Shown in pieces: positions 1 through 64,000 of a stretch of DNA of 64,000 nt (position 1 is the first letter of the stretch; each line of letters opens with the position of its first letter). Position numbers and translations under genes: made by a program. The stretch covers positions 5,570,743-5,634,742 of the forward strand of contig RQOL01000374.1 in assembly GCA_013076295.1 (NCBI GenBank). Reading direction: 5' to 3'. The notes under the pieces are model-generated. The model saw nothing but the letters and a program-made list of their open reading frames with translations, searched no databases and had not been told where the DNA came from. This DNA comes from Sanderia malayensis. Its lineage: Eukaryota > Cnidaria > Scyphozoa > Semaeostomeae > Pelagiidae.

Positions 1-79
1 TTAATTACGAGAAGCAAATATGGAATGAATGAATGGAGCAATTAAATAATTCACGACAAGTAAACAAGCTGTTAAGAAG

Positions 80-271
80 ATGGCATTGAGAGGTGCTAAG
101 AAAGCTGCAAAAGGTGGAGCAATCGTTGCAGCTGGATATGGTTTAGACACAGCTATGAGGAAAATGCAAGGCGGCCGAAAGCGGAGGATGCGAAGAAGCG
201 GTTCGAAGAAGCATATGAAAGGTAGACGAAGTGGGACTAGATCTATAAAAATAGCAAGAGTAAGAACCTAA
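80..271 (+). CDS. Small, highly basic Gly/Ala/Arg/Lys-rich protein
   Basis: This is a 63-residue frame with an Ala/Gly/Lys-rich first half followed by an Arg/Ser/Lys-rich tail, ending in a basic IKIARVRT segment. Such composition is usual for DNA-condensing or core peptides of adenovirus-like and Polinton-like particles, but I recognise no specific family. It sits just upstream of a Fic-domain frame on the same strand, at the window's left edge, so its promoter and any upstream exon or frame are hard to judge; the open frame continues a few codons upstream of the chosen ATG. It could also be the C-terminal end of a longer structural protein such as the pX/pVI-like one at 6792. Confidence 0.4.
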   Translation: MALRGAKKAAKGGAIVAAGYGLDTAMRKMQGGRKRRMRRSGSKKHMKGRRSGTRSIKIARVRT

Positions 272-377
272 CATTTTTAAATGAACAAAATTGAAAGAAA
301 TAGATGAACAAATCTCAGACAAAAAGCTCATTTCCAATAAGAAGTTCGTGGAGATAGGAGCTCGAGAATAATTCATA

Positions 378-927
378 ATGAATCGAGTATACAGAATTAA
401 TGTTGATGAAGTAGAAAGAAAGATGTGCATTCTATTTTAAAGTCAGAAGGTGAAGTTGACTGTATAAACAAGGCAAATTTAGAGGATGCTTATGTGTATC
501 TAAGAACGATAAGAGAGGTTGTGCTTGATAGAAATTACATTTCTCGATTTACAATCGACACTGACATGGTAAAAGAAACACATGAATTTATTTTACCTGA
601 ATATCATGGTAAATTTGCAAATAGTGTAAGATGTGCACGCATGAGTGAAACAGAGATAATAGAATATTGTAAACCTGATCAGATAGAAATTTTATTAAAC
701 CAATTAATAAAGAGGCAGCATTACTATAATCCAATAGAATTACAGCATTGTTATTATGGATTCACCCTTTTCCTGATGGAAATGGAAGGTTGGCGAAGTT
801 GTTGTATTATTATTTAACTGGAGATTTAATAGAGTGGAATCAGGATAAATTTTTAAGTGATATGATTAAAGTTCAAGCAGAAATTGTAGAAGAATTTACC
901 TCAAACACTTTCGAAAGAAAGTTCTAG
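378..927 (+). pseudogene. Fic-domain protein (AMPylation-type), frameshifted
   Basis: The third reading frame contains the complete Fic signature HPFPDGNGR at 763-789, followed by a leucine/tyrosine-rich helix and a stop at 925-927. The catalytic His and the phosphate-binding GNGR loop are present. The basic residue normally three positions after GNGR is Lys instead of Arg. Upstream, in a frame displaced by one base (about 425-745), lie the expected preceding elements: a YHGKFANS stretch in the position of the family's G-K-[YF]-R region, and near the N-terminus an SEGE stretch reminiscent of the family's inhibitory helix, which is only a near match. At least two single-base frame changes (about 415-430 and about 741-760) break the gene. 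Fic enzymes usually transfer AMP from ATP to Ser/Thr/Tyr hydroxyls of target proteins. A role against host targets is inference. The gene lies directly upstream of the heat-shock-element promoter of the next gene. Confidence 0.78.
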
Positions 928-1150
928 AACATTCGAACTTCGAATGCTAACACCACCTTTCAATAATAACTAGAAACTTCGAAGAAGGTTCTAGAACATT
1001 CGAACGATGAATCAGATCACAGAGATTTTTCAGAAGTTTCCAGAAGTTTCCAGAAGCTTCAGCCATCAGATCACAGAGATTTTTCAGAAGTTTCCAGAAG
1101 TTTCCAGAGCAGAAATCTCTGCAATCTGATTGGTTGATTTATACATAAAC
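909..1150 (+). promoter_or_regulatory. Heat-shock-element array with CCAAT and TATA boxes upstream of gene 1238
   Basis: Perfectly phased HSF-binding units (GAA and TTC alternating with two-base spacers) occur at 922-934 (three units), 984-1001 (four units), 1033-1060 (six units) and 1087-1104 (four units). They are followed by an inverted CCAAT box (GATTGG, about 1127-1133) and a TATA-like TTATACATAAA (about 1138-1148). The ATG of the next gene is about 90 bp downstream of the TATA. The order HSE, CCAAT, TATA, gene is that of a strong inducible polymerase II promoter. The HSE consensus is established for HSF1; binding here is inferred. Confidence 0.82.
1011..1107 (+). repeat. 54-bp tandem duplication of an HSE block
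   Basis: The segment starting ATCAGATCACAGAG at 1011 is repeated at about 1065. Each copy contains a run of GAA/TTC heat-shock units. The duplication doubles the number of HSF sites in this promoter. Confidence 0.85.
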
Positions 1151-1237
1151 AGACGTCGGAAGCTAAATCAAATCAGTCGTGCGGAGCTGTTGAAGAGTGC
1201 AGAGCTTAAAAAATCACTAAAGAATCGCTGAAGAATC

Positions 1238-2341
1238 ATGGCAGGAATTTACGAAGTTAGAAATGAAGAGGGCCTAATCAAGACATCATTTGCTGTTCAA
1301 GCTGCCTCTAACAAATGGGTGCTGGTGGTGAAAGATATGATTAAAGGTGCACTAGCTGTAAAATCAATGGCTATTTCTCATGCAGCACTGGCTCGTCTCT
1401 TGGAAATAGTTGATAGCAACATAAATCTCGATGAGATAAATCATAAATTACAATTTCATGGAGAAGATGTTACAAGTCTGTTTGAGAAGAACGGCGCATC
1501 ATTGAAACGAAGCGATATGGGGGAACGTATACTCAATTTCTAACCCTATACACTGAAGTTTTGAGCAAAGAAGAAGCACATGAAGATAAGGTTGAATCTA
1601 TCTGCAGAAAAATGGTGATTTTCCCATAAAGTTATGCCTGGGAATACGAAGATGGAAGAATGAGAAACCAACTAAAACTGGAATAAATCTAAAAGAAGAA
1701 ATGTTGGAAGCATTGCATGGAAAGCTTGCTGATCTGAAAATGCTAGCACCGTCATCCCGCAAAAGGCCTCTATCATTAATTATACCATCATCTTCTGGAA
1801 GTGCCGAATCTGATGCGAAGAAAAAAAGAAAGAAAATATCACAGCTCAAAAAAAGAAAGAACATGTTGATGATTCCAGTCAGTTAAAGCAGCATCAGGAA
1901 ATGATGATGAAATGCTGCAAAAAGCATATGCTGAACTCCAAGAAGAAGATGCTGATGTACGAGTACAAGAAGCATATGCTACAATTCTCTTGAAACGCAT
2001 TTTCAAAAAAGCAAAAGAATACTGTGAAAAATGCTCAACTACAAGATTTACTCTACATCAATTGATGCTACTGACCACAAGCAAGATTGTATGGTTCACA
2101 ATGCTTTCAGATTTTTATCGTTTCACATCAGTTATGTCAACGCGATATGCTGGCTGAGGGGAAAGAATCGTTCAAAAAATCAATGTTTGATGAGTTGAAG
2201 AATGGACGTCTAACTCAAACAATCAAATCCAATGTCGGAAATCTGTATGATGAATTATCACATACAAACCTCTCTACATCCGTATATTTGCTACAGATAT
2301 TGAACAGGATTATAAACAATTTAGTCACACCATTTGTTTAA
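1238..2341 (+). CDS. Unknown Polinton early-type protein, frame-disrupted
   Basis: The first open segment (1238-1543) starts MAGIYEVRNEEG at a good ATG about 90 bp after the TATA box. Coding-like sequence continues in other frames at about 1700-1886, 1890-2157 and 2087-2341, giving about 350 residues if it is a single gene. The middle part has a classical basic nuclear-localisation-like cluster (KKKRKKISQLKKRK, about 1818-1860), followed by a helical Glu/Ala/Lys-rich stretch and a hydrophobic C-terminal part. I do not recognise the family. Its position under the heat-shock-type promoter, away from the capsid block, suggests an early regulatory or DNA-binding role, which is inference. The frame breaks could be real decay or base-calling indels. 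Confidence 0.5.
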
Positions 2342-2398
2342 GTTTATAAACATTATTTGTGTTAAAAATAGTTGTTAGTTATTTGTTCTAAAAATTGT

Positions 2399-2407
2399 TA
2401 TAAATAG
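2399..2407 (+). promoter_or_regulatory. TATA box (TATAAATAG) of the ATPase gene
   Basis: TATAAATAG lies 46 bp upstream of the ATPase ATG in an otherwise gene-free gap. The same octamer-like sequence precedes the next small gene and the integrase. Confidence 0.5.
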
Positions 2408-2452
2408 AGGTTAGTTATTGTTGTAAAGAGACGTTCTAAATTTGTTATAAAT

Positions 2453-3169
2453 ATGAGTTATGACTTGAGATTTAAAGCACCTTTTTCTCTGATTTTATCT
2501 GGAGTAAGCGGAAGCGGCAAAACTACTTGGGTAGAAAATCTATTTAAAAATTATAATAATATAATCGATGATGGCAGGCAATATCCCAATCTCATGTGGA
2601 TCTCAGGAACGAACCAGCCAGAGCTATTTGAGCGCATTAAAAAAAGTTTTGTTGGGAATTGTAGATTTATTACTGAATTACCTGAAAACTTGTACGAAGA
2701 AATCGAGAGGTCAGACAAAAGATTAACTATTGTTGTTGATGATCTAATGCATGAAATTGCAAACTTCAAAGATTTGGGAAAATTGTTCACAAAAGGAAGA
2801 TCTCATCTCAACATTAATGTTATTGTTATGATGCAAAATCCTTTCCCAAGAGGAACGGAAATGAGAAATTTGGCTCTCAATACTCAATATCAAGTTCTTT
2901 TCAAAAATCCTAGAGATAGAAGTCAAATTAGATTTCTCGCACGACAAATTATGCCTGCATCTCCTAAAACATTTCTTGACATTTATAATGATGCAACAGC
3001 AAGAATGTATGGATATCTACTCTGTGATTTCACCCAATCAATGAATGAAGATATGAGATTTCGAACAAATATTTTCCCTCATGAAGCTCCCATGCAGTGT
3101 ACAAGTCTAAAAAAGGTTATAAATAGCCATCTATATGTTTATGAAAACAGCAAAAATGACTTCTTTTGA
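2453..3169 (+). CDS. FtsK/HerA-type genome-packaging ATPase
   Basis: This is an intact 238-residue protein. The Walker A P-loop GVSGSGKTTW is at about residues 17-26 and Walker B TIVVDDL is at about residues 91-97, followed by the sensor-type Asn/Gln segment VIVMMQNPFP. Length and motif order match the Polinton/adintovirus packaging ATPase, which translocates DNA into the capsid. The start is the first ATG after the TATA motifs. A second TATAAATA directly abuts it, so the upstream box at 2399 is more likely the functional one. It overlaps the following small frame. This is one of the few genes of the element without a frameshift. Confidence 0.94.
   Translation: MSYDLRFKAPFSLILSGVSGSGKTTWVENLFKNYNNIIDDGRQYPNLMWISGTNQPELFERIKKSFVGNCRFITELPENLYEEIERSDKRLTIVVDDLMHEIANFKDLGKLFTKGRSHLNINVIVMMQNPFPRGTEMRNLALNTQYQVLFKNPRDRSQIRFLARQIMPASPKTFLDIYNDATARMYGYLLCDFTQSMNEDMRFRTNIFPHEAPMQCTSLKKVINSHLYVYENSKNDFF
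3118..3126 (+). promoter_or_regulatory. TATA box (TATAAATAG) inside the ATPase 3' end
   Basis: The sequence is identical to the box at 2399. It is located about 30 bp before the ATG at 3156, so it may drive the small basic gene there. Confidence 0.4.
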
Positions 3170-3329
3170 AAAGATAATCATACAACCTAGCGAATCATTT
3201 CCAACTGTTGATGAACCGGCGAAGAAAAAGCCCAAAAAGATCATAAATAAAGGAAGAAAGCTAAAAAGCGTCTATCAGGTGGCAAAAGGAAAAGAACATA
3301 CAGACGACGGAAGAAAACTCTATAAATGA
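3156..3329 (+). CDS. Small Lys/Pro-rich basic protein
   Basis: The frame gives about 57 residues (the frame opens at 3135, and the ATG at 3156 is better placed relative to the TATA box). It has a short acidic N-terminus, then AKKKPKKIINKGRKLK and a basic tail. It overlaps the last codons of the ATPase in another frame. No family is recognised. It could be a small DNA-binding or core protein or the C-terminal extension of the ATPase after a frameshift. Confidence 0.35.
   Translation: MTSFEKIIIQPSESFPTVDEPAKKKPKKIINKGRKLKSVYQVAKGKEHTDDGRKLYK
3321..3328 (+). promoter_or_regulatory. TATA box (TATAAATG) of the integrase gene
   Basis: It lies 39 bp upstream of the integrase ATG at 3360, the same spacing class as the boxes before the ATPase and the small gene. 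Confidence 0.4.
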
Positions 3330-3359
3330 TAAATTGTTAGAAATATTAATTGATTTGTT

Positions 3360-4411
3360 ATGAATCTAGAAAAGTTATATTCTGATCCTTCTGTTCCGGG
3401 TTCTCTTGGAGGTTTAGATAAAGCATATAGGAATTTAAAAAAGTAATTCCTAATCTAACAAGAAAAGATGTTAAAGAATGGAGTAAAACTAGTCTTGCAT
3501 ATTCATTGCACAGACCAAGTAGGAGAACTTTAAACGTGAGCGGATACTAACTAATAACATTGATTATTTATGGGAATGCGATCTTGTTGATATGGCATAT
3601 TTGAAAAAAGAAAACAACAACATTACATTTCTATTATGCTGTATTGATACTTTTAGCAAGTATGCTTGGGTAAAGCCTCTGAAAAGAAAAACAGGAAAAG
3701 AAATTGTCGATGCTTTTAAAGAAATTTTATTGGAAAGAAAGCCCAAAAAGGTACGATCTGATAAAGGTACTGAGTTTTTAAACAAAGAATTTCAAGCTTT
3801 GCTGAAGAAAAACGATATCGATTTTTACACTGCAAATAATGATGTAAAGGCCGCAATTGTGGAAAGATTCAATAGAACACTTAAAGGAAGAATGTATAGA
3901 TACTTCACAGCCAAAAATACATTAAGATATATTGATAATCTACAAGATTTTGTTGATTCTTACAACAATACCTATCATAGATCTATTGGTATGAGACCTT
4001 CTGAAGTTACTCCAAACAATGTGAGCACTGTCGAAAAAAGCTGTTTAAAAAAGAAACTAAAAAAATAAAAAGATCTTTAAAATTGGAGATTATGTAAGAC
4101 TGAGTTTGAAGAAGAGAATGTTTAAGAAAGGTTATTTACAAAATTATACTGAAGAAATATTCAAGATTAGCAAAGTATTTAAAGAAAGGTATCCAGTAAT
4201 GTATAAAATTGAAGATCTCCAAGATGAAGAGATAGATGATCGCTTCTATAAAGAGGAGCTACAACATGTGTATCTTCCAAAAACCTTCGTCGTTGAGCAA
4301 GTGTTGGAAACTAAGAAAAAAAGAGGTAAAAACTTCTATTTAATCAGGTGGAGAGGTTATCCTCCCCAGTTTGATGAGTGGGTAGCTGAAAGTCAATTAG
4401 AGACAATATGA
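3360..4411 (+). CDS. Polinton DDE integrase with C-terminal chromodomain, frameshifted
   Basis: This is a retroviral-type integrase that inserts the element. The catalytic triad is visible: first Asp in WECDLVDM (about 3577), second Asp in RSDKGTEF (about 3755), Glu in VERFNRT (about 3860). The C-terminal segment (4106-4411) holds an SH3-like stretch and then a chromodomain with the aromatic-cage context FYLIRWRGYPPQFDEW. The N-terminal part (3360-3590) is broken by two single-base shifts and there is another near 4065, so the protein is spread over at least three frames. Chromodomains on integrases are known to bind methylated histone H3 and steer insertion. The stop overlaps the next gene's ATG by four bases. 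Confidence 0.93.
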
Positions 4412-5439
4412 TTGATGAAGAATTTGACTTGGTTCTTCCTTCGGGATTTGTTACTGATAGATTAAAACTAGTAGATTTCACAGTTGATTTACCTCACGTT
4501 TTTCAATTAAACAATAAAAGAAAATGGGAAATGGCATTACTACAAATGACGCTGCCAGATAGAGGAGAAAAATCATTACATGATCAATACTGGTTTTCAA
4601 TTTCCAACGAGTATGTGACTATTACCGATGAAGATGGAAAATTGATTTCTTGGGGTACAGATGGTTTTTTCTATGAAAAGATCCGTCTTGATAAAGAAAT
4701 TATCGAAACCCGTGATAATACTCTGATGTATTATGAATTCAAAAGACTTTTCAATGATAGAGTCTTGGATTTCCCTGAATTTGGGTACATATTAAAAAAC
4801 ATGTTATCAGTATCATTAATTGATGGAAAGATACAGTTTGAAATGAAAGATGATTTGAAAACATTAGGCTTTGCAACTCATGGAGGTAAAAGACGGAGAT
4901 ATACTAGTGCACTTTTAATAACATTTTCAAGACCTTTGGCACATTTTCTTGGTTTAGAAGATCAGGTCACCCACACTTTACCAAATGGCTCAATAGTCAA
5001 ATACTTTCACTACAAGATTTCTGATAGTATACAATCCAGTCAAACAATGAAACTGATTGTTTACAAAAGGAAGGCAGATGGTGACTCGCTGACTGGAGGA
5101 AAGATAAACTGCTTAAGCAGAATAAAGGACGGTGTTCATCTAAATGAACATACTTCTATAAATGTAGAATGTGATCTATTGGAAAGCAACTATCTTGGAG
5201 GTGTTAACAAACGAAGAGTTTTGAGAAAACTAGCATTTTACGATACAGATCTTGATACATATGTTAGATATTACGCTCCAAAGAATATAATTTACACACC
5301 ACTGGAGAGGCTGCAGTTTCAACAAATTCAAATAAAATTGGTAGATGATGATGGAAATCCTATAAAATTAACATCTCTCTATTCCGCAAAGTATATTGGA
5401 GAAACATCACTGACCGTTCGAATTAGGCCAGTAATATGA
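4408..5439 (+). CDS. Polinton structural-type protein, WEMAL motif (343 aa)
   Basis: The frame is intact. The N-terminal arrangement (LPSGFVTDRL, then about 35 residues to KRKWEMALLQMTLP) resembles the start of the minor-capsid gene downstream, which has GKWEVALVEM in the same place. The rest is beta-rich, with a Gly-Gly-Lys-Arg-Arg patch and a hydrophobic C-terminus LTVRIRPVI. I cannot assign a named family with certainty. It may be a capsid, spike or penton-associated protein, as inferred from the shared motif and its position inside the structural block. The neighbouring frames overlap by four bases on both sides, which suggests a single transcription block. Confidence 0.6.
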   Translation: MIDEEFDLVLPSGFVTDRLKLVDFTVDLPHVFQLNNKRKWEMALLQMTLPDRGEKSLHDQYWFSISNEYVTITDEDGKLISWGTDGFFYEKIRLDKEIIETRDNTLMYYEFKRLFNDRVLDFPEFGYILKNMLSVSLIDGKIQFEMKDDLKTLGFATHGGKRRRYTSALLITFSRPLAHFLGLEDQVTHTLPNGSIVKYFHYKISDSIQSSQTMKLIVYKRKADGDSLTGGKINCLSRIKDGVHLNEHTSINVECDLLESNYLGGVNKRRVLRKLAFYDTDLDTYVRYYAPKNIIYTPLERLQFQQIQIKLVDDDGNPIKLTSLYSAKYIGETSLTVRIRPVI

Positions 5440-5798
5440 ATGTGACACTAAATAATAGACATGTAAATTTTGATAATCCACTTCCAGTGGATACTAATTG
5501 GAAATGTAGTATGATTGCTTGTACATTAAATAAAAAAGAAAAAGATGAGAGTGAAAAAGTGTTTGCTGTTTGTTGCAATTTCATTATAAGTAAGGATGCT
5601 GTTCCTCTATTGGGGCTAGTTATTGACGATTCAAAATCAATTCACAGATCAACTATAAATCCAGCAACGTATAGAGTAACAAGATCTAACATAAAATCGT
5701 TCGATATTAAAATTATCAACTGGGAAACTCTGGAAGATATATCAGATAAATTTGAAGAAAATTGTCAAATTGATTTATCATTCGTTAAAGATGATTAA
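5436..5798 (+). CDS. Short structural-type protein related to its neighbours
   Basis: This is a 120-residue intact frame starting at an ATG that overlaps the previous stop. The early segment NWKCSMIACTL lies in the position occupied by WEMALLQM and WEVALVEM in the proteins on either side. The remainder is beta-strand-like with an acidic tail. It overlaps the next ATG (5791). The function is unknown; a minor virion component is a reasonable guess from context only. Confidence 0.45.
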   Translation: MNVTLNNRHVNFDNPLPVDTNWKCSMIACTLNKKEKDESEKVFAVCCNFIISKDAVPLLGLVIDDSKSIHRSTINPATYRVTRSNIKSFDIKIINWETLEDISDKFEENCQIDLSFVKDD

Positions 5799-6799
5799 TG
5801 ATTTTTACCTCACATGTCCTACTGATTCTGATGGAAAAATAAAACTTAAAGAACAATTACATTTACATGGAAAATGGGAAGTGGCGCTGGTAGAAATGAT
5901 CTATGAGCTGAGTGATAGACTTGTATTTGATCCTGCTCAATTTAAACATGGTGTTTACAATAGTTGGAAAATGTATGGATTGATGCAACTTGGCACTGAT
6001 AAGGTTGGCTTTGATGAGTTAAATGTGAGAGTAGCGTCAAGTAATGAATATACGAAAAAATGGAATCAAGCAGCAGATAAACCTGAGAGATGGATACAAT
6101 ATCGCGACTTCTATGATGAAATCTCGAGTGGAGATACTATTAAAAAATTCACAATGAGAGAAATCGTTGCAATTTTCAATGAAAACGTAAAAAAACAAGA
6201 GGGGAACTGAAAGAGTATGTAACTGATTTAGGTTTACCTTATGAAGGTGGACCAGAGTTTTCAATTGTGGATTCAAAAGTCAAGATAACATTTCCAAAGT
6301 ATGCAAAAGAATTGCAATGGGAAAAGATTTATGTAAATTGTTTGGTTTTGTTGAAGATGTGCAGGAATATAGTCGCAATATAAATAATGTCTATTATAGA
6401 GATGTGAGATGGACACCTTGCCCGTTTACAAATAGTCTAGATCCACCTATTGGATTACTATCAAATCATACATTCAAGGCTATCGAAAGAACAACTGATG
6501 TGACTGGTGATCAAGATTTCCAAGTCAACGCAGAAGGGAAGAATATGTTTATATATTGCTCCATGCTAGACTACCGTGTAGTCGGAAAAATTAGCACACC
6601 ATTGTTGCGTTTCATTCCATTGAAGATTAACAAACATGTGCTGAATTTTGTAGAATTTGAAAATCTGTTCTACTATCCGTTGCTGTACAACGACATAAAC
6701 GAATTTACTATAAAAGTCTACAACGAGCTAGGAAAAGATATACAATTTTACAAGACAAAGACAACATTCTTGCTACATTTTAGAAGAAAGCATGTATGA
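5791..6799 (+). CDS. Minor capsid (penton-like, single jelly-roll) protein, two frameshifts
   Basis: The N-terminal frame (5791-6210) begins MINDFYLTCP and carries HGKWEVALVEMIYE. The middle lies in another frame (about 6203-6320), and the C-terminal frame (about 6317-6799) contains the typical conserved end: MFIYCSMLDYRVVG, PLLRFIPL, then a FYYPLLYNDINEF strand and a final LLHFRRK. This C-terminal arrangement (strand, PLLR, IxI, LHFRR) is what I know from Polinton/adintovirus penton-like proteins, which occupy the capsid five-fold vertices. Breaks at about 6200 and about 6320 are single-base. The length of about 335 residues fits the family. Confidence 0.85.
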
Positions 6800-7198
6800 T
6801 TTTCCAATTTACAAATCAACTCCATATTTCTATGCTTCCCAGCGTGGGAGAGGAGTAGGTACTATTTTCAAGAAAGCTGGGTCTATTTTCAAAAGAGCTG
6901 TTAAAGCTGCAATACCAGTTTTGAAAAAGCAAGGACTAAAATCTACAAAAAAAGTTGTACTTCCTGTTTTAAAAGATTTTGGAGAAAAGGCGGTTGATCG
7001 AGTGTTAGCGGGTGAAAATGTTAAAATGTTATGAAAGATACCGCACAATCTTCTATGAGAGGAATTAAAAGAAAAGCTACTGAAGAAATTGTAAATGTCG
7101 TAAAAAAAGCAAAAAAACCACCTGCCAAGAAGCGCTCTGTCAGTAAGAAGCAGCCTGCACTGGTAGGAAATCAAGGAGCCGTCCTAAAAGAACTATAA
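6792..7198 (+). CDS. pX/pVI-like basic, amphipathic virion peptide, frameshifted
   Basis: Segment one (6792-7034) has an aromatic N-terminus, a Gly-Arg-Gly stretch, then a long amphipathic helix with repeated Lys and Val/Ile/Ala (GTIFKKAGSIFKRAVKAAIP, then a second Lys/Val-rich segment). The second segment (7031-7198), one base out of frame, adds GIKRKATEEIV and a Lys/Pro-rich tail. Adintovirus and adenovirus relatives encode such a small cationic membrane-active or core precursor between penton and hexon genes, matching this position. A TATAAAAG at 6709-6716 could be its promoter. The exact family identity is not certain. Confidence 0.6.
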
Positions 7199-7209
7199 AA
7201 GAAAGCACC

Positions 7210-7317
7210 ATGAGAGGGATCTTCATGCCAAATAAGAGCAAGAAGCCTAAAGCAAAGCGTCCAGATTTGAGAAAAAATTTGTTGAAGAAACTGCTGAAGA
7301 AGAAATTGTTACAATGA
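7210..7317 (+). CDS. 35-residue Lys/Leu-rich peptide frame before the capsid gene
   Basis: A short frame starting MRGIFMPNKSKK ends in a Lys/Leu repeat and overlaps the capsid ATG. A TATAAAAG (7194-7201) lies just upstream. It may be a third core-like peptide or the remains of the previous gene's tail. If one base is shifted at about 7280, the sequence reads without stop into the capsid start instead. Confidence 0.3.
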   Translation: MRGIFMPNKSKKPKAKRPDLRKNLLKKLLKKKLLQ

Positions 7318-8623
7318 GTATAAAAACAGAATATACTGAGTGCCCTAGTGAGAGTTTAGATTTATTCAGTACACCGATAGTTCAAAGCGATGTTGATTAT
7401 TTTAAAGATGTTGAGTATTTTCCACAAACTGCTGCTCTCAATTCCTCAAAGCAGACTGTGTGTTTGACATTCCTGCCCAGCCAGATCATATGATTGATTT
7501 GAATCATTCTTATTTCGTCTCAACTCTTGCTATTAAGAAAGCAAATGGAGCTGATATTGGAAAAACAACTGCAGAATTTGTAGGAGTAGTAAATAACATT
7601 GGTCAATCTATGTGGAAGCAGATAGAGCTGGTTTTGAATGACACCCCTGTCACAGAAGCAAACGGGATGTATGCATACCAATCTTACTTGGAAACAATGT
7701 TGTCGTTTGACGAAACTAAAGCTGAAAACTATTTGAAAATGACAAACTGGGCCAGTGACACACTAGGTAAGGAAGATGCTGCTTACCCAACGAATACGGC
7801 ATCAGCAAAAATCAAGGATTGAACACAAGATCTGCGCCATTTGACGACAGCGAGAAAGTCAAAGTGTTAACAAAACCCCATGTTAACATTTGCAATCAAC
7901 TCAAATACCTACTACCTGGCGTACGTCTTCAATGGCGATTGAGTCCCAACAGTAATTTGTTTTGTTTAATGAGCAAAACTGGAACATCTCCACAGCTTTT
8001 CATTTATGAAGTGAAATTGATACTTCGTCATATACACGTTAAAGATGCAGTATTGAAAGGAATTGAAAGGACTCTGATGAAATCTCCAGCCATGTATCCT
8101 CTTTGTCAACCCCATATGACAAACTTTTTGGTCCCCGCTGCAACAACGAGCTGGGTTCAAGACAATGTGTTTAATGGAAAAGTACCAAACAGATTGTTTT
8201 TTGCCTTGTGGATAATTCTGCATTTAATGGATCTTCAGAACAAAACCCATTCAACTTTGTACATGGATCAGTTTCTGGCGTTCAAGTGACTGTTAACAAT
8301 CAAGAGGTCACTCCCCCTCTAGATTGGATTATGATGATAATGACTATTTCGATGCCTATAGCCGTCTGTTGACTACTCTGGGCAATTCAGCTAGTCTGGT
8401 TGATTATGAGAGATTCAATCAAGGATCAGCAATTTATGGTTTTGACTTGACACCAAAGGGAAATTGTGCAGATGAACAATACTTGCTTAAAAGAGAGGGT
8501 AACTTGAGAATAAGCATCAATTTTGCAACGGCTGTTGTAAGTTTGATGAATATTGTTGTTCTCGGAGAATTTGACAGAACAATTAAAATTGATAGTCATA
8601 AAAACATCATTCGTGATTGGTAA
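7314..8623 (+). CDS. Major capsid protein (hexon-like double jelly-roll), at least three frameshifts
   Basis: Four consecutive frame segments (about 7314-7465, 7460-7822, 7815-8215, 8215-8623) together match the animal Polinton/adintovirus hexon-type protein. Landmarks are an early IDLNHSYF strand, VGVVNNIGQSMWKQIEL, the LNDTPVTEANGMYAYQSYLE region, a LLPGVRLQWRL strand pair, and the C-terminal NLRISINFATA strand followed by the family's usual hydrophobic end. The length is about 435 residues, shorter than some relatives but in the range of Polinton capsid proteins. The stop overlaps the protease ATG (TAATG). All frame changes are one-base; no in-frame nonsense substitution was needed to explain them. 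Confidence 0.9.
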
Positions 8624-9084
8624 TGATGGATGATATAACAATCAATAACTTACTTCTGAAACATGAAAAGCTACCTTATTTCCATGGTGTATTTGGAAAA
8701 GATGAAATCAAAAACATCGATGTGCATTCACTGCCCTGCTCATTCATTTTCAATGAAGATAATTTTACTGGTAAAGGAACTCACTGGGTAGCCGTCTACA
8801 TTAGCGATGATGGCGTTTTGGATTTTTATGATTCGTTTGGTGAGCCTCCTATGCTGAAAGAATTTAAAAACTTCATTCATCCGTTCAAGCTCACTTACAA
8901 TAAAACTCAAGTTCAATCCTATGAGAGTGCGACTTGTGGACAACATTGCATGTTCTTCCTCATTAATAGAACAAAAAACGTTACAATGAACTCATTAATC
9001 AATAAATATTTTAATGTAAATGATAAGTTAAGTAATGATTTGTATGTTTACAATTATGTTAATAGAAGATATAGTTTAAAATAA
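8623..9084 (+). CDS. Adenain-like maturation cysteine protease
   Basis: This is an intact 153-residue protein. Catalytic His in THWVAVYI (about residue 48), acidic residue in LDFYDSFGEP (about residue 65), and the oxyanion Gln plus catalytic Cys in TCGQHCMFF (about residues 107-115) are in the correct order for adenovirus-type and Ulp1-related C5 proteases. The enzyme would process capsid precursors. The start at the ATG overlapping the capsid stop is preferred to the two upstream non-ATG codons. It ends convergent with the polymerase gene, overlapping its 3' end by about 30 bases. Confidence 0.93.
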   Translation: MMDDITINNLLLKHEKLPYFHGVFGKDEIKNIDVHSLPCSFIFNEDNFTGKGTHWVAVYISDDGVLDFYDSFGEPPMLKEFKNFIHPFKLTYNKTQVQSYESATCGQHCMFFLINRTKNVTMNSLINKYFNVNDKLSNDLYVYNYVNRRYSLK

Positions 9085-12000
9085 TGTTGAAAACTTAAAT
9101 GTTCAAATAATGTCTTTTTCTCAGTACTTTCTTCAGCAGCTTGCGCATTTTCTTGCAAATAATGCCCATATGGCAGTGTGTTAAAACCATTATCAAGAAT
9201 GTATCTCTTATCATCAAAAGAGCTCAGCGATTTCTTTGTTCTTTCTGTTGTGTAGATGGTATGATTGTGTGATTCAATATTACGCTGCCTGTGTGAATAG
9301 GTTTGCTGTTCTTTCAGACAATCTAGGTAATCTTCATGCTTTATTTGCTTCTTTACCACATCTTTTTTAATTCCTTTCGCTCTTTTGATTGTTTGCCCAT
9401 CATCGATTCTGAGGCTATACATCTTCGATCTCAATCCGACGAATTCTATCATTTTCCCACCACCGGAGCTCATCTTTCATTTTCCCAATAACTTTCCTTG
9501 TTTCTTACAGAGTAAATTTGGATGTTCTTATCATTAGTTTGCTGAAATCGAATCCATCTTCATGATCTTTCAATACTCTGTTAACTTGATCTTGAGACAT
9601 TGGTATTCATAGATGAAGCTATCAGTATCCATGTAGCATAGTTGAACGTTTGGAAGGTTTGGTTTTGCAAAGTTGTAGTGGAAATCATACATCAATGTCT
9701 GCTAATATCTAATATGCTGAACCAACATACATTGGCTTGTTGAGTTTAACTTTCCCAATCTTTTTCTCTACCAAAAGTGTATCTTCATTAATTTCAATTA
9801 CTTCCATAGAAACTTTGGATTTCTGACCCATCTTCTCAGGACTATACATCTGTGCAGATTTCAAAACGTCGATGATTTCTTACGTTTTTCCATCGTCTTT
9901 CCAAACACAGAAATTGTTCATCAGTTTGAACAGATCTTTTTTCAAAGTCGTTTCTTGCTTGAGTTCTCTTTTGAGTGTTGAAATCATAATATTTTTTTCA
10001 CCAAAAGTTTTGCTTGAATTCAATAATCTCATGAACTTTTGTTAGCTTCAAACCCAATTCCAAACACTGCTTCAAATTTCTTTCATGCATGGTGTATTCT
10101 TTTTTGTCATATAGATTTGGTATTAGCTTTGGTGTTGACTTAAACTTTTCCCCATAAGCTTGTCTTTGATATTTTGATAACATTTCTTCTTGAACTTGTA
10201 ATCTTTGTGGTGCTAATGGTAGATCTGCATGATGATCATGTAATCACTGGATATTCTAAGTCAACTTTGAGAATGTAGCCAATATCTTCATCAGATCTTG
10301 ACAACAAAGCGTCGATGTTTGTGTTTTTAATTTCTTCTTGTGTAAATTGTTTGAAACCACCATAAGGCATTGGCTGCGACATTGCCCCATCCATAGAGAT
10401 TGTTTGCATCTAAGTACATCAACGTGTTGTTTTCCGTCGATTCAGCATGGCGTTTCACTGCTATCGAAACACCCCCTCGAATACCATCTTCAATCATAAG
10501 GTGAATGTCCTTCTTTTCTTCAGATAGTAATTCTAGCTTTACACCAGTCATCTTCAACATTGCATCCCAAGCTAGTGAAGGAGCAGTTAGATAATGAGCA
10601 GGATCAAGCTTGTAGAATTTTAGACTCTGCTTTCTGAACGATTCAAATATATCAGCTAACAGCAGCACATCAGTTTTCAGATATAGCTCATGATAATCTT
10701 GAAAGGTCTGACAGTTGAAAAATTGCCAAACCTGTTGAGCATATGTATAATCTTCATCACTGATGCTGGAATCATAGAGTTTGTTGTAAAATGCTTCTTT
10801 TGGTGGTAGAGCTGTTTCTTGCATTTTTTCTATACTATCCACCCAGTCATAGGGATAAACACCTTTCCTTGTCAGCAAATCAAACGCTTTCTTGACATCT
10901 GCATCTTCTGCTTCTGTTAAAGCTCTCTTTGGTGGTATTTTCCAATTTCTATAATCCAAAACATCTTCATTTTTTAGCGGATCTTTGCATGCTACGCCCG
11001 GTTCAAACATGTTTTGACGTTCTCTTTCCAATTCTGTAACTCTTTCCCGTTCATTTCTAGGTATCTCAGGATATTGTTGTTGGGTGATCTCATCATGCAA
11101 GTATTTTTTCATAGATATGAAGTCTTCTTTCGGCAGGTTGTTGGCTAGTGTTGCTAAGCTGGTGCTTAAAAATGCGAATGAATCAATGTATTTGATTCCA
11201 TTAGTATTGGTATTTCTACCTTCTTCATTTTCTTCAGAATAACCACCAATCTGTGCAGTCATGATCTTTTCTTTCGAATTGGCGATGATCTTTGCATTTC
11301 TACCATTCAAATTCTTCAGAATATGATGCATATCATATCCTTTTAGATTGTGAAAGACGATCGGGATGGTGTGATAGTTTGCTGCTATATCCAGATGTTT
11401 GAAGTTGCAATGCTTGCAAGCTGGACCTCTGTATTTTCCGGTAATGTGACAATGATCTCTGACTTTTTGTCTATCATTATCATTGAATAGTTGATTGCAA
11501 CAATAGCAATGCATAGCCCCAGCATGTTCCGCATTTTCTTCCGGTGTTAATCTAATCATTGGCATGGTTTTCTTGAATACTGTTCGTATTTCTTCATTTA
11601 GCTTATCTAAACTATTCATAAACACCTCCATGCAATCTTCTCCGGTATAACATTCCAACGGTCGTTGCCACCTATCATCGATTGACGTGGCGTAAATACA
11701 ATAACTGATTGGTTTGTGTTCTTGATAAGCAGCTCCCTTGTTTGAACTTTCCAAAATAGATTCAGTATCTGCATATATGATGAATGGTAGCATGCATTGG
11801 TTCTTAAAATGTTCAAACTTTAATTCTCCGTCTTTGGGATATTCAACACCTTGGAAGATTTTGATTTTCTGACATAATGTTTTATGTTTATCTAGATTTT
11901 CTTGACTTGTGCATGATGACAGGCATAGCGGACAGTAAAAACGTTTTCCACGATATTTATGTCCAGGACGTCCGGCCAACAAACGACTCATACTTTTAAT

Positions 12001-12929
12001 CCAGCAGTAGTGATTCTCATCATCATCATTAATTATTAGTAGCAAATCCACATGCTTTCCAAGCTCTTTTTTCGCTATTCTTACTGGTATAATTTCATCA
12101 TCTTCATTTAAATAGATGTTGATTGAAATGTTGTTGTTTATTTCGAATGTATCAATCATCTTTTTATCTTGCACTTTTACTGGATATTTCAATCCCTCGC
12201 AGTTAAGCTCGTTCAAGTACTGTTGATACTTTGCGACTCTTTGTGGATGTTTTGATTGTGGATGTAGTGCAGATAGAATTGCCCAGATGAAGCATTTATC
12301 ATCATCGTTTTGCACGTTAATGACTGCTTTTTGTTTTTGATGTTGGCGGGTAGCTGCAAATATTTTTTACCTTTGATTGCTTCATAGTCGAACATCTTCA
12401 CTAGCAGTTTGATATACTTTGTAAATATCCAGCCGCTTCCATTTTCTGTAAATTCATCTATGTCATTTTTTAACTTTCTAATGGCGTCGTCTATTTGGTC
12501 TTCAAGCTCTTCGATATCTTCAATCTCTGATCGCAGCAGTGAGTAGATAGCAGATCTGAATACTGGCGGTGGATCTGATATGATATCACCGATCGGCTTA
12601 TGAAATTCTACTTCGAGAACAATATAATACTTTATCCCTTGCTTATGTGTATATATCTCACTCATAAGTTCGCGAATGGTGTGCTGCTTGATCTTTTTCA
12701 TATTTTCAATATCCTCTTCCTTAGTATATATTTTAAATGCTTTATCATCTATCTTTTTCTTTTTCCTACCTTCGCCAACTAATTTGGGTGGCGATTGCAC
12801 ATTATGAGATGTTCGCTTGTGCGCCATTAGATTCGCCATTCTATTGAATACTTTCCCACATTGATAGCAAGAGATTTTTCTTTTCTTGCTATTATTAGCA
12901 GCTGCGCTTTCTTCGTGTGATCTCTTCAT
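9054..12929 (-). CDS. Protein-primed family-B DNA polymerase, multiple frameshifts
   Basis: The start MKRSHEES (ATG at 12929) follows a TATA by about 40 bp. The N-terminus has a C2H2 zinc finger (CYQCGKVFNRMANLMAHKR). After a shift near 12,315 come NDDDKCFIWAILSALHP, a second Cys/His cluster, exonuclease motif I FIIYADTES, an HNH/endonuclease-VII-like Cys-rich insert (CYCCNQLF, CHITGKYRG), exonuclease II VFHNLKGYDMHHIL and III YLKTDVLLLADIF. Polymerase motif A is MYLDANNLYGW (about 10,390), a KPMYVGSAY region lies near 9,720, motif C CYMDTDSF is at about 9,610-9,635, and the C-terminal EFVGLRSKMYSL is at about 9,440. At least five one-base shifts occur after motif A and in the C-terminal third. 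The enzyme would replicate the linear element from protein-primed ends. Confidence 0.94.
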
Positions 12930-12965
12930 GACTAGATCGTGATTTGAAGTGATTTTATTCCGAGA

Positions 12966-13081
12966 ATGATTTATATACATAAATCAACCAACCAGATTGT
13001 AGAGATTTCTGCTTCTGGAAACTTCTTTATGACGTCATAGAACTTTCTAGAACTTTCCCACAACTTACTTCTAGAAACTTC
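12966..13081 (-). promoter_or_regulatory. Heat-shock-element promoter of the DNA polymerase gene
   Basis: Reading towards the gene (minus strand), the region has phased GAA/TTC units at 13,069-13,081 (three), 13,040-13,057 (four, around TTCTAGAA) and 13,013-13,025 (three), a perfect CRE/ATF palindrome TGACGTCA at 13,030-13,037 between them, an inverted CCAAT-type GGTTGG stretch (about 12,985-12,995) and a TATATAAAT box (about 12,969-12,977). The downstream part is an inverted copy of the promoter at 1087-1150. Confidence 0.8.
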
Positions 13082-13111
13082 TGAAAAGTCCCTGTGATCT
13101 GATTGGTTGAT

Positions 13112-13235
13112 TGCTCCTGGAAACTTCTAGAAGTTTCTGATTTCTCATGACAGAGATTTGACGCGTACATTCGAACGTCGCATTCGAAAGTTTCTGATTG
13201 GTTCTTTGAATTCAATCTCGAGCCGAGAACGTTCA
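13112..13235 (+). promoter_or_regulatory. Heat-shock-element promoter of the divergent gene 13306
   Basis: Four perfect phased units lie at 13,120-13,137 (GAA-ac-TTC-ta-GAA-gt-TTC). They are followed by TTCGAA boxes (about 13,170-13,188) and an inverted CCAAT (TGATTGG, about 13,194-13,201). This side shares the intergenic region with the polymerase promoter but has its own HSE cluster. The copy at 13,957 repeats it. Confidence 0.72.
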
Positions 13236-13305
13236 ATTATAGTTCATCTAAATTAAAGAAGTGACTTTAGATAATTGACCAGACATCTCATATCAAACTG
13301 ATAAA

Positions 13306-13779
13306 ATGTTGAAGGCTTCCCATGCTGCGTTGATGGATATCGAATATATACAAGTGTCGAATAGTCACAAATGTGTGAGAAAAGTTGGAATAATGCTCGC
13401 GGATGGAATAACTTGTTTCGAATACGAATTTATTCCTTGTGTCAAATATAGACTCTTAACAGAAAAGTGGAAACGAACATACCGGTATTGTAGGGAAAAG
13501 ATTCATCATCTGAACTATTACCCTGAAGATGCTTCATTTTCTTGTGAAGATGCAATACCCATGATTAAAGACGTCCTAGAGTGGAATGGTGTGCACATGG
13601 TATTATATAAAGGGGGCGATATTGAGCGGGCGACCTGCGAACAGATTAATATGCCTTCGAAAAATATTGAAGAATTTGGGGCCCCCAAGGCAACGTCTCA
13701 TGATCCGTTAAAAGAGTTGAAAGAACATTACATATATTTGAACAATTGTATACTTTTAGATGATGATTACTTTAATTGA
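13306..13779 (+). CDS. Small Polinton accessory protein, DEDD-exonuclease-like pattern
   Basis: This is an intact 157-residue frame starting MLKASHAALMDIEYIQ. The D-I-E near the N-terminus, two following beta-strand segments (VGIMLADGITCFEYEFIP), a central hydrophobic MVLYKGGDIE segment and a C-terminal SHDPLKELKEHYIYL resemble the layout of DEDD-type RNase H-fold nucleases (D-x-E, then a late H/D-containing helix). I regard this as suggestive only. It is transcribed divergently from the polymerase under an HSE promoter, so it is probably an early gene; a TATAAAATAA (about 13,868-13,877) and AT-rich sequence follow. Confidence 0.5.
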   Translation: MLKASHAALMDIEYIQVSNSHKCVRKVGIMLADGITCFEYEFIPCVKYRLLTEKWKRTYRYCREKIHHLNYYPEDASFSCEDAIPMIKDVLEWNGVHMVLYKGGDIERATCEQINMPSKNIEEFGAPKATSHDPLKELKEHYIYLNNCILLDDDYFN

Positions 13780-13956
13780 AAATGTTGGAATTATTTCGCT
13801 ATACACATACTGCATGCTGCACATGTTGTGCTTAAAATTTACTGCATATGTTACGTTTAAAATTGTTATAAAATAAAGTTAGTATGATGGAAATTTATGG
13901 CTCATTTTTCTAAATTCTACTAATATATAAATTGTAAAAACTCTCTAGATCACTCC

Positions 13957-14066
13957 AGATTCTAGAAGTTTCTGCTTTTTCATGACAGAGATTTCACGCG
14001 TACATTCGAACGCCGCAATCGAAAGTTTCTGATTGGTTCTTTGAATTCAATCTCGAGCCGAGAACA
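13957..14066 (+). repeat. Second copy of the HSE/CCAAT promoter repeat
   Basis: About 110 bp is nearly identical to 13,127-13,235, including the TTCTAGAAGTTTC heat-shock units, the TTCGAA boxes, the TGATTGG and the TCGAGCCGAGAAC end. No gene follows. It either marks the right edge of the element or is the promoter of a lost gene. Confidence 0.8.
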
Positions 14067-14070
14067 TGAA

Positions 14071-14750
14071 TTTGCCAGTTCCTCGATATTTTTGTGTTTT
14101 CTTGCGATTTATTTAACAAATTTCTATCATCTTATAAGTGCATGAAAAATATGAAACAATTCATTCAATATAATCAAGAGATTTTCTTTTTATTGCTGAA
14201 AAAATCTTTTCATAAACAAAACCGGTTTTTAGTTATTAAGCTTTTTATGGTTTTTTATCAGCTTTGGCGATGTTTTGCAACTTTAAACTAACTTTCCACA
14301 ACCTGTCGTTTTCGATTATTTTTTTACTGTTCATGCTCTATTCAATTCTCGAAGACTCTCGCGCATGCGCGATCTTAACACATTCTACTGCGCATGCGTG
14401 GGCCAGGTGGGCCAGGACACCTACTTCATCTCCTACTGGGGAAGTAAGCAAATGAAAGAGATGGAAACCCTTTAAGCTGACCTGAAGCGAAAATTTTTGT
14501 TTTTGCCAAGAAAAAGCACAATTCAAATTTCCAGTTATCCACTAATTTCTATGATTGGATTGGACGATGGCGTCATTTTGTTCCAAAAAAGAGAAGGCAT
14601 ATAAAGTTCACTAACATTCCAGAGGGAAAATTTTGCACCAGGTCACCCGTAGAACATAAAGTTTAGACATAAAGCGATAAATGCTAAGAAGAACCGATTC
14701 TTTTTATCGATTGTTGCTGTCAAACAATGGCTGTGTGATGTGGAATTAAT
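14071..14750. other. Gene-free stretch with two NRF-1-type palindromes
   Basis: I see no credible gene here. The notable features are GCGCATGCGC at 14,361-14,370 and TGCGCATGCG at 14,389-14,398, both matching the animal NRF-1 site. They are followed by a repeated GGGCCAGG motif and an AT-rich interval. Confidence 0.45.
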
Positions 14751-14754
14751 ATAC

Positions 14755-15825
14755 ACTTGGTGGCAAAAGTATTGCACAGCTTGATGAAAAATGGCGTCTA
14801 GAAGTGGCCCAAGGCCTGAGCAAGAAAATCTACATAACAATATAAAAATACCAAATGGGTTTCAATAACAAATTTCTTTAGCAGAAATATACTCAAAATT
14901 TCATAATTTATCAAATAAAAACATAATTTAAACTATATCATATTGTTTTACAATAATATTAGAAGAAAACTGCGAAGAGGTCCCATGAAAGGTTTTCACC
15001 AAAATTTATTGAAGTGGAGTAATTAAAACGTCAATAATTATAATTTTTTCACTGAAAACCACCCAACTTCTCTTTCATTTAAAAGTGGATGTTTTAAAAT
15101 TTGGAAAAACATAAGCATTTTTCATGTAACTGTCTTCACCTTTTACAATTCAAGGTTTAAATCTTTGTTTATCATTTTAGGAATTCGATTTGACAAAACC
15201 TATTTTTCCGTAATTCTTTTCCAGAGTAAAAAAGGAAGGCTAAACGCCATATCGAAAAATCCGACATGGATATTCCTATAATTTGTTTCAAATACTATAA
15301 TTTGATATAATTTTCAAGGGATTAATACTCTCTAAAGTGAGCAAATATTTTATTTTTTAAAACCCACTCTGAAATGTAAAAAACAAAACATGTGCTTCTC
15401 AAGTTGTAAACTAAGACTAACCTTGAATTCTAAAAGGTCGAAACAATCACATAAATAATTCTTATATTTTTCAAAGTTTTAAAACTTTCTCTTTTAAATG
15501 AGAAAGAATTTACGTGGCTTTGAGTGAAAGAAATTATAATTATTGCTGTTTTAATTATTCCACTTCGATAATGTTTCGCAAACATTTTTAAAGGATTTCT
15601 TCGCAGCTTTCTTTTAATGTTATTGTAAAACAATATGACATAGTTTAAATTATGTTTTCATTTGAAAATCTATGAAATTTTGAGTATATTTATGCTAAAT
15701 ATATTCGCTATTGAAACCCGTTTGGTATTTTTATATTTTGATGTAAATTTTCTTGCTCAGGCCTTGGGCCACTTCTAGACACCATTTATCATCAGGTTGT
15801 GCAATACTTTTGCTCACTAAGTGGA
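14755..15825. mobile_element. Foldback (hairpin) DNA element with long imperfect inverted arms
   Basis: Sequence at about 14,755-15,160 is repeated in inverted orientation at about 15,435-15,825. Both arms begin next to GCAAAAGTATTGCACA and contain the same TCTAGAAGTGGCCCAAGGCC block. Identity drops towards the centre. There is no coding capacity. The outer end resembles Tc1/mariner-type termini (AAAAGTATTG), so a non-autonomous mariner-related foldback is likely. Confidence 0.75.
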
Positions 15826-16262
15826 AGAAAGATCAGTCACATATCAAATCTTGTTATCCTGCGTTTAACTCAGTCCATATCTAGTTCTTTTAATCAAATT
15901 TTAACGTTTAGTATAAATTTCTTGTCGATAAAAACCTTTGAGGTTGAGTTTTTTCAGGGATGGAGCAAGCCATCACCTCTCCATTAGTTTTCTTTATGAT
16001 ATTGATGTGTTTGATGACAGCTCGCTCTGTTAAAACTTGGTATAGCTGACCTTTAAGCCTGGTTTCCATATAGCCGTAAGGTGCCGTAAGGTTGCCGGTG
16101 GCAGTCTTCTGCCATCTTCCATCTGCCATGCCCAGTCGGACGATTAAATGGAAACGTCGCCGCAACGATAGTAGCTCAAGTGCCGTAAGAAACCGGTAAC
16201 TATGCCGGTAACTAAGAGTAGAATGGCGCGCTTTCAAAATTGGCGCCAACTTTTCGTGGAAA

Positions 16263-17810
16263 ATGGCAGCCGCTGCAGATAGACGTTTCTTGTTAAAAAG
16301 CCTACTTTTTCTTGCTCTTGGGTACATGCGGCTAAGACGTTCTAGGCTGCGAAAGAAAAGGAAGCATAAATGTTGGGTGAGAAGAATTTCCAAGCAAAGA
16401 AATAATCATGGCCAATGTCATACGTTGTTTCGTGAACTGAAGCTTCACGACCGTGAGTTTTTCTACAGGTAGGTTTGTACTATTTACAACAAAGCTTGAC
16501 CTATTGTAAGAACATATTTTCAAGGTGCATGCCTGCTTGCACTCAGGTGTGAGATCATTTCAAGATTTTTCATTGGCAGCCTTATATTAGTTGCTGTATT
16601 CCGAAGACTTATCTACAGATTCACCATCAAATGAAACAAATATTACCAGCCTTGGACATTTATCAATACTCTTATTTTTACCATTTATTTTTACTCACAT
16701 TTACGATTCTGCTTATTGTAGATACTTGAGGATGTCAACTAAACGACTGGAGCACTTACTAACACTTGGACCTCTCTTAGCCAAGAAGAAATGCAGAAGT
16801 CGTGAAACAATTTCTCCACCAGAAAGACTTCTCGTCACATTAAGATACTTAGCCACTGGAGACTCACAGCAATCACATTCGTTTAATTTTCGTGTGGGCA
16901 AGGCTACAGTGTGTCATATAATTCGTGATACTTGTGAGGCACTTTGGATTGCATTACATAACACGTATCTCAATGCACCAGAGACAAAGGAAGACTGGAA
17001 GAAAGTTGCTAGGGGATTTGAGAAGGAATGGAACTATCCAAATTGTATTGGTGCTCTAGATGGGAAGCATATAGCCATGGAGTGTCCAAAAAATCAAAGA
17101 TCAAGTTTTTATAACTACAAAGGTTTCCACAGCATTGTGTTAATGGCTGTGTGTGATGCTAATTATTGCTTTTCCCTAGTGGATATTCGAGGATATGGAG
17201 GGGATAATGATGCATCCATTCTTGGGGGGTCAGAAATAGGCATTGCCTTTAAAAAGGGGAAATTGATATCCCAGGACCTGAAATCATTGATGATTTTACA
17301 TTGCCCTATGTCCTTGTTTCTGATGGAATATTCAAGCTAGAACCCTGGTTAATGAAACCATTTCCCGGTAAAAACCTTGACCAGGAGAAGACGATCTTCA
17401 ATTACAGATTATCCAGGTGCAGAAGAACTATTGAAAATGCATTTGGTATCCTTGCAGCAAGATGGCGCATTATGAGAAGACCTATTCGAGCAAGTGTTTC
17501 TACTGTTGAGAATATCACCAAGGCTTGTGTTTGCTTACACAACTACCTGAAACAAACTGATAATGCATTTTATGTGCCTAATGGTTTCATAGTTGCTGAG
17601 GATAATAGCGGAACCGTTATACCTGGCAACTGGAGATCAATTGTTGATAATGATCAATCAGCACTTCAACCTATACCAAGAACTGGCAGTAATTATTACA
17701 AAGCAAATGCCAAATTGGTAAGAGAGACTTACAAACATTATTTCAATAGCAAATCTGGGTCAGTGCCATGGCAGCTAAAACATATAAACAGTTGTGGCAA
17801 AAAATTATAG
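16263..17810 (+). CDS. PIF/Harbinger transposase (two exons, one frameshift)
   Basis: Exon 1 (16,263-16,468) is a basic N-terminus ending HDREFFYR. The intron has GT at 16,469 and AG at 16,720-16,721. Exon 2 (16,722-17,810) gives RMSTKRLEHLL, a SPPERLLVTLRYLATG helix, then the DDE_4 nuclease: D in GALDGKHIAM, D in GYGGDNDASI, and E in RRTIENAFGILAARWRI. A single-base shift near 17,265 separates the first two acidic residues from the third. Length and motif spacing are normal for animal Harbinger. The enzyme needs its MADF/Myb-type partner, which is encoded on the opposite strand directly downstream. Confidence 0.94.
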
Positions 17811-17978
17811 AGATTATAATGAACAAATCATATACATTCATAACAAAATGCAATAAAAATATTTGTGTTTTCATAAAATTTTGAATGTTTCCTGTAATCA
17901 AAATAGCTTACAGCTTCATTTGCTTGTTTTCCATTGTAAATTAAAAAATTCAAAAGTTGTTAAAGTTGTCAAATCTGC

Positions 17979-19220
17979 TCACAAAGATGTTAAATCAGTT
18001 TCATGCATTTCTGCTTGGTACCCAGGTTGTTGCTCAGTGTATACACTCTTCCCAATAGATGTTTGCTTTGGCTGACTTTGAAAATTCATGTATGGGTTGT
18101 AGCCATGCTGCCTGTAGGGAATAATGTTCGCATCACTATAACATGGTGTGGGATAAGCAAATTGCTGTTGAGCCTCTTGACGTTTGGCAGTTTCAATGTC
18201 ATTAAAAATCTTCATTATTTGAAACTTGGCCATGACCTTTTGATGTGGTTCCAAATTCTTCAATAAGCCAACTAGACTCAAACAGAAATGGTGATCATCC
18301 TCAGATCCATCTTTATTTGCCACAGGTTTAGGTTGTCGTGGCTCATCGTCAATTGCTTTCTTAACACTTTTCATTGTGTTAACGAATTCCCTGTCCATTT
18401 CTATAGAAGACACTGGTTTGTTTCCTTTTGACCAAGCTCCTTTTCTTGGCTTCTTTTTTCTCTCCTCTATTACAGGTTGCTCTTTGCTAATATTGAAACT
18501 CTGGCTCATCCTCTTTACCGGGACTGCAATTGTTTGCTTTTTAGTAGCAGTGGCAGAGGTAGAAATATTAGGTCCCTCATCGAGACTCACATGCAAGGAT
18601 GATCTTCCACTCTCATCTTCAGTACCAAGTTCATGGGAAATAGCTGCTAGTGATTCCCATGTTTTCTCTACACTTGATACTGTGCTGCTTTGTTCTAGGC
18701 AGCTAGTGTCGAAGTTTTCAGTCTGACCAGTCTCATCATCAATCTGCATGTCTATGCCATCTAATTCAGCTTCATCATAGACCTCTGTTTCTCTCACAAC
18801 ACTACCATCATTTCCTGACTCATCTCCTGATGAAAGCAACTCTGTTGTTGTTGGTTTCCTCTTGAAATTTGTCGTACTTCTTCTGTGCTGTATGTGTGTC
18901 AACAGCCATCGGAGATGCTCATATTCTGGTTTTATTTCTGGGACATCACCAATTCCTGACCCTGACCTGATAGATCTTTGTTGCTTGATGTACTTTGAAA
19001 AGTTTGTCCTTATACTATTGTAACGTTTTTGGGCCTCTGTCCAGTCCAATTTCAGTTCCAAACCTATCTGTCTCCAGGCATTCTTCTTTTTGAGGGGTAT
19101 TTTATAATCTCTACAACTTTTATCGTACACGGCTGCGTACTTACGTACACAGTTCATTAGAGTTTCGTTGTCAGCATAAGTTCTTTCAACATCATTAACG
19201 GCATCGGTTTGAGTCGCCAT
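17979..19220 (-). CDS. MADF-BESS DNA-binding partner protein of Harbinger
   Basis: The start MATQTDAV (ATG at 19,220) was chosen because it immediately precedes the MADF domain; the frame itself is open further upstream. The MADF domain (about residues 15-95) shows the expected aromatic/charged spacing (NETLMNCVRKYAAVYDK, NAWRQIGLELKL, EAQKRYNSIRTNFSKYIKQQ). A long Ser/Thr/Glu-rich linker follows, and then a BESS-like segment (HHFCLSLVGLLKNLEP) near residue 345. Harbinger elements encode such a protein convergent with the transposase to guide it to the nucleus and to the termini. The frame is intact, unlike the transposase. Confidence 0.9.
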   Translation of the reverse strand: MATQTDAVNDVERTYADNETLMNCVRKYAAVYDKSCRDYKIPLKKKNAWRQIGLELKLDWTEAQKRYNSIRTNFSKYIKQQRSIRSGSGIGDVPEIKPEYEHLRWLLTHIQHRRSTTNFKRKPTTTELLSSGDESGNDGSVVRETEVYDEAELDGIDMQIDDETGQTENFDTSCLEQSSTVSSVEKTWESLAAISHELGTEDESGRSSLHVSLDEGPNISTSATATKKQTIAVPVKRMSQSFNISKEQPVIEERKKKPRKGAWSKGNKPVSSIEMDREFVNTMKSVKKAIDDEPRQPKPVANKDGSEDDHHFCLSLVGLLKNLEPHQKVMAKFQIMKIFNDIETAKRQEAQQQFAYPTPCYSDANIIPYRQHGYNPYMNFQSQPKQTSIGKSVYTEQQPGYQAEMHETDLTSL

Positions 19221-20460
19221 TTTGTTTTTTCTTAGGTCGTTCAGATCAGATTTCAGAACGAGGTGGAATAGAACATGTTGTGATTGGTCTAAATTAACAA
19301 AGGCAGACAATGGTGTGCCGGTGTAGTATGCGTTTGCGTACCCCAGGCATTTTGGTAACCCGATGAAACATAATCTGTTTCACGTCACGGCGTGGTATAT
19401 AGAGTAACAAAACGGAACGCGTTTCAGTTCCCTCAAGGAAAGGATAACAGGATATCGGAGAGAGAAGTATAAAGAAAATATAATGGAAATAAATCGCCAA
19501 ATTGTAACAGGATAACAGGATATACGTATGACAAACAATCATCATAGTGAAAGAAGAAAATTCATTGAAAAACAAATCACCTATAACTGAATAGGTTGTG
19601 ACGAAAAATCATTGTAGCAAAAAAAGAGATACAAATACTGAATCCATGTAGTTATGGTACATATTCAATTTAACATAATTTTGTTCATTCATTTATTTTC
19701 TATGTTTTAAATTGGCTACAATACATGCTCTCATAAACATTTGATATATTTATTTGATATATTTTGTGTTGTTGAACCCAGCACTCAAACTTTCTGAGCA
19801 ACCATGGAATAGTTTAACGTTACCAAACAACCCATTATTGTTACAGATACAATTTGAAACATTCTACATTTAATATATAATATATTATAGTCGCCATATT
19901 AGGTATTTCTTCCTTTTACGACATTTTTTCTTTAAATTTTAAGAATTTAAATTTTGCAACTTTCTTAAGGTTCAAAATCCATTATTGTCATTTCTTAATT
20001 TTTGTAAGAGCAGAGCGCAACCTTATAACAAAATTTCTCATCAAAAAGTATGTATTCATTGATACAAGTTTTCCTTCATATTTTCTTCTTTTCACATACG
20101 GAATCCTCAATGCGTCATTCGCAGCATGCCTGGACATAAGGTCATTCCCCAAGTTCATCAATAGCGACATGACCTGACTTACTCATCTTAATATTTACTA
20201 AACCTGCGTCTTTTTAGCATATTTTTGCTACTCAGACAGCCGAACTTTTTCCTTATGACGTACACCTAACGTACGTGAAATTATCTTCCTGCTTCTTAAA
20301 AGAATTATAAATATGCATAGTAGATGGTAGTTTTTAGATACAATTTGAAGTTCTGAAGAGTACATTATATATAGATATAGAAGGCAACGACATTTATCTC
20401 CAGCTTGGTGCTAGATTGTAACCAGGATTATACAGATTTGAAAGGAGATTTCTAAATTAA
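19221..20460. other. AT-rich spacer between Harbinger and Ginger genes
   Basis: I see no gene. Short direct repeats of GATAACAGGATAT occur at about 19,442-19,454 and about 19,508-19,520. A GGCATTTTGGTAACC stretch at about 19,347 is also part of the 125-bp satellite unit further right. Confidence 0.5.
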
Positions 20461-20464
20461 AGCT

Positions 20465-23400
20465 GTGATGGAAAAAAGCAATGAAGATATTGAAATGGAA
20501 AGAAAACCCGAAGCAGTGTTGAAGAAAAGTGAAACGCCCCAAGGCCATGACAATGAAGAAGTCCTGAAGAAAATGCATTCAGACTTTGAAAAAATGATAG
20601 TTGTTCGTAAATATCACGAAGCGAAGAGTTCTGGTAAATTAGGTGATGAGTGTTATCCTAGTGGTTATTCTAAAAAAGAGAAGCGTGCTTTGCGTCGATA
20701 TGCTAATAAGTATCACTTGAAAGGTATGTGTGTATATATCTATAAACAAATTTTTCCAGGTTCAAGAAAAAACTTGCTAAAATGAGGACAGTAGCAATTG
20801 CTGCTATAAGCTATAAGCTATTTCATATTTAGAACCATAAGAACCATTTTTTACTTAGATAACACGTTGTACTATCAGCAGTCAAAAAGTGACCGTTCTC
20901 GAAGTCATGATACATTGCTGAAAGCAGTCTGCTCACTCGAAGAAGCAAAAGAAATATTTGCACAATTTCACGACAGTCCGATTGGTGGGCACAGTGGCAG
21001 AAATAACACAGAAGACCAGATATGCCGTAGATATAAATGGAAAGGCATAACTGCTCATATAAATTATTTTGTAAGTGATTGTACTGATTGTATATTGTTG
21101 TAGATGAACAATTTTTGCAGTGTAATGGTATATCCTAGTGTCTACGGAAGGATTTCTGAAGGTTCCCCAACGCGTTGTTTTTTATCTTTATATCAGTAGT
21201 GCTGTAATAAAATAGCATTTGTACTTTTTATTTACACCAGCGCTCACAATGCCAAAAATGCTACAGAACAGGGCAGCCGCTCAAAAATGTTGACGTAGAA
21301 CTGGAATGTATAAAGGTGAGTTGAGAACTATGAAGTAACTTGGGGATTTATTGCCAAATGGATTCTTGCAAAGTCCAGTTAGTTAGTTACATTTAGACAG
21401 GAAAATTCTCGCAACATTTCATGTTTGTGAACTTCACTATTCATCGAGAATGTTTTCATAGCCCCAGAATGCATATTTTTATCTTCTGTACTGAACGTCC
21501 GTTTTCAGCCATCATTTTAGTTGTCCGAAATGCCAATAGGTCACGTGATATAACGGTCACTTGTGCAAATTGCACTAACAAAATCGGTATTGTTATTGTT
21601 GTGAGAATTTAACTGTGAACTAGAAATGTGACAGGCCAAATTGATAAATCTTAAATACATTTTAGGTTACTAAGCCGTGGCAAATGCTGGAATAGATTTG
21701 ATGGGATCATATGCCACAACAAGAAAGGGAAATAAGTACATTTTTACATGCACTGATTATTTCACCAAATGGGTTGAAGCCTACCCTATACCGGAAAAAT
21801 CAGCTAAAGAAGTGGCAAAATGTTTAGTAAAAATTTTCTGTCGCCATGGATCTCCGGAAAAAATTTTAACAGATCAAGGAAGGGAGTTTGTAAATGAGGC
21901 AAGTTGATTTTGTCTTTTTGCACTAAAACTTATCCTTGAAAAGCGCACCTATGCTTTGGAAAGTTACATTTAAAACAATAATTTAGATTTCCTGTGTTTT
22001 CTTTTAGCTGAACAGTGAATTTTGTAATATTCTTGGTGTTAAGCACAAGATGACTGCTGCTTATCACCCCCAAACTAACGGTCTTGACGAGCGCACAAAT
22101 CAAACTATCAAAAGGTATTGCATAAAATGCATATTCAGATCAGTGCAATTATGTTGTAATATGTACAAACAAGCCAAGAATAGGTTCAGCACAGCTTCCA
22201 AGAATCAGTTAATGCATGATAAATACATATTCATTTCACACTACTTTATTTTAGGCGTTTGCAGAAACTTTATCCGAAGAAGCGACGTTAGAATTTTGGG
22301 ACGAACTTATCGATCCCATACTGTTTTCTATTCGAACAGCCAAGAGCACCACTACGAAAATTTCCCCGTTTAAAATGCTATATGGAAGAGAAGCTGCTCG
22401 ACCAGTTGAAATTGACGACGAAAAAGACATAGACATTTCCAAGGTTTGTTGAATCAATTTTGCTAAATGTAACTTTGCCCATTGAGCGAATACATGCATG
22501 GAAAAGTATGAAAATATAATATGCTAAAATTGTGTCAATTTGCATATTCTAGATGAGCATTCAGCTACCTTTGGAAGACACACTGGTAAATTTTGTAGCT
22601 AAAATGCGTGACGAAAGAGATACAGTGGACAAGCAAGCTGCTCAAAACATCGAAAAAGCTCAAGAATCGCAGAAGCTTTATTACAAAAAAAGAAAAACAA
22701 TCCACGGACAGCAGCCGATAAAGTTTAAGAAGGGAGACAAGGTACTTCTTTACAACGCCAGAAAAGCAACAAGAAAAGGAGATAAGCTTGCCAAAACCTG
22801 GACAGGTCCACATGTCATAACCGATATTGTAGGGACAAGCACGCTTATATAAACAATAAAAAAGTCAAGAGAAATGTGAAGCACCTTAAGCCATGGACAT
22901 TCACGGGTGAAAGCGAGAAGGAAAGTTGCACAGTGAATGGAGCCAACATCGAAGAAAAAAACACACATGCCGAAAAAGACACCAATAAAAGTAGCCAGTC
23001 ACAAGAGGATGTGCCATCCCCACATAAAAAAGCAAAAATCGAGGATGCTGAAAAAGAAGAAAATTCTGTTTCTGCGGATAGCGTATCTGACGATGAAGAT
23101 ACTTGGAATAATTCCACTTGGAAGATATGGTGAGTCAAAAAAGGCAAGAAATGGAATACGTGAAGTCCAATACTGACAGCAGCTTAGAAAACGAAATACG
23201 GCATGACAATCAGCAGACAGCTCTCGCGAATGCTAATATCGACGAAGAGTACTGTGTCCAAGCAGAAACGTCATCATTTATTACAAGGGAAACACTGATA
23301 GTAATAGAAGATGATGTGAAGAGCAGTGGTCAGGTGATTAATCAGAATGTGTATCGCAAAAGAATGCTCTCATCAAGTGAAGGTAAGACTATATTCTTCT

Positions 23401-25408
23401 GAAAATCGAAATGCTTATGAATTGTCTTTAACATAAGTACACAGTAAAGTTTTTGTTATGTGCACAGTTGTCGATACGATTTGGAAAGGCTGCAATGTTG
23501 GCTACATTGAAGGCAAGATAGATGGGGTATGCATCAGCGATAACAGACTGTTAGAGCTACGAGGACAGGGGTTTATATCAGATAAGGTGAAGCATTTTTA
23601 CAAATAGCGTTATATGTTTGTAAATAGATGGGCCCGCCTGCCAAATGCCCTCTTTTTATTGTCCTATATTTTTTACAGATAATTGATGCATACCTTTTGC
23701 TTCTATCGCGAAAATACAGCAACCCAAACGTGAGTAAAACAGTAAGAAAGATAGGCATTGCAATTCCATTAATCAGCATAATATGTATTGAGTTGAAATT
23801 GTTGTTAACGTTTGCTTTCCGATTAGCGTAAAATTTTGTTCTTGCTTGCTGCATTATGACGGAAATATGCCAAGGACTATGTTACAAGCCAAAATTAACA
23901 AAGGTGAGAACTCATTTTGCGTGCCAGCCATAGATAAGAATACATAGTGTACACAAGATTGCCAGCCAGGGTAGTCTACAAAATACTTTGCTCAACCATA
24001 GATAAAAATGGAAGAATTTGATGTAATTTTGGGAGGCTACAACACAAGCAATTGTCACTGGAACTTAGTAGTAAGTGAAATCAATATCGGAGGTTGAGTT
24101 TTCCAATTTGTCACTATTAATAATACGTGATCGCTTCTAAATGTTAGATGTCTTTTTATAGACGCTGAAGCCAAAAGAAGGACAAATTATGTTCTTAAAT
24201 CCAATGGGAGAGCAGGAATCACAGACCTCAAAATTGACGAAAAACTGGAAGTGAGTACCTACAGCAGTAACATGCTGTGTAAATCTGCACCGTTCGAAAT
24301 CATCTTATATGATGACCAAATACCGTCTTTTAAAACTCAATATGCAACTGTTTTTAGAGTTTTTTGGAGAATGCGAATCAAAGCACTTGGTGCAGATGAT
24401 ATCCGTGGAATTATTCTCCAGTTGTTCATCCGAACAACGTGACAGCTACAATTGTGGCATCTACATATTGAAGGTATGCCAGTGTATCTAATAATTTTTT
24501 GATCGCAATTTTTGCTAGCAGCTAAAATGGTCTATTCCATAACCTTTCTTCTACCAAAAAGGTCTTGTTACATTCCAGTTTGCTGAAGCGTTATTGCTCG
24601 ATGGTAACGGTGGTAGCACACATTTTCTGACAGCAGAGAGGACTTAGAAAAGTATCGTAAAGAAATTGCGGAACAACTGATCGAATGTTCAGGTAAAAAA
24701 ATTTATTTATGCTGCTTTGCCTGGCATAAAGTTTTTTGCAGATTGCTGCAGGCAAACACGAACAATATCTAGTTCATTTATCGGCGAATTTCTGCTTTTC
24801 AGATGACAAAGAAACGGGCTGGTGCAGCATTTGTGGTTTGTACAGAAGCGAGGATAGTGAAATCGTAAGGGTTTGTCACGAAGCTATCACTTGTCCTTTG
24901 CAAAAAATCCCATGTTGTTAACAAAAAGCAACCAACTACATCTGCTATATATTATTTACAGATGGCTTGTGTACTATATGCTCGCGATGGATTCACACCA
25001 ACTGCAAAGGGGAAACAATGCTTCAGGAAGGGGAAAGCTTGAATGCTCGTCATGCACCGGCAGCATTGATATATGCAACAAATGAAGCTCAACTGCCACC
25101 AATTGGTTCAGCACCTTCAGCAACGACCGCGCCAAAAGCAGCATCCACGCCATCTAAAAAAGCCAGAATCACACCCAGTGACGCAGCATGCAATGACAAT
25201 GATAAAGGTCACAAGCAAGACCCGTGCAAGAAGATGTGAAAGCTGCAAATCAGCATTTAAAGAAAAAGGCTGCATTAAGCAAAGATACAATGATTGGCAA
25301 TTATGGTCCGAGGCCATTTTCAAAAATGCAACAAAGACATGGCATGATGGCACAAGAAACTATTATTATTGTGTGAAGAAAGAATGCCTAAAAACTATCA
25401 AAAAATGA
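20465..25408 (+). CDS. Ginger-type transposase: H2C2, integrase, GPY/F, Ulp1 protease, PHD (multi-exon)
   Basis: Exons inferred from frames and splice sites are about 20,465-20,723; 20,859-21,070 (zinc His pair in DSPIGGHSG); 21,241-21,315 (zinc Cys pair QCQKC); 21,666-21,898 (integrase, first Asp in IDLMGS, second in TDQGREF); 22,008-22,114 (Glu in GLDERTNQT); 22,255-22,443; 22,553-23,382 (GPY/F-like TWTGPHVITDI and KRNVKHLKPW, acidic linker). Then come several exons of a Ulp1/C48 protease (His in CHWNLVV at about 24,056; acidic position is Asn in FLNPMGE; Gln and Cys in QRDSYNCGIYILK at about 24,435-24,472), a PHD finger (WCSICGLY, then CTICSRWIHTNCKG at about 24,970-25,010) and a last Cys cluster ending at 25,408. 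Shifts occur at about 21,690, 22,845 and 23,130. The domain order fits Ginger1 transposons. Confidence 0.86.
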
Positions 25409-25614
25409 CATTATAGGTCAGATATTGATGTTTTCTCAAGTCCAAAATGACTTGTTGGCATCAGACATTGCAAAATTTGAAAATGGAGGTCTTTGCACAT
25501 TTCGAATGAGGATTTTTAAAATTTACAATTATTTCCATTAATCACATTTACGGTTGAGAAAGAATATAGATTTATACACTTTGTTTCTTTGTGGTTAAAA
25601 ACACATTACACTTT

Positions 25615-26970
25615 TGCATGACACGAACTTTGTCAGCATTTGGTAACCAGGTCCGTTAAAACAAGAGGGACAATTTGCATGCATATTACAGGCGTTGTGT
25701 AACAAGTTATTATATGGACACTTTTGCATGACACGACTTTGCAGGATTTGTAACCAGCCCATAAAAAAAGGGACATTTTGCATGCGATATAAAGGCGATT
25801 GTGTAACAAGTGTATTTCATATGGGGGACACTTTTGCATGACACGAACTTTGTCAGGCATTTTGGTAACCAGGCCCGAATAAAACAGAGGGGACATTTTT
25901 GCATGCAATTTATAGGCGATTGAAACAAGTATCATATGGGGACACTTGCATGACACGGTCAGGCATTTGTAACAGGCAAAAACCAGAGGGACATGCATGA
26001 AATCACTAGGCGATTGTGTAACAAGTGTATTCATATGGGGGACACTTTTGGCATAGACACCGTAACTTTGTCAGGCATTTTGGTCACCCAGGGCCCGTAA
26101 ACCAGAGGGACATTTTTGCATGCGATTAATTACCCTAGGCGGGCTGTGAACAAAGTGTATTTCATATGGGGACACTTTTGCATGACACGAACTTTGTCAG
26201 GCATTTTCGGGTAACCACGGCCCATAAAAACCAGGAGGGGACATTTTTCATGCGATAATTCACTAGGCGATTGATTGTAAACAAGTGGTATTCATATGGG
26301 GGACACTTTTGCATGACTACGAACTTTGTCAGGCATTTTGGTACCCCCGGGCCCATTAGAAAACAGAGGGACATTTTTGCATGCGATTTATTTACTAGGC
26401 GATTGTGTAACAAGTGTATTTCATATGGGGGACACTTTTGCATGACACGAACTTTGTCAGGCATTTTGGTAACCAGGCCCGTAAAACAAGAGGGGACATT
26501 TTTGCATGTGATTTATTTACTAGGCGATTGTGTAACAAGTGTATTTCATATGGGGGACACTTTTGCATGACACGAACTTTGTCAGGCATTTTGGTAACCA
26601 GGCCCGTAAAACAAGAGGGGACATTTTTGCATGCGATTTATTTACTAGGCGATTGTGTAACAAGTGTATTTCATATGGGGGACACTTTTGCATGACACGA
26701 ACTTTGTCAGGCATTTTGGTAACCAGGCCCATAAAACCAGAGGGGACATCTTTGCATGCGATATATTCACTAGGCGATTGTGTAACAAGTGTATTTCATA
26801 TGGGGGACACTTTTGCATGACACGAACTTTGTCAGGCATTTTGGTAACCAGGCCCATAAAACCAGAGGGGACATTTTTGCATGCGATTTATTTACTAGGC
26901 GATTGTGTAACAAGTGTATTTCATATGGGGGACACTTTTGCATGACACGAACTTTGTCAGGCATTTTGGT
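25615..26970. repeat. Approximately 125-bp satellite array, about eleven units
   Basis: The unit contains TTGTGTAACAAGTGTATTTC, GGGGGACACTTTTGCATGAC and a TTTGTCAGGCATTTTGGTAA block. The last four to five units (from about 26,400) are nearly identical with an exact 125-bp period. The first six or seven are shorter and riddled with one- to three-base gaps and insertions. Long open frames on both strands inside the array are by-products of the repeat, not genes. The final unit breaks into a GC-rich Harbinger-end-like sequence at about 26,970. Confidence 0.96.
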
Positions 26971-27258
26971 CCCCCGGGCTGTTTTGCCTGAGGTTACCGA
27001 AACGCCTATGACACCGGCGGCTACCGCAGGCAACCTGTTTCCATATAAAATTTCATGGCTGAAGATGCCGCAAGGATCGAGAAAAGTTGAAATGATTCAA
27101 CTTTCTCCAGGTCATTACGGTACCGCAACGATGGTGCCTGCGGCTGTTGGCGGTACCGGGAGAAGTGGTTTCCATATAACTTGAAATGGCCGGCGGCAAT
27201 GGTTCCGGCAATGCCTGCGGCAGCCTTACGGCACCTTACGGCTATATGGAAACCAGGC

Positions 27259-28480
27259 TTAAGCCTGTTGTAGCCAGTATCCTGGTATACTCTGTCTTTG
27301 TTCTATGCTATTCAAGTCTTGAAATTTCTCTTCAAAATGAAACAGCCAGAACTTCTTTGGTGAGCTTGTAAATGTGGCAACAATAGCTCCACTACTTCCA
27401 TTCCTAATGACCCACAACGCGTCTGATGTGAAACACCACACGTGTCCTGCCATCATTTCCTCATATTCTTCCTCTCGGAATGTGATCAGAACATCGACTT
27501 CACTTGCTTCTACCTTAGGGCTATCATTGATTGCTCGCGTTGCAACGTCTCCTCTACGAGCTTCAGAGCTAATAGAGGCAAATAGGTATGCGATTCAACC
27601 AATTCATTTGAATATGGTGTTTCCTCAGTTATTACAAATTTAACACTTTCCTTGCACTCCAAGACCTTGTTTATTTGAATTTGCTCATACGTCAAAGGCT
27701 TTTTTATATTGCCATTCTTTTTACGCCATTCAATGCCTTCAGGGAGCCCTTCTAAGATAAAGTTCCCTTTTAGATGTGGAACTCTAGCAGATTTTGAGCC
27801 AATTGCCTTCACTGGAAAGAAAAAAACGTTGCTAAGACTTCTAAATAAAACTGAAAGAAGTGGAAGAAAACAAACAACATGTGTTTTTAATTTCAGTTTC
27901 TAATTTCGTTGTGCTTCAAGGATTGCTTTACACCAAAAAATTTAAAACCACGAAGTTCTATTTTTCTAAAAAAGTCGTCACTACACTTACCATCAGCCTT
28001 ATTGTAAAGATCTCTTTTTCCTGAACATCTGAAAGGAATGTTAGGCCTACAGTTAACACTATGAATTGAAGAAACTTCTGATGAGTGGCATAACATAGTT
28101 ACTGGATATAACTTGTTAACATAAAGTAGTTACCAAAGTATTTCCTGAATTGTGAGTCAATTTTACTGCTACTATTAATGCAGGCGATGCCTCTTCTTGA
28201 GCCATAATTAGACAGCTCATTGTCTTCATCTATCAAAATGCTGCCACAGTCAACACCGAGCTGGTCAAGAATTGTAATCTGTAAAAGAGCAAATCTAATG
28301 AAAATCTAAATCTAATGAAGTTCATAGAAAAATAGAATTTAGAAACTCACCTCAACTAGGAGCTTCTTCTTGTGCTTCCGTATCAGTTCTGATTTTTCCT
28401 CTTGAGTAATATGTTTCTACCATGATTTCACTTTTTCTTCTTCCTTCTTTACAGCTGCTTTCCTTTTCTGATGTACTTAA
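27259..28480 (-). CDS. Unidentified multi-exon gene
   Basis: Several minus-strand segments look coding and are separated by splice-like sites: a KKEEEKVKSW / KSELIRKHKKKLLVE segment (about 28,345-28,450), a second exon ILDQLGVDCGSILIDEDNEL (about 28,130-28,280), a third about 27,893-28,060 (FRCSGKRDLYNKADGKC), a fourth about 27,510-27,812 (LPEGIEWRKKNGNIKKPLTY) and a last one ending WLQQA (about 27,259-27,500) that is a frame away. I do not recognise a domain. It could belong to the host or to a transposon. The final exon abuts the Harbinger-type terminus at 27,258, so the 3' end may be truncated or recruited by it. Confidence 0.35.
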
Positions 28481-29790
28481 CAAGCTATAAATCGTTCCTC
28501 ATTTAAGACCTTTACCAACCAACCAAGTCCTGCTGTACGCAAGATATGTGAACGAGGTAGAATCTCATTGTGAGGTTATAGATGACAAAGCCCGCTTTTT
28601 TATCTGCCAAATAGTTGGCGGGAAATGTTGGGATTTTTTCCAACCTAGTGTATTTGTTCATATTTATTGATTTTCGGGCACAATACGAGAATCATTCCTG
28701 CGTGTTTGTAAATTGCCAGCCGCACTTGAAAGTTTAATTTTCTGTTATAGAGTAGACATGGAACCTGGAGTTAAAAGGTAAATTCCTGAAGCTTTTTGGA
28801 AACTTTTCTTTGAATTCACCAAATATATCATTACGAGTAGAGTAGTAGAGTAGGCCGTCATGGTTTGATATAATAATAATAGTGTTATTAATATCGGTGG
28901 ATGACTTGTTGTATTACCTAACCACGCATATTAATTGCATGTTGTAAAGGTGAAGCAGTATTAAATTTTTTATTTAAATTAGCATAACTATATTTTAAAG
29001 GATAACTATATTATTAACATATTAGGATATTAGGATAATTATATATTATTGAGGATGCTTATATTATCCTCAAGGTTAATACGTTTCCTGTTGGTACGGA
29101 ACAAGTACCTATTATATTTCTATTAGATTAAATACATTTTGTATATGTTTTACATTTTGATTTGGATATAACCATGTAAGGCAATGACGCAGTGTTTGAC
29201 TTACGAAAGGGATACAATGATTTCCTTTGGATAATAATTTTAACTAATGATGTTTATTCCTTGAATTTAATCATTTGATTTGTTTTCAACCAAGGACAAC
29301 AGTGCCTCATTATTATTTGCAAGCTATGATTCTTTTTAGTTTTTGCCTGAGTAGTTACTTTAAGTATGGACATTAGGTACTCAATTTGAATATTGATATA
29401 ATAATGACATAAATGCTTGGTGATCCTTTCCCAGTTGTTCTTCTTAAGATATATGCTACTACACTAATATTCAACATGCACCTAGCTTTAGTTAGAGGTA
29501 TAACAGTCTCCTTTGCATGCTTCAGTCTCTCTTCTTTAACATATTGAATTCAATATTTTTATTCCTGCGAATAAAGTTAATAAAGTTAACTTTATTAACT
29601 TTAAAAGCTAAAACTCAAAGAGTTGAACAACTTGGTAGCTAATCAATTTTGTTGAAATCTTAACTGGGTTCTTTTTATTTTGTAAAATATCCAATAGATT
29701 CTCCTTGAGAGTTTGAATAAATAGATTTAGTATCCAAATAATCTTTCTTTCTGTTCATTTATTATATATGGGGGTATGCAATATATTTGC
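28481..29790. other. Promoter region and long first intron, no other gene seen
   Basis: AT-rich sequence without credible open frames. Apart from the seven-codon first exon at 28,758 it reads as intergenic and intronic DNA. Confidence 0.5.
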
Positions 29791-32249
29791 AGCTTCAAAA
29801 CTGGTATATTAGAACAACAGCTCCTACCTGTGCACTTACATTGTTGAAGTCAAAAGATGGAAATCTTGTTGTTAAATACTCAGGTATTGTTAGATGGTTA
29901 TCTATAATTTTTGATTGAATCAAAATTCAGTGAAATCACCATTGTAAAATAACTTTCTCACAGGTCACAGGTATTTCTATACATGACGTTCACATGAAGC
30001 AATTATTTTCCACATAGGACCAAAAGCATTTGAATCATTTGGTTTAAATGAAGATGTTGTAAAAATATTTTCCGAGACTGTCATTTCTGAAATGAAAAAA
30101 GCAACATTGATCTACTTGGTGAAAGTGATGACACAGAGGTTGAAGTAAAAGATAGTAAGTTGTAACGATATCTTTGGCTCAAAGTTTTCTACCTTACACT
30201 TTTGGCACCTTTGTGTATTTTCAGAATAGAGTGAGATTTTCAGATTTATTATAGTGATGATTATCCCATTTTTCCTTTGAATACACAATGTCTACTTTTA
30301 GGTATTGATCACTTTTGTATGCAAGTGCTATTGAGCGAAGATCTTCTGAATTTGGGTGTCAATGAGAAGAGAAAGTTATTAACTCAAATTATAACTGGTC
30401 CAGGTATAAAGCCAAACTATTAACAGTAGTTGTACATGAAGTTCATTTCTCACCTTGTACTTTGCAAGTTTTTATCACCATAAAATATTATACTAGATTG
30501 TATTCGAAATTTCATTTTTCTCTTCAAATATATTCGATTTTATTCAAATATATTATGAAATGTTTGTTTAAAGCCTATTCCCAAGTCATAGCTACCCTTC
30601 ATTATTTTACTTTACTTTAATAAAAAGTGGACAAAAAATTTTCACTAGACATGAAGAAGAAAAAGAATTGGAATCCGGATGCAAGACCTGAATGGTGGCC
30701 GGAGGATATTCGCTTTCGTTCACCTAACGAGAGAAAGCATGGTTGTGCTCCAATGTCTGTGCATGAGATTGAGGTGGTTTTGGAGGCATGTGCTGATATG
30801 GTTAAGGCAGTCTCTCATGTTGACAACGATGAACCTCGTGAGTTAGCTCTTTTTCAATTGAAGGAATCTGCAGTTTGAAGTTTTTTTGTAAATTTCGCTC
30901 TGTGTTTTATTTATTTATGAAGCATATAGCAGAGAAGCAGAAACACTGGATTCGAGAAGCAGTGGTATTGTTAGCGGTGGTGCAGCTGCAGAGGAAACCG
31001 TGGAGTCGAGATCCAGTGAAATTGTCAGTGAGGATAACGATGTACCCGCAGTTCAACAAGTAAGATTTTTACTTGTGTTTATAATTCAGCTATTACGCAT
31101 TCACAATTTAATTTAATGAAATATCAATCAAATATCAACAAGACAAGACAAGATTGTTAATTTTAATCATTTCTATTTTGGCTGCTGCAGGTTGAAGAGG
31201 TAGATTATGTTGAGTTAAACTCAACTTGCGCTGCTGAAGAAAATTGCTGCTGGCTGTTCAAAGACCGCATCGAGACCTGTAACCATGTTCGTTGCAGCGA
31301 TTGTAGCAAGTGGTTTCATTTCCCGTGTATTGGTGCAAGTGGTACAAAGAACTTTCCAAATGGTTGGAAGTGTGGTTGTTTAATTACTCGGGATGATTTA
31401 AGCAGGTAGCTTAAGTGCATGTTGAGAATTGAGATATTATTCATATTAATATGGCACAAGCTGCTATTTAGTCACTTTTTCATTTAATATCTATTTCTTT
31501 TGTTTCAACTTTCATCAAAGACTAGATAAATTTCGATCACACGATGCACTTCATCGAATGCTTGAAGAACAAAATATAGAGTTACAAGTATCTACATGTT
31601 TTATTTATTTGTTATACATTAATAATTTGGTGAAGTATTCGTAAAATACGACCGTTATTTTTTTAACTTTTATGGATATTTTCTGTTATAGAATCATGTT
31701 AAGGGTGTTTGTGATGGCAAGATTTTTTCGAGGAAATTTGCTCAATGCAAAGCCGGACATCGTTGGACGTTTCGTCGGGGAAAGGCAGGATACTACTGGC
31801 TAATTGGAGAAGAAGTGGTAAATGTTCCATACTACTACTTAGAGAACACTGACGGCAGTAGCCAGTTGGATTTTTTGCCATTTAACAGAAGTAATGAATA
31901 TGAGCATCGCATCATGCTTCGTGTGTCTGACATGTGTTTTGAATTTGTTTAAAGGGAGAGTTAATTGGGGATCTTGTCATGCCTTTTCATCAGTGCGTGC
32001 CACTTGATAAAAGAGTGAATTTGACAGAAAGAGTTGGCTTTAATGAGTTTATTTTGAATACGGAGGTAAGTTTTTACCTGGTCTTCTGCTGAAATAAAGG
32101 GAGTAAATAATACAATAGAATATACCTTACAAAGAAAACAAGCATTTTAGGCATTCTGATTTGAATACCTCTTTTAGGTTTTGGCGTTTCTTCTCAGCAA
32201 AGAAGAAGGGATTTCAATTTTAAAAGCGAGGCAGCTACTTTCGGCATAA
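28758..32249 (+). CDS. Multi-exon nuclear-type protein with WWP motif and PHD-like zinc finger
   Basis: A short first exon MEPGVKR (28,758-28,777) is followed by exons at about 29,793-29,881, 30,018-30,153 and 30,301-30,401 (ending in a SAM-like LGVNEKRKLLTQII), then about 30,626-30,850 with WNPDARPEWWPEDIRFRSPN. An acidic/Ser-rich exon lies at about 30,947-31,061. A Cys/His exon (31,191-31,406) has ENCCWLF, HVRCSDCSKWFHFPCIG and WKCGC spacing typical of PHD/zinc fingers, and three further exons end LKARQLLSA at 32,249. Boundaries are inferred from GT-AG and frame. The WWP/SPN block is reminiscent of NRF-1/P3A2-type DNA-binding segments, which is only an impression. The second exon frame is uncertain. 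Confidence 0.5.
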
Positions 32250-33400
32250 TAATGATCCCTTTGACAGCCGATTTCATCACAATTTCGTATGCACTTTTAG
32301 TTATTATCATTTATATTCAATTATTATGTTAAGTTATTATCTGAAATCGTTTATTTGTTAAAGTTGTAATTAGTTTTTGTAGCTGCTGCAATTCTGTATT
32401 CTTTATTTTCGACAATGTTGCTATTTTTCCTATCAAGTAATCTTGATCGTAAACTGTAAACCTCCCATTTGATGCTTTTGTAATTCTGTTTTGTTGTTAT
32501 TATAATCATAATCAAAGTGCAATAAGTGCAGCCTCGACTTTTTCGGCACATTTTTCAATACTCATTTGTCTTTTGATCCCTGCGTGATCATGGTAGCAGA
32601 AAGAAAATCCCGTCTGGTTATGGGCCCTTTTTAACAAAGATAAATCTCAAATAAACAATTTAGAAAAATTAATATTAGCGCTGCCACAAAATTAGTTAAA
32701 TGATACACAAATCATACATCATTATACGGCGGTAAGGGTACTGCATATTTTAACCCAAGAGGTAACAAAGAGCCGTTAATTTCGCAGTGAACTTTAGCTG
32801 GAATGTAAATTTAAGGAAAAATATTTGAAACAGATATTTTGTTGCAAGTTTTGCTTTCAAATGTGCAGATTTTCATCATTTTTAACATCAACAACAACAA
32901 CATATCTAATCCCTACTCAATACCCAAGAGAACTATCGATTGTATATTTTCTGAAACTTGAGCGCGTCCGCCAATTAATTTTAAAAATCATATTACCCTT
33001 TAAATAAGAGTAATATTCTTGCTTAATTGTGTTAATTTGCTACACAACACAACTTCATGCGTATTGGCAGGCGTATCCCGCAGCCAAAGAGCTATGCACC
33101 CTTGTGACCACTGGCATCTTTGCTGTGAATTAGCACCCGTTCCTATTGTTCGAAATTACTGTGCAATAACAAATACCGTGAATTTTGATTGATCTTTCTT
33201 CTTGAGTAAACCCTCTTTCAAAAACGTCTGCAGCACCTCAAGAGTGGCTCATTTATTTCGAGACAAAATACCCCCGTCGCCATGAAATAAGTGCCCATAG
33301 AAAATTCACTTCAATTCAACCAAAAAGTCTTAAGGGGAAGGGGAATAATTGAAAAATTACTGAATACACGTTTATCAGAGACAGTGTTTTAAAAAAGGAA
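32250..33400. other. No gene seen
   Basis: AT-rich non-coding DNA. No convincing domain, splice pattern or repeat larger than simple AT runs. Confidence 0.5.
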
Positions 33401-33828
33401 TACCGCATTTCCTCTAATTAGCTCCCACCCTCTTTTAACCGCCCCCTCCAATAAGCATCCACCCTAAATTCAAAAAGCATGCAAGAAGTGGCGCCCTCTG
33501 TTAACCGCCCAGGGCGATTAATAGAATCCTTGCATTTTCACTGTTTGGTTCAAATAGTAACGTAGAAACTTTTTAAGGCTGGAAAACACTTTCATCGGGT
33601 CGTGAGCATTTGGAAATTGCAATACAGTCAAGATCACCAGTTGAAATTGATCTTGACTTCTTGATATTGAATAACATTCGGAACTTTATAAGATTATTCC
33701 TTTGTTTTTGAGGTGGCTTCATTTTAAAATTTCAGGACTCTGAAATAAGCGCCCCCTTCTTTTAAGCGACCCCTCTACTCTAATAAGCACCCACCCGATT
33801 TTGTAAAATATTTAGAGAAAATACTGTA
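33401..33828. mobile_element. MITE with TACxGxATTTxCTCTAA termini and GCGCCC-rich repeats
   Basis: The left end TACCGCATTTCCTCTAATTA matches the inverted right end (TACAGTATTTTCTCTAAATA read on the minus strand). Just inside each end are related Pro/CCC-rich tracts (CTTTTAACCGCCCCCTCCAA and AAGCGACCCCTCTACTC with AATAAGCACCCACCC), arranged as repeats of an AATAAGCxCCCxCCC unit. There is no coding capacity. Confidence 0.65.
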
Positions 33829-35920
33829 TTAGATTTTCTTAAAAAGTTGAAAAAGTCAAAATCATAGATCTTTGAGTGGTACGAAAGTTGAACAAAAGAG
33901 TTTTTATCAACAGTTCAAGTTTACAATGCTTTTTTGCTATGATTTAGCTCTTGCAATGACTTATTGACTTATATGACTTATTCATTGCGAGCCCTTTATG
34001 CGTGTTACATAACGTACACTTTTCAATTTGTTCTAGAAAGCTGATCGACGTTTGGAATTCACTAAAAAGCTATAGTACTAAGTTGAAAATGTTTTTGTAG
34101 ATTCAAAGCGTGAATCGAATTCGAAAATGTATCTGGTCATGTCATAAATTGTCTTATTGATTAGCATACTGGTATTGTTGGATAAGCCACAAGCCAAATT
34201 CTTGGTTTCTCTTGGGGACGCATAATCAAGTAACTTTGGGAAATATTGTTAATACAATAGACAAAAATGCCTGGTGACAATGTTTATTAAGTGAACCATA
34301 TAAAAATAAATTACTTGGTTTGCTTTGTCCTATTGAATTCGTATACTATACACATGAATGGTTCCATCGCTTATTTCAACCACATGTCTTCCCAATACAT
34401 ATATGGCTTTGGGACAGGGAAAAACTTTTGGATTGAAGGTAAAAATTTAATAAAATAGAGAGGAATATCATTCAACACTTACAAAGATTAAAATTCATTC
34501 AGAGTTGCGAAAAATGAGGAGCTCCCACCTTTTTGCATGGAAGTAAGCACCTAAAGTATATTCTGTAGGTATCTTCATTAACAATAATACTGACTTTTAA
34601 TTAATATTAATATGAAAATAGCACTCACCCTTTATTGTTCAAAACTGCTAAACATTACAAATATCTTGGGTTTTCTTCATGAAGACCCAACCTTCATGTT
34701 GCCAAAGCCCATTCATGCCAGTGACTGTGCCTTTTTCTGTCGAAGAGATTCCGAAGTGAACGTGCATATTTTTACCAAAGCCACGAAAGAATGCAATTAT
34801 GGATGCGCAGTGCATCATATGGGAATGTGGCTCATATATATCTTGGAATCGTCAATGGATGACTTACAATTACAACATAATCAAGCGAAAGCAAAAGAAT
34901 GAAGAAAACCGGGTGAGTATTATTTTCAGATTCATATTATTAACAGATGCCAAAAGTGAAAAAGGTACATGCTTGCGTTCATATTTGCTAGTTTGTTTTT
35001 TATAAAACATAACCCAGCAATTTAAGTGTTTGACAATTTTCTAAAAAAAACTCGTCACATCAATGAAAACTACTTGACGCCAAAGATGTGAAATAATGGA
35101 TGGAAAAATCTAACTACCACTTTGATTGTTGCCATACGTCCTTTATTCCCAGATGCCATGCATATTTATTTGCTTATTGCCCTAAAGAGGCACCAAGCGC
35201 ACACGACTGCGAGAAAGAGGAGTAGATGATCTAGATGGAAATTAAACAACCCTAGTTAAAAGAGACAGGAGTTCGATTAAATAAATCTGATACTTCTTGT
35301 GTTATTTTCAATAAGTATATTATATTCTTCTTAATTATACTACATTACTGCTACAAAAAATGCGTAGTCACTGTAATCTCACACATATACTACTCTTCAT
35401 ACAATGTCAAACAATACTCTCACTATCAAGTCCAACAAGGACGCATTCCAACCCAATATTGTTTATAAAAATAAAAAAATCAAGAGCCAAGTGACAAACA
35501 ATGACGAAAATTGACAAAAATTAGTGAATGAGCAAATCAAAACAATGGTGAGTTCTGTTTAAAACTGAAAAATTGGGACGCAACCCAGATTTCTAAAAGT
35601 TCAAGAAAGTCCCGTTTGAAACAATACCAGTCTGTCCCTAAGATAGTTTTATAAAATAGTGTCCACTTCTGCAATGCTTACATCTGTTACAAAAAATATA
35701 GACATGTTTTCACAATCACATACAAAAAGTAAGAAAAATATAACAAGAACTAATAAGTTCATTTAGATTTTTTATTACAATAATACAGCATAAGTTTACA
35801 ATGATTAGAAAAATTAGTTGGGTTCATGTAACTCAATTGGTTTTTCGCTCGCGTTAGTAATGCGTTTCTCTGCTCATTAATCTGGCTATTGATTGCAGAA
35901 TATTGTGGGTATAAAGACAA
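33829..35920. other. Mostly non-coding, one possible short exon near 34,612-34,902
   Basis: No recognisable gene. The plus-strand frame at 34,612-34,902 (MKIALTLYC start, Cys-rich middle) has no known domain. It may instead be antisense to the degraded 3' end of the KDZ-family gene. The rest is AT-rich. Confidence 0.35.
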
Positions 35921-37393
35921 ATTATAACTATCGGCACAAGCTGCAAAAAATGGAAAGAAGCTTATTATTGAACAGCAAATGACATTTGATCAAAATGAAA
36001 AAATAAAAAGCAATATTGAAACCCGTATGATTTTTCCAATGAAATCTGTCCACAAAAAATGATGTGTTTCTGAAGAAACCATGGTCATGATTCATGCAAT
36101 AGTCGTGCAAGTTACACGCATTGTCATATGTGATGACCCTTGGTGCTGTAAAGAATAATAAGGAGGTTGAAATGTCATATATTACTGATTTTCAAAAAAT
36201 TTGTACTTTTTCATACAGCAGTTCAAGGGCTGTCACTTGAAAAAGTACAGCTTTTATAATCTAAGAATCAAACCGTCTGGGAAGCGAGTCTGCAAAATTG
36301 TGAAAGGAGTGTTGGGTGATTCCTGGGTTTCCATAACGTCAAAGCCATAACAAATATCTGTTGAGAAAATGCGAACAAATATCGAGCACAAAAAATCGGC
36401 ATCTAAAAACATCAATGAGCCAAGTGAAAAATACGATACCATGCATGCAATGTAGCGTAAATATTCCAGGCATCAACGATGGATGGCCACGTTCTTTAAA
36501 CGTTCTCTTTGACGATGAAACGTCCTTTGCATACGCACCTCTCTCAGTTAGCACAGGCCAATTGGGAAGAAACAAAAATTTCGACTGCATCTCTTCATTG
36601 ACGCAAGGAAGGCGATGAGGTTCTTTTCCAGAAATCCATGCAATTCGTGATTCCATTTCCAATAAGAAATCATTCACTTCATCAGCTACAGATTCCTTTG
36701 GTAGCGATACTAAAAAAATCGTGGATAACAGGAGCCTTTTTTCGCACCAGCAACAGTTTTTCTGGGCAACATTGTAAAACAGCACCCGCTCTTACATCTC
36801 TTATCACCGAGAGAAACTGGTCATCATCAGGGTAGTATGACAGAACTGCAGAGACTGATGAAATACATTTTAAGAATGTCAACAATGCTGGAGGAAAGTC
36901 CTCTACAGCTTTAAAAACACGCTCACACCACATAAAAAATTATAAAGAGGCAACGATTCTGCTTGCAATAGCTGTATTAAATTCTGCCTGGCAGCATTGT
37001 CTAGTACTGCCCTTGAAGAGACTTTGGCAACAAGTGATCGAAGCTCTTGACTTCGCATCATAACTCTAGACCTAAAACTAGTAAATATTAAATGCAATAA
37101 TTACTTATAGCCGTAAATATAAGGTTATGCTCCCACCAGAAGAGTACATGGAAAACAATAGAACAACATGGAAATCATTTAGAAATTTAGAAATACTTAT
37201 CTTTCTTTCAGTAACGTCTGTGCTTGTCCATTTATGTTTGTTCTTTGATGAAAAATTCTTTTAAAACCAAGTGAAGTTGCATCACACGACAAAATACTGG
37301 GATATTGGCCACAAACATCACATGTAAATCCATGCTTGTAATCAATATCCAGAAGATTTAAAAAAGCATACCAAGATACGGTGGCCCATAACT

Positions 37394-37528
37394 CTCACAT
37401 CAAATTCAAACCTTCACATCAAATTCAAACCTTCACATCAAATTCAAACCTTCACATCAAATTCAAACTCTCACATCAAATTCAAACTCTCACATCAAAT
37501 TCAAACTCTCACATCAAATTCAAACTCT
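37394..37528 (+). repeat. Sub-terminal 19-20-bp tandem repeats, left end
   Basis: Seven to eight copies of TCACATCAAATTCAAAC with a CT/TC variable ending. They form part of the left inverted terminus, followed by GAATGAAAGCGAGGCTGAGC and a CACGTG E-box shared with the right end. Confidence 0.93.
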
Positions 37529-37640
37529 GAGAATGAAAGCGAGGCTGAGCACGTGGAGTGGATTGTGTTGTGTCCACTGAGCTCGTGAGCTGTTGTATGT
37601 ACAAGGTCTCTTTTGAGTGTGTGAAGCTGAAAACAACGAA

Positions 37641-39934
37641 ATGTTTTGCCATTCATGTGGCAGTGAACTTGGCAAGCAAGCGAACTTTTGCGCACAATGT
37701 GGAGCAGGTATGAATATTAGCATTTACTTGTTTTTGAACACGAGCTTTCATTACGAAACCATATTTGAATGAGGGCCTAATTGCATGTGTGGAAGGTGGA
37801 ATTGGCGCAGACCTAAGTCTATAGAACAATGTGTGAAAATGATGAACAGTAAAATATGCAAATTATTTATAAAATGATAAAGTGGATGTTTCATAAGAAT
37901 ACCTCATCTAAAACTGAAATCCAAATGACTTTTCCTACCACTATTGATGGGTGTATGTTGAGGGTTTTTTTCAATTGGAAATCATATTTTCACACTATGT
38001 AAAACTGGACAATGTTGGCCAAGTGCCAGGATATCCTGCAGGCTCTTCAATGACAAATTGCTCTGTTGCAAGTTCTTCGAAAGAAGGCCCAGCTGGAATT
38101 GCACCTCGGTTCAAGTCTTTCCATGACTTCAAGTTGGGAAAAGGAAAGCAGTGGAAGGCCAAAGTGAACAGCAAAAAGGAAGCCAAGGATCCAGATGTGG
38201 CAATTTTCATAGGCCTGATGGAATGGAATCACAAGATTGAGAAGGTTAAAGCAAAGCGAGGAAAACGGCTGGCTTTGAAAGTCAAGAGTGGTATTGGCTA
38301 TGAGGAATTTCTGGCTAAGGCCGAAGAAAAGTGGCGGGCATACCAAAGTGATCTTTATGATGAAGATGAAGAATACATTCTTTGTTATGAAGATGGGCAG
38401 AGAGCCAACTTCCTGCCTGGCAGCAATGAAAAATTTACTCTGAAACGGTACAGGGAAGAGAAGGGTCACGATTACAATAGAATAACTCTTTATCTCTGCA
38501 CAAAGACTGATTTCACACATGTTGAGAAGGATGTTGTCAGCGTAAGTGATGATGATTTTGATTTGGAATTTCCTGCCTTTAAAATAAGGAAAACAGAAAC
38601 AAGAGGAGGAATAGAGCAGGTTGAAAGTGTTATTGAGAAACCTCACACAGAGAGTGATGAAAAGGTAGCCCTAGAGCTTCACAGAAGCCTGAATGAAGCA
38701 ATCCTTCCAAAGCAGAGTATTGAAATCACAATGAACATAAACAGTGTCCAGGATGTTGTCAAGAGCCTTGCAAGCAAAGTGGACCGTTCAGAGAATTTAT
38801 TGTTCACTGTTAGAAGAGGTGCTGATATCTTCAGAATTTTATCCTTGTGGCAACGTCAAGTAAGACTCGGAAGCCCAGAAAGAGCAATTCGTGTGCATTA
38901 CCTTGGTGAATATGGAATTGACAGTGGGGCCATAGCCAAAGAATTTTTCTCTAATTCGATTTCAGACATTGGGAGGCAGATGTTTCCATTTGGAAGTCCA
39001 CTTTCCTCAACATTGCACGTGAAGAATGGAAATTTTAAGGCATGTGGTCAATTAGTTGCTGCTAGTATTGCACAAGGTGGGCCAGCGCCAACCTTCCTTG
39101 CAGAATGTGTATATAAACAACTCATTCACCCAATGATTGACATGAAAGAGCTGTGTGACAAAAGCCTCACTGAGAATGAAAAGAAGCAGCTAACAATTTT
39201 AACTGCAGATCTAGATAGTAGCACAGATCAAATCATTGATCATGGATACACCGGAGTAATTGATGTCAACCATATTGAAGAAATCAAGGGGTCAGTGATG
39301 GTCAGTATAGTAAGTCAGAGGGCAGTCTATTTGCAGAGTTCATGGAAGGATTAAACCTGTATGGATTGAAAGATATCCTCTTGAAAAATGGAAGTGTTTG
39401 CAAAGAGCTATTTGTAAAAGGTGGTGATGATGGATAATTAACGCCAACTATTTGTTTTCATTGCTTTGTCCAAACTTCTCAGAGATGGGTAGTACAAGGA
39501 GAAAGACTGAAGAGCATACCATGGACCTGTTCCAGCATTATTTGTTTCACCTTGAAGACAACCCCCAAGAAATCAAAAGCCACTTGTCTGCCATCACATG
39601 GAATTATCCAGATACATCTGACGAAGGAGATGAAACAAAGAAACCAGAGAGTTTGGATGAGAAGTTCGAAGAGATCAAAGCAAGTCCCAAAGCAGTTTTG
39701 AAGTGGATAACAGGTAGCTCGCACAAGCCACTGGATGGTGATGAAATGAAAATCAGTGTATTCTTCGATCACGAGTGTCTGGTACGAAACCCCACTCATA
39801 GAATATGTTTTCCTGTTGTGAGTGCCTGTGCAAAAGAAATAACATTTCCCACTGCACACTTCAAAACAACAGAGGAGTTTTATTCCCTATTTTCTTTGGC
39901 AGTTTCACAGGCACAGAGTTTTGGACGACCATGA
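37641..39934 (+). CDS. Zinc-ribbon HECT ubiquitin-ligase-like protein carried by the transposon
   Basis: Exon 1 (37,641-37,707) encodes MFCHSCGSELGKQANFC, a CxxCG...CxxCG zinc ribbon, and ends at a GT donor. The main exon (about 38,000-39,354) has a basic linker, an acidic region and a HECT N-lobe recognisable from IRVHYLGEYGIDSGAIAKEF and FKACGQLVAASIAQGGP. After a shift near 39,300-39,450 the C-lobe follows (39,452-39,934), with VLKWITGSSHKPL, then PTHRICFPVVSAC in the position of the catalytic-cysteine loop and a final FTT-type tail ending FGRP. HECT ligases form a ubiquitin thioester on that cysteine. Here the loop context differs from the canonical TCF, so activity is uncertain. The cargo may modify host or transposase stability (inference). 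Confidence 0.85.
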
Positions 39935-40188
39935 CTTCTAAGTTCCATTAAAATTTGAACCAAGTGGACAGACAAACAAACAATGACCAGTGTTCCGTTT
40001 TGTAACGTTTTATTCAAACAATTGTAGTTTTTATACTTACTGTTCAGTGTATTAATTTTTGATATTGTTCGGTTTATGCCTTATGATAGGTAGAAAATAA
40101 TCAAATGTTCCCTTCTTGCAAGGGCAGGGCCTTCCACTGTTTACTCAAGCAGCTTGATTCCACCGTGGTTGTTTATACCAAAAAATTA
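39935..40188. other. Convergent 3' ends of the two transposon genes
   Basis: AT-rich spacer between the HECT and transposase stops. No gene seen. Confidence 0.5.
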
Positions 40189-41745
40189 TCAGTTAATTTC
40201 ATTAATTTTGTTCATTAGCTCTCTATTTAGAGTACAGGCTTCTTGCCATGTAGCAGGCTTTGGCGCAGACATTTCTTGGGCGATGTATTCAACGTATTCC
40301 GTATATTCACATACATCCAGGGTCAGTAGGTGATTCTTTGCATATGCTATATCAGCTGCTTCGACTGCTTTGATCAGATTCTCAGCGTTGTGCATTTCCG
40401 GTAGGGAAAAACAATGAATCTGGGTGACCACTGACAGTTTCATGACGTGATCTTCTAATATAATGTGTATTCCAATGCTCTTTAATGAAATCGCACTCTT
40501 GCTGCAGCAGTCCATGGAAGCTATGCCACAAACAAGCCTTGCTCAATTCGGAAGAAAGATCTATCTCACCTTCTGATTCCATATCCTTAAACAAATTTCT
40601 CCACCAAATTGTCCTGTTTTGCTGAAAAAAGACCACCACCCTTCTATTCTTTGATTCCTGGGGATGGAACGTACCTGTGTAATTCGGGATTATCGCGGAA
40701 AAAAGACTGCATTGTAGCTGCAAGACTGTTCTCAGTACCAAGATCAGACACCAATTCTGCGGGGCAGCCACCAAGTTTAGTTACAACTCCCAGATATAAG
40801 AGCCAGGAATACTTGGGAAATTATTTGATTTGCAAACTTTTAGCCACAAATACGTCTACTGAAACCGTCGATACAGCCATGTATTGGAAATCCCCATGGC
40901 TTTAATTTGTCATACCCGTCCATATGCCAAGCATAGTTTGGACCTGGATTTATGTATTCTCTCCTTTTCAGTCGGCGAGCGCTTCTTAGCATGCATCCTT
41001 CTGGATCTAATTCACGTAACATTTCTTGGACTACGATTCTGGGAACCCGCATGCCTTCAAGCTCTAGAGTGTGCCAGACTGTCCGATAACCACCAGCTGA
41101 TCCAGGGCCGTTATGATGTCTGAAATTCTTGCCCGTGCTCTGATGAAAATGTCGTTCGTGAGTTGATCTCGTCTTTTCAGTCCATACTGCTTAAGCCTTC
41201 TGAGAAGAGTGCTGTAACTTATGCTGTGGTTGTAATATTTCGCGAGAAATTGAATTATTTCTTCGTATTTGAATCCTCGGTTGAAATAATATCTTATTAA
41301 ATCCTCTTCATTAAAGTTTGCTGGATTGTTCTCATCCTCGTACTCGTCATCTAGCATATCATGTTCATGATTAGCATTGCCTCCAGTAGCTGTTTGCAAG
41401 GAAAAAAAATAAACTTAAAAATATTGACAATTCAAACATCTCCACCCACAAGGGGACTTTCAGCATGTACTTCCAACACTTTTGTCAGGCACTAAAGAGG
41501 TGGCTAGACCCTATCTTCAAAGTTGTGCTTCTTTCTTCCAGGATCTGCGCGAAATGACAACTAGCAGAGAAATGACAACTAGCTGGCCGCGGAATCTGAA
41601 GATTAGTTTCTTCTAGGCCTATATATTATTCCAGCGCTACTTTCATTGGCATAAACATTACATATATTTTGTTCTTACCTAATCCACATCTGGTACAAAA
41701 ATTGGTATTTGCAATCAAGTGATGGCCACATGAAAAACAAAACAT
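40189..41745 (-). CDS. IS3EU-like DDE transposase with zinc-ribbon first exon, frameshifted
   Basis: Exon 1 (41,679-41,745) encodes MFCFSCGHHLIANTNFCTRC, paralogous to the first exon of the HECT gene at the other end. After an intron, exon 2 (about 41,390 down) has a helical HTH-like segment (YYFNRGFKYEEIIQFL, STLLRRLKQYGLKRR). It is followed in shifted frames by the core: NYAWHMDGYDKLKPWGFPIH and CIDGFSRR (first Asp), AELVSDLGTENS (second Asp), and a helix with the final acidic residue presumed in the stretch at about 40,600, then WNTHYIRRSRHE. The C-terminus ends near 40,189. Four one-base shifts were counted (about 41,055, 40,850, 40,610, 40,390). Confidence 0.85.
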
Positions 41746-41831
41746 TTTGTGTGAAGAGAACGGCAGGCTGGATTCTGATGTACAGAGCAAATCAAGAGTC
41801 TGATGTATAGACCACGTGCTCAGCCTCGCTT

Positions 41832-41937
41832 TCATTCTTCGCTTGAATTTGATGTGAAGGTTTGAATTTGATGTGAGAGTTTGAATTTGATGTGAGAGTT
41901 TGAATTTGATGTGAAGGTTTGAATTTGATGTGACAGT
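41832..41937 (-). repeat. Sub-terminal 19-20-bp tandem repeats, right end
   Basis: Five copies of the same unit in inverted orientation, followed (inward) by the same GAATGAAAGCGAGGCTGAGC and CACGTG. The copy number differs from the left end. Confidence 0.93.
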
Positions 41938-44161
41938 TATGGGCCACCGTACCAAGGAAATCTCCATTGCTGATAATTCAGGAATTTACTTGAGTTCATC
42001 CCTGCAGCATGAAGATTAAGCTTCCACTTTTCGTAATAACCCACCAAACTACAACTAAAGCACAACACAATTAGTAATTTTTATTAAAGAGTTAATTATT
42101 TTAAAGAAAATTTATTAAATTCATACCTATTGCCAGTCAAAAAAAGATGAAGATAATCACGGAGAACATCATGCCCAACCAAAAATCCTTTCATATGGAG
42201 CATACCATCTGCTGAGCCAGAGTATAAATCTGCATTCTTTACAAGAACGTACAAAAACTGGAATGGAAGCTTTCAAAATTAGTAATCTATTCATATATCA
42301 ACTGTATCCAAATCATTGCAACAAAAATATCAGTAAGCTTTGCAACGTTGTTCAATTATTGTGATATCACTGTACCTGTTACATCAACTGAATCTGCCAG
42401 TAAAAAAAAGAGGCTTCAAACCATCCTCAGCAACTAAACTTGACATAGCACCTCCACAAACATTACATTGGATACCTGGAGGTACAAGTGCCAGTGTTCC
42501 ATCAGGTAGAAAACTAGACCTGAGCTCTTTGTGCAACCGGTATACTCTGCGCTGTTGTACCGTAGTCTCCCATGTAAAATACTCGTATGATTGAGGCTTC
42601 ATAAATACACTCTTTATGCTTGACCCTTTCCAAGCATCATGTGTAGCAACCATGTCAAGGACAAAATCTGGCAGACTACTGCTATTGCTATCTATTGCCT
42701 CTTTGAGAGACAAAATATGGTTGCATGAATGACAGCCATATATATAGCTATGACATATAAAGCCTCTTCGATCTATGCGAATAACTGCAAAGGTCTCATT
42801 AACTGGTTTCAGCAAGATCAAATTCTCTGATGAAAATCGAATCTCTTTAAATTCTGTACAAACCTGCAAAATCACAGTTATTTCATTTCGAGGAAGCAAT
42901 ACATCTAATGTAGTTATTACTATCAGTAATTCAGTTCTACAAGTACCCTAAATGCTATACTATTACTATTACTATACTATTGATTACCTTGGCATAATCA
43001 TGATCATCTACAGCATCTAAATAAAAAAATAAACTGTTATGTGCTGTCATGTGTAATGCTGATTAGAAATATCTAAATTCCATAAGTGACCCACTTACAT
43101 TAATTTATCTGAAACGGGTCAATGTTGTTGATTTTGTCAATATTTGGAACGAGTTCTGCTGCAACATTCAGATGTAGGCAGTCAGGAAACTGATTTTTAA
43201 TCAACTGTGTCAACTCTGTAAAATGTAAAGCAATTTCAGAAGACATGTTATAATAATGATGCAGTATATAAAAACACTTTTAAAACAAGGAAAATTTACC
43301 ATTTGATTCACCAACAAAGTGAAAAGATATGCTTTGCAAGAAGTCTTTTCTGCTCTCATTACATGAAAATGTGAAAACTATGACCTTTGAATCCGGTAAT
43401 GTCACTAAATATCTATTTACAAAACAGTAGCTGTGTAGCTAGAAAAGAGCACAATTAATAAAAAAATAGCTCAGAAGTGGTTTCATATAAATTTAGAATC
43501 AGATGAAAATGCAAAAAATATTAACAATGAAATGATATATGTTTACCTTCAGCTCTCTCTGTTCCAAATTGAAATCTTGAATTAAAAATGTAGCTAATCT
43601 ATTATCTATGGCGAAAAAAGCCTTTGCCTGCATTGTTTGAAAGAGATAGATATCTCTCATGTCCTTGGTAACCTGGGTATAAAAATAATTATTTAATAAG
43701 GCTCTGGGCATCATTCACAAAAAATAAAGAAAATTTAGGTCTTACAATCTTTTCCTGTTCAGCAGGATGTTCTGCAAAATTGCTTTCCAAATGTTCCAAT
43801 TCTATCTCTGAGTCACTATCTATAGCTGAGATGACGACAGATAATGTTAAAAATTTGGTTTGTGATAAAAAGCTATCTATGAAAACACAAAAGCAAATAT
43901 ATGAATTATATCACACAAACCATCATTATATAGGTCAGCTTGTATTGATGAGGGTACGTTAAATGAAGCAGCTCCACCTTGGACATTCAACTCGTTGGTT
44001 ACAGTGGGCTCACTTTGCCTTTTTTTGTACCTTCTTGGGCGTTTTTTCTTCGTGGAATATGACGCTGAAGTTCTGACAGCTCCAAAAGTATATTTTGGAA
44101 CAACATCATCAGTGCCCAGCAGACTCACTTTTGTCAATTCTGTTTTCTGATTTTCCGCCAT

Positions 44162-46077
44162 TTAATAAATCATTCCCAATAATCAAAATATATACAAATT
44201 TAACAAATAACAAACATAAAGAATGCTAACAATAACTATAAAAACATAACGAATGTTGGCACCAAATTAGGTCATTAAAACCTTTTGCCCGTTAGCCTCG
44301 TTGTCATGTATTGCTACACGTAGAAGAAAAGTTGGTTGGTAAAGGTCTTACTCTTGGAACCTTTTATACCTGACTTAACTGATGCCATTGATCACTCACA
44401 AAAACATTTCTCTCTGCATTACTTTCCAACCCCTGCAGCTTCTCTGTAAAAACAAGCATGCAGCTTATTCTTCTGTGTGACCCAAAAAGTGAAACCAGGA
44501 ATATATAAAATAAAACAATGGATCCTATTGGTTAATTTTAATGCAGTTCTGTATCTACAACTATTCTATAGAACAGGACTGGCACACAAGACTGTTTATT
44601 TTTCTAAAAAAAGAGGTTATAGGCAGGCAAACCATGTGCATGTGTGTAAAGCCCATCCTGTAAATTCGCATAATCCATATAGCTCCTCGATTTGTGAATA
44701 GTAAGGATTTATTAACATCTGGCACATTAAAATCCATCAAAGGTCAACAAATATGAGACAACAATACTCAGTATAAAATTCACAGTGCCAGCATCTGATC
44801 TTAAAGGGCTACTGTCACCATATTTTTTATTTCATTTCTGGGTAATTTTTAACGTAAAAAGAGGTACTGCACTTTTTAAATTTCGAAATTCGTTCATTAA
44901 CACCTCTTTTTACGGCTCTAAAAGTGCGATTTTCAGAAAAAAGTCGGGCAAAAAGAAAACTGGGACGAGGCCGATGTGACGTAGATGCCGGAACGCATGA
45001 AATTTATTTTATTGTGTTCAGTACCAATTCAATTTTTTGCATATTATGGTCAAAACCAAGTCGTATTTAAAAAATTAAATCATACCACGAACTACTTCAT
45101 GATGTGAGGAATCTGTGGATGCCTCGTTTATCATGAAAAGAGTGAGTTTTTTACAAAAATGAGGATGATTTGCTCACGCCTATGCTGCAAGCCGGCGGGC
45201 TTTTCAACCTCAACGTTGCAGTCTAATAATGCATGAAAATAACCCTATTTGTCTTATCTGGTGTGTATTTGAAGCAGCAGCTCATATTTTGGTAATATTT
45301 TAAGTGTAGTTATGGTCATAGCTGTGTAGAAAAACTAGAAAATCCCTTCCAGGAGTGTAAACAATGTTGGGCTTCATACTGGTGTTCTAGTTATGATCAT
45401 ATTTTCTGACTTTGTCAACAATATACACCTTTACTTTGCCTTAGGTTTCAATGTAATCACCAAGATATATAATTTATAACAAGAACTCCATGGCTATGTC
45501 AGCCAAACAATTTCAATTTGAGCAGTTTTTTAACAGCGCATCACTTTAGCATTTCAATATCTTCGACAAAAACCCAAGTAGTAAAGACAAAAATAATCCA
45601 TAATTATCTTGCTGAAACCAAGCACACGGCAAAACGTGATGAAATAGATTATAGAACTAATGGAAACGATAAACAAACTGTATTCACGCAAGCAAGTTAA
45701 GAGTCAGCAATGAAGAATATAAACGATCTGTTCTTGGTTTATATTCCTTTACGGGATGTGATACAGTGAGTGCATTTGCTGGTAAAGGCAAACTAAGAGT
45801 CCTGAAGCTGCTGCAACAAGAAAAGAGTTTGTTGCTATATTTTTAACGCTTGGATCATCTTGGGATGTCGATGCTGTTCACTGAACTGTCGAGATTTGTT
45901 TGCAGGCTCTATGGCCAGAAGCAATATTCTGTCGATGAATTACGCAATAAAATCTATTGTAGCGAGAATGGCAAAGCCAGGTCTGAACAGCTACCCCCCT
46001 GTGAAAATGCTCTTAAACGACATGCACTTTGTTCCAACTATCAAACAAGAATATGGAGGCTTGCTTTGGAGACGAAT
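44162..46077. other. Intergenic region with repeat-like pieces
   Basis: No supported gene. TTAAAGGGCTACTGTCACC at about 44,800 looks like the start of a MITE of a kind common in marine invertebrates; its other end was not found. Short open frames at about 45,518-45,700 and about 45,850-46,179 have no recognisable domain. Confidence 0.4.
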
Positions 46078-46452
46078 CTGATCTGGGAGGTATCATTGAT
46101 GATGGAAGAAGCAGCAACCCTAAGCAAGTCAACAATTTGGATAGTTTGTGCCTACCTTACCAATTTTTCCCACCTCTAATAATATGTAAATAGAAAGCAT
46201 TAAGTATATTTTAGATGTAAAAAACACTATTGCATATATATATATATATATCATAAATTCTGATCTGGGAGGCATCATTGATGATGGAAGAAGCAGCAAA
46301 CCTAAACAAGTCAACAATTTGGATAGTTTGTGCCTACCTTACCAATTTTTTCCCACCTCTAATAATATGTAAATAGAAAGCATTAAGTATATTTTAGATG
46401 TAAAAAACACTATTGCATATATATATATATATATATATATATCATAAATTCT
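46078..46452. repeat. Tandem duplication of about 183 bp with AT dinucleotide runs
   Basis: A block starting CTGGGAGGYATCATTGATGA is present at about 46,083 and again at about 46,265. Each copy ends in a (TA)n tract, about nine versus about twelve repeats. The two copies otherwise differ at only a few positions, so the duplication is recent. Confidence 0.93.
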
Positions 46453-46499
46453 TATAGAAGAATGTGTATTCATCATACATAGTTCCTAAATACAAAACA

Positions 46500-47690
46500 T
46501 GAATTACCAAAACTATTTTGTACCCAAAACAAAACTCCTTTAAAATTGCCTAATTGTGGTAGCATAACATTTTCCCACATAGCGGTGTCACAGGTTAAAG
46601 ATTCAGAAAGATTTTTTTTCTGTAAAGATAATAAAGTCCATCCATGCAAGTCCAACAATGTTCACGACCCCTTGGCATTGATAATAGTAAGGGTGAGATT
46701 TTTTGAGTTTGGGTCCTGAGCTGGTGTTCACCATGAAAAAGGTTTTATCCTTGCATGCATCAGATATTAACATATTACGTTTGGTAAAGGGGCATTTAAT
46801 TTCAATGCCCCCCAATAATGTTCCATCTTGAGCCAGCAAACCATCAGGGCTTGCACCTAGCCAAGGCCATTTCGGATTGATCATTAAACCACACTCAATT
46901 ATCTGGTTAGATTGGCAAAAATCTTCCTTATATTTTCGCAATGCAACTTTTTCATTGTCAATGCCCCATTGCATTGCTGCTGTTTTCGATTTTTTTCATC
47001 CCCAAGAATTTCCCAAATTGTTCCATGATTGATTTTGGAAAAATGCTCTCTCTATCCTACCAAATAAAGATGATGTTAGTCGTTTGGACCTTTCCAAGTA
47101 CCAAACTTGACAATTGCTCTGTTCTCTGGTTTCCATTTCAATTCTTTTACAATCATCATGACTTATTCCAACAAGCTGTGACATATGCATGAAGGTGTCC
47201 TGGTCAAAATGGCTTGCATCTACCTCAGAATGCATGTTTTCAAATATGTCATAGCTTGTAGCTTCAGGAGAAAGAGAAGTCTCAATTCATGACTCGAATT
47301 TGTGCATGAAGTTGCTGGTCTCTTCCTTTTCCCTGCTTTGTATTTATCGTAATTTGCTTTATCAAATTCAAGATCACTGAATTTGACAGCTAAATGTGAT
47401 GTCATCTTTACATTTGGTGCATTCCATTTCTGCAAAACTTGTGTGCAAGTGACATCTTCTGGAACATATCTAAGTTCCAAGTTGGAATAATCAAGAAGAT
47501 TGTAGAAAATTGCAGCAACATGTTTGCCTTTACCTCTCCTATGCATTGATTTATGTTCACATAAACGGTATATTTTACATTTTTCATGGAAGCAGCCACC
47601 ATTGCCTTCACCAAAAATAGATTTATATCATTTCTGTTCACATTTGGCTTGACCCCCACTCTCGAAACATAACCTTCCTTCTACAGTTTA
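46500..47690 (-). CDS. YqaJ-type exonuclease with SWIM-like N-terminal part (multi-exon or frame-disrupted)
   Basis: The nuclease exon (46,603-46,974) reads MQWGIDNEKVALRKYKEDF, WLGASPDGLL, IEIKCPFTK and YYYQCQGVVNI. These are the conserved Asp, Glu-x-Lys and Gln landmarks of lambda-exonuclease/YqaJ folds. The preceding exon (46,996-47,235) carries ETREQSNCQVWYLERSKRLTSSLFG, normal for this family. The N-terminal exon (about 47,220-47,640) has a Cys/His-containing HRRGKGKHVAAIFYNLLDY that looks like a SWIM zinc region with one cysteine missing. Such proteins are abundant in cnidarian genomes, often near transposons, and have been linked to DNA processing. Start and 3' end are approximate. Confidence 0.75.
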
Positions 47691-47967
47691 TATCCATGCA
47701 TTTTGTTCCTATGGGCCCATCTGCACGAGAACTTGAAACATGACCAAATCCCTCTAACCCAGCGTGTTGCGTAAGGCGATTATCCAATTAATGCTTATCC
47801 GACTTGAAATGGTCCAAATTTTTAGCAACAGGGTCCCTTCCTATCGAATTAAGACCAGTCAGCAACAAACAAATTAACTTGTACATATGTGTCATTGTCA
47901 CACACATTCATTTTATTTATTCGAATACACACACACTAGAAAACACCACCTTAAAACAAACTTTTAT

Positions 47968-50900
47968 GAAAATGGCTTGCTTCAGACGCATTGCTAACAA
48001 CCAGTTCAATGGCGAGGAAAGTAGTGATGAACTATATGACAATGGCCAAGATCAATACCTCCAAGAGCAAGAATTTTTGCCGCCAGTATTTCAGAGATCG
48101 ATGACCAGTACTCCGCGTCCACAATCATTTTATCAGCCGTCCAACTTCATGACAAACAGATTTTCGAGTGCTTTTTTCAGACCTCGAACCTCAAGGCATG
48201 TATTCACTATCGTTTTTTGATACCCAACCGCAACCTGAGCCGGAACGAACATGGAGAGAATCAGAACGGCCCTCGGATGGCAATACAAAAGCAAAGAACA
48301 GATGGACCCAAGAAGTAACTGATGTACTTGTGTTGCCATGGCGTGACAGTTTTGTTGAGCTTGAAAGCCACAAAAATCTTAGCAAAATGATATTCTTTCG
48401 CGAACATTTTATTTAAAATAAATAGTATATACGGGCAGGCTTCGCATGACATTGAGGGCACATGTCAGCGATCGCAGACATTTTATCTCTATGAAAATGT
48501 TGATTAGAAGTGTTAGTAAGTTCAAGATTAGTCATTACAGTTATTTATTTGCAACAGAAAGATTTTGCTAAGTTACGATGCATTCCTTAGTCACATACGC
48601 TTTGCACATGCACTGGAAGCAGGATTTGGTGCCCGCTTAGTGGTCAATGGCAGCCTGGCAAAAGCTGATCTGTCTGACTATTTACTAATTCTGAACGAAG
48701 ACCAACTGGCCAACAATGCGAACAAGTTGTTTCGCGTAGCCAACCACACAGAATAGGTACATGGGAGACAATTATTGGTTTTTGTCAAAAGAGGTGTGTA
48801 TTTATAATAATGTATCTCATCCTCAGGCATCTGCAAAGAACAAAGTTTATACATGACATATATGAACACGTTAACAAAAAAGCTAACCATTGCATCAAAT
48901 CCACATTATTTCCAGATTCAAATACAAGGAGGAGCCTTACTGCCAGCAAATTAAGTTAAGTACTTGACAAAGGCAGAACATCAACTCTCTAACTTGTTCT
49001 TGGTCATTTTTGAAGAACTTTTTGATAAAAGCATTGGTTTGGAGATTAATGAAAGGTATATATATATATAAATCACTAACCGATGACATTGAATTAGCAA
49101 TGCTGATCTGACTCACATTTATTGTTAATATTGTCAATATTACGCGGCCGAAACGTTACTTCACAATACTCATCGGCACATGTTGCTTAATGAAATAAAC
49201 TTGAAATCTTTTCTCACAACTGGTGTATGTAATTATTACTCACAGAATATTGCACTTGAGCAAATCATTCAACCAAAATCAAGCAAATTTGCTTTTGGCA
49301 ATGTCCTTCATAATGGCCAGACTGCTGCGATTGTCCATGTTTAGTTCCGAAGAACAGCAAAACGGTTTGTTTGAATTTAAATGTTATTACAATTTTTTTG
49401 AGTTTCCAATACTTGTCCATAAAGATGGCGAAAGAACACAGGGTGCTGCAATAAAAACAATATCACAAATAGCTTAGTTTCATTGCATTGTTTCATAAAA
49501 ATATTAAAATGAAGATTTATTTTTATCAGGTAAAGCCAATGTCCTTCTTTTGCATGGAGCAAAAAACGTGGGAAAGACCCTAACTCAGCATGTCGTGCAT
49601 TATGGTCAAGGAGGCTTTGACTTGTGCCAAAATTTGCTGCTTCCAGGCGGCAATCAAACAACCTCTGGTACATCAACGTAAGTTACAATGTCATGAGTTC
49701 AAAGTCATAATTATATGAAAAGCTGGGTGTGTAAAAAACTAAACTAAAAATTAATTCGATAAAGTTCCAATTTCAGGATTCAAATAATGGAATGTGCAAA
49801 AAAGTGCAACCTTGTAATGCAGCTAAACGACGCAACCAACTCGAAATTACTAGGAGAAAGTTGGGTGATGAACCATGGTGAACTCTGGCTTGCCATACAC
49901 CACTACGTTGTTCCCAATGTGAATTGCATATTGCAGCAATGCTTGCCACGGAAGCAGAAGAAATGGTGCAATGGAATGGTTGTTGTCCTGGACACACACG
50001 CATTGATAATTATGATTATGAAGTCATTGTTACAATTTGTTTACATGTAAGTACATCAATTACATCAATGTTTTACTACAGATATTCACTTGGCTCAACT
50101 GGCACTTCAAAGTACAGTGTCTCAGCACAAAGACAAGAGTTTGTGCCATTGCCATCAAACCCGGGATTGACATTGAAGAATTCACATACATATCCAGCTA
50201 TGTAAGTTAAAGAGCAAGCAAAAAGAAAATTTCAATAGCTGCTGCCTGAAAATGTACAGCATCATTTACATGTATACTGATCGTGAAAGTAAAATATGAT
50301 GCCACCTATTATGTATATCACAGTAAATACATCACAGATGACATGTATTGATAATGTACAAATCATGTTATTCAGGAGCTACACACATATCTTGAAGACA
50401 AAGTTAAGAATGGTTGGTCTGTTTCTGTAACATTTGCTAGAGACAGTAATGGGTGTACTCCAATTGAGTTATCCCAGCTTGCAACTAATACCACGTCCAC
50501 AAGAGGTAACGATTCTTCTAATTACACAGTCTTCTATACACTTAAATGAATCTCAACACAACGTTATTTCATAATGACATTGGCGTTGGTAATACATTTC
50601 TTTTAGCACACAAAATACCCATAAGAGTGTTTTCTAAAGATATGGAGAAGTGGCTGGAGTTCGGTAAGCCAACTATGGTCTTATGGAATGCTGTGAGCAC
50701 TTCCTACAACAGTTGCAAGTGCATTATTTTATTGTTTAAAATAAACCTTTTAGTGAGCAATGTACCTTTGGTCTTAAATTACGAAAACAATCGCCTCGTT
50801 AACTTCTAGGTCTGAATGGTGGTGAAAAACCAGAAGAAAAAAAAACGTCATTTGAACAACTAACAAACGAGCAAATGGCACAAATATTGAAAATATTGAT

Positions 50901-52792
50901 GATAGAATCAAACAAAAGTTTAAAAGTAGTTATCATCATCATCACTTCACAGGATTAATGTCGAAAATTGAAAGCCCTGTTCTACAATGTTGAAACTATT
51001 TTTGCAATGTTTATTCTCAGAATTCAGCTCATGTTTATATTATTGTTTCCAGAAATGAATGAAAACACAAATGCAACAGCAGATGATGAAACAGATTACT
51101 TGCTGGTAAGCCCTGCTTTTTGCAATAAAGCCCATTTTTCATTTTACATCAAAATAATCATCATAAAATGGATGAAATTAGAGGGAATTCAGTTTACATA
51201 TACACAAAGCAAAATAGAATATGAATTTTGGAATCACGGGACATAATATCTCCTAAGCGAAGGAAATTGATTGAAAGCATGACACCCGCAGAAAAAAAGC
51301 TTTTTATGAGGCAAGTCTTTGAAAATTACTATTTAATTGTAAATTGTAAGTCATGTTTTCCACTCTAACAAAAGAATAATTCACAGGAAATTATGTAGAT
51401 ATGACTACTGGAGTTATCAATTAATAATTCTGCGCAGTTGATTATGAAATATTTTTTGTGTACGCATTTCAGACTAAACATAATCACTGGCATAAAAATA
51501 TACATTCTGCATTGTTCTTTTCGACAGGGACTTCAATATGGGTTGCAGAAGCAAATACAAAATAGGGAAGAAATTGATGCAGTTGGGGAAATTGATGAAG
51601 AAGATTTCTGACAGAATACATGACGGAGGCAGCCTTCATTCCCCAATGAGACCATTGGAGTTTTCCTATGTGGTAAGATAAGATCTAGACTACTTTGTGT
51701 ATATGGTCATGAAGGGTGTTGGTGAGAGAGTGTGAATTAAAAAAGATATAGATAATGACTCTCACGATCTACTTTTCTATGTTAAAAGACAAAATGTTAA
51801 AAGGGCCAGTGGGTGTCAAGGGCCAGTGGAAGATGGTGTGTATCAACGTGTTGTACAGCAAGCAGCAGTCCGTTGAAAGTATATTATAACTTGTACAAAC
51901 ATGTATACAAGTAAATACCTGACTATAATAACAGATTTTATTTCAGTTGTAAATGAATCACCATCTGAAGATGAGGCCATTGGTATTGTCCTACCACTGT
52001 CAATGGTTACATCAATGCCAGCAGAGGAAACTTTAAAGAGAAAGAAATCCATATATTGCATTTGCAAACAGGTGAATCAAAGCAGGCCAAAGGCTTAATT
52101 TTCATCGTTTTCCTATTAAGTTAACTGACTTCTTTATTGTAAACCACACTAGTCCCCTTCTTAACTTCCAGAAAAAATCACCAGAAGAAGAAAACAATAT
52201 GATAAAATGCGAGTCACGAAGAAAGGATGTAAGGAAATTTCACTTGTTCTTGATCAGGTTAAGGATGTTGACCGCTAAGCGTCTTTTGGGTAAACATGTG
52301 GTATGGTGACATCAGCTAAATTGAGTGACCTAAACTTAATTATGGTTGTTGCTGTTGCGGGCCCATTTAAAGATCAGCAAATATTGAACAACATCGACAA
52401 CAGGAGTAGCATCATAGCATTACTTTTAAATTAGTTTTAGACAGGTATGTTCTTTTAATTCTTGGATTATCCAGCATTCCACAAATTTGACGCAATTCTT
52501 ATAGAGCAAGTTTATATCTTTCAGTGCCCAGGGAAAGGCTACTATCACCTCGGGTGTTTGAAAATGGACACACTGCCATGGTAAGCAGCAACATACCAGT
52601 TGCCAAATTATATATCTTTTGCATTGTAATTCATGCACTACTCTTTCAGGTAGATTTTAACATTAGTTTTGAAATTAATGTGTTAAATACTCAAATGTTT
52701 ATTTTCATTTTTCAGGAGGTCTAGTCATTGCTCAAAAACCTATGACCACAGAAGACGGCAGGGTGAAAAAGCGACAGTCCAGGCTGCCTTAA
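47968..52792 (+). CDS. Multi-exon trihelix/PHD-type protein (host gene or transposon partner)
   Basis: The first exon starts MKMACFRRIANNQFNGEES. A trihelix-like NRWTQEVTDVLVLPWRDSFVELES follows (about 48,298-48,368, one frame away). Further exons with plausible GT-AG borders are at about 49,531-49,679 (LLLHGAKNVGKTLTQHVVHY, which fits a P-loop pattern but may be chance), about 49,777-50,040, 50,375-50,505, 50,607-50,663, about 50,810-50,900, about 51,053-51,105, about 51,240-51,310, about 51,530-51,610, and about 51,950-52,070 (IYCICKQ). The last two (about 52,170-52,220 and 52,524-52,580: CPGKGYYHLGCLKMDTLPW) complete a PHD-like finger; the stop is at 52,790-52,792. It is not recognised as a named gene. 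Confidence 0.45.
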
Positions 52793-53693
52793 TTGACAAT
52801 TCTATCAATTTTACCTTATTACCATTTAGAAATTAAAATTACTTTTGAATTATTATTACTGTCTTCTGTTTAATAATTTTCTTCTTCTCCTAATATAATG
52901 TATGTGTATGTGTAAAAAACCGTGTATGTATGGAAATGTAACAAGCTAATATTATAAGAATTAAATAGAGAAACAAATTGCAAATATACCTGTGTCGTAA
53001 TCTACTTCAAACAAATCATGTGAAGCATAGATCTGTTTAGTTAACGGTGAAATTTAAATTTAGGCGCTACCGCCTCGTTCCTGTTTATCCATTCATCCAG
53101 TGAAGTTTGCTCTTTTTCAAGTCATTAGTGGGAATGCCTGTACGTCATAGACGAAAGAAAAGCTTCCCCACAGGATATTCTTCGTGAGGTTGCAGCATCA
53201 TATCATGACTTTCAAGTCCACTCATCAATTTAAGTTATGATTTAGTTTGTTTTTAGTGAAGTTTACGCAAACGTTACGTAATTTTCACTTCGTTTCATTG
53301 CCTTTCCCTTCCTCTTATCTGTTATCACCTCGATAGATTGCCAATAGTGTGCTAATTTTAGATTGGTATCTGGGTATATGTCTTGGTAAGTTTGTAGTAA
53401 AATTCAGCAAGAGTTGGAAAGCCAAGCCAACAACATGAAAGAGCTGAATTGATCAAAAAGCTTTACACAAAGATTTTTGATTCGACAGAGAAACCACTGT
53501 TGCCGTTTCTGAGAACATGGAGAACATAATGCAAAAGCTTGAAGATCAAATAAGTTTTTTTCTTGCTAGTAAATACGCACATTTTTGTATTAAAAACCAA
53601 CCTCGAAAATGAGTGCTCAAGCTTCTTAAATCATCAAAGAATTATAGAGCTTCAAGTTTCTTAGCATCTTTTTGTCATTCACTCAAAAATATT
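52793..53693. other. No gene seen
   Basis: AT-rich DNA after the 3' end of the trihelix/PHD gene. No domain or large repeat. Confidence 0.45.
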
Positions 53694-54114
53694 AGGGACC
53701 TTCAGATCGAGTACGAAAACGAAGACGAAATTCGAGATCACAGGGCACCGAAGAACTTCGTGCTCGTTCAGAAAGTTTCGTTTGTTTAGATGGCCTAACT
53801 AATATTTCCTACGGTAGTCCAAGCCTGTCCTCTTTGCTTTGAAAAAGGTTTATGAGGAAATAGTTCGACAAATAACACTTCTCGCATGTAAAAATGCACG
53901 TGCCTACTTTTCTTTATAAAATTTTCTCTTTTCGCTTTACCATTTTCAATTTTAAACTTCGTAGTCTCGAGTATGAAATTTTCCAAAATCTTTGTTGTCT
54001 CCCGTGCGAAGACTATGAAATTTTTCGGATGATTCCCAGGGAGCACGGGCAGAACGACACACGCCATCAAATTTTATCTTCGTTTTCGTTTTCGTACTCG
54101 ATTTAAAGGTCCCT
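53694..54114. mobile_element. MITE, 421 bp, AGGGACC termini, ATT target duplication
   Basis: The left end AGGGACCTTCAGATCGAGTA has an inverted partner at the right end, sharing AGGGACCTT, ATCGAGTACGAAAACGAA and GTGCTCGTTC/GAGCACGGGC blocks over about 75 bp. Flanking ATT occurs on both sides (53,691-53,693 and 54,115-54,117). No coding capacity. The three-base duplication fits the Harbinger or a related superfamily. Confidence 0.8.
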
Positions 54115-54640
54115 ATTAACGCAAACGAAACTCTCCAATCTTTTGAACTTCGTAAATCAGTTTCATTAGATATTTGCCACAAATATTTCAGTGTGTTCAC
54201 TTTCTCAAATATTTTTGCTCAGGTTTCTCGTAGTTTTCGTGTCCCATCGTCAGTGATCACTTAATAATTAGTCGTCCAGTCAGCCTTAACTTCTAGTTCA
54301 TTTTATCTATTCACAGCTACTTGTTTATATTCTTTATACTAATATAAGAACCAGTTCTACATTCCTGAGCATATCCTGGTGCAATATATTGCTCAAATGA
54401 ACATCATCTATTTACTGCATTATGACCGTCATCTATTTGTGCATTTTAAAAACATATTATACTCATTATGTGACATTTACCACATTCATTTTACACTCTT
54501 TTTTCATAAGAAAACTTGAACTTCTGCTAAGGGTTGATATTTTTCATTGTTATTCTCAAATGTACACCGCTTTTGGCAATTTCGAGTCTCAGTATTTTTA
54601 TAAACATTATTCTAAAACTGTGCATTCATTTTCTTGCAGT
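54115..54640. other. No gene seen
   Basis: AT-rich DNA upstream of the first recognised MULE exon. Its first exon or promoter may lie here. Confidence 0.4.
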
Positions 54641-54641
54641 T

Positions 54642-57637
54642 CACGTTACCTCCTTATGGGCTGTTGTCAAAGTACATGGATCATCTGCCACTTGACATCA
54701 GACAGGGTGTTGCACATTTAGCAGAAAGCTATATATTCAACACATTTATCGACTTACATCTGGTCAACACTTTATCCAATCAAGAAGGCATCAATACGCC
54801 ATTACTGATAGCTTACAGTTTTACTGTTCAAAAATATGAAGAAGCAAACAAAGTTCCAGAGTTTTGTGACCTTCCACATCCTGTAGTCAACGTATTTATG
54901 GATTATAAGGTAAGGAAGAAAAGCAATTTCACTTCTGCTATCATTTCTTAACAGTCTAATTATATGACTTTAGCCGAGCCTACCTTAACTAGTGTTATCG
55001 CAATTTGCACTGACTCGCACCACTTTAGTAAAAATTTCGATTCTGCATTATTGTAAGCCTTGGCAAGCTATCCAATTGAACAATAAAGCAGAACTAATGA
55101 TAGCAATACTTTTCTCTACACAATTTTTACAAATTGAGCAACGTTCTTTATTTGCATTTAGGGTGGAAGCGACACCTTCGATGCTGAAGAAATGTACCAG
55201 TTTTTTGAGCCATCAACACAGGAAAATCGGGATGAAAGTGTGGCGATTGAAAATCACCCCGAATGTTCACTAAAGGAACGATCAACAGAGAAACCGATTG
55301 AAGATGGACAAAACTTGGACGCTGCAGATGCTATTCTGAATGCATTACTAAACAGTCCTGCCGATTTTGAAAGAAAGGCTGCACCTTTGTGCATTCGCCA
55401 AAGCTTCATGTGCACATTCAATAGAGAGGTTGTTCCAATGGAGACTGCCCGGGCAGACGATAACTGAGGGTATGTAACTGGGTGTCCAAAGGGCCGGTAT
55501 TACATTAGTAATGACAAGGAATGGAAATGCACGGTAGCAAGACAAGAAAATGGGGGCGTTTACTACATCAACGAGAGAGTGGGATCAAAGTGTGAAAAGA
55601 AGTTCGTGCGGCCTTGTGATGCTTACCAGCTAACACGCACATACAGGCAGAATAAATGCAACCCTGAATTCATGCAGATGTTTGCAACAGTGAGACAAGC
55701 AGATCACAAAGACGAAGCTCCATATTATTTAATGTCCTATAACTGGAAAAACGGCGACGAAAATGCAGAGAAAAACTTTGTTTTATCTCAGCAAGGCAAT
55801 ACAAAACGGCCTCATGCAACCACTTACAGGAAACAAAATCCAGCCATAAAGAAGAAGGTTGTTAATATGCTGTCAAACACAGCCTCGTGCTCCAAAGTCT
55901 ACAGAGATTTGATTAAAGAAGCAAAGGTGATTTTCTCTACAAACTAGTCATGGTGAATGTTTACCTATCAATAATTAACATATCATTTAAAAATTGCTAA
56001 AAACATATTTTTGCATTTCAGACACCGAATGAAGAGCCATGCAATCCCAAATTCATTCATAACATTAAAGCCAGAAAAAAGGTGCACATGCGACAAGAGA
56101 GTAGAGCTGGGATTCCTGAATGCGCAACCCTGGTGCAGCAAATGGGGAACGAAAAATGCAACATTGAAAGTGTTGTATTGATGCCAGAGCATTGTGTCTC
56201 TTTCTGTGCTACTAATCAGATGCTTGCGGACATTGATCGGCATTGTGTACATGGCAACAGTATGTTTATTGTTGACACAACATTCGAATTGCAGATGGTT
56301 TTTGGCTAAATGACAGCTCATTCTCCTGCGAGGCATTGGTCGACGAAAAGGGAATTCATCCAGTTTTTCCAGGACCCTACATGTGGCACTTTAGAAAAGA
56401 CCAAAGGACATATAGGTGTGATTGATATTTGTAAATTATTCACTCTCAATTTTTATCTAATTTTTCATCTCACAAAATATTCTCACGGTTAAGATAAAAA
56501 ATTACAATGAATGTGTAACAGCAATACTCTCTTGCTTTTAGACAGTTTGCTTTGGAGATGACATTTGCCAAACCAGCCTTGCTGTCTTTCAAAAAAGTTC
56601 GCCATGATTTGGACAATGCCATTGGAAATGGTTTGACAGACATTCTTCGTGATGCTGAAAAACTGTTCTGCACTGAACATATGCCGAAAAATGATGAACA
56701 TAGATTGCAGGAAATGTCAGCAAATGCAAGCACCACCAAACGAATAATGGCAGACATCTATGGCACACAGCATGGATGTGTTGCAGAACAAGGACTGGCA
56801 GATGCTATTGATCCGGAAGACTTTGATGCCAAGCTGGAGAGCCTTAAATCAATATGGGATGACCTGCTGCCCAACTTTCATGCATGGTTTATGGCGAGAT
56901 GTGCAAAGACCTTTAAAGCCAATTTGGTGTTAAGTGCTCATTCACAACTTAACATCAAAGGCAGGTTTTACACAAATGGGCTTGAGAGTGGTCACAGATT
57001 GCAAAAGAAGTTTCTTGCAGAAAAATCTCACAATGAGTCCAGAGTGGCAGAAGTTAACAAATTAATTTGCCAATGGGTTGAGGAATTCTATACAGAGTCT
57101 GTTCGAGTACTGCGGGGGTTAGGAAGATATCGCCTTGCCAATGGATATGAAAGGTTTTTTGTGGAGCCAACAAAATGGAACCAGTGGAGCTCTCCGCGAC
57201 GCCAGCAGCACGCTGATCAGTTTTTTGCCTTCATTCCTTCTCAGAGTCAATGCTATCGAAAACCTGCATCAGCTGGTCTGAAGAAACCACCCAAGGTGGC
57301 AAGAAGAGTTAGCATGCAGGAACCTGAAATATTCATTGATCGCACAATAACTACAATGCCAGACCCTGCAAGCAAAGTTCAAAAGGTCACTTCCATCAAG
57401 TTGAAAAAGTCATCAACAGCTTCACCTTCCTGGGCAGTGACTCAGCAAGCAAACATGTTAAGTCCAGCAGCATCAGATTCTCTAAATTCTGACCGCCTTC
57501 TGCAAAGTTCATTTGAACTTGTCCATCGATCAGACCATAAAAACTGTCCCATCTCAGTAAAGCGTTGCCAGAGCTGCAAGCAAGTATTCACAACATCGGA
57601 TTGGGTTGTTGTAAAGACAGAGAGACTGAGAGAATAG
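54642..57637 (+). CDS. MULE-type transposase gene (multi-exon, frameshifted)
   Basis: The first exon (about 54,642-54,909) has LLSKYMDHLPLDIRQGVAH and PEFCDLPHPVVNVFMDYK. A large exon (about 55,163-55,926) carries an acidic linker and, after a one-base change at about 55,468, a Cys/His zinc segment (KCTVARQENGGVYYINERVG, VRPCDAYQLTRTYRQNKCN). Then the MULE core: FIVDTTFELQMVFG (first Asp, about 56,268), an ECALVDEKG-like second acidic region in another frame (about 56,320-56,410), and the long C-terminal exon (56,530-57,637) with KKVRHDLDNAIG, FCTEHMP, DPEDFDAKLESLKSIW, RFYTNGLESGHRLQKK, typical of the cnidarian MULE-like family. The C-terminus ends in Cys-containing RCQSCKQVF. Whether it is a live transposon or a domesticated gene is not clear. 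Confidence 0.8.
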
Positions 57638-58345
57638 ACTGCCGGTAATGGAAAACAAAAATCAGCTTCAGGAAACATTTACTTACATTATTTAAAATCA
57701 TGTTTGCTAGAATACCAGCAAAATTCTGAATTCACCATGGTAACTGTTCCAAAATCAACCTCAAAATACCTTCCAGAAGGTTCGATAGAGAAATTTCAGC
57801 GGCAAGGATGCAAGATTGAACAATGACTTGATATAAATCTTTGTACTATTTTTATTCACTTATTATTTGTGTAATTTCCATAAAATGTCATCGTTTGTTT
57901 TTGCTGCACGCCAACTCTCTCTTTTTGACTCAGACTCAGAACCTGCCGCTTGGGCTGTTTCTGCACAGTGGTGTGTTGTTGTTCCAGTGTGTGCGAAATT
58001 GACTGGACGATGAATGATGAACAAAAGCAACCAAAGCATTGAATGGTAACCAAAAGCCTATAAACTTTACATACAAGCCAAGCCACGAAGTGAATCGGTT
58101 CCACGAGCCAGATATGGAGGATTGAGGTAGCCATATAATCTTTTCATGGTTGGCATTGGATTTCCCCCAAAAAGTTCCAGAATATTGATTAACTTTCAAT
58201 AAAATTTATCCAGTGGATTCCGTATTCTGACTCGCTTTATAACCTAACCTCATAAGAAAATTAATTAGGCCACTTCACGTTGTAAAAAGACAACAACCAC
58301 AACATCCCAAACCCACAATAACGCCATGAAAATGGGAAAGAAAGA
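57638..58345. other. No gene seen
   Basis: Non-coding DNA downstream of the MULE gene. The minus-strand frames here have no domain. Confidence 0.45.
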
Positions 58346-58520
58346 ACCCTATTAGGACAATCTTGGGTTGTTCTTGCGTTCTTTTTGGGTTGTTGAGCTT
58401 GTTCTTGGGGCTTGAAGGTTGTTCTTGGGTTGTTCTTGGGGTTTTTGGATTGTTCTTGGGTTTTTCAGCTTGTTCTTGGGTTGTTCTCGGGTTGTTTAGC
58501 CTATTCTTGGGTTGTTCCAC
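58346..58520. repeat. Short-unit minisatellite (GGGTTGTTCTTG-type, about 10-20 bp)
   Basis: Imperfect tandem repeats of TTGTTCTTGGGTTGTTCTTG-like units on the plus strand. The Pro/Gln/Asn-rich minus-strand open frame is only a translation of this repeat. Confidence 0.9.
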
Positions 58521-58548
58521 TTTTTAATAACGATGAATTTGAAGCATG

Positions 58549-58795
58549 TATTCAGCTTATGTGTTAGTATATGAGCAACCACAGCATATCTGGACTTCGA
58601 GGCATTTGAGGTGCTCGAAGCAGGTATTCAGCTTGTGTGTTAGTATATGAGTAGCCACAGCATATATGGATTTTGAGGCACTCGAGGCATGTATTTCAGC
58701 TTGTCTGTTAGTATATGAGAAGCCACAGCATATATGGATTTCCAGGCACTCGAGGCATGTATTTCAGCTTGTGTGTTAGTATACGAGTATGTTGT
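58549..58795. repeat. Tandem repeat of about 67-75 bp, three and a half units
   Basis: Each unit contains TTCAGCTTGTGTGTTAGTAT, CCACAGCATATATGGATTT and a GAGGCACTCGAGGCATGTAT block. Units differ by small indels and substitutions. No gene. Confidence 0.92.
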
Positions 58796-59426
58796 GGAGC
58801 AAACGTTGCGTAGTAGAAATGGTTTAAGTAGTTTAATTTGTAGTCAAAGGACTGGGACCCAATTGAGGTTTAGCTCTCTTGTACCCCTGTAGGCTTCTCG
58901 TTCCTTGTGCGTTGCTTGGCCTAAGATTGCGGTTATTTAATCCTCTTGGACCTCTTCGATATTTTATCCATCATCAAGAGTAGCAGCTTAACAGGTTATG
59001 GGCCCAGATCGCGCCTAATGATCAATGGTGATGTGTGCCGTGGCAAGTCTGTCCTTTCGTGACAAGTTTGTCCTCTGACGTAGAAGATATAATCAACCAA
59101 TGGCTGGTCCATGTTGGTGCTACGTAGAACTACGTGGAATTGGTATTGCTTAACTGGCCAGGGGGACAACAAATGTTTCTTGATCTACCATTTTGAAATA
59201 ATATTTCACGACCAAGATTGGGGAAGTCAAGGAAGCTTGCAAGTTTTAGTTAGGCCTAGTGAGTTGTATTACGTATGTGCCAATTCTGTAAAATAAAATT
59301 ATTTATTCAACTGCAGTTTTGATCTGCTGTTTACTACCATCATTGAAAGTTTGCAGCATTTCATCTAGGGGATTCAAGGATTAGTAGTAATGCAAGCAGG
59401 TATAGACAAATCTGTTCTGAGGTGAA

Positions 59427-59884
59427 ATGAAAAAATACTGGGATCTGTTAATGAGAACTGAAGAATTGTTCTATAGAAATAAAGACATTCTTGAACTTAC
59501 AAATAACATAGCACTACCATTAATGGAATTGTCAGTATTTGTTGGGAACTCTACTTTAGATAAGTGGAAAATTAAAGATTTTATTCAAAGATTGCACAGA
59601 AGAAGTCATTGGTTAGTGAGATATCATAGCTACTTTTAAAGAACTGGATACATATATGGGTGCAGTTATATAAATTCTTTATACTTTCAAAATAACAGCA
59701 TTAAAACGAGATGGTATACTAAGTATATTGTGAGAGAAACGTCACAAAGATATTTAGAGTCACCAGAAGTTTTTCATTCACAAAGGATTATGAAAGAATG
59801 GAGCAGCTTGCTACATAAACCGACAAATGCAAAAGATATTATTTCATTCAAGAAACCATATGACAAACAAATATATTCAACTTA
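59427..59884 (+). CDS. Orphan open frame, helix-rich, unknown
   Basis: A 70-residue frame MKKYWDLLMRTEELFYRNKD is followed, after a stop, by further frame-consistent sequence (RWYTKYIVRETSQRYLES to about 59,884). It is rich in Lys, Leu and aromatic residues, with a C-terminal HRRSHWLVRYHSYF. I recognise no family. Lys/Arg-rich AT-biased composition is like the Polinton genes at the left, so a virus-like origin is possible but unproven. Confidence 0.25.
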
Positions 59885-61210
59885 AATTTAGCAATTTAAG
59901 ATTAAAATACATCATGTCACTTTTAGAATTTTAAACAGTATCTTGTTGATATTTGGTAGTTTATATAGTTTATAACATTGTATTCGCATAATCTAGTATT
60001 ATTTTTGACATGTATGCATGCATTATCTATCATTAAGGCAAGGGGCTTTAAACAGACACTTTAGTAATTTAGTAATGCTGGAGTAGCTACTATAATCACT
60101 AATCGAATTAGGTCACAAGACACTTACCCAGCTTTTGTAGTTGCTTTGAAGTTTGGTAGTCAGAAGGCTTGAAGAGAAACGATATGAATTTCTTTCTTGT
60201 GTTAGTGTATCATACCAAGATAAATGCTTAATTAATTAACTAACTACTGAGTAACTAAATGTTGCGTTTTATTAAATATAAGTTGCGAGGTTGGGTGTGT
60301 CGTAAATACTTAAGCAAATAAGGTCAAGAGTAGGTTATGGTTAAATGTTTGACTATAAAAGGCTAATGAATATGTTTGTTTAGATAATAGTTGATAAATA
60401 TGGTTAAGTGTTCGGATGTGTGTTATGATTCGCTAGTTAGTTGAAGTGCTCATTGGTAAGGCTGCTGAGCACACTACAACACTGATGACTGAATGTCATT
60501 TTTGATCATTTATGTAATCTATCTTGATAAGCAAATAATAATTTTATACAAGTTATAATTTCATAGAGTAAAGCTGTCATCAAGATGGAGTTACCTTGGC
60601 ATATGTTGTAACCAAACTGTCAATTTATTTTTCGGAAAAAGGATGGAAGTTTTCTGCTGGTCTCACCTTTTATCTATTTGAAAGTGCATATTGCCCATTG
60701 CAATCAATTTCGTTATTGAAACTACACAACAAATAAAACAATGCCAGGTACCATCCTCAAGAAATCTAAGACTGTATTTCCCTGATTAAATGAGCATTTT
60801 AGTCAGTACTTTTTAGAGCCGCGTTGATTAAAAAAGTTTCTGGGTATGTTATTGCAACCTTAACGAATAGAGAACGAGACACCTTTTTGAACTAGCGGAG
60901 TTTTTGTTCATGAAGTTAAAAAAAATGATATGAAAAGAAAACGCTGGACCCGTTTTCTCGAGACAGGGTGCTTATTTCTTATCCTTTGTTGATAGAGCAG
61001 TTGTTCAAAAAGGAGTGCTATACTAGACAAGAGATACAATATATAATATAAAAAGAGATACGGTATACACAATTGCCACAAGGAAATAGTTTTTCGTATT
61101 AGACAGGGCATATAACCTAACAAACTGACAAACATACTAACATTTTTTCTTATAGCTGGAATCAATAGATTAGACCATGAACTTTCATAAAAACGTTTCG
61201 TTCTCGCGTG
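59885..61210. other. No gene seen
   Basis: AT-rich non-coding DNA; the frame at 60,908-61,165 (minus) has a hydrophobic stretch but no domain or start context. Confidence 0.45.
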
Positions 61211-61213
61211 TTT

Positions 61214-62817
61214 GATGATGTCATATTAAGGCAAATCTCATTAATTAAAGTGTGATTAATATTAACGGAATGAGATAACAAAACGAAAATTGCATTTTTG
61301 GAAATAGGTCAAATAGACCTATCGCATGAGATATCATTTTTCAAATTTGATAAGATCAGCATTTTGGTCGATGACGTCATCCAATAGTTGTTGAAGAACT
61401 GATCTTAATTTTTTCCTTGCAACATTTTTCGGTCAACAAGATGAACTCAGCGAGAAATGTTGCCTGCTCATATTTATCAGTTTGAGCCAACGGACAAGAT
61501 TTTGCGGTGTGTTTTATGGGGCATTTAGACTTACTATTCAGGCCCCTACAAAATGCGCGGCAAGGAGGGACACCAGGCCCCAAATAATTACACAGTTCCT
61601 TTTTCTCAGTAACTGTTCTCCAAACAAAGAAGTACCTCGCAATTATTTTAACTTTTCTGCAGTCTTTATATTTGAAAATGAAGGAAAATATGATCCAAGC
61701 AGTCTAGCACTAATTCGCAATTTCGGGGCCAGAGGAAGTTTTCATTGACGACACAATAGCAGATGCCATATAACGTTTTCAAAGAGTGCAATGGAGGTAA
61801 CAGAGAGAGTTACGTTGAGACACGGGTGAAACATTATTTGAAAATGAAGTGAAATCATCAACTCCGTTTTTGCCAGATCCAGACTCTGTGTGCAGAAATA
61901 AAGCGTGTGCACTTACAATGTGACATTTGGCGAAATTGTTTGAAATACTCATTAACAACTGTAGTCATTGCGAACTTCGGCTGGACAATTAATTATATCA
62001 AATCTACAACCACACCCAAATGGATAATTGCAAATCAACTCTCTAATTGACTCATTCGTAGGAAGAAACTGCGATCAGATCAGAAGGCTCTGAAGCAGAC
62101 GAAGTGATTGAAAAAGATGAGGGAGAGCCACCATGCGAGAGGAAACAACAAAGAAATATTCTTAAGAGCTGCCAAAAGAGATTGAGAACGAGATGCAGTA
62201 TAAAGAATTTACTGATGAAGTGCGTCCAAAAAAAGTTTTAGGCCTTTCTGAATGGGAAAGTGATTTCTCGTCCTCTGAGTTAGAGAAGACAGACTTTTCT
62301 TAAAGTTTCAGCTTTTAACGTAGCCTATTGTCTACCGGGTGTCAAGACAGCTCCGCTTTTTTGCAGCTTGCACTTCCAGACACGAAAGCCGAAAATGATA
62401 AATTATTCCTAAACAACTTCCAAAGATCGAACTTCTAAGCGATAAATCAACAAAATGTGTGAAGCCAAGTTTTGGTATGAAAGTAGCTACTTGTATATTT
62501 GTCCCACGAAACGGGGAAATTTTTGAAAAACTCAGTATAGTGTTCGTTTTTCATACTGGAGTGTACGGATGTCGTCTTAATGAGATAAGTTACATTTATA
62601 AGTCATTGAAACAAACTGACTATACAAATATAAGAAAAAAAAATTGATGACGTTATCGGTCAAAATGTTGATCTTATCAAAAGTTACAAAATTATATATC
62701 ATGCTTTAGGCCTATATGAGCTATTCCCAAAATTGCAATTTACAGTTTGTTATCTCATTCCTGTTAACAGTAATCACACTTTAATAGACAGAATTTGTCT
62801 TAGTATGACGTCATCAA
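61214..62817. mobile_element. Non-autonomous element with about 170-bp inverted arms bounded by TGACGTCA-like motifs
   Basis: The arms at 61,214-61,381 and 62,645-62,817 are inverted copies of each other (shared ATTAAAGTGTGATTA, GGAATGAGATAACAAA, TTTGATAAGATCA). Each arm is itself delimited by GATGACGTCAT-type palindromes, so it may also be two solo MITE copies in opposite orientation. The interior (about 1.26 kb) has only a short acidic coding remnant. Confidence 0.7.
62056..62302 (+). pseudogene. Acidic coding remnant inside the inverted-arm element
   Basis: A Glu/Ser/Asp-rich frame (EETAIRSEGSEADEVIEKDE) is followed one base out of frame by VLGLSEWESDFSSSELEKTD and a stop. Such acidic stretches open many piggyBac-like and other transposases, but no catalytic motif is left. 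Confidence 0.35.
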
Positions 62818-63687
62818 TCAGTTGAGAATAAAAAGTTTTTCGGAAAAGTATGGTGAGTATGGTAAAGGTAAAGGCATCCATCAATTCCAGCTATAAAAAC
62901 AAGCATTAGCAAGTTTGTTAATTTGTCAGACTGCATGCCCTCTCTAGTATATAAATATTTTACACCTTGTTTAAAAAAATATAAATAATTTATGGTTAGA
63001 TATTTGCCCTTTATGGCGGAGGATAGCGCTTACTTGAAGGACCCTGGGAATCGATGAAAACCGTAATTTAAAGCAACCACAAGTGTTATATCTATCTTCA
63101 TACGTAGCAAAATTGTTGAGCTCAAAGCGAGTGTGCTTGAAAGCCCTTTTACTTAGCGTTCAATATTAAAAGCTCTTGTTTTGGTTCACAGATGACAAAC
63201 TACTGTTGAAGAGCTCCGCCCTTGATTGACCCCGCCGTTGAATGACCACAGTATTTGGAAGAGTGAAACTGTTGTCAATGAAGTAACTACGGTAAGTAGC
63301 CAATCATAACTTATATCCTTGTTGTTGATAAGAGTCAGTTTTTTCTCATCTTTGGAACTATTCACTTGCATCTTGAGCATCGAGTAAATATGGTCAGGTG
63401 GGGAGTAGTAGAATAAAAGGAGAATAGAATAAAATAGGGTAGAAGTGGCCACAGGCAAATTTTGAAATTTATTTTTTGACGTTTTCATGTTTTGGGGGCA
63501 TAAAATGGGAATTTTGCGACTCCATTATAATGTAGAGGTCTCGGTCTCAGATTAATTTTTTTAGATTTTTGGCGCGGAATTCAAAATATTGATTACGGTA
63601 ATGAAAAACTGAACTCTTTCAACCGACATTACATTGATAAATCTGAAAAATTTTTTCGTGAATTTTGCTTTATTTATCTGAAACATA
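62818..63687. other. No gene seen
   Basis: Non-coding. Imperfect AGAATAGAATAAAATAGGG-like purine-rich repeats at about 63,420-63,445. Confidence 0.4.
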
Positions 63688-63786
63688 ATGAATTTTGAAG
63701 CCGAGAGTGATTTTTCTGATAACGAAAGCATAAATGATATTTCTTCATTATCCGAGTTGTCAGCTGAAGAATATGAGAGCTCATGA
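63688..63786 (+). CDS. Acidic N-terminal exon or fragment at the window edge
   Basis: MNFEAESDFSDNESINDISS, a very acidic Ser/Asp/Glu start of the type seen in piggyBac-like transposases. A stop follows after 32 codons, but the other frame continues with TYDSDGCDLHS. The gene, if any, continues beyond or is broken. Low confidence. Confidence 0.25.
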   Translation: MNFEAESDFSDNESINDISSLSELSAEEYESS

Positions 63787-64000
63787 CCTATGATAGCGAC
63801 GGTTGTGACCTCCATAGTATTTAAAGCGAGGATAATCAACCTGTTTGTTACCATACTGGTCTACAGAATCAGAAGCAGAGTTTCAAGGTTCTGTTGTGCC
63901 GTCAAAAATAATGCTTGGGAATGGGAGACCTGCAGTCATTTTTGACGGTATAGTTAACTAAGAACGATTGAATGAGTCGAACTCGATGTTCAAAAAGGTA

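Follow-up and report, generated by a model that had tools for sequence, protein, structure and literature searches.

What turns on a Polinton is, to our knowledge, an open question, which is raised in a concrete form by the element lying at the left end of the window analysed here, a stretch of 64,000 nucleotides from the scyphozoan Sanderia malayensis. An earlier note on this DNA had pointed out four clusters of alternating GAA and TTC triplets upstream of the gene at 1238, which were read as heat-shock elements (HSEs) for the heat-shock factor (HSF), and had proposed that the element is awakened by heat or proteotoxic stress.

Genes of the Element

The gene content supports the assignment of the element as an adintovirus-like Polinton/Maverick, in agreement with the identity given by the earlier note: an integrase and an A32/FtsK-type ATPase score over their cut-offs, and a protein-primed polB and terminal inverted repeats are found in relatives. 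The rightward unit begins with a gene on the forward strand (1238-1543), which is open for only 101 aa in this copy, compared with 368 aa in L006. It is followed on the same strand by the A32/FtsK-type packaging ATPase (2453-3169; Pox_A32, 28.9 bits against a cut-off of 22.8), for which Drosophila-associated adintovirus 2 provides a named relative with 42% identity. ATPase queries against viral contigs, made with the single sequence and with a 16-sequence alignment, found zero relatives. Further downstream, also on the forward strand, are a retrovirus-like rve integrase core (3592-4068; 38.6 bits, over the cut-off) and a chromodomain frame behind it (4106-4411; PF00385, 36.5 bits, over the cut-off), which may aim integration at certain chromatin. 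A candidate major capsid gene occupies more than one forward frame at 7460-8289 (Capsid_N, 16.5 bits against a cut-off of 24, in one broken piece), and a candidate adenovirus-type protease is placed at 8617-9084 on the forward strand (Peptidase_C5, 18.6 bits, below the cut-off of 21.3).

The leftward unit is represented by the pieces of polB at 10327-12929 on the reverse strand. Two of its frames in the window were scanned against Pfam and gave no polymerase match, one of them giving Endonuclease_7; DNA_pol_B_2 was found over the cut-off downstream of the polB starts of the same family (family A) on contigs C866, C829 (two) and C428. Several of the genes are broken in the window copy, in which the promoter arrays are kept. 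Directly upstream of the left promoter, a Fic-domain gene with a broken frame lies at 378-927 on the forward strand (longest open piece 425-817). It is open for 183 aa in L006 and L008, the latter version scoring 37.3 bits with Pfam Fic, over the cut-off, and by its motif HPFPDGNGRLAK the product is a possible AMPylase.

The Left Promoter

The scan for perfect alternating GAA/TTC units at a 5-bp pitch, in which runs of at least three units were counted, located four arrays in front of the first gene: array 1 with four units (917-934), array 2 with four (984-1001), array 3 with six (1033-1060) and array 4 with four (1087-1104). The clusters reported earlier are thus real, as are the counts given for the last three; the run that had been described as three units at 922-934 is a four-unit array starting at 917. 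A 44-bp module occurs twice in this promoter (1011-1054 and 1065-1108), array 3 starting inside its first copy and array 4 lying within the second, and a period-10 repeat was called at 1027-1108. Array 1 shares positions with the final codons of the Fic gene (910-927), so that its retention may be partly due to coding.

Scoring against shuffled controls, which had been recommended in the earlier note, placed the arrays far beyond chance. Their total of 18 perfectly phased units in runs of at least three was matched by none of 5000 dinucleotide shuffles of 909-1104, among which a run of at least three units appeared in 141, one of at least four in four and a six-unit run in none. Over the 64-kb window, ten runs of at least three units were counted, as compared with an average of 1.15 for 200 shuffled windows; six of the runs have at least four units, and any run of that length was present in 6 of the 200 shuffles. 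Nine of the ten arrays are inside the Polinton element, and the sole outside run is at 57771.

Between the arrays and the first gene, an inverted CCAAT box (ATTGG) is located at 1129-1133 on the reverse strand. The corresponding ATTGGTTGA is present in 38 of 40 copies and absent only from the partial matches L046 and L056, both of which end short of it. A TATA-like box follows at 1140-1147 on the forward strand, 36 bp from the nearest HSE array; other copies have variable TA-rich forms, a TA-rich TATA-like stretch being found after ATTGGTTGA in 38 of the 40 left copies, with the other two being partial matches. The forward TCAGTCG at 1173-1179, 33 bp past the start of the TATA-like box, is presumably an initiator-like motif, and the stretch containing it, TCAGTCGTG, is retained in 35 of 40 copies and missing from five, of which two are partial matches.

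A Second Promoter Facing the First

The earlier proposal of a promoter built from arrays holds for the left set, but a second HSE promoter, which faces the left one from upstream of the leftward polB and contains four further arrays, a CRE and a TATA box, had been overlooked. The polB gene likely starts at 12929 (MKRSHEES), since several homologues of a second PolB family (family B) align from residue 17 and a methionine is encoded at 12929, which places the promoter at about 12930-13240; the mechanical start of the open reading frame at 12980 was rejected because that ATG falls in the TATA box. The arrays comprise three units at 13013-13025, four at 13040-13057, three at 13069-13081 and four at 13120-13137. 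Between the first two is a perfect TGACGTCA (13030-13037), which we take to be a CRE and which is present in 34 of 39 other copies. The TATA box lies at 12971-12981 on the reverse strand, 32 bp from the nearest array, and TATATAA is found in 39 of 39 other copies, its distance from the gene-side end of the stretch being 15-38 bases.

Across both promoters, eight arrays of three to six units follow the HSE grammar of at least three inverted nGAAn units at a 5-bp pitch. The two promoters share short inverted stretches (40 bp at 90% and 38 bp at 92%), while their arrays are mostly of different sequence with different spacers. Transcription would presumably start near 1173 in the rightward and near 12945 in the leftward direction. 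A 106-bp piece of the polB promoter including part of an HSE array (13125-13230) is duplicated with 95% identity at 13960-14065, where a three-unit array lies at 13960-13972; the copies are 835 bp apart, with a small ORF (13306-13779) between them.

Retention of the Arrays in Other Copies

The left-promoter query gave 56 match rows with 40 of 191 candidates scored, which were read as 40 places including the window. At least three arrays were present in all 39 other places, ranging from three arrays with 12 units (L011) to eight arrays with 30 units (L055), the commonest numbers being five (19 places) and six (8 places). When up to four substitutions were allowed, the HSE module was counted once in 5 of the 40 left promoters including that of the window, twice in 22, three times in 12 and four times in one. 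For the polB promoter, 50 rows were obtained with 40 of 396 candidates scored, and all 39 other places were fetched; their last 240 bases contain four arrays in 32 places, three in 6 and two in one, and with up to 200 bp more upstream sequence the number is two to six. The earlier note had named copies lacking the phased units as evidence against its reading, and this is answered by the arrays kept in 39 of 39 left and 39 of 39 polB places scored, which, owing to shared descent, do not amount to 39 independent cases. Some copies may be haplotigs; L001, for instance, matches the window at 100% identity over 3.1 kb.

The survey was extended to family B, the PolB proteins of which have about 35-44% identity to those of family A. 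The matches listed comprise 23 distinct places, and the upstream sequence of 20 of them was examined. Runs of at least three units were found upstream in 10 of the 20 loci, against a shuffle mean of 0.75 and a maximum of 5 (200 shuffles), and because these loci are mostly related the figure represents a few lineages rather than ten cases. One locus, L112, has six arrays, and the mutually related L110, L113 and L115 have no run of at least three units upstream. Moreover, the family-A left promoter and a family-B polB promoter (L101, 1140-1215) have in common a 76-bp piece with 86% identity, which lies at 930-1004 in the window. Sharing of this piece by two families at roughly 40% PolB identity would be consistent with either an exchange of promoters or strong constraint.

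Arrays in the Host Genome and the hsp70 Promoter

A five-unit pattern gave 93 matches genome-wide (50 forward and 43 reverse), compared with three (one and two) for the reversed control. Eighty-three of the 93 rows were typed, the ten opposite-strand overlaps being left out, and collapsing within 600 bp resulted in 74 arrays. Forty-one of these are at, near or resembling family-A promoters: 26 lie within 700 bp of left-promoter matches, one in a polB promoter and eight at up to 25 kb from a family-A polB, and six have the same array sequence by eye. Another repeat, GAAATTTCATGAAATTTCATGAA, accounts for 15 of the 74 (G000 C44:19711, locus L137, and 14 other places). Identical five-unit arrays were also noticed in a set of four (G000 C434:72593, 93552 and 110640, and C426:76371) and in a set of three (G000 C815:1416234, 1423278 and 1432886).

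The remaining arrays include that of the host hsp70 gene and one on C569, the latter preceding an hsp70-family exon match by about 100 bp; none of three HSP20 matches was near a five-unit array. The hsp70 gene is uninterrupted (C405:443797-445614, a 632-aa frame) and carries four arrays in the roughly 500 bp that precede its start codon, one of them with five units, together with CCAAT and TATA-like boxes. Among at least 120 database matches to this hsp70, from the best 7991 candidates, the closest listed is a EukProt entry with 94% identity; of the named entries listed that cover the full query, the closest is the jellyfish Rhopilema esculentum with 78%, and a bee has 77% over 96% of the query. 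Its promoter thereby has the same components as the Polinton promoters, namely several HSE arrays, a CCAAT box and a TATA-like box near the start. Capture of the promoter from the host hsp70 was considered and rejected, blastn at E 1e-3 detecting no homology to either Polinton promoter. Five matches to the HSF DNA-binding domain were found in the host, two of them equal-scoring and one with internal stops. From these matches and the hsp70 design, it follows that the host has both the factor and this promoter grammar.

Proposed Mechanism and Alternative Explanations

Judging from the DNA itself, it is probable that both main promoters of the element are constructed from HSE arrays with CCAAT/TATA boxes, through which host HSF would drive both units in a stress-inducible manner. 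HSF1 trimers are reported to require three or more units (PMC9157408), and host HSF would most likely bind the arrays as stacked trimers. Proteotoxic stress, or a cell with active HSF, would then switch on both units together, the rightward one supplying the first gene, ATPase, integrase, capsid and protease and the leftward one polB, and such induction might lead to replication or transposition. A weak lead toward a stress response is provided by a sea anemone, in which a Polinton-2_PH-like transcript is listed among the transposon transcripts changed at low pH (PMC6505742).

It is alternatively conceivable, albeit unlikely, that HSF uses these sites during unstressed development, for example in the germ line or embryo, so that development and not heat would set the timing of the element. 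HSFs also have non-stress roles, and one paper on HSF5 reportedly concerns germ cells; more than one HSF-domain gene is present in the host, and the combination of CRE and CCAAT boxes suggests mixed inputs. Nevertheless, long perfect arrays such as those found here are a typical feature of heat-inducible promoters, and the host hsp70 shares the same array design, which favours induction by stress.

A quite improbable explanation is that the arrays are iterons, bound by a DNA-binding protein of the element itself for replication or packaging, so that the likeness of these palindromic repeats to HSEs is a coincidence. Such a protein might be PolB, whose N-terminus gave a C2H2 zinc-finger match (24.0 bits, below the cut-off of 25.2), and the tandem, symmetric build of the arrays would suit this role. 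In both promoters, however, a TATA-like box lies 32-36 bp downstream of the nearest array, the pitch is that of the host hsp70 arrays, and the spacer bases vary between arrays while GAA/TTC is constant, all of which argue against iterons.

Whether the cores are conserved beyond their surroundings was assessed for each promoter. In the polB promoter, the conservation was 0.986 for array cores, 0.968 for spacers and 0.929 for other positions, with a permutation value of 0.0012 that overstates the result since neighbouring positions are not independent. The left promoter, the alignment of which is made unsure by the repeated modules, displayed no excess conservation of the cores, which are slightly less conserved than their neighbours (core 0.976, spacer 0.988, other 0.991; permutation 0.95), and its distal two arrays alone gave no clear excess (core 0.993 versus other 0.991; permutation 0.25). 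Conservation of sequence consequently lends weak backing to function, and in the polB promoter only. The least probable explanation, a passive 10-bp tandem expansion by slippage of TTTCCAGAAG that would generate phased units without function, could draw on this lack of excess in the left promoter, on the period-10 repeat at 1027-1108 and on a module number that differs from one to four between copies, but arrays 1 and 2 and the four polB arrays are outside that repeat and have other sequences, and at least two arrays are kept in 78 of 78 other promoter places, though by common descent.

Comparison with Known Systems

HSF sites are known from other mobile elements and from viral promoters. COPIA elements of Brassicaceae, including ONSEN/ATCOPIA78, are described as carrying HSF sites in their LTRs, which were gained repeatedly, the strong site of ONSEN having evolved via duplication of a proto-element (PMC5059998). 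As described there, they resemble the Polinton in holding the sites in their own promoter and in the part played by duplication, the HSE module being present one to four times in the Polinton; they differ in being plant LTR retrotransposons with sites in the LTR, whereas the Polinton, a virus-like DNA element, has them in two promoters that face each other. In Caenorhabditis elegans, Helitrons are reported to hold 61.4% of 18,766 HSEs (PMC6927752). They are likewise DNA transposons with most HSEs of a genome, to be set beside 41 of the 74 five-unit arrays for the Polinton, but the effects reported for them are on nearby host genes (PMC6927752), whereas the HSEs of the Polinton are located at the core promoters of its own genes. 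Among viruses, the EBV Qp and HIV-1 LTR promoters are stated to carry HSF1 sites (PMC9157408). The use of host HSF1 sites by a virus promoter is the common point, which for the Polinton is a prediction; on that account these are human viruses, while the Polinton is an endogenous element with multi-array promoters on both transcription units.

Among the literature matches listed, no title or abstract opening reports HSEs in Polintons or Mavericks, in line with the statement of the earlier note that it knew of no such report. A mobile element with HSEs is of a known kind, and by this search the element class and the two-promoter wiring appear to be new. The hsp70-like promoters on both gene blocks offer a cheap and direct test of the timing of Polinton expression and of inducible-virus behaviour.

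A bolder interpretation, which is tentative and falls short of being probable, is that the element is a stress-inducible animal provirus, with polB and the packaging, capsid and integration units wired to HSF and with proteotoxic stress as the induction signal. Proteotoxic stress would then be the counterpart of DNA damage, which induces many prophages. If so, expansion of the HSE module would tune the responsiveness of each copy, and Polintons, by virtue of their many copies, would be the principal contributor of strong HSEs to the host genome, across which their promoters would spread strong stress-response elements.

Ends of the Element and Its Relatives

The right end of the element is a 148-bp stretch at 14290-14437, which occurs as inverted pairs on other contigs. 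Homology ends at 14437 in L030-L032 and at 14441 in L033-L035, L036 being rearranged. The left terminal repeat of the window copy was not found in the 9 kb of left flank, which includes a masked stretch. In the search with the 148-bp end, for which 40 of 255 candidates were scored, one inverted pair is separated by 17.2 kb on C878, where a polB promoter lies 1 kb inside it, and another by 17.1 kb on C829. Some relatives are concluded from this to reach a length of about 17 kb, which is inside the 15-25 kb expected of a Polinton, and to be bounded by terminal inverted repeats. The spacing of other pairs is 4.0-7.4 kb or, on C317, 22.5 kb; these are probably deleted or nested copies. On C569, the 148-bp end is found in inverted orientation at a distance of 4.6 kb upstream from a left promoter. 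Outside the element, the window also contains a tandem array (25608-26970), in which a 125-bp unit is repeated 7.6 times at 26005-26970 and longer periods begin at 25608.
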